From contig JALVQQ010000196.1 of the NCBI GenBank assembly GCA_027025395.1, forward strand, positions 1,459 to 33,649: a DNA stretch of 32,191 nt, in the 5' to 3' direction. This document shows positions 1 to 32,191 of the stretch, in pieces. The notes under the pieces are model-generated. The model had not been told where the DNA came from and did no database searches. It worked only from the letters and a program-made list of their open reading frames with translations. Source of the stretch: Deltaproteobacteria bacterium (GTDB lineage: Bacteria > Desulfobacterota > Dissulfuribacteria > Dissulfuribacterales > QOAL01). Within the stretch, counting starts at the first letter, position 1, and every line of letters starts with the position of its first letter. The position numbers were made by a program, and so were the translations under genes.

Positions 1-1
1 G

Positions 2-1483
2 GATGCGCAGGGGCTCTGTCATGAAACGGCGGGGCTTCTTGAGCTTGAGACCTCTTTTGCACAGCGAAGGTTGCATCTTGGCTATCGCAAAATCACGGCG
101 CTGGGGGATCTTGCCGGATCGTGGGATATATCCGAACACGGCAGGCTTATTACCTTTCATCTGCGCAAAGGGGTGAAATGGGAAGATGGCCATGAGTTTA
201 CCTCAAGGGATGTGCTTTTCGGGTTTAATACCATAATCTCTCCGGATACGCCCACTGCGTATGCGGGCGACTTCCTTGAAGTTGAAAAGGCCGATGCTCC
301 TGATCCCTATACTTTCCGCGTGCGCTATAAAGAACCTTTTGCCCCGGCCCTCAGCTCATGGGGAGACATTGTGGTGCTGCCGGAGCATCTGCTCAAGGGG
401 GTCAAAATAACCGAAAGCCCTCTGTCAAGAAGACCGGTTGGACTCGGGCCTTTCAGGCTGAAGGAGTGGAAGACCCAGGAAAAGATCGTTCTGGAGGATA
501 ATCCCGGTTACTTCCGGGGGCGGCCCTTCCTTGACCAGTATATAATGCGGATCATTCCCGATCCCGCCACCATGTTTCTTGAGCTGAAATCAGGGGGCCT
601 GGACTGGATGGGGCTTTCTCCCATCCAGTATGAACGCCAGACGGATACCTCTTTTTTTACGAAAAATTTTAAAAAATATAAATACCTGTCCTTTTCCTAC
701 ACCTATCTTGGATACAATCTCAGGCACCCCTTTTTCAGGGACAAACGGGTACGCCAGGCCATATCCTATGCCATTGACAAGGAGGAGATAATCAGGGGAG
801 TGCTGCTGGGTTACGGGGTCGCGGCCACCGGCCCGTACAAACCCGATGCATGGTACTATAATCCGAAAGTTAGGCGCTATCCATTCGAACCGGACCGGGC
901 CCGCCTGCTTCTGGCAGAGGCAGGATGGAGGGACAGTGATGGTGATGGATGGCTTGACCGTGATGGTGAAGTGTTCGAATTTACTGTTCTTACCAACCAG
1001 GGGAACGGCCTCCGGGACCGTACTGCCCAGATTATCCAGTACCGTCTGCGCCAGGTGGGCATTAAAGTGCATGTAAGGCCCCTTGAGTGGACGGCATTTA
1101 TTAATGATTTTATCGACAAGAGGCGGTTCGAGGCCGTGATACTGGGATGGACCCTTGGTCAGGATCCGGATATCTATGATATATGGCATTCATCAAAGAC
1201 CGCCCCGAAGCAGCTGAATTTTGTCGGCTACAGGAATCCGGAGCTTGACAGACTCCTGGTGGCAGGCCGCCGAACATTTGACCGTCAAGAAAGAAAGCGG
1301 ATATATGCAAGGGTTCAGGAGATACTGGCCGAGGACCAGCCCTATACTTTTTTGTATGTGCCCATGGCGCTGCCGGTTATACACAGGCGCTTCCGTGGCA
1401 TCGAGCCGGCCCCTGCCGGAATTTCATACAACCTGGAGCAGTGGTGGGTCCCGAAGTATGAACGGAAATATATAATGCCTTAG
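2..1483 (+). CDS. Peptide/oligopeptide ABC transporter substrate-binding protein (SBP_bac_5 family), N-terminus outside the window
   Basis: Frame is open from base 2 (DAQGLCHETAGLLELETSFAQRRLHLGYRK...) through the listed ORF. Family-typical segments: LRKGVKWEDGHEFTSRDVLFGF, RQAISYAIDKEEII, LLLAEAGWRDSDGDGWLDRDG. Confidence 0.93.
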   Translation, partial: DAQGLCHETAGLLELETSFAQRRLHLGYRKITALGDLAGSWDISEHGRLITFHLRKGVKWEDGHEFTSRDVLFGFNTIISPDTPTAYAGDFLEVEKADAPDPYTFRVRYKEPFAPALSSWGDIVVLPEHLLKGVKITESPLSRRPVGLGPFRLKEWKTQEKIVLEDNPGYFRGRPFLDQYIMRIIPDPATMFLELKSGGLDWMGLSPIQYERQTDTSFFTKNFKKYKYLSFSYTYLGYNLRHPFFRDKRVRQAISYAIDKEEIIRGVLLGYGVAATGPYKPDAWYYNPKVRRYPFEPDRARLLLAEAGWRDSDGDGWLDRDGEVFEFTVLTNQGNGLRDRTAQIIQYRLRQVGIKVHVRPLEWTAFINDFIDKRRFEAVILGWTLGQDPDIYDIWHSSKTAPKQLNFVGYRNPELDRLLVAGRRTFDRQERKRIYARVQEILAEDQPYTFLYVPMALPVIHRRFRGIEPAPAGISYNLEQWWVPKYERKYIMP

Positions 1484-1515
1484 GCCTGTATCATTGTGCA
1501 TCAAATATTGGGCTT

Positions 1516-2514
1516 ATGAATATTTTTCTCTACTTTATAAAACGTCTCCTGGGTCTTGTGCCCACTTTTATCGGTATTACCCTGATTTCCTTTTTGGTCA
1601 TGCATCTGGCTCCCGGGGAGCCCATGAGTATTCAGGCGGATTTCAACCCCAAGATGACTCCTGAAATGCGCCAGCGTCTTCGGGCCCAGTATGGCCTGGA
1701 CAAGCCGCTTTATATCCAGTACCTGAAGTGGATAAAGGGGCTTGCGGCGCTTGACCTGGGGAAATCCTTTGCGCCGGACAGACGGCCTGTATGGGACAAG
1801 ATCCGGGAACGTCTCCCGGTCACCCTGCTGATAAATTTCATCTCCCTGCTTATTGTCCTTTTGATAGCCGTGCCCCTGGGAGTCAGTGCGGCTGTGCGGC
1901 AGGGCTCCATATACGATCATGTCACCACCATACTGGTTTTTATCGCGTATGCTGCGCCTGCTTTCTGGATCGCTCTTCTGCTGATGCTGTATTTTGGCGT
2001 TGAGCTTGGCTGGCTCCCGATTTCAGGGGTGCACAGTCTGATGGGCTACGAGCAGATGAGCTGGTGGCAGAAGGTCATTGACTGGTGCAAGCACCTTGTA
2101 CTGCCCGTATTTGTATCGTCAGTAGGCGGCCTGGCCGGACTGTCTCGCTATACCCGCTCTTCCATGCTTGAGGTTATGAGGCAGGATTTTATCACAACCG
2201 CCCGGGCCAAGGGAGTGCCCGAGCATGAAGTGATCTACAGGCACGCTCTCAGAAATGCCCTGTTGCCGCTTATCACCATCCTTGGCCTCTCCCTGCCAGG
2301 CATGATAGGAGGGAGCGTGATATTTGAGTCGATATTTGCCATCCCCGGGGTAGGGCAGTTGATGTGGTCAAGTGTCATGGCCAGGGACTATCCGGTGCTT
2401 ATGGGAAACCTTGTGATAGTTGCCCTTCTTACGCTACTCGGCAATCTCATGGCGGACATGGGTTACGCGGTGGCTGATCCCAGAATAAGGAGCGGTGTGC
2501 AAAGCGATGAGTAA
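1516..2514 (+). CDS. ABC transporter permease, DppB/OppB-like
   Basis: 332 aa, multiple TM segments, N-terminal LLGLVPTFIGITLISFLVMHLAPGEP and EAA-like loop ARAKGVPEHEVIYRHALRNALLPLIT. Confidence 0.95.
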   Translation: MNIFLYFIKRLLGLVPTFIGITLISFLVMHLAPGEPMSIQADFNPKMTPEMRQRLRAQYGLDKPLYIQYLKWIKGLAALDLGKSFAPDRRPVWDKIRERLPVTLLINFISLLIVLLIAVPLGVSAAVRQGSIYDHVTTILVFIAYAAPAFWIALLLMLYFGVELGWLPISGVHSLMGYEQMSWWQKVIDWCKHLVLPVFVSSVGGLAGLSRYTRSSMLEVMRQDFITTARAKGVPEHEVIYRHALRNALLPLITILGLSLPGMIGGSVIFESIFAIPGVGQLMWSSVMARDYPVLMGNLVIVALLTLLGNLMADMGYAVADPRIRSGVQSDE

Positions 2515-3352
2515 CCACGGAGGTTTTTTCAGGACTTTCTATGCAAATCCGCTGGCAATCGCAGGCACGGTTGTTGTGGGCCTGCTCCTTTTTGTAGCTG
2601 TTGCCGCCCCGCTTATAGCGCCCTATGATCCGCAGGCAATTGATACATGGCATATCCTGGAGGCCCCTTCCGCCGCTCACTGGCTGGGTACCGATGCCCT
2701 GGGGCGGGACTGCCTTTCGCGCCTGGTTTACGGCGCGCGCATTTCACTGCTGGTCGGGTTTGTGGCTGTGGGAATCGCAACGCTCACCGGCACTCTGCTT
2801 GGTGCCGTGGCCGGATATTATGGCGGCAGGATTGACTGGCTGATAATGCGCCTTGTGGACATAATGCTATGTTTCCCGACAATTTTTCTTATTATGGCGG
2901 TTATCGCCTTTCTGCAGCCGTCAATATGGAACATAATGGCGGTAATAGGTCTTACCGGCTGGATGGGAGTGGCGCGGCTGGTCAGGGCCGAGTTCCTCAG
3001 CCTTCGCAAGAGGGACTTTGTCCTTGCCGCCAGGATTTCCGGGGCGTCAGATTTCAGGATCGCCATTTTTCATATCCTTCCCAATGCCCTTGCTCCCGTG
3101 CTGGTGTCCGCGACTCTCGGGGTTGGAGGAGCAATACTGACAGAAAGCGCGCTCAGTTTCCTGGGCATCGGCGTGCAGCCGCCTGTGCCAAGCTGGGGAA
3201 ACATGCTTACGGAGGGCAAGGATAATCTTGAGATCGCCTGGTGGCTCTCTGTCTATCCGGGGCTTGCAATACTGGTTACAGTGCTGGGGTACAATCTGCT
3301 TGGAGAGGGCTTGCGTGACGCCCTTGACCCCAGGACAAGGGGCAGAAAGTAA
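2507..3352 (+). CDS. ABC transporter permease, DppC/OppC-like
   Basis: HWLGTDALGRDCLSRLVYGARISLLVGF, ALSFLGIGVQPPVPSWGNMLTEG. Start ATG 2507 overlaps the upstream stop, giving translational coupling. Confidence 0.95.
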   Translation: MSNHGGFFRTFYANPLAIAGTVVVGLLLFVAVAAPLIAPYDPQAIDTWHILEAPSAAHWLGTDALGRDCLSRLVYGARISLLVGFVAVGIATLTGTLLGAVAGYYGGRIDWLIMRLVDIMLCFPTIFLIMAVIAFLQPSIWNIMAVIGLTGWMGVARLVRAEFLSLRKRDFVLAARISGASDFRIAIFHILPNALAPVLVSATLGVGGAILTESALSFLGIGVQPPVPSWGNMLTEGKDNLEIAWWLSVYPGLAILVTVLGYNLLGEGLRDALDPRTRGRK

Positions 3353-3592
3353 TTGTGGCCGGGAAATGCCGGTGATGCATCTTTACTATTTTCTGAAAAT
3401 GATTATATTATCAATATATACTCTTGATTCTCTTTTGAAATGAGGTGTCTGTCCGCAGAAGGCCCCATGGCGCTGGCGGATGCCTGAACCGCAAGAAGCA
3501 ACCTTTGCATCTTCCGCCATTGGGAATTCTCCAGGGTGCCTGGTCGTCAACAATCAATTCGGATGGCGGACCCTAATCGCATGCGCATCTGC

Positions 3593-3613
3593 CGGATTTG
3601 CTTATAAAATCCG
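3593..3613 (+). promoter_or_regulatory. Perfect 7-bp stem inverted repeat in the leader of the giant repeat gene
   Basis: CGGATTT-gcttata-AAATCCG, about 42 nt upstream of ATG 3656; AAAGGAG Shine-Dalgarno follows. Confidence 0.4.
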
Positions 3614-3655
3614 TATAGCGCCCTTCCGGCGAACAGTGTCCAAAGGAGCCGCGTT

Positions 3656-6553
3656 ATGAAGTATTTTTATTTTTCCCGCTTTTTGGTCTTGTTGATAGCA
3701 CTTTCCGTTCTGGGGATACCCGGCATGGTAGCGGCCGGCTCTGATATAAAGGGCATGGTCCTGAATGTCCCGGCGCCAATCAAAAAAGATGTAAATGCGG
3801 CTATCGGGAAGAACAATACCGCGCGTCAAAGTTCCATATCAGCCAAAAATCTTGATATGACCGGCGTCGTGGTCAATAAAAACAATGGTAAGACCAATAT
3901 TAACTTGGCGGCCGGTGTTGGCAACAGCGCCGTGCAGGGCTCTGTCGAGGAGGGTGGCAAACTACGCGGCGCCGTGGGCAATATAAATCTGGTCAAGAAG
4001 AATTTGAATCTGGCTGCCGGAAAGGACAGCTCCGCTGTTCAGTCTTCGGTGTCGATAAGGCAGAGTAATGTAACAGGGGTTGTGGCGAATACATCCAAAG
4101 GGCAGAATCAGCTCAATGTGGCAGCTGGCAATGCAGTAGAATCTTCCCAGTCTTCAATAAAAATGGAAGGCGGCGGTGTGACCGGAGGGGTAGTAAATAC
4201 CTCCGTGGGGAAAACTCAGCTCAATGTTGGTGCGGGAAACCGGGCAAATGCACGCCAGGCTACCATTGACATGAAAGGATCACAGGTGCGAGGCGCGGTT
4301 GTCAATACTGCCGTGTCACAGAACGTACAGCTCAATATCGGCGCCGGTAACCGGGTTGAAGCCGACCAGAGTTCGGTCAACACCCGTAACGCCGACGTGG
4401 CCGGGGCCGTGGTCAATACATCGGTAACGCAAAATCAGGTCAACCTTGGGGCTGGCAACCGTGTAAATGCCGGGCAGGCCTCTGTGATTATGAAAGGCGG
4501 CAGCCTCAAGGGTGCGGTAGTCAATACAGCCGTGGGACAGAATGTAGTCAATCTTGGCGCCGGTAACAGGGTGAAGGCTGATCAGGTGACTGTCCGCATG
4601 GAAAACACCAATGTAACTGGCGCCGTAATCAATTCCGGCGGCGGTCAGAACCTTGTAAATGTAGGCGCGGGCAGCAACATAAAGGCTGAACAGATAGCTG
4701 TTTCAGCCAAGGGCAGCTCGGTTAAGGGAGCGGTGGTAAATACGGGCGCCGGGCATACCCTGGTGAATGTTGCAGCCGGCAACCGGGCTTCTGCGTCCCA
4801 GGCATCAACCAGACTTCAGGGCTCAAAAGTGACCGGTGCGGTGGTTAATACCGTAGGCGGCGTGGGGGCAGTAAACCTGGCCGCCGGTAACAGGGTTGAG
4901 GCGAGACAGGCCACGGCTGACATGAGGGGATCAAGTCTGACCGGAGCCGTGGTGAATACAGTGGGCGGAGGCGGCGCAAATCTTGCGGTGGGCAACCGTT
5001 CCGAGGCAAACCAGGCCTCGGTGATTATGAAGGGCTCGAATATAAAGGGCGCGGCAGTGAATACCGTGGCAGGCGCAGGAATCAACCTGGCTGGTGGTAA
5101 CCGCGCCGAGGCCAGTCAGGCGTCCCTGAAGATGGATAGCAGCAGCGTAAAAGGAGCCGTGGTGAATACAGTAGCCGGAGGTGGCGCCAATATTGCCGTT
5201 GGCAACAGGGTCGAGGCAGGGCAGGCCGCTGTCAAGATGAGCGGCTCATCCATAAAGGGGGTTGCAATAAATACGGTTGGCGGCTCTTCCATCAATCTGG
5301 CGGGCGGCAATCGAGCCCAGGCAAGACAGGGTGCGGTTTCCATGAAGAACAGCTCCGTTCAGGGTGCTGCCGTAAACAGCGTGCTGGGGAGTGCGGCCAA
5401 CATTGCTGCGGGCAGTCGGGTGGAAGCCAATCAGGCTTCTCTCAAGATGGAGGGAAGCAGTATCAAGGGGGCAGTGGTTAATACAGTCGCTGGAGGGGCT
5501 GTCAATGTGGCTGCGGGCAACAGGGCAAGAGCCGATCAGGCATCGGTTTCCATGAAGGGGAGCCAGCTTAATGGAGCGGCTGTCAATACGGTTGCCGGAG
5601 GCGCTGCCAACATAGCAGCAGGCAACCGGGTAGAGGCAAGCCAGGCCTCGGTCAAAATGGAATCCAGTCAGGCAAGGGGGGCGGTGGTTAATACCGTTGC
5701 CGGCGGAGCGGCTAACCTGGCTGTTGTTAATCGTTCCGAGGCCAATCAGGCCGCTGTAAAAATGAAGGGCTCCAGCCTTGATGGCGGGGCGGTAAATACC
5801 GTGGCGGGTGTTGCTGTAAACCTTGCCGCCGGTAGCCATTCCGAAGCCAATCAGGCAGCTGTGAAGATGGAAAACAGCCGGATAGGAGGAATGGCGGTGA
5901 ATACGGTTGTCGGCGGAGCCGCCAACCTTGCCGTTGGCAGCCGTTCCGAGGCGAACCAGGCATCGGTCAAGATGAAGGGAAGCCGCGTTGGCGGTGGTGT
6001 GACCAATACGGTGGGAGGTGCGGCAATAAATCTTGCAGGAGGCAGCCGTTCCGAGGCTAATCAGGCATCTTTGAAGATGGAAAACAGCACCGTAGGCGGC
6101 AGCGTGCATAATACAGTTGGCGGTGCGGCGGCAAACCTGGCGTTCGGTAGCCGGACCCAGGCGAATCAGGGCAGCGCGAAGCTTAAAAATGCCTCCGTAG
6201 GCGGCAGTATCAGCAATACGGTTGCCGGAGGGGCTGTCAACCTGGCGGTAGGCAACAGGGCAAGAGCCAACATGGGGTCAACTGTGATTGAAAACGGTTC
6301 GGTTGGCGGCAGTGTCAGCACGAGGGTTGCAGCTGCCGGGGTTGCGGTTAATGCAGCCCTGGGTTCCGGGGCAGAGGCGAATTCCGGAGCGGTAATTATT
6401 AAAAACGGTTCTTCTGTAAGTGGAAGTGTTTCCGTTACATCCGGAAGTGGCATTACAGTAAATGATATTGACAGTCCCGTGAGCTTCGGGCAAAATATAA
6501 ATGTGGCTACGGGTGGCAAGCGGTCCAATAAAAATTCGGTGGTCATGAAATAG
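3656..6553 (+). CDS. Secreted ~25-unit tandem-repeat protein; candidate fibre/amyloid-like structural subunit
   Basis: Signal peptide MKYFYFSRFLVLLIALSVLGIPGMVAAG, then ~24-25 repeats of 35-37 aa, e.g. GAVVNTVAGGAANIAAGNRVEASQASVKMESSQAR; conserved N, N, G and Q positions; RBS AAAGGAG. Confidence 0.85.
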   Translation: MKYFYFSRFLVLLIALSVLGIPGMVAAGSDIKGMVLNVPAPIKKDVNAAIGKNNTARQSSISAKNLDMTGVVVNKNNGKTNINLAAGVGNSAVQGSVEEGGKLRGAVGNINLVKKNLNLAAGKDSSAVQSSVSIRQSNVTGVVANTSKGQNQLNVAAGNAVESSQSSIKMEGGGVTGGVVNTSVGKTQLNVGAGNRANARQATIDMKGSQVRGAVVNTAVSQNVQLNIGAGNRVEADQSSVNTRNADVAGAVVNTSVTQNQVNLGAGNRVNAGQASVIMKGGSLKGAVVNTAVGQNVVNLGAGNRVKADQVTVRMENTNVTGAVINSGGGQNLVNVGAGSNIKAEQIAVSAKGSSVKGAVVNTGAGHTLVNVAAGNRASASQASTRLQGSKVTGAVVNTVGGVGAVNLAAGNRVEARQATADMRGSSLTGAVVNTVGGGGANLAVGNRSEANQASVIMKGSNIKGAAVNTVAGAGINLAGGNRAEASQASLKMDSSSVKGAVVNTVAGGGANIAVGNRVEAGQAAVKMSGSSIKGVAINTVGGSSINLAGGNRAQARQGAVSMKNSSVQGAAVNSVLGSAANIAAGSRVEANQASLKMEGSSIKGAVVNTVAGGAVNVAAGNRARADQASVSMKGSQLNGAAVNTVAGGAANIAAGNRVEASQASVKMESSQARGAVVNTVAGGAANLAVVNRSEANQAAVKMKGSSLDGGAVNTVAGVAVNLAAGSHSEANQAAVKMENSRIGGMAVNTVVGGAANLAVGSRSEANQASVKMKGSRVGGGVTNTVGGAAINLAGGSRSEANQASLKMENSTVGGSVHNTVGGAAANLAFGSRTQANQGSAKLKNASVGGSISNTVAGGAVNLAVGNRARANMGSTVIENGSVGGSVSTRVAAAGVAVNAALGSGAEANSGAVIIKNGSSVSGSVSVTSGSGITVNDIDSPVSFGQNINVATGGKRSNKNSVVMK

Positions 6554-6632
6554 CGACACATCAGGATCATTTAATTTTTAAATAAGTCCGAATATTTTGA
6601 TTTTATCGCTTGGCGTAAATTTTTCTATTAGG

Positions 6633-6655
6633 TTTGCCCCTCTGAAAGGGGCAAA
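6633..6655 (+). promoter_or_regulatory. GC-rich intergenic hairpin between the two repeat-protein genes (attenuator or mRNA-processing candidate)
   Basis: TTTGCCCCT-ctgaa-AGGGGCAAA, 9-bp perfect stem, no following T-run. Confidence 0.5.
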
Positions 6656-6710
6656 TATCGTGCCTTAATCAGGCAGATCCATTAACTTTTAAAAAAAGGG
6701 GGTAGTCAAG

Positions 6711-7322
6711 ATGAAGAAAGTAATTTCCATTACAACTGCACTGCTGTTTTCAGTGGCTTTGTGCTCAGTGGCCATGGCCGGTTCAACTGTTTCTGGCAAG
6801 GTGACCAACAACGCAAAGGTCAACAAGTCTGCCAATATAGTTTTTGGCAAGGGGAACAAGGCCAGAATGGGTTCGGTAGCCATCAAGAATTCCACAGTCA
6901 AGGGCAAGGTGACCAACAACGCGAAGATCAGCAAGTCAGCCAACATTGTCTTTGGCAAGGGCAATACCGCCAACATGGGTTCCACCACGATTGAAGGTTC
7001 GACAGTCAAGGGCAAGGTGACCAACAACGCGAAGATCAACAAGTCAGCCAACATTGTCTTTGGCAAGGGCAATACCGCCAACATGGGTTCGGTAGCCATC
7101 AAGAATTCCACAGTCAAGGGCAAGGTGACCAACAACGCGAAGATCAGCAAGTCAGCCAACATTGTCTTTGGCAAGGGCAATACTGCCAACATGGGTTCGG
7201 TAGCCATCAAGAATTCCACAGTCAAGGGTCAGGTGACCAACAACGCGAAGATCAGCAAGTCAGCCAACATTGTCTTTGGCAAGGGCAATACCGCAAGCAT
7301 GGGTTCAACAGAAATTGAATAG
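6711..7322 (+). CDS. Secreted five-repeat protein; candidate second fibre subunit
   Basis: Signal peptide MKKVISITTALLFSVALCSVAMAG, then five 36-aa repeats (last 35 aa) of STVKGKVTNNAKISKSANIVFGKGNTANMGSVAIKN; strong GGGGG Shine-Dalgarno-like sequence. Confidence 0.9.
   Translation: MKKVISITTALLFSVALCSVAMAGSTVSGKVTNNAKVNKSANIVFGKGNKARMGSVAIKNSTVKGKVTNNAKISKSANIVFGKGNTANMGSTTIEGSTVKGKVTNNAKINKSANIVFGKGNTANMGSVAIKNSTVKGKVTNNAKISKSANIVFGKGNTANMGSVAIKNSTVKGQVTNNAKISKSANIVFGKGNTASMGSTEIE
6783..7319 (+). repeat. Tandem 108-bp repeat, five units (6783-6890, 6891-6998, 6999-7106, 7107-7214, 7215-7319)
   Basis: Near-identical DNA units read directly, e.g. 'tccacagtcaagggcaaggtgaccaacaacgcgaagatcagcaagtcagccaacattgtctttggcaagggcaataccgccaacatgggttcggtagccatcaagaat'. 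Confidence 0.95.
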
Positions 7323-7465
7323 ACTGTTTGGACAGATAATATGAAAAGGGGGCGGTGGCCTGTTTGATGGCGGGCCCCTGCCTCTTTATCTGTTTTGGGG
7401 ATTTTTTCAGATTAATACGCCTGTCTGCTTTTTGCAGCAGAACAGTTTCCCGGGGACGTGCCGAG

Positions 7466-7840
7466 ATGTTGAAATCAAAAAGTACCTTGATCTTGATAGT
7501 TATATTGCCACTCATTCTGTTTCTTTCAGGCGCTGCCGCAGCGGGGGACCTGGATGATGGGATATCGAAATATACGGACGATGGCATTGGCAAGTATGAT
7601 GAGCTTGGTAAGGATCAGCCCAATATTAAGTATGTGATTCAGAGCGCAAAATCTCAGGCAAATGTGAGGCAAAAGTCTATTGAGAGAGGTATTGAGCAGG
7701 GGGACAATTCAACCGGCAGCACCTCAGGCAGCGGGGATAATAATTTGAACAGTGTGGTCATGGGAGCCGGTAGCATAGTCAGGGGGAATATCTATATTAT
7801 TGATCAGAGCAAGGGTGACAAAACCCAGATAGCCAAATAG
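7466..7840 (+). CDS. Small secreted N/Q/G-rich protein; possible minor subunit or nucleator
   Basis: Likely start is ATG 7466 (MLKSKSTLILIVILPLILFLSGAAAAG signal peptide); mature part contains SQANVRQKSIERGIEQGDNS...DNNLNSVVMGAGSIVRGNIYI. Confidence 0.65.
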   Translation: MLKSKSTLILIVILPLILFLSGAAAAGDLDDGISKYTDDGIGKYDELGKDQPNIKYVIQSAKSQANVRQKSIERGIEQGDNSTGSTSGSGDNNLNSVVMGAGSIVRGNIYIIDQSKGDKTQIAK

Positions 7841-8016
7841 ATAGGCAGCAGACTGATCATAATCATGGCGCATGGCGGCTGCTTTATAGCCTTTTTTGGG
7901 GTTAATGTTCAGATGGAGTCAGGTCTTGATGCCCTGATGCTGGAAGCTGACGTCACCTATTGTTGCTTCAATGCCTGACGGGGATAGGCAAGAGGATTAA
8001 ACGAGGATTGATAGAG

Positions 8017-9393
8017 ATGCATTGCAAGAGAGATTTTTTCAAAAAAATAACCAGTTTTGCCTTGTCTTTTGCAGTAACGGTCATGCTGACGGTTTTTATC
8101 ACGTCGTGCGCCAGTGTAAATCCTCACGACGTGGATGTTGAGCTGGAGGAGACTGCTCCCCATCTGAAAATTACATCATATACCAGCGCTCTGTCAGATC
8201 TCGGCAATATGTCAGTTGTATATGATACAGGTATCGTGAAGATACAGTGTGCTGATATTATAGATGATACCGGGGCTTCCGTAACTACCGGCGCTGAAAT
8301 ACAGCGGAATATAACCGAGATTATGAAGAGTACCCTGAATTCCATCGGCGGCAATGTGGTTTTCATTGAATATGATCCGTCATACATCCAGAACCAGATG
8401 GTGACAGGATACTCTGATTTTAAAAACAAGCTGGTGCCGGATATTGTGATAACAGGCGGCATAACCGAGTTTGACAGGGGCCTTGAAACCCGCGGGCAGG
8501 GCACGGATGCAGGTGTTGAGGCAGACTTCAAGGGGATACCAAGCTGGTTTCCTTCAAACAATGTGGCGATTGACTATGGACAGAGTGCCAGGCAGGGCAA
8601 GGCCAGGATAACCCTTGATTTTAACATTAAAGATTTCCAGACACTTGCAGGTGTGCCTAAGATGACTACCACAAATTCCATAGAGGTACACAAGGCGGTA
8701 AAGAAAAAGGAACTTGCCATTACAATTTTCGGCCCTACTTTCGGCCTTAAAGGGTCTGTCAAAAAAGTACAGGGACGTCATGAGGCGGTTCGCCTTCTGG
8801 TGCAGTTGAGCATGATACAGCTTGTGGGGAAGTATCTTTCACTTCCTTACTGGCGCCTGCTGGGTGATGATGCACTTCCCGATCCGGTTGTAATGGATGC
8901 CATTGCAGATACGTACTATTCCATGAGTCCGGAAGAGCGTATCAGCTCCATCCAGCAATGGTTATACCTGTATGGCTATGATGTTGACATAAACGGCAGG
9001 CTGGATGCCAAAACCGTTGCGGCAATTCAGAAGGTTGATCCAAAATTTACAACCGGGTCCATGGTAAGCGAGGAACTGTTTGCCAAGATTTACTGTAATA
9101 TTCCTTATGATCATGCAGCCATAGGCAGGCGTAAATCGCTTAATATGCTCCTGGCCAGCATGAATGCTGTTTCGGCGCCTACCTACCATGAGGCTCCGGT
9201 GACTTCCCCTGAATCTGCCGCTGCAACTGCGCCGGTAAATGCCCCTGCGGAAACTGCTCCGTCAGCAGTGAAGGAGCAGCCGCGGCAAAAGGCTGCTGCG
9301 GCTCCTGCAAAGACTCCAGCAAGACAAAAGGCCGAGAAAAAGAAGAAAAAAACTGTGGGCTTTGGCCGGAGGCTGACCGAGGATGAGTGGTAA
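8017..9393 (+). CDS. CsgG-family lipoprotein with peptidoglycan-binding-like domain and Ala/Pro/Lys-rich tail
   Basis: Lipobox ...FITSC; CsgG-like KLVPDIVITGGITEFDRG, ARITLDFNIKDFQTLAGVPKM, HEAVRLLVQLSMIQLVGKYLSLPYWRLL; then IQQWLYLYGYDVDINGRLDAKTVAAIQK (PG_binding_1-like). Confidence 0.75.
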   Translation: MHCKRDFFKKITSFALSFAVTVMLTVFITSCASVNPHDVDVELEETAPHLKITSYTSALSDLGNMSVVYDTGIVKIQCADIIDDTGASVTTGAEIQRNITEIMKSTLNSIGGNVVFIEYDPSYIQNQMVTGYSDFKNKLVPDIVITGGITEFDRGLETRGQGTDAGVEADFKGIPSWFPSNNVAIDYGQSARQGKARITLDFNIKDFQTLAGVPKMTTTNSIEVHKAVKKKELAITIFGPTFGLKGSVKKVQGRHEAVRLLVQLSMIQLVGKYLSLPYWRLLGDDALPDPVVMDAIADTYYSMSPEERISSIQQWLYLYGYDVDINGRLDAKTVAAIQKVDPKFTTGSMVSEELFAKIYCNIPYDHAAIGRRKSLNMLLASMNAVSAPTYHEAPVTSPESAAATAPVNAPAETAPSAVKEQPRQKAAAAPAKTPARQKAEKKKKKTVGFGRRLTEDEW

Positions 9394-9778
9394 CGGAATG
9401 ATGCCCCGGAGTGTCATTCTGTTTTGGGGGGCGTTGTTGCTCCCGGTTATGACTGGTGGCATTAATGCCCTGGTAATGGCCGGAAACCGTCACATGGTTG
9501 AATCCAGTGTAAGGCAGCTTGATGCCATTAATAAAAAGGCTGTTAGCACAATCCCCGAGCTTCCCGCAAATGCAGTGGTGGATTTGAAGGCGGATGTACG
9601 TTATTCCGGCGGAGAGCCTCAAATAAGGATTTATGAGAAGAGTGTAAGGGAAACTCGTGAGGAATCCTTTGAATTTGGGCCTCGGCCCTTGAAGGCCGAG
9701 GGGTCTGTTGATGCTGTCAACCACCGGGATGTCAACGGTACAAATGCTACAAACAGGAGGAATGATGCAGTTCACTAA
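9383..9778 (+). CDS. Small secreted protein of unknown function
   Basis: 131 aa, N-terminal hydrophobic SVILFWGALLLPVMTGGINALVMA; overlaps the end of the CsgG-like gene. Confidence 0.55.
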   Translation: MSGNGMMPRSVILFWGALLLPVMTGGINALVMAGNRHMVESSVRQLDAINKKAVSTIPELPANAVVDLKADVRYSGGEPQIRIYEKSVRETREESFEFGPRPLKAEGSVDAVNHRDVNGTNATNRRNDAVH

Positions 9779-10532
9779 TCGTATAAGCCTCGTATGTCTC
9801 GCAATCATATTTGCTTTATGTTCAACGGCATCAGCCGGAAACAAGAAGATCATGAGTGTCAGGGCAGCAAAGGTCCTGGCAGAACGCGCATTGGTCGAGT
9901 CAATTTATGGTTTCAAGATTCGTTCCACTGAAACCGTTGAGAACATGATAGCCGCAAGCTTCAAGGGCAGGACGGAGACCAAGACAAACGCCGAGGTCAA
10001 GGAAATAAAGATAATAGATGTGGCGTACGACGCTTCTAAGGATATTGCCAGGGCTACAGCTGCTGTTACACTCCACAAGTTTACCAATATTGATGGAGTG
10101 GAGATGGATTTCAAGGGGCGCACTTTCAAACGTGTTGCCTTTGCCACATCCACTCCTTCCATGGCCGGGCCTGTGAAGGCCCTTCGCGCCGCCGAACTGG
10201 ATGCTTACAAGCAGCTTGCGAAACGCATAGTAGGGTTTACCCTTCAGAGCCATACCACTGTTGAGAACTATATGCTGAAATCCGATCTGGTGAAGTCAAA
10301 AGTGCTGGCCACCATTTACCTTGCCAGGGTAACGGATTATGGCTGGGATGAGAACGGTGACGCATATGTAAAGATGGTTATTGATACAAAGGAAGTGGAA
10401 GATGTGCTTGGCGAAAAGATAATGGATCCGGACGAGGTAATAGAAGTTGAAGGAAACGGCGCCCAGGTAGATGATTTTTCCCAGGCTCAAACCCAGCAGG
10501 CTTCAGCGGATACGTCTGAGACTGCACATTAA
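9765..10532 (+). CDS. LPP20-like secreted protein with two related halves
   Basis: Start ATG 9765 after AGGAGG. Signal peptide MQFTNRISLVCLAIIFALCSTASA. AAKVLAERALVESIYGFKIRSTETVENM and RAAELDAYKQLAKRIVGFTLQSHTTVENYM are two copies of the LPP20-type motif. Confidence 0.75.
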   Translation: MQFTNRISLVCLAIIFALCSTASAGNKKIMSVRAAKVLAERALVESIYGFKIRSTETVENMIAASFKGRTETKTNAEVKEIKIIDVAYDASKDIARATAAVTLHKFTNIDGVEMDFKGRTFKRVAFATSTPSMAGPVKALRAAELDAYKQLAKRIVGFTLQSHTTVENYMLKSDLVKSKVLATIYLARVTDYGWDENGDAYVKMVIDTKEVEDVLGEKIMDPDEVIEVEGNGAQVDDFSQAQTQQASADTSETAH

Positions 10533-10535
10533 CCA

Positions 10536-10865
10536 TTGAACTGGCGGGGTATTCGGAGGATGGATAGCCACAGGATCTGGAAGGAACGGCTGAAATTTTT
10601 TCTGATTGGAGCGGTATCCGTGTTTCTGCTGTTAGTTGTTACTGGTGCCAGGGATATGAGTGATGCCCCGGCCCTTGATAATGGCAGATTCCAGATAGCG
10701 GCCTGGGCCACCCATTTTGATAATAAAAGCGGAGTAATCGGGGCCTTTATCGTGGATACGGTTTCTGGTGAAACAAAGACTGTTTACACCAGGGAGTATG
10801 GCAGTCCGCCTGTCTCAAAGGTGCTGAAAAACGATTTAAGAAAGAATTTTGCCAATATCAGGTAG
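10536..10865 (+). CDS. Small membrane-anchored/exported hypothetical protein
   Basis: 109 aa, TM/signal RLKFFLIGAVSVFLLLVVTGA, then GRFQIAAWATHFDNKSGVIGAFIVDTVSGETKTVY. The start is ambiguous: TTG 10536 or ATG 10560. Confidence 0.55.
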   Translation: MNWRGIRRMDSHRIWKERLKFFLIGAVSVFLLLVVTGARDMSDAPALDNGRFQIAAWATHFDNKSGVIGAFIVDTVSGETKTVYTREYGSPPVSKVLKNDLRKNFANIR

Positions 10866-11009
10866 CAGGCCTGTGTTGTTGAGTATCATTATGCAGTTCG
10901 CATGTTTTCCCTGAGATGCGAGTCGAGCCATGCCTGTCTGAATAGTCTGAACAACTCCGTAAATGTGACATTGGTGCCCGTGTTCAACCTGAACCGTGTG
11001 GAGGACGTG

Positions 11010-11741
11010 ATGAAATGCAATCCGGGCAGGTCCGGGAGGCAGTTTGCCTATATGAGCATCGGGATTGGCGTTTATCTGTTGTTGTCCGGTTTCATCCAGG
11101 TCAATGTCGGCAATAACTCGGTTCATACTGGAGTGGTCATAATAAATGGCAGGCGGGTTGAATCAACTGCCCCGTCGCCAGTCGTTTCAGACGTCCGAAA
11201 AATCGGTAATTTTTCTTCTGTCGAGATTACAGGCAGTTTTAATGCGGAGATAAGGTGCGGAGCAGGATCTGGCCTGGTCATTTCGGCCGAGAAGAGACTG
11301 CTTCCAAGGATAGTCACCAGGGTGGAGGGCCGCACACTCAGGATATTCACCCGGGGGGACATATCAACAAGCGCACCATTGAGGCTTGAGATAACTACGC
11401 CGGAATTGTTTGAACTGAAGGCGGATGGTGCAAGTGATATCACCATGTCCTGTACCACCAGCCATTTGTCTGTCAGCCTTCAGGAGTCCGTGAATGTTGT
11501 GGCGTCCGGCTCTGTTTCAGAATTAAGTGTGACTCTGAACGGCGCATCTGGGTTTGATGCCGCAGGATTCAAAGCTTCAGATGTCTTTCTGGAGGCCCGG
11601 GATTCGTCCAGTGCAATACTGAATGTTTCAAACAGGCTTGATGCGGCGGCGTACGGTGCAAGTGAGGTGCGCTACTACGGAAGTCCCGGGACAGTTAATG
11701 CCAAGGTGAATGACGCAGCGGATATAGAGGCGGCAGAGTGA
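11010..11741 (+). CDS. DUF2807 (GIN-domain, putative auto-transporter adhesin head)-like secreted protein
   Basis: IGNFSSVEITGSFNAEIRCGAGSGLVISAEKRLLPRIVTRVEGRTLRIFTRG...LFELKADGASDITM...VSELSVTLNGASGFDAAGF. ATG 11010 is preceded by GGAGG; the ORF is open from 10902. Confidence 0.75.
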   Translation: MKCNPGRSGRQFAYMSIGIGVYLLLSGFIQVNVGNNSVHTGVVIINGRRVESTAPSPVVSDVRKIGNFSSVEITGSFNAEIRCGAGSGLVISAEKRLLPRIVTRVEGRTLRIFTRGDISTSAPLRLEITTPELFELKADGASDITMSCTTSHLSVSLQESVNVVASGSVSELSVTLNGASGFDAAGFKASDVFLEARDSSSAILNVSNRLDAAAYGASEVRYYGSPGTVNAKVNDAADIEAAE

Positions 11742-12388
11742 AAGGGAAATCAATAGTTTCATATATTTGTTTTGTTTCGGGTTGTCTTTTCCTGTTGTTG
11801 TTCTTCATCGGGAATGCCAGCGGAACCAGCGAAGCTGAAGCGGGCAAGTATCGTCTGGCCGTTGTTGCCGTCACAAACCGGACCGGGGAATATGTATTCA
11901 GTGACATGCTGATAGTACAGGGCATGGCCAATCTGCTGGCCCAGGATTTTTATGATTCAGGGCTTTTCGTTCCCATTGAGGATAATCCGGAAATTTTGAG
12001 CCGTATCAAGAATCTTTTAACCGTCTATGCCCGGAAGCCACTTGATTTAAAGAACAAGGATTTTGATGAAACCTTCAGAGCCCTTGCCTGCGATGCTGTT
12101 TCATCCGCAACCCTGCTGGAGATGAACAAGTCCAGATTCAGCGGGTTTTCAGCACTTTTTTCCGGCGCGAAAACCACCATCACTATCAAGGTGTGTGTGG
12201 AACTGAAAATGCCCGGCGGCCAGGTTTATGAAGCAATCGGAGAGGGAGAGGGGGTTACAAAGGCGGTTGGTGCATTTTTCCAGGTAAGGAATGATCAGGT
12301 GGCCTTTGACAAGACTACCGTGGGCCGTGCCGTAAAGCAGGCAATTGAAGGGGCTGTAAGGAAGATAGTGGAGCGGTTGCATGTGTAA
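11738..12388 (+). CDS. CsgG-superfamily-like secreted protein
   Basis: GTG start overlapping the upstream stop; signal peptide; KYRLAVVAVTNRTGEYVFSDMLIVQGMANLLAQDFYDSGLFVPIED and GEGEGVTKAVGAFFQVRNDQVAFDKTTVGRAVKQAIEGAVRKIVERL. Confidence 0.6.
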   Translation: MKGKSIVSYICFVSGCLFLLLFFIGNASGTSEAEAGKYRLAVVAVTNRTGEYVFSDMLIVQGMANLLAQDFYDSGLFVPIEDNPEILSRIKNLLTVYARKPLDLKNKDFDETFRALACDAVSSATLLEMNKSRFSGFSALFSGAKTTITIKVCVELKMPGGQVYEAIGEGEGVTKAVGAFFQVRNDQVAFDKTTVGRAVKQAIEGAVRKIVERLHV

Positions 12389-13007
12389 TACAAGGTTTTT
12401 GGTGGTTGTACTTGGCCTCCTGTTGGCTGGATGCCTGTCCGGTTGTGCGCGTACTTATGTGGATAAGGAAGCCGATGCATTTTCCTCTGAACAGCATATT
12501 TCATTCCCGGCGTATAGTGGCCCCAAAACCGTTGTGGCGGTGCTTCCGCTTGGTCTGTCCAGGCGGGCGGCAGATAGATATCCCCAACTTTTGAAGAAAT
12601 CAGTTGGTTTTGGTGTCCATAATGAACTGGTAGAGGCCCTGTACGATACGCACCGGTTTCGTTTTGTTGAGGAAAAACCGGATATTATTAAAGATGTGAT
12701 GGATCGGCAGTGGATGAGCGCCGCAGGGATGGTGAGTCAGTCAAAGGCAATAGAGCTTGGCCGGGTTCTGGGTGCCAGCAAGGTAATTTATGGCGAGGTC
12801 TATGATTTTGCCCAAGGGGGGGAAAGCATAGGCCCAGGTGGCGTATCCCGGGGATTTAACATAAGAATGGCGGTGCAGGTCAGGTTCGTTGACGTGGAGA
12901 CTCTGGAATATGTTCCGGGCAGTGGAACAGGTTATGGCCGTTCCGTAGGTGAGGCATCGAGAAATGCCATTAGGGCCGCTGTGCTCAAGTTGATAAAAAG
13001 GCTTTGA
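12381..13007 (+). CDS. CsgG-like lipoprotein
   Basis: LGLLLAGCLSGC lipobox; KTVVAVLPLGL..., GFGVHNELVEALYDTHRFRFVEE, GRVLGASKVIYGEVYDF, MAVQVRFVDVETLEYVPGSGTGYGRSVGEASRNAIRAAVLKLIKRL. Confidence 0.65.
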   Translation: MCNTRFLVVVLGLLLAGCLSGCARTYVDKEADAFSSEQHISFPAYSGPKTVVAVLPLGLSRRAADRYPQLLKKSVGFGVHNELVEALYDTHRFRFVEEKPDIIKDVMDRQWMSAAGMVSQSKAIELGRVLGASKVIYGEVYDFAQGGESIGPGGVSRGFNIRMAVQVRFVDVETLEYVPGSGTGYGRSVGEASRNAIRAAVLKLIKRL

Positions 13008-13292
13008 GTTTTTATTTTTTCACCGTTTTTCAGTCATTGCAGTTAATCTTATCAGGCTTCGCTGGCAGCCGCGTTTTGCGAGATGACAGGCATAAAAGTA
13101 TGTGCGTACTCGCCTCGTCCTGTATCTGCTCCCCCTCAGGCAGATATAAACAAAGGGATGCGGTTCTGTTTGGAAGTCACTGGTAATTGGACTTTCAGCC
13201 AGTAAAAAAGGGAGATGGGTGACTGGCTGATTATCACAGGCAAGGACGCAATCGTCCTGCCATAAATTGCTTGAGATAAGGGAGGAGCAATT

Positions 13293-14567
13293 ATGAGGTT
13301 AAAATGTTTGATGGTTGTGGTTCTGGGGGTGGTTTTCGGGGCTGTCAATGCGTTCGCGGATCATATTGTCTATACTGATGAGAGCTGGGGTGGTGTCTTT
13401 ACCGTGGATGCTGATACCGTCTTTATTGGCGGAGGCCAGTTTGATGATCTCTGGTATGCTGTAACAGGCGGTAATTCAGCACTGGACTATATTCCGCAGG
13501 AACCTGCTGCGGATCGAGCAGATCCCTGTGGTTGCAGGTATACAAATAATCCCATGCCGCACGGAACCACTATTAATATTATGTCTCGGAATGGAGAGGA
13601 ACGGTGGGTGTGGACAGCCTCGGACGGTAATGACAGGCCCAAGGACTTTATCGAGTGGTGGAAGCATGAAGGGCCTGGCACCCACGGATATGATATAGAT
13701 AAACTCCTGGATATGCATGGCCACAAATCTCTTACTTCCGGAGTTGCAGGTGCGGGTGGTGGTTCTCTTGCGGCTGCCACGGCAGGCGCGGCAGGGCGTA
13801 CTACGGACCTGTTTTTCCGGAATATCGCCCTGCCCAGGGTAACTGCAAAGAATGAAAAGGCGGAGAAAGTTGAAGGAAGGCTCAGGGCAATGGATTTCGG
13901 TCCGGTGTTCAGGTACGAGTACGTTGACTTCGATGACATCGGTGAGGGAGATATTACCGGAACAAATCTCGGTTTCAACTGGACGTACAACAATATAAGC
14001 GTGGGGGTGATGATTCCTTACGATTACATGACCTACGATTTTGACATGACAGGCAACCGCATAGGCACTGTGCTTTATGGAAAGTATGAGTATAACCTGA
14101 CAAATCGTATAATTTTGAGTGGTTCCGCCAATTTCAACTATATGCATACAGATCTCAACACCAGGGTGATGCTGGATGATCACAACATAAACCTCTTTGG
14201 CGGCGGCGTTGGTATTGCGGCCACTCTTGATCTTGATGCGTTTGCCCCCTCCTTTGCATTTGCCTATCAGTACAGTGATGATGATTCGGATTGCGTTAAC
14301 GATCATCAGCACCTGGTGAAAATGGGCATGAATATGGGATTCCGCCTTGGCAATAAAGGTACAATGAATATATACGGAATCCTGAATTATGATATCACTG
14401 ATTATGATACGGATGTCTCGGATGACGATGTATATTTTGATATCGGTTTTGAAGGTGGTTATAACTTTACAGATACCTGGGGACTTAATGTCGGTTTCAA
14501 ATCGGTTCAGGGCATAGATGACTTTACGTCGTATCAGGTATATCTTGGTTCAATATTCAAATTCTAG
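13293..14567 (+). CDS. Probable outer-membrane beta-barrel protein (autotransporter-barrel-like C-terminus)
   Basis: Signal peptide MRLKCLMVVVLGVVFGAVNAFA; the C-terminal ~230 aa alternate hydrophobic/polar strands and end with Phe (...SYQVYLGSIFKF); RBS GGGAGGAG. Confidence 0.65.
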   Translation: MRLKCLMVVVLGVVFGAVNAFADHIVYTDESWGGVFTVDADTVFIGGGQFDDLWYAVTGGNSALDYIPQEPAADRADPCGCRYTNNPMPHGTTINIMSRNGEERWVWTASDGNDRPKDFIEWWKHEGPGTHGYDIDKLLDMHGHKSLTSGVAGAGGGSLAAATAGAAGRTTDLFFRNIALPRVTAKNEKAEKVEGRLRAMDFGPVFRYEYVDFDDIGEGDITGTNLGFNWTYNNISVGVMIPYDYMTYDFDMTGNRIGTVLYGKYEYNLTNRIILSGSANFNYMHTDLNTRVMLDDHNINLFGGGVGIAATLDLDAFAPSFAFAYQYSDDDSDCVNDHQHLVKMGMNMGFRLGNKGTMNIYGILNYDITDYDTDVSDDDVYFDIGFEGGYNFTDTWGLNVGFKSVQGIDDFTSYQVYLGSIFKF

Positions 14568-14583
14568 AGTTGGCTGAACGCTT

Positions 14584-14614
14584 AAACGGGGTCGTGACGG
14601 CCCCGTTTTTTTTT
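14584..14614 (+). terminator. Rho-independent terminator
   Basis: AAACGGGGTCG-tga-CGGCCCCGTTT, 11-bp stem (one G-T pair), followed by a T-run; directly after the barrel gene. Confidence 0.93.
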
Positions 14615-14694
14615 GCATTTCAGGAGATCAGGTTTTTCCCTCCACTATCTTAATATTCTATATTAAGTGGCGGTTGTTTAAGGGGTGTTTAAAT

Positions 14695-15837
14695 ATGAGA
14701 AAAAAAAGTCTTGTAATATTGCTCTTTTTGTTGTTTGCGATAAATCCTTTGAACCTGCCGCATTCCGCCAAGGCTTCGGATACTGTTACTGCCGAAGGCA
14801 GTGGAGAGACAAGGAGTGATGCGCTGCTTGACGCCATGCGGAATGCCGTGCAACAGGTAATGGGCGGAATGCTGGAGAGCGAGACCCTGGTTGAGAATAT
14901 GGTTCTGATACGAGACAAAATTTTTACCCGAGTAAAGGGGTATGTAAAATCCTGCGATATACTGTCGCAATCCTGCCATGGCGGAATATGCAACGTAAAA
15001 ATAAGGGCCAGTGTGGACAGGATGGATCTTGCCGACGACGTGGCCGCGCTTGTCCATATCCTGCCCCGCATGAATTATCCTACAATGCTTGTTCTCTTTC
15101 AGGAAAACAGCTACAGGAACGATATGCAGAAGGTGCCAGTAGATGTGTCAGCGGCAGAACAGACGGTGGTCAGCAGGCTGTCCGAAAAGGGATTCAATGT
15201 GGTGGAATCAGCCGCTCTTGACATGGAGCGGCGGCGTCAGTCTGCCATCATGCATGCAGCAGGTGATAAACTGGCAGGGGCATTGGAGGCGGCCAGTTAT
15301 CTGGCCCAGGTTATGGTTACGGGCAAGGTGGTTGCCCAGGATAATGGTCCCTCCCCCTATAATAACAGGATCCATTCCTACGGTGCGGTTATTACTGCCA
15401 AGGCATACGAGACAATCACAGGCAAAATGCTGGCCTCGGTTTCCAGCCGGGCCAATGCCGTTGATATAAGTTTTTCAGGCGGGGTGCAGAAGGCCGTTGA
15501 CAAGGCGGCTGCAAGGCTGGCTGATGAGCTTTCCGCCAGAATAACCCGCACATGGCTGGATTACTGCTATAATGTGCATGATATAACAATGACAGTGGAA
15601 AATCTCTCCTTTTCCCAGTTCAGGCCTCTCAGGGAGGCAATGTTGAACAGAATTCGTGGAGTGGCACATGTAAACCAGAGGAGTTTTCTGCGTGGCAGGG
15701 CTGTTCTTGTTGTTGGATGGCAAAACTGCAATACCATGAAGCTTGCCCAGAAACTTGATGGCATGCATTTCAAAGGGGGGCGTGTCAAGGTGATGGAGAC
15801 GCAGGGGAATGCGATTCGCATTAGAATCGTGCATTAG
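14695..15837 (+). CDS. FlgT-N/LPP20-like secreted protein
   Basis: Start ATG 14695 (MRKKSLVILLFLLFAINPLNLPHSAKA). TAEGSGETRSDALLDAMRNAVQQVMGGMLESETLVENMVLIRDKIFTRVKGYVKSCDI resembles the FlgT N-terminal domain. Confidence 0.65.
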   Translation: MRKKSLVILLFLLFAINPLNLPHSAKASDTVTAEGSGETRSDALLDAMRNAVQQVMGGMLESETLVENMVLIRDKIFTRVKGYVKSCDILSQSCHGGICNVKIRASVDRMDLADDVAALVHILPRMNYPTMLVLFQENSYRNDMQKVPVDVSAAEQTVVSRLSEKGFNVVESAALDMERRRQSAIMHAAGDKLAGALEAASYLAQVMVTGKVVAQDNGPSPYNNRIHSYGAVITAKAYETITGKMLASVSSRANAVDISFSGGVQKAVDKAAARLADELSARITRTWLDYCYNVHDITMTVENLSFSQFRPLREAMLNRIRGVAHVNQRSFLRGRAVLVVGWQNCNTMKLAQKLDGMHFKGGRVKVMETQGNAIRIRIVH

Positions 15838-15878
15838 CTTGCGGGGTGGCTAATAGTCATGGAAGAGAGCGGAAGGTT

Positions 15879-17378
15879 ATGAAAAGAGGCCTGCTTTTGC
15901 TGCTGCCTCTCCTTTTATGCCTTGTGGCTCTGCCGTCCCATGCTTCAAGACAGACGGTAAAAGGGGCTGTGGTAAAGATTTATACGGTTAGCAATCCTCA
16001 CAGCTACATGCACCCCTGGCAACTCATGGGGCAGCAAAATGTAAATGGTTCCGGGTGCATTATCAGCAAAAACCGCATTCTGACCAATGCCCATATTGTA
16101 AGTGACGCCATGTTTATTCAGGTCAGGCGGGCCGGGAGGGCGGAAAAGGTGCCTGCCAGGATAGTCGCGCTGGATCACGATTGTGACATTGCCGTACTGA
16201 CCGTGGATGATGACAGTTTCTTTCTCGGGGTAAAACCCGTTCCGCTTGGAGACCTGCCGGAGATCCAGGACCGTGTGGCTGTGTACGGTTTCCCTGAGGG
16301 CGGAGACAAGATATCCATCACCGAGGGAGTGATTTCGCGCATTGAGCATGTAAACTATGCCCACAGCGGGGCGTATCTTCTGTCGTGCCAGCTGGACGCC
16401 CCGATAAATGCCGGCAATTCAGGCGGGCCGGTAGTCAAGGACGGTAAAATTGTCGGCGTTGCATTTCAGGCAATGAGCGGCGGGGATTATGAAAATATCG
16501 GGTATATGGTTCCGGTTCCTGTCATAAGACATTTTTTCAGAGATCTGGCGGATGGCCATGTTGATGGCGTGCCTGATCTGGGCGTTTCAATGGAAAAGCT
16601 TGAAAATCCGGCCTGGCGCAAATTTTACGGCCTGAAAAAGAGAGAAACCGGGGGACTGGTAATAAAGATTTACCCCGGCTCCCCCTGCCTGGGCAGGTTG
16701 CGCCGTGGAGATGTCATCTTGTCGGTGGACGGGTGGCCTGTGGCCAATGATGGCACTATCGAGTTCAGAAAGGGACAGCGGACATATTTCGGTTACATAG
16801 TGCAGCAGAAAATCGTCGGCGATTCAGTCACCCTTGAGGTCCTGAGGCAGGGCGAGAGAAAAAAAGTGGATGTGGTGCTGGACAGCCCCCTGGGGATTGA
16901 CCGGCTGGTGCCAAATCACCAGTATGATAAAAAACCCCGCTATATTATCTTCGGAGGGTTAGTGTTTGAGCCCCTGGTGCTGAACTATCTGCAGGAATTT
17001 TCGACTGGTCCGGACTGGTACAACTATGCCCCGGCGGACCTTCTTGATCTTTACATAAATGGGGAACCTGACAGGAACAGACGGGAAGTGGTGGTTCTTA
17101 CTGAAGTGCTTCCGGATTCAGTCAATATTGGTTACCACGAAATAGGCTGTAATATAATAAAATCTGTTAACGGAGTCATGCTGCGCTCTTTCAGCGATCT
17201 TGTCAGGGTATTGGACTCGGCAAGAGATCCTTTCATTGTATTTGAAGATTACAAGGGATTTTTGATCGTTCTGGACCGAAAGAATGCCATGCGTGCTACC
17301 CCTGCCATACTTAGCAAATATCAGATAGGCGCGGACCGGTTTTTAGGCAGCGGCGCAGGTAAGGCGCAACTCCACTGA
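15879..17378 (+). CDS. Secreted trypsin-like (HtrA/DegP-type) serine protease with PDZ region(s)
   Basis: Signal peptide MKRGLLLLLPLLLCLVALPSHA; triad context ILTNAHIVSDA / DHDCDIAVLTV / INAGNSGGPVV; PDZ-like GGLVIKIYPGSPCLGRLRRGDVILSVDGWPVAN. Confidence 0.85.
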   Translation: MKRGLLLLLPLLLCLVALPSHASRQTVKGAVVKIYTVSNPHSYMHPWQLMGQQNVNGSGCIISKNRILTNAHIVSDAMFIQVRRAGRAEKVPARIVALDHDCDIAVLTVDDDSFFLGVKPVPLGDLPEIQDRVAVYGFPEGGDKISITEGVISRIEHVNYAHSGAYLLSCQLDAPINAGNSGGPVVKDGKIVGVAFQAMSGGDYENIGYMVPVPVIRHFFRDLADGHVDGVPDLGVSMEKLENPAWRKFYGLKKRETGGLVIKIYPGSPCLGRLRRGDVILSVDGWPVANDGTIEFRKGQRTYFGYIVQQKIVGDSVTLEVLRQGERKKVDVVLDSPLGIDRLVPNHQYDKKPRYIIFGGLVFEPLVLNYLQEFSTGPDWYNYAPADLLDLYINGEPDRNRREVVVLTEVLPDSVNIGYHEIGCNIIKSVNGVMLRSFSDLVRVLDSARDPFIVFEDYKGFLIVLDRKNAMRATPAILSKYQIGADRFLGSGAGKAQLH

Positions 17379-17435
17379 CGGCATACAATCCAGCTCCGCA
17401 GGATTCAGCCAAGGCGGTAAATTCACGTGCCGTCA
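17376..17435. terminator. Nested inverted repeat between convergent genes (possible bidirectional terminator)
   Basis: Outer TGACGGCA (17376-17383) / TGCCGTCA (17428-17435); inner AATCC/GGATT hairpin; each outer arm contains the stop codon of its gene. Confidence 0.4.
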
Positions 17436-17879
17436 TTCCCTGGTGAAGTCAACATGTACGATTGCCGCATCCCTGAATGTGGGCACACTCAGGGTTTCAT
17501 CAAACTCAACAAGTTCACCATTATAAAATGGTCTGCCGCTATTGGCAGGTATTTCCGTGCTGTATAATACTTCACCGTTACTGTTCAAAATGTAAATGGT
17601 GATATAGCCTTTCATGGCGATCTGTGATGAGTTCGTAAAGCTGCCCTTTACCCTAAGGATATTGTTTCCAGGATAAACTTCCGCTTCAAGCGAGTAAACG
17701 GTAATCGAGGGCAGGTATGCTGTTTCGGGAATAAGCTCACGGTTTTTTTTCTCATCGTCTCCATATACGCTGCCCGCCAGGATCGTTACGGCCAGGAAGA
17801 CGATACAAAAGAACAGGGGCAATACCCTTGTTGTCACATTAGGACGATGTGTTGATATTGTTCTGTATGATAGGCGCAT
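17433..17879 (-). CDS. Small exported protein of unknown function
   Basis: 148 aa; hydrophobic export signal VLPLFFCIVFLAVTILAGSVYG; beta-rich C-terminus (AEVYPGNNILRVKGSFTNSSQIAMKGYITIYILNSNGEVLYST). Confidence 0.6.
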   Translation of the reverse strand: MRLSYRTISTHRPNVTTRVLPLFFCIVFLAVTILAGSVYGDDEKKNRELIPETAYLPSITVYSLEAEVYPGNNILRVKGSFTNSSQIAMKGYITIYILNSNGEVLYSTEIPANSGRPFYNGELVEFDETLSVPTFRDAAIVHVDFTRE

Positions 17880-17891
17880 TTTGAAATCCGT

Positions 17892-18323
17892 TTATCTGGA
17901 TGCATACTTCTGTATTCTGTCAAGATCAATATGGGCAAGTACCCATTTTCCGTTTTTCCTTATGGAGGTAAACAGGATGTAACCCGCCGTGCGTTCATAG
18001 TTCATGCGTACGTAAACCCGGTTTGATGTACCGGTCTCAATAACTGATATTATGTCGTAGGATTGGTACTGTCCATAAAGCATCTCTATGTTTTTGAAAA
18101 AGGAAATCTGAGACGCCATCTGCGTGCCTGCTTCATAGGGCGAACCCTTTAACCATATTTTGACCGCCGCCTCGTATCCATATTGTTTGTAGGCATGAAG
18201 CCCGTCAAGCACGTATTGAGGAACTTCCCCGGTATTGGGATTGCCTGGGGCGGCGTGCACCCCGGCTTGCAGTAAAATAGATGTCAGAATCAGAGCGGCA
18301 AGAGAGAGTAGTTCGGATTTCAT
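17892..18323 (-). CDS. Small secreted protein of unknown function
   Basis: 143 aa, signal peptide MKSELLSLAALILTSILLQAGVHA; GYEAAVKIWLKGSPYEAGTQMASQISFFKNIEMLYGQYQSYDIISV. Confidence 0.65.
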   Translation of the reverse strand: MKSELLSLAALILTSILLQAGVHAAPGNPNTGEVPQYVLDGLHAYKQYGYEAAVKIWLKGSPYEAGTQMASQISFFKNIEMLYGQYQSYDIISVIETGTSNRVYVRMNYERTAGYILFTSIRKNGKWVLAHIDLDRIQKYASR

Positions 18324-18812
18324 TTGTCAATGGCCTCCTCTTTTTCTTTTCGGTAACGGGGGAGCTTATAATCAGTTTTTTCAGATTCGAAAGCTGTTAT
18401 CTGTTAAAAAATGCGCCGTGGGCATGGCTTTATTTTAATGATTTGCTTTTAGCTTACAGTGGTGAAAGTGAAAAAAATGATTGCAGACAGCCTGCTTGCC
18501 GATATATTTCTAAAGGTTGCATGGTATTTCGATTTGCGCAAACGTCCAAGCCGCATCAGAACAGTGATCAAGCATTAACCGAAAGGTTTGTTATATTTTG
18601 TTCCTAAATGGTGGTCAGTGTCAATAAAATTTCTGACTTCTTTGAACATTGCGGTTTTTGCAAAGATTGATTTTTTGATTGGTTTTAGCTGTTGCCCGGA
18701 CATTGCCCCAAATATTTATGAAAGCCAGTCTGGTTTCTGGTATTGTAACAGGGGCGACATGCCGGGTGATTTCAGTCTGTTTTTTATGATCCGGAAGACA
18801 GGGGGACAAACA

Positions 18813-19487
18813 ATGAGTCTGTACGGGAAATTGCTGTTTTTCGGCCTTTTGATCGGTTTTTCAGCTTCCTTTTACGCGACTTGTTACGGATTCAATTTTG
18901 ATGAGTACGAACGGGAGCAGTCGGCTGAGGAGAGGGGAAACAGAGATGAGATTCAGAGGCTCATATCCGTGTCATGCGCCAAGTTGCTCAAAAACAGAAC
19001 CATTGCTCTGGTCGTTGCCCAACGGAGTTCCCATGATTTCCGGCATTATTTCTATAACCGCGCCGAATTGGGGGACTTTTATCCGGTATTAAACGCCAAG
19101 CTCAGGCGTCTGGGGCTTAAAACCTTTTCTCCCTCGGAAATAAAGGCCAGGATAGCGGATGCAGAGATGCAGGCGTTTCTAAATAACGATCAGGATGCCG
19201 CCCTGAATGCTGCTTCACGCCTTGGAGCCGCCTTTTTTATCAAGGGTGTTATCAGTACCCGTACGCAGTTCAATCCCGTGGTGCATATAGATGAAATTTT
19301 TATAACAATGGATTTTACACTTACGGACCGCAGAGGCAGGGAAATATCCGCCGTGACCATCTCCGATTCCTCATTTTCCAATGCGGATATTTATGGAACC
19401 ATGCGTAAGATGGTGCGGGAAAAGGCTGACTATGTGGTGGCCAGGCTCTATCATGACTACTGCACGGACAGAAATGTGGCGAGATAG
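18813..19487 (+). CDS. Secreted protein of unknown function, CsgG/FlgT-like alpha/beta flavour
   Basis: Likely start ATG 18813 (MSLYGKLLFFGLLIGFSASFYATCYG); AASRLGAAFFIKGVISTRTQFNPVVHIDEIFITMDFTLTDRRGREISAVTISDSSF. Confidence 0.55.
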   Translation: MSLYGKLLFFGLLIGFSASFYATCYGFNFDEYEREQSAEERGNRDEIQRLISVSCAKLLKNRTIALVVAQRSSHDFRHYFYNRAELGDFYPVLNAKLRRLGLKTFSPSEIKARIADAEMQAFLNNDQDAALNAASRLGAAFFIKGVISTRTQFNPVVHIDEIFITMDFTLTDRRGREISAVTISDSSFSNADIYGTMRKMVREKADYVVARLYHDYCTDRNVAR

Positions 19488-19561
19488 AGATGGCGTCTGT
19501 ATGCCAGGTACATCCTTTTGTTGCCAGTTGCTTGTGTCGATAAGTTTTTTTAGGGGATGCA

Positions 19562-20953
19562 GTGATTATGACGGCTAAACAGAGTTGTTTCTTGGGTTGC
19601 GCATTTATCCTGATGCTGGTTGTTCCCTGGCTGGCCGGGGCGGAAACGGATAAATCCTCACATGATCGCACAATAGTGGTTTCCGCTGAGGGGCTGGCTG
19701 ATCCTGAGTCGGATCTCTACAAGAGAGACAAGGGACTTATGATTGACGACCTTCGCCGTGACGCACGGAGGATGGCTGTTGAAAAGGCGGTTGGAACATT
19801 TGTGGAAAGTTCATCACTGGTGGAAAATTATCAGTTGATAGAGGATAAGGTATTTACCCACTCAAGAGGTTTCATAAGGCGTATCATCAAGGAGAGTTCT
19901 CCATGGCTTGGCAAGGATGGATTCATGCACCTGCTTATAAAGGCCGAGGTTTCGCTTAGTGGGATCAAGGAGGCGCTGGACAGCCTGCCACAGGCCGAAC
20001 GTATAAGGATGATTAAAGAACATGGCAATCCGACGATTTCAGTCATGATCCTTGTCAGGGACGCTGACCGCCGCTCGGGACAGCCTCCTGAACAGTCAGC
20101 GGTGGCCGAGAATGTTCTCAAGGAGCAGTTTAAAAAGTTTGGTTACAGGGTATGGTCAGAGGATTATTCCAGGAGACTGAAAGGCGGAAATGCCGCTCAA
20201 AACAGGAGAGAGGCCGACTTTTCTGTTATAGGTGAGGTGAAGTTCAAGCCGCTTACCGTGAGGCTGAAGGCTTCCGGGCTTGTGCTCAGGCGTTACGCCC
20301 TGACCTCCTGGACCGTAAAGTGTATCAATAACCATACGGGAGAAGAGATATATTTTAATAATGCTATCCCCAGGAAAAAGAGTTGGGCAGATGAAGATGC
20401 CGCCCTTCAGGATATCGGACGCATGGTTGGAGAGGAGTTTAACCGTGGTTTCTTTGAAGTGCACATGATGCAGCCATCCACCATGGTAGAGCTGGAAATC
20501 GAAGGGTTGCCTGATTATGATACCGGTCTGATTCTGAAAAAGGAATTTATAGGGCTCAGGCCTATTCTCAACGTGGATTTCAGGAATTTTGAGCAGGGAG
20601 GGCTTTCGCTTTTTGAGGTTGAATTTGCCGGAAGCTGTGGCAACTTCAGTCAGCTGCTCAACAATGTTGTAATAAAACCGGTAAATCGCAAACTGGGCCG
20701 GGAGGCCTTCCGGCTGGTTGCCGCGCACGGCAATGTAGTGAGGCTCAAATGCATTCCAGCCAAGGGGCGCCAGGGTATCAAGGAAGAACTCGAGGCCATG
20801 CCCCCTGCTTCGCTGGTTGACGCCCCGCCGCAGCGAATCAGGGAACTGGTCAAGAATCCAGAAATAATGGCCAGGGTAAAGCAGATGAACCCCTTACTTG
20901 AACAGACCGGGGCAGTCAAGCAGGGACCCGCGGCTATTTTGCAGGATTTTTAA
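19562..20953 (+). CDS. FlgT-N/LPP20-like secreted protein, apparent distant paralogue of the 14695-15837 product
   Basis: DDLRRDARRMAVEKAVGTFVESSSLVENYQLIEDKVFTHSRGFIRRIIKE matches the DAMRNAVQQVMGGMLESETLVENMVLIRDKIFTRVKGYV pattern; signal peptide CAFILMLVVPWLAGA. Confidence 0.65.
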   Translation: MIMTAKQSCFLGCAFILMLVVPWLAGAETDKSSHDRTIVVSAEGLADPESDLYKRDKGLMIDDLRRDARRMAVEKAVGTFVESSSLVENYQLIEDKVFTHSRGFIRRIIKESSPWLGKDGFMHLLIKAEVSLSGIKEALDSLPQAERIRMIKEHGNPTISVMILVRDADRRSGQPPEQSAVAENVLKEQFKKFGYRVWSEDYSRRLKGGNAAQNRREADFSVIGEVKFKPLTVRLKASGLVLRRYALTSWTVKCINNHTGEEIYFNNAIPRKKSWADEDAALQDIGRMVGEEFNRGFFEVHMMQPSTMVELEIEGLPDYDTGLILKKEFIGLRPILNVDFRNFEQGGLSLFEVEFAGSCGNFSQLLNNVVIKPVNRKLGREAFRLVAAHGNVVRLKCIPAKGRQGIKEELEAMPPASLVDAPPQRIRELVKNPEIMARVKQMNPLLEQTGAVKQGPAAILQDF

Positions 20954-21193
20954 AAAATTGAATGCGCACGGATTTTCCTGTGTACTTCAGGGCCGGGCCA
21001 GCGCGTCAGAATCAGCAAGACGGGCGATCCCGGGGCTGCAAGGCTTGGCAGCAAAGGTGCCTGTTTCCACGCTGCTTTGAACCGTGCAATGGAGCCTTGT
21101 TTTTAGCAGGCATCAACTCATGGATATAATGTCTGTATAGAGTTGCTTGCATTCATAATGCAGGTTTTGGCTAAAATCTTAGGGAGGTTAAAT

Positions 21194-21970
21194 ATGTATT
21201 GTTATGCGAGGGCAGTCCTGGCTGCCGTATTTGTCACTGTAACAATGTTTCTTGCAGGTTGTGTGACTCCAACGGGTCAGATGTCCACCGAGACTGCAAA
21301 TGCTCAGGCGGACACCACAATGTACAAACCCGTCAACTATGCCAATAGAGCCAAAAAGGGGCCTTATATCATTGTGCTGCCTGGGGAAATCAAGAGCAAT
21401 AATGCTTCATTTCTGCACAAGTTTACGTCTAACAATATAGCTGATTTCGCGGAACTTGAGCTTGGCAGGGATAATTTCAGGGTGCTTGAGCGCTCTGATC
21501 TTGGCCCGATGCTTAAAGAGATCAAGATGGCGGTTGCAATGGGAGATCCATCGGCACTGAGAAAGTTCAGGCGTGGCAAGTTCAAGTCAACAAAGTGGTT
21601 TATCAAATTCGATGTGCTCAAGGCTGAAAAAGTTGCTGAATCAACAAAAGGCTTTGACGGCCGCGCTCTCGGGGCCGTGGTCGGTTCGTTTATCGGAGGG
21701 CTCACTGGTGCGGCTACCGGTGTTGCCGCCGGTTCGGTCAAGGTAGAGGGAGATGCGGGCGTATGGGTAATAGGCATACGTTACAAGCTTATAGATGCCT
21801 CTACCACCGAGCAGGTGGCAACCAACTACTTTGAGAAAAAGATGGAAGTTGGCGCTGATGAAGTGCGGGTAATGGGTGTCAAAAGCAAGGACAAGAGACA
21901 GGTTACGCTGGACAGCATGGTGCAGAGACTGATACAGGAGTGTGTGGCTGATATAGACCGCTTCAAGTAG
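21194..21970 (+). CDS. CsgG-like lipoprotein with a glycine-zipper-like segment
   Basis: MYCYARAVLAAVFVTVTMFLAGC lipobox; AELELGRDNFRVLERSDLGPMLKEIKMA; GRALGAVVGSFIGGLTGAATGVAAGSVKV; WVIGIRYKLIDASTTEQVATNYFEKKMEV. RBS AGGGAGG. Confidence 0.65.
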   Translation: MYCYARAVLAAVFVTVTMFLAGCVTPTGQMSTETANAQADTTMYKPVNYANRAKKGPYIIVLPGEIKSNNASFLHKFTSNNIADFAELELGRDNFRVLERSDLGPMLKEIKMAVAMGDPSALRKFRRGKFKSTKWFIKFDVLKAEKVAESTKGFDGRALGAVVGSFIGGLTGAATGVAAGSVKVEGDAGVWVIGIRYKLIDASTTEQVATNYFEKKMEVGADEVRVMGVKSKDKRQVTLDSMVQRLIQECVADIDRFK

Positions 21971-22036
21971 AGTCAGTACGGTTCAAACATGGACTTCCAT
22001 AAAAGAGAGTCACCTGTCATGTCCTGATTACCCTGA

Positions 22037-22137
22037 ATCTGCCCGGGGGCTGAAGTCGCGGAGCCTGGCGGCAAAGGCGTGGTTTTCGCTGCGCAGGCCC
22101 ATGGCAATGCGTCAGACGCGTAACTACCCGGGCAGAT
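22037..22137. other. Structured intergenic element bounded by 11-bp inverted repeats
   Basis: ATCTGCCCGGG (22037-22047) / CCCGGGCAGAT (22127-22137) enclosing GC-rich, self-complementary DNA, between two convergent genes. Confidence 0.5.
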
Positions 22138-22161
22138 CTCGCCTTTTCCAGTGCAGGCCCT

Positions 22162-24177
22162 CTAAGGCCCAATGTCCCACCAGTCCACTTTCAGGATATT
22201 TTCCCTCGGCACCACCCTCTTTATCCTTACATCTATTTCCATGTCAAGAGCCCATTCCAGTTGTGGACGAAGCGGGATTTCAACAGGGGTAAGTGTATCC
22301 TGCAGAACAACCAGCAGCTTGTTGGCGCGCATCTTTTCAAGAATCCATGCCTTGAGAGGCTCGTCTTTTCGGGTTTCAAGGTACTTCAGGGTCCAGTAGC
22401 GCAGCCTGTTCTGTCTGACAGAGGCGGCAGCGGCAAGACCGCTGTTAAGCTCAATGGCAATGGCTTCAAGGTCATCTGCTGTATGTGTTGGTTCTCCTGT
22501 TTTCAGAAACGAGGTTATCTGCTGCTGCATCAGAAGGTCGAGACCGCGTCTGAGCGGAGATGTGACAGTGGTGTAGCAGTCAACTCCAAGCCCCGAGTGT
22601 TTTTCAGGAGAGGGGCCAAGGCTTCCACGGCTTATGAGCCGTCTCTGTCTGTAGTTTGCAAGAAGGTCCTGCTCTTCACCGAAGATAATCTGCTGCCGTG
22701 GCGGCGGCTGGCTTCTGTAAAGGGCCGGGATAGTGTTGTCCCGGAGGAACCGTGCCGCAACCCTGTTTGCAAGTATCATGCATTCCGACACCAGAAAACG
22801 CGCCGGGCCAAGAGTGCCGAGGTTCACCGAAACCTGGCCGTCTGTCACATTGATAATGAGTTCTGGTATGGGCAGGGGAAGTGCCCCATTTTCAATACGC
22901 CTTTTCATCAATTTGTTGCACAGATCATGAAGAGGCGCAAGATATCCGCCTGAGAGTATCTCTTCCTCTGCCTCCCGGTAGCTCATTCGCCTGGCAACGC
23001 TTATAATGCTTCTTGTGATGCGGCTGCCGGTTATTCTTCCGTGGTTATCAACTGTGACAAAAAAGGATAGCGCCCGCCTGTCCCTGTCCTGAAGCAGGCT
23101 CCAATGGTCATGGGAAAGGAGATCGGGCAGCATGGGAATTTGCTGCTCGGGCAGGTATATGGAGGTGGCACGGGAAACAGCTTCATTGAAAAGCGGTGAG
23201 CCAGGCTGGATCTCTGTGCCTATATCCGTAATGTGGATACCTATTTCCCAGTCCGCGCCTTTTTTGCAGAAGCTTATTGCATCATCAAGATCACGGCTTT
23301 CTGCCCCGTCTATCGTGACGGTATGGATTGCCCTCAAATCTTCACGTCCTTCAGCCGAAGGATCTGGCTGCCTTGCAGCAAGCATCTCGGCCTGTTCCAG
23401 AACTTCTGGAGGAAAATCTGTCTTTATGCCCTGGCGTATCAGCTCCAGATTCTCGTTAATGTCCCATATGCCGGCCTTTACAAGTGTGTTGAATGCGTCG
23501 TTGTGTCCTGAAAGACCTGCATGTTTCAACAGCCCTTTAACCGACGGGGCATGATCCGAATCATCCCCCTGTATGCAATAATCCTGCAGGGCAGGTATCC
23601 AGAATTCTTCTACCGCATCCTCAATTCCCTGGTCAGCCGCTGAAACTGCCCCGTCTTGCCAAATTATTTCCAGCCACTTCGCGCCTTTGGCTATTCTTTC
23701 AAGGCGTAACGCCTCCCTGGCCCGCTGTTCAAGGAGCCTCTCAACCACTACCGGGGGCATTATGTTTATGAGGCCATCACGGTATTTGAAGTATGTGTGA
23801 TCATCAATTACAGCCCGAATAAACGCTGCCACGTCATCGTCATCTGCTTCCCTGCCAAAGGCAAGTTCCGCCAGGTCTGCCGGCGGCAATGCCTCCTCTT
23901 CCTGATTCACCGTTTCCCACAGATCCTTGATGGGAATCTCCTGCTTCAGCCTCTCCCGGCGGTGGTGGGCAGCCTGCAGGGCAAGTATCGCCCCGTTTCT
24001 GTCAGCGATATTAAGTTTGGCCTTTGAAGCATGCAGAATGCGTCCGGGCGGCAGATTCAGCTCCCGCCCGTTCTGGGTCAGGACACGGAGCCGTGAACCC
24101 TTGTGCCCTGTGCATACAGCCGTAACAAAGCGCTGACTTTCGAGGAATTCTATGATATTCCCTTGGGTTATTTTCAT
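22162..24177 (-). CDS. RNB-domain ribonuclease (RNase II/R family)
   Basis: IHTVTIDGAESRDLDDAISFCKKGADWEIGIHITDIGTEIQPGSPLFNEAVSRATSIYLPEQQIPMLPDLLSHDHWSLLQDRDRRALSFFV; YTTVTSPLRRGLDLLMQQQI. Confidence 0.93.
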   Translation of the reverse strand: MKITQGNIIEFLESQRFVTAVCTGHKGSRLRVLTQNGRELNLPPGRILHASKAKLNIADRNGAILALQAAHHRRERLKQEIPIKDLWETVNQEEEALPPADLAELAFGREADDDDVAAFIRAVIDDHTYFKYRDGLINIMPPVVVERLLEQRAREALRLERIAKGAKWLEIIWQDGAVSAADQGIEDAVEEFWIPALQDYCIQGDDSDHAPSVKGLLKHAGLSGHNDAFNTLVKAGIWDINENLELIRQGIKTDFPPEVLEQAEMLAARQPDPSAEGREDLRAIHTVTIDGAESRDLDDAISFCKKGADWEIGIHITDIGTEIQPGSPLFNEAVSRATSIYLPEQQIPMLPDLLSHDHWSLLQDRDRRALSFFVTVDNHGRITGSRITRSIISVARRMSYREAEEEILSGGYLAPLHDLCNKLMKRRIENGALPLPIPELIINVTDGQVSVNLGTLGPARFLVSECMILANRVAARFLRDNTIPALYRSQPPPRQQIIFGEEQDLLANYRQRRLISRGSLGPSPEKHSGLGVDCYTTVTSPLRRGLDLLMQQQITSFLKTGEPTHTADDLEAIAIELNSGLAAAASVRQNRLRYWTLKYLETRKDEPLKAWILEKMRANKLLVVLQDTLTPVEIPLRPQLEWALDMEIDVRIKRVVPRENILKVDWWDIGP

Positions 24178-24869
24178 TATCTGGAGATGGGTTGCAGCCG
24201 TTTGCCAAGATCTTCCAGCGCTTTCTCAAGTCCATAGCTGGCCAGTTCATCCGCAGTTAGCCAGCGCATGCCCTTGCTTCTGTAGAGGCCTATGTCAAAG
24301 AGGTTGTCGGTCAGGGCCTGCTGTGTCTTGTCAAAGTTGTATCTCCACAGGAGGGCGCCGTCCCTGGTCCTTATGAGGTTAAGGTCAAAGCCTATGGAGG
24401 CGGGGCGCTGTGCAGAGTACGTTTTTCCCACCCGCTCCTTGTATTTGTAAAGTTTCCCGTACAGCACGGCGTCCACCTGGAGCTGTTTTCCAAAGGCGCG
24501 TATCAGGCTAAGTTGTGACTGGCTTATATCCGTTGCGATGAAATTGTTGAGAAAGCCCATGCATTTGCCTTCGGGCACGAGCAGGAACCGTGGATCTCCC
24601 CTAAACCTGTCAAAGAGCTGTTGTGTCAGTTTTTCGGCAGGTTCCGGGGGAATGATGTTGGTGTCAATAACGGCGTCACTGATGTTGCATGTGGGGCGGG
24701 CAGTGCCTCCAGCCCTGGCGGACGCCCTGTCCATGGGCAGCACGGCAATACGCTTAAGTTCCGGCAGGGGCCTTGTCTCTTCCCGGCCACCATTCAAGAG
24801 ACTGCAGCCTGCAAGGAACACGGCTAACAGCAGGACCATGACTGTTCTGGAAAATTGTAAAATTTTCAT
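24177..24869 (-). CDS. Lipoprotein, GNA1162/CsgG-like fold suspected
   Basis: Likely start ATG at 24869 (MKILQFSRTVMVLLLAVFLAGCSLLNGG). LPELKRIAVLPMDRAS..., QQLFDRFRGDPRFLLVPE, GKQLQVDAVLYGKLYKYKERVG, FDLNLIRTRDGALLWRYNFDKTQQALTDN. Confidence 0.7.
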   Translation of the reverse strand: MKILQFSRTVMVLLLAVFLAGCSLLNGGREETRPLPELKRIAVLPMDRASARAGGTARPTCNISDAVIDTNIIPPEPAEKLTQQLFDRFRGDPRFLLVPEGKCMGFLNNFIATDISQSQLSLIRAFGKQLQVDAVLYGKLYKYKERVGKTYSAQRPASIGFDLNLIRTRDGALLWRYNFDKTQQALTDNLFDIGLYRSKGMRWLTADELASYGLEKALEDLGKRLQPISR

Positions 24870-25068
24870 GCACTCTCCATATCTTTTTTGCAATGAAGCT
24901 CGGTTTGCCACTAACCTCGGTCGGATGTCTAAAAAATGGCAAGCAGTAATCGTGCCTTTCAGTGTCATGTCCCGCATGTAAAAGGAGGAGCCTGGCGCCG
25001 GACCTGAATATCCGGTCGCTTTTTCGGGGCGGAGCCCTGTTTTGCATTTCGGGCATGGAACCTGAATT

Positions 25069-25653
25069 TCAGAGACTGCCCTTGCTGGATAACACCCCGT
25101 CAACCCTCGGGTCAATTGCACATGCCTCCGAACATGCCCTGCCCAGGGCCTTGAAAACCGCTTCAGCCATGTGATGATTGTTCTTCCCGTATGGTACATT
25201 AACATGCAGTGTCATGCCACTGTTTACGGCAAGCGCCCGTAAAAATTCCTCGACAAGTTCAGTCTCAAAGCGCCCTATCAGGGGGGAGTTGAAGGGGACC
25301 GAAAACACAAGAAACGGCCTTCTGCACAGGTCCAGATCCACCTGGGCCACAGTCTCTTCCATGGGGACCCTGGAACTTCCGTACCTTTTTATGCCCTTGT
25401 AATCTTCAAGCGCTTCCCTGATGCCCTGACCAAGGCATATTCCCACATCTTCAACCGTGTGGTGGGAATCAACATCGAGATCCCCCCTGGCCTCAAGCTC
25501 CAGGTCAAAAAAACCGTGCACTGTCCACAGGGTCAGCATGTGATCCAGGAAACCTATTCCGGTGTTTATGGATGCCTTGCCCTTGCCATCCAGGCATAGC
25601 GAAAGTTCTATCTGGGTTTCGTTGGTGATGCGGCTGACTGTGCCTCTACGCAT
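25069..25653 (-). CDS. hisB: Imidazoleglycerol-phosphate dehydratase
   Basis: NTGIGFLDHMLTLWTVHGFFDLELEARGDLDVDSHHTVEDVGICLGQGIREAL; PYGKNNHHMAEAVFKALGRA. Confidence 0.97.
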   Translation of the reverse strand: MRRGTVSRITNETQIELSLCLDGKGKASINTGIGFLDHMLTLWTVHGFFDLELEARGDLDVDSHHTVEDVGICLGQGIREALEDYKGIKRYGSSRVPMEETVAQVDLDLCRRPFLVFSVPFNSPLIGRFETELVEEFLRALAVNSGMTLHVNVPYGKNNHHMAEAVFKALGRACSEACAIDPRVDGVLSSKGSL

Positions 25654-25729
25654 TTTTCCTTCCTTTTGTCAACGAGCGGTTGAAAACCCGGGCCCTGGCC
25701 AACAGTGTGCGCGCTCCCTGCCGCCTGGT

Positions 25730-25809
25730 GGCGCCAGAGGGGTTCATGCATCTTTGAAGCATGGAAAAGGGGTGATGCTTGCCAGCGGAGCATGAACCCC
25801 TCCGGCGCC
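25730..25809. repeat. Long inverted repeat/hairpin in the divergent intergenic region
   Basis: GGCGCCAGAGGGGTTCATGC (25730-25749) / GCATGAACCCCTCCGGCGCC (25790-25809), 19/20 complementary; internal AAGCAT/ATGCTT stem; outer GCGGTTG (25676-25682) / CAACCGC (25815-25821). Confidence 0.85.
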
Positions 25810-25898
25810 GGTTACAACCGCATCTGATATTTTTTAAGAACTTTTCCTGTCTGTCCGATGAGTTATTTGAATACCGAAAAATCAAGAGGTAAATTCTT

Positions 25899-26219
25899 TT
25901 GGCACGGCGCAAGAAAAAAGCTCTTCCTGACATAACCGGAGTAATAGCTCCCCTTTCAGAAGCTTTTCATGTAAGGGTGTTCAGCCTGACTGATATTCCC
26001 GAGGCTGTGGCATGGGCTGAAAGGGGAAATATTGCCATCCATGAGAACTACCATTCGCGCCGTCGGCAGTCCTATCATGTAATCTGCGGAAACCGTGACA
26101 ACCTTGTCGGGTTTTGCAGAGAGATAGGCGTGCCGGAAAATTTCATCACTGCCTCTGAATTTTATCGTTTCTGGCACCTGACATGGTTTCCGAACCTTGA
26201 TGCAAGAAAGGCTGCATGA
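25899..26219 (+). CDS. Hypothetical protein
   Basis: 106 aa, TTG start; compact basic/aromatic protein ending ...FITASEFYRFWHLTWFPNLDARKAA. Confidence 0.6.
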   Translation: MARRKKKALPDITGVIAPLSEAFHVRVFSLTDIPEAVAWAERGNIAIHENYHSRRRQSYHVICGNRDNLVGFCREIGVPENFITASEFYRFWHLTWFPNLDARKAA

Positions 26220-26275
26220 AAAAACGGATACGTTGGCCAAGCGCCAGTTTCAGGCGCAATTCCCAGGCCGTCTGC

Positions 26276-26626
26276 TCAGGCCCTGATATACAGCCAGCCC
26301 CGGGCCTGCCAGTCGGCAATGGCCCTGACTGCCGCAGGGACGGTCCTGAATATTTCAGGCAATCGCGATTCCTTTATCTCAAAATCCTTCAGGGAGTTGC
26401 CGCATAGATAAATCTCCACGCCGTCTATAACCAGCTGTTTAAGCCTGTCAAAAAGCGCCCTGTCACACTTGATGCACTGGGTTACCGAGTCGGTGTTTGC
26501 AATTATGCGAACCTTGAGATTGTCCTCGGGCCCGGCGCTTTTCAGGAAGTTAAGCGCGTTCTTTACCCCTGGCATCCAGCGTTCCTTGTGGGCTACATGG
26601 ACGATGAGTTTAAGTTCTCCAGCCAT
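26276..26626 (-). CDS. DsrE-family-like protein
   Basis: KLIVHVAHKERWMPGVKNALNFLKSAGPEDNLKVRIIANTDSVTQCI...LVIDGVEIYLCGNSLKDFEI; likely start ATG at 26626. Confidence 0.75.
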   Translation of the reverse strand: MAGELKLIVHVAHKERWMPGVKNALNFLKSAGPEDNLKVRIIANTDSVTQCIKCDRALFDRLKQLVIDGVEIYLCGNSLKDFEIKESRLPEIFRTVPAAVRAIADWQARGWLYIRA

Positions 26627-26667
26627 TTTACGGTTCCTTCTGTTTCTTTCTGCCTGGCAGACAGCCT

Positions 26668-28332
26668 TCAGGGCTTTTTCAAAACAGCACCTGCCGCTCC
26701 GCTGGTGACCTGAGCGGCGTAGCGTGCCAGGTATCCGGTGGTAATCCTCGGGGCAGGGGGCGTCCATTTTTTACGCCGCTCCGCAAGTACATCTTCAGGG
26801 ACATCAAGGGTAAGTCTTCTGCCCGGGATGTCTATTTCTATAATGTCATTTTCTTCCACAAGGCCAATCAGTCCGCCTTCCGCGGCTTCAGGCGATATGT
26901 GCCCGATGGCGGCTCCCTGGGTGCCACCACTGAAACGCCCGTCGGTAAGAAGCGCAACCTGGCGGTCAAGGCCCATTCCCACTATGGCTGCAGTGGGGGA
27001 GAGCATCTCCGGCATGCCTGGCCCTCCCCTGGGGCCTTCATACCGGATTACCACCACATCACCCGGATTTATCTTTCCGGACAGTATTGCCTCGTAGGCA
27101 TCCGCTTCACCTTCAAAGACACGGGCCGGACCACGATGCTCAAGCATTTCAGGGGCGACTGCCGACTGTTTTACCACTGCGCCGTCAGCGGCAATGTTTC
27201 CGTAAAGTATGGCAATTCCGCCTTCGCGGTGGTACGGGTCTGAAACAGGCCTGATTACCTCGCGGTCGGCAACCTTGGCCTTTTCGAGATTGTCGCCTAC
27301 CCGGCGTCCGGTCACTGTCAGACACTCCTTGTCTATGACTCCGAGATTGTCCAGTTCAGACATTACCGCCTGAATGCCGCCGGCACGGTTGAGATCATGG
27401 AGGCTGTGGGGTCCCGCGGGAATAAGGCTGCAGATATGGGCGGTACGGGTGCTCATTTCGTTAAATGCATCCAGGCGGAGGTCCACTTCGGCTTCACGGG
27501 CTATTGCAGGGACATGAAGCACGGTGTTGGTGGAACATCCAAGGGCCATGTCAACGGCAATGGCATTTTTGAATGCCCTGTCCGTGGCAATATCCCTGGG
27601 TTTGATCTCTTTTTCAACAAGTTCCATTACCTGCATGCCAGTCAGTTTTGCCAGACGAATCCTTGCGGCGTCAACAGCTGGTATTGTGCCGTTTCCAGGC
27701 AATGACAGCCCGAGGGCCTCGGAAAGACAGTTCATGGAGTTGGCTGTAAACATGCCGGCGCAGGAGCCGCATGTGGGGCATGCCCGGCTTTCAAGGTCGC
27801 AAAGTTCGTCTTCACTCAATTCTCCGCGTTTTACCTTGCCTATGCCCTCGAAGACAGATATGAGATTGACTTTCCCGCCCTTCCAGTCCCCGGTGAGCAT
27901 GGGGCCGCCCGTGACCATTATGGCGGGGATGTTGAGCCTGAGCATGGCCATCATCATGCCCGGGGTAATCTTGTCGCAACTGGGTATGAGCACCAGTCCG
28001 TCAAATGGATGTGCCTGGGCCATGAGTTCAACAGAATCCGCCACAAGCTCCCTGCTTGCAAGGGAGTAGCGCATTCCCAGGTGATTCATCGCAATGCCGT
28101 CACATACCCCTATGCCCCCGAACTCAACCGGTGTTCCCCCGGCCATTCTTATCCCTGCCTTGACCGCCTCCGCGATCTGGCGCAGGTGTATATGTCCCGG
28201 AATTATCTCGTTAAAGGAGTTTGCAACGCCTATGAGCGGACGGCTGATTTCCTGGTCCGTATAACCCATTGCCTTGAACAGTGAGCGGTGAGGTGCCCTT
28301 TCGATTCCCTTTTTCATCTGGTCGCTTCGCAT
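26668..28332 (-). CDS. ilvD: Dihydroxy-acid dehydratase
   Basis: [92 protein letters not shown]. Confidence 0.98.
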
Positions 28333-28349
28333 AATGAAATTCCTTTCCG

Positions 28350-28958
28350 TCAGGCTGATATTTTTTCCCAGACCGGCAGGTCTATGTGCAGTTTTCTGAA
28401 CCGCGGATCGTTTTTTATCCCTGTATCCCTTTTGTAGTTTCCTATAAGTATGGCGCCGGGTCTCATGGTATCCTCAACCCGCCGTTCAAATTCACGCTGC
28501 ATGTTGCCGTCTGTAAGGGGACAGAAATAGTACACTACATCAAATTCATGGTACCTGTCATACTCCATTATATCTTTTTGCCATATTCTGTCACTGCCAA
28601 TCAGCCTGGCGGCAACCTGGAACGGATATTCGTCTTTTTCCATGCCATAGACGTCAAACCCGATCTGTTCGGCAAAGAGCAGCACATTGCCTATGCCGCA
28701 GCCTATGTCCACAAGTGACGGCGGCGAGGATTCCGGCGCGGCATTACCCTCCTGGATATAGTCCCAGGCAAGCTTGAGCTCCTGAAATACCTGCCTGGTG
28801 TCCATGGCTACAAAAGGGTATTCATGCTCGGTATCAATTGCGCACTGTTTCTGTATTTCCCGTGTGAAAAAAGCTATGAAACGGTTGATGATGTTAAGAA
28901 GCTGCTGCTGCTCATCACTGATTTCCACGGCCTTTCTGTATGATTTGCCATTATCCAT
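28350..28958 (-). CDS. Class I SAM-dependent methyltransferase-like protein
   Basis: Motif I-like [26 protein letters not shown]; downstream [10 protein letters not shown]. Confidence 0.75.
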
Positions 28959-29014
28959 TTTTTATGCCAATCCGTATGAAGCAGGAAAAACCATGCCAGA
29001 AGCACTCCATTTGA

Positions 29015-30721
29015 TCAGTTGGAAGCAGAGACCTGCGCCAAAAAAGAGGTAATATATTTTCCGTCCGGCCTGGTTTTGCCGCCTGCCTGCTGAAGTTCTT
29101 TTCTTACCGGTTCTGCCGCAAGCTCCAGTATGTGCCTGGCTGCCCCGGATGATACCTCTGATATTGAGGCAAACTCCTCTGCCGCCCTGTCCAGGACCGC
29201 TGCTGTATCCTTGCCCAAAAATATTTCTTGCACATTTTCAAGCACGGCCGGGGCGACCGGCACTATCACCGCCGAGCCTTCAGCCATGAAGTTCACCAAT
29301 GCCGTGGCAAGTCCGTGCTGCCATGTAAATTCCGAGGGCGTCAGGAAGTTTGTATCCTCCCATGCAATAGCGCTTTTCCAGTTTCGCCAGTGGGGGACAA
29401 GCCGCTCCATTATTTTCTCCCAGGTCTCTATTTCAGCAAGCATTTCCATTGCATCCTTGACCTGTTCGATCCCGGAAAAGGGGATGCCTTCCTGCCGGTT
29501 TTCATCCCATGCAAGAGGAACATGCCTTTCAAGCATAAGGAACCGGTCGCTGTATATGGAGGGCAGAAAGGCGCGTGGGATTCTCGATGCGATTTTTCTT
29601 GCCCGCGACCTGATCCTGGAAAGCGGCCACATGGCTGCCCGAACGATCTCTTCAAGAGGAGATGTCCTGAGAATGTCATCCGGCCGCGCGGCAATATGGT
29701 GGTCGATTATAACTTCAAGCCCCAGGTTGATCATGGCCGCGGTTTTGAGCAAGGCCCTTTTCAGGGAATCGGGGTCGTCAAGGTCTGTACGGTCCGCCAT
29801 CAGTATCTTGTTGGCAACCCCTGTCCACTCCCGTATTATCCTTCCAGCATGAATTGAATCGGCCAGTTCCTGCATGGCCGTGGTTATGGCCGGAAAGTCC
29901 GACATGTACAGGGTCGGGACAAAAGCCGGCATATCTTCGCTGTCTGTTTCCCATGCAGGCAATCTGGCCGCCTGGCGGATCCTGTCAGGGGGCAGGGGAG
30001 CATAGATGTCAAGGGCGCTGAAGTAGTCAGGCAGGCCGAAATCGGCAAGGCGTCCGCACCTGAGCCGCCATGCCCGCTCGGTGCATTCCGTGGCTGTCTC
30101 CGTGAGGATGGTCTCCATTGTGTTGCGGTAAAATCCCGGATCAAGCTCTGCAAGTTTCATTACAACCCTGGTCCAGAGAGGTTCCAGCTTGGCGCTGAAT
30201 TCGATGTAATAGCTGTTGTCAATGGTGAACGGGTACAGGATGTCCTTGGCCTCTTCCAATTCCATGTCTCCGGGCCGTTTTTGCACCTTTGCAAAGTTGC
30301 GCATGATGGCAGGCACAAGGAATGGATCTTTTTTCATTATCCATCCGAACCACCGGTCGGCCGCCTCTTCACCCGCCTCGAACAGCAGTATGAGCCATGC
30401 GGTTATGCGGTCCGGCCTCAGGGCGTCCTTTTCCCACCAGTCAAGATCAAAAATAAACTGAAGCTGGTCACAGGAACAGGCCGCAATGGTCTGGAGGCTG
30501 TCTTCCGGGCCTGTAGCCTTTATTGTCCAGAAGAGTTCTTCAACCGGTAAGGAGCGCACCAGCTCCGGAAAGTTTCTGGACAGTAGCATAAGCTCCTGGC
30601 GTTTCTCCCAGGGGGTCATGAGCGTAAGCATTGCCTGACGGCTGAGCGAAAGTTCATTGAATTGCCGTTCCGCTTCGACCGCAGGTAGAGAAAGAATTTT
30701 TTCAGGCAATAAATCTGTCAA
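29015..30721 (-). CDS. Large cytosolic protein, DUF6178-like (family from memory)
   Basis: 568 aa uninterrupted ORF, KILSLPAVEAERQFNELSLSRQAMLTLMTPWEKRQELMLLSRNFPELVRSLPVEELFWTIKATGPEDSLQTIAACSCDQLQFIFDLDWWEKDAL. Confidence 0.7.
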   Translation of the reverse strand: MTDLLPEKILSLPAVEAERQFNELSLSRQAMLTLMTPWEKRQELMLLSRNFPELVRSLPVEELFWTIKATGPEDSLQTIAACSCDQLQFIFDLDWWEKDALRPDRITAWLILLFEAGEEAADRWFGWIMKKDPFLVPAIMRNFAKVQKRPGDMELEEAKDILYPFTIDNSYYIEFSAKLEPLWTRVVMKLAELDPGFYRNTMETILTETATECTERAWRLRCGRLADFGLPDYFSALDIYAPLPPDRIRQAARLPAWETDSEDMPAFVPTLYMSDFPAITTAMQELADSIHAGRIIREWTGVANKILMADRTDLDDPDSLKRALLKTAAMINLGLEVIIDHHIAARPDDILRTSPLEEIVRAAMWPLSRIRSRARKIASRIPRAFLPSIYSDRFLMLERHVPLAWDENRQEGIPFSGIEQVKDAMEMLAEIETWEKIMERLVPHWRNWKSAIAWEDTNFLTPSEFTWQHGLATALVNFMAEGSAVIVPVAPAVLENVQEIFLGKDTAAVLDRAAEEFASISEVSSGAARHILELAAEPVRKELQQAGGKTRPDGKYITSFLAQVSASN

Positions 30722-31054
30722 GTTCAGAATCCTTTAATCCGATAAATAAATATAAAGCAGTTATAGAGACGGTTTTTTTACGGCCATATTGTGCAGTAAA
30801 ATCCGTTGAGCCGGATAAGGCAGGGGACTGCCTCAAAGTCCGTCTCATGAGATATTGTCATTTTAGCTTTTGCACAGACTCTAAACTGTAACTATTTAAC
30901 AGTAAACCCCGGTTTCCATGTCCAAGGTCAGCTTTTTGGTTTTTGCATAAAATGGAATAGGTGAATAGTATCTGTCCTGTTCTTGTATGATTTTCAGTAG
31001 CTTCCTGGCTATATGGTTTGGAGGAAACCCCAGGGGACCGCACTGGTGAGTAAT

Positions 31055-31077
31055 GCCGGTATCTGGAGAGTACCGGC
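31055..31077 (+). promoter_or_regulatory. Hairpin upstream of the response regulator gene
   Basis: GCCGGTA-tctggagag-TACCGGC, 7-bp perfect stem immediately upstream of the AGGAGA/ATG region. Confidence 0.4.
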
Positions 31078-31101
31078 AAATAATTCTGGTAGGAGAGAAT
31101 A

Positions 31102-31803
31102 ATGGGATATGATATCCCCCAGGAGAGAAGGAAATTAAAGATGGCGCCTGACAACCGGTTGAAGCATATGGAGATACTGATAGCAGAAGATGAAAAGAAT
31201 ATCGGAGATCTGCTAGTGGAGCTCCTGGCGGACGAACAGCGGAATATCACCGTCGTGCACAATGGCGCCGAGGCCGTTCAGCTTCTGGAACAGCGGCCTT
31301 TTGACCTGCTGATTACTGACCTCATGATGCCTGAAGTAGATGGCATGGAAGTGCTTCACCATGCAAAAACGCTGTATCCGGATATCCAGGCCATTATTAT
31401 TACCGGCTATGCCTCGCTTGAAACCGCCATCCAGGCGGTAAAGGAAGGCGCATATGATTATCTGCGCAAGCCCTTCCGGCTTGAAGAGCTGAAGATCAGT
31501 GTTGATAATGCATGTGAACGCATAGCCCTTATTCGTGAAAATAATCTGCTTCTCGAGAATCTCAGAAGAGTTCAGGGTGAAAGTCAACAGTCAGAATCAT
31601 CCAGGGAGGAAGTCGGTCTGGAAAATCCTGCTTCGGCATATATGGGATCAGATGTCCTGTCACCAATTCTGCTGGCCCCCGGGCCGGTTTCGGGCAGCAA
31701 TACCCTGGATGAACTTGAACGCCTTGGAAATTTGAGGCAGCAGGGGGTTATTACCGAAGAGGAGTTCATCAGGTTGAAGGAAAAGCTGCTGAACAGGCTT
31801 TAA
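31102..31803 (+). CDS. Response regulator: CheY-like receiver plus C-terminal SHOCT-like segment
   Basis: ILIAEDEKNIGDLLVELLADE...DLLITDLMMPEVDGMEVL...AIIITGYASLETAIQAVKEGAYDYLRKPF; C-term LDELERLGNLRQQGVITEEEFIRLKEKLLNRL. Confidence 0.9.
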   Translation: MGYDIPQERRKLKMAPDNRLKHMEILIAEDEKNIGDLLVELLADEQRNITVVHNGAEAVQLLEQRPFDLLITDLMMPEVDGMEVLHHAKTLYPDIQAIIITGYASLETAIQAVKEGAYDYLRKPFRLEELKISVDNACERIALIRENNLLLENLRRVQGESQQSESSREEVGLENPASAYMGSDVLSPILLAPGPVSGSNTLDELERLGNLRQQGVITEEEFIRLKEKLLNRL

Positions 31804-31816
31804 TTGGATATTTATC

Positions 31817-32191
31817 ATGAGTGATTCTCTAATCAAACATGGTGCAGGGCCCCCTAACGGCAGCCAGGCAGGAAAAACGAACTGGAAGGTGCTCATAGTA
31901 GATGATGAGGACCTGGTGCGTCAGACCCTCTCAGCTTATCTTGAAGGACTGGGCAATTTCCATATCTTCCAGGCTTCAAATGCCCTTGAGGGGCTTGCGG
32001 TTATAAAGACCCAGGGTGAGATGGACGGTGTATTTGTTGATATAAATATGCCGGGCATGGATGGCATAGAGTTTCTGGGCAGGATAAAAGAGATTGACCG
32101 AACCATAGTCGCTACCATCATAACTGGTCAGCCGTCCATGAATGTCATAGTCAATGCCATGAGGGCAGGCGCTTCTGACTTTTTGACAAAA
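31817..32191 (+). CDS. Response regulator receiver protein, truncated by window end
   Basis: ATG 31817, translation MSDSLIKHGAGPPNGSQAGKTNWKVLIVDDEDLVRQTLSAYLEGLG...DGVFVDINMPGMDGIEF...ATIITGQPSMNVIVNAMRAGASDFLTK, open at the edge. Confidence 0.9.
   Translation, partial: MSDSLIKHGAGPPNGSQAGKTNWKVLIVDDEDLVRQTLSAYLEGLGNFHIFQASNALEGLAVIKTQGEMDGVFVDINMPGMDGIEFLGRIKEIDRTIVATIITGQPSMNVIVNAMRAGASDFLTK

Follow-up and report, generated by a model that had tools for sequence, protein, structure and literature searches.

How an amyloid-exporting pore and the fibres attached to it are held in the cell envelope is little understood, and one gene in the 32,191-nucleotide stretch of DNA that we analysed (hereafter, the window) raises the question of whether such a pore could carry its own wall anchor. 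The gene (8017-9393; like its operon partners described below, on the forward strand) encodes P0001, a 458-residue CsgG-like lipoprotein with a peptidoglycan-binding-like (PG-binding-like) domain, a linker and a C-terminal motif. The reading we favour, with a probability of roughly 0.6, is that P0001 is a peptidoglycan-tethered CsgG-type outer-membrane pore of a curli/Fap-like fibre operon. If this is true, wall-binding domains that belong to the pore itself would be a direct, testable answer to the question of envelope anchoring.

The frame at 8017-9393 is open along its 458 residues and has six relatives with 49-57% identity over the full length; since the sequence is conserved in related loci, we regard it as a real gene. 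A lipoprotein signal sequence (8017-8106) ends in the lipobox ITS|C31, with alanine at position +2; in a seven-member alignment of P0001 and its relatives, C31 is invariant. Next come a CsgG-type core (residues 31-290; 8107-8886), a PG_binding_1-like domain (residues 300-365; 8914-9111), a low-complexity linker rich in A, P, Q and K (residues 380-447; 9154-9357) and, at the very end, the conserved motif GRRLTEDEW (residues 450-458; 9364-9390). Mean identity within the family falls from 63% in the core to 37% in the PG-binding-like domain and 25% in the linker. As the first-pass annotation of this DNA had pointed out, E. coli CsgG (277 aa) has no such extension, and P0001 is longer by ~180 C-terminal residues, comprising the domain, the linker and the motif.

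The CsgG assignment of the core was evaluated with sequence profiles. The Pfam CsgG model matched P0001 below its curated cut-off (E 0.034; 13.9 bits vs 20.8), and matched all seven members of the first P0001 family alignment. When a 14-member family alignment was compared with a CsgG alignment made of the E. coli protein and 24 sequences from the same phylum as the window, the profile-profile probability was 97.1% (E 5.9e-11, 230 columns), with the homology spanning residues 8-280. In the same comparison, unrelated operon proteins scored 0.2-1.9%, column-shuffled versions of the P0001 family no more than 0.2%, and a CsgG-like protein encoded at 12381-13007, serving as positive control, 99.1%. 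Family alignments were required for this result, as hhalign run with the single sequences of P0001 and E. coli CsgG was uninformative (3.7%). These profiles support placing the core in the CsgG family (PF03783), with the single-sequence Pfam score below cut-off. The alignment runs along the whole CsgG domain and includes P0001 stretches with an alternating pattern that correspond to the two transmembrane hairpins of the E. coli protein, the second being nearly of E. coli length. Structural support for a CsgG-type core is weak: the AlphaFold2 (AF2) model of the mature part, built from four sequences, was poor in the core (mean pLDDT 43), leaving the pore fold without structural confirmation, and a Foldseek search with this model returned CsgG chains of 4uv2 at E 0.6, from which we took no proof.

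Within the core, the segment that aligns with the constriction loop of E. coli CsgG (DDTGASVTTGAEIQR, 8263-8307; family pattern DxTGxSxxTGxEIxR) is ~6 residues shorter than its E. coli counterpart, DETGQFKPYPASNFSTAVPQ. No aromatic residue of P0001 aligns with Y51, N55 or F56, and none of these three residues is matched; these form a constriction that characterises the E. coli protein and is not a family-wide criterion for CsgG proteins. In seven close members the loop region is rich in Ser, Thr and Gly and entirely free of aromatics, and in two distant ones (L032 and L033) a phenylalanine lies nearby. In E. coli this loop, which has a hydrophobic character, constricts the channel to ~1.2 nm (PMC4389571). 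Being shorter and devoid of aromatics, the P0001 loop suggests that the pore, if it is one, is gated differently from that of E. coli. A natural CsgG relative of this kind would interest nanopore engineers and bear on how substrates are gated when CsgE is absent.

We then turned to the genes that surround P0001. Upstream lie three genes for secreted proteins, with gaps of 143-176 bases: a 965-aa repeat protein, the putative large fibre subunit (3656-6553); a 203-aa repeat protein (6711-7322); and a small protein (7466-7840) that ends in NSVVMGAGsxVxGxIxIIDxSKGxKT, is kept beside the pore gene and is a candidate minor subunit or nucleator. From 8017 to 13007 the genes overlap or are at most 36 bases apart. 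They encode P0001; p5, a 131-aa secreted protein whose gene overlaps that of P0001 (9383-9778); an LPP20-family protein (9762-10532); a 101-aa protein with a single N-terminal hydrophobic helix (10560-10865); a DUF2807 protein (putative adhesin head GIN; 10902-11741); and two further CsgG/LpoB-like proteins, a small one with a sub-threshold Pfam match to CsgG (11738-12388) and the 208-aa lipoprotein that served as positive control (12381-13007). An HtrA-type protease with PDZ domains follows at 15846-17378, and its orthologue lies downstream of several related operons.

Searches of 395 sampled genomes of the phylum yielded nine full-length P0001 members, the window's own included, and a tenth match that covers the PG-binding region only. 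The distribution is rare and patchy, the family being absent from the two other genomes of the genus and from 16 of the same family. Beyond the phylum, a plasmid homologue in Azospirillum lipoferum matches the family profile over both the core and the PG-binding domain (E 1.8e-24 when it was the only sequence searched) and carries an additional DUF4384; nearby upstream of it lies a gene for a small repeat-like secreted protein, and directly downstream one for an OmpA-family protein. The fusion thus recurs in eight further full-length members and in Azospirillum, which answers the first-pass suggestion to look for it in other genomes. The gene order, namely repeat protein, small secreted protein, P0001, p5, LPP20, 101-aa protein and DUF2807, often with HtrA, is kept whole or in part in L010-L012 and L027-L031, where some contigs end early. 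Secreted small or repeat proteins are encoded directly upstream in nearly every member whose contig extends there (L011, L012, L028, L029 and L031-L036), as well as near the Azospirillum homologue, and the distant members L032-L036, which have lost most of the other partners, retain them immediately upstream.

These neighbourhoods bear on whether P0001 forms a pore at all. The core could instead be that of a CsgG/LpoB-type periplasmic lipoprotein acting as a wall scaffold or an activator of peptidoglycan synthesis, with the repeat proteins leaving the cell by another route. Such a protein would be in keeping with one of the two additional CsgG-like proteins of the window matching LpoB (in Pfam and NCBIfam), with the compatibility of peptidoglycan binding and LpoB functions, and with the uncertainty of the core model. 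However, the 12381-13007 protein seems too short to hold the second hairpin and is probably not a pore, whereas P0001 keeps extended stretches that match both hairpins; moreover, the linkage of P0001 to small secreted proteins or secreted repeat proteins holds in different phyla. We therefore judge the pore-less alternative clearly unlikely, and retain a tethered pore as the preferred reading.

The secreted repeat proteins were characterized as candidate substrates. The 203-aa protein consists of five near-identical 36-aa repeats. Its longer relative, the 965-aa protein, has a 35/36-aa periodicity and is made up almost entirely of repeats rich in G, N, A and V, with 0.2% Tyr, 0.5% Phe and no Trp. 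AF2, given three sequences, modelled the 203-aa protein as a beta-solenoid (pLDDT 88, a confidence reached by two of the five models). A Foldseek search of 350,542 PDB chains with this model ranked the FapC amyloid first (E 5e-3, probability 0.16, TM 0.16) and the CsgA fibril eighth, all with low TM-scores and probabilities of 0.14-0.16. By sequence, no match of the window's repeat proteins to FapC or CsgA was seen, neither the 965-aa nor the 203-aa protein matched the curlin family in Pfam, and their repeats measure 35-36 aa vs 23 +/- 5 for curlin (PMC10192328). Where these proteins matched designed pentapeptide-type solenoids in the PDB, we attributed the match to composition, and we took Pfam matches of the 203-aa protein to Hirudin and RuvB_N as low-complexity artefacts. 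Like FapC of Pseudomonas, its best, albeit weak, structural match, the 203-aa protein is secreted and has imperfect repeats predicted to form a solenoid. Taken together, the 965-aa and 203-aa proteins are likely fibre subunits and may form amyloid.

In adjoining secreted repeat proteins, as in being a lipoprotein, P0001 resembles E. coli CsgG; unlike the curli system of E. coli, its operon contains nothing recognisable as CsgE, CsgF or curlin repeats. None of the operon proteins matched CsgE in Pfam, and p5 was rejected as a CsgE, scoring 0.6% against the E. coli protein. Two candidates for CsgF were rejected: the 101-aa protein, for which a weak Pfam match (E 0.049, in four of eight members) fell to just 3% in the profile-profile comparison, and the LPP20 protein, whose 55% match covers the first 39 columns only, in the signal-peptide region, and was taken as an artefact. 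As these three hallmarks were looked for and not found, we keep the operon apart from curli systems proper, even though its mode of action is probably similar. Fap differs in another way, in that it uses a trimeric FapF barrel (PMC12822426); neither FapF nor FapD was named among the Pfam matches of the window genes scanned. Desulfobacterota are among the bacteria in which curli-type operons have been described (PMC12822426).

The C-terminal half of the question is whether the extension reaches the wall. The Pfam PG_binding_1 model matched P0001 at E 0.0011 (19.6 bits vs a curated cut-off of 23) and three of the seven members of the first family alignment. Compared at the profile level, region 290-385 of the family matched a PG_binding_1 alignment with a probability of 94.8% (E 5.5e-8, 53 columns), with controls at no more than 0.5% and 20 shuffles at no more than 0.9%. 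AF2 gave the domain block pLDDT values of 78-89, and the eight PDB sequences that best matched its profile resemble PG-binding or PG-cleaving proteins, at weak E-values of 0.1-0.8. These data support a fit to the three-helix PG_binding_1 profile (PF01471). Both domains proposed for 8017-9393 in the first-pass annotation, a CsgG-like core and a PG_binding_1-like motif at residues ~300-365, were thus borne out: the domain search finds each of them, below cut-off in Pfam and well above chance, with clean controls, between profiles.

The sub-cut-off Pfam score and the matches in just three of seven members might still be taken to mean that the stretch is a chance helix-loop-helix resemblance within the C-terminal extension. 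This we consider very improbable, given the gap between 94.8% and the shuffles, the fact that the PDB near-matches resemble PG-binding proteins throughout, and the independent PG_binding_1 matches in L033 and the Azospirillum homologue. A more serious alternative, one that we regard as doubtful, is that the pore is of CsgG type and its domain no longer binds peptidoglycan, serving as a protein-protein module that docks LPP20 or the substrate, or plugs the vestibule as CsgE does. Not every PG_binding_1 domain binds peptidoglycan; conservation is lower in the domain than in the core, one distant member (L034) has a version that is difficult to identify, and with no recognisable CsgE a cap function could be built in. 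Yet unrelated wall-binding domains recur at the C-termini of canonical CsgGs, and an OmpA-family gene lies directly downstream in the Azospirillum operon, both of which point to wall contact. Furthermore, since CsgG has its C-terminal side turned towards the periplasm (PMC12822426), the P0001 extension would sit where the wall is. In line with the tethered pore that we prefer, the domain may bind peptidoglycan.

The canonical CsgGs in question come from the same phylum sample: one carries PG_binding_1 (8.9e-17; L047, 986-2038) and two carry SH3_3 (about 1e-11; L046 and L048). Like P0001, all three have a CsgG domain followed by a C-terminal domain of wall-binding type; unlike P0001, their CsgG domain is clear in the Pfam model (E about 1e-46) and they belong to a different lineage. 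Wall-binding extensions on CsgGs thus probably arose more than once. The idea of a peptidoglycan-anchored exporter as an architectural novelty accordingly holds in part: it is the natural reading of the domains, from which binding and export would follow, while the architecture is not unique to P0001. In the open-access papers searched, we found no description of a fusion of CsgG with a PG-binding domain. Outside curli, HfaB of the Caulobacter holdfast anchor translocon is a CsgG-like outer-membrane protein thought to secrete and anchor surface proteins, for which we found no PG-binding domain such as that of P0001 described (PMC6707917); MafA of Neisseria has also been likened to CsgG (PMC7738311).

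Regarding the tail, the K/A/P-rich stretch described earlier is present where it was placed, but it is weakly conserved (25%), and conservation is confined to the last ~9 residues, GRxLx(D/E)(D/E/S)(D/E)W, found in nine members. Members with an LPP20 partner all carry this motif, and no others do (9/9 vs 0/5). Every genome with the tail has an LPP20 orthologue: in six it was found at E below 1e-120, and in L010-L012 it lies within the operon. The five genomes with a tail-less homologue have no LPP20, or weak partial matches only. By simple counting this co-occurrence would arise by chance once in 2002, a figure to be read as an indication and not a test because the members are related. A flexible linker that ends in a conserved, docking-like motif describes this stretch better than a lysine tail with its own function. 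In L033 (9709-11253), TPR-like repeats replace the linker and the motif after the PG-binding domain.

From homology and gene order we infer pore formation, stoichiometry, substrate and export, wall binding and LPP20 docking, and propose the following mechanism. P0001 would be lipidated at C31 and oligomerise like CsgG, for whose family a nonameric 36-strand pore is characteristic, each subunit contributing two beta-hairpins to a common barrel. Through this pore the secreted repeat proteins, whose genes lie just upstream, would leave unfolded, and outside the cell they may then stack as beta-solenoid fibres. The PG-binding-like domains, at most one per subunit, would hang in the periplasm and hold the pore to peptidoglycan, such that the fibre base would be mechanically anchored, and the GRxLx(D/E)(D/E/S)(D/E)W motif of the flexible linker may dock onto or recruit the LPP20 partner. 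More tentatively, and short of an even chance, these features may define a separate type VIII-like lineage, in which a wall-tethered CsgG-type pore lacking the E. coli aromatic constriction exports Fap-like solenoid subunits with neither CsgE nor CsgF, recruiting LPP20 via a conserved C-terminal peptide.

Several further features of these loci were observed. The 11738-13007 pair forms a trio with a 387-aa protein (14674-15837, weak FlgT_N match), and L028 and L029 show the same linkage; with LPP20 added, the trio is reminiscent of the flagellar outer-membrane disc proteins FlgO/FlgP/FlgT. Elsewhere in the window, 29015-30721 encodes a protein of DUF6178 (E 2.5e-114), a family of unknown function. 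Genes with FHA domains lie near two distant members (L032, 4311-6251 and 11503-14163; L105, 8878-12897), accompanied by a sigma-54 activator in the case of L032 and by PP2C phosphatases in that of Azospirillum, a hint that expression or secretion may be phospho-regulated.
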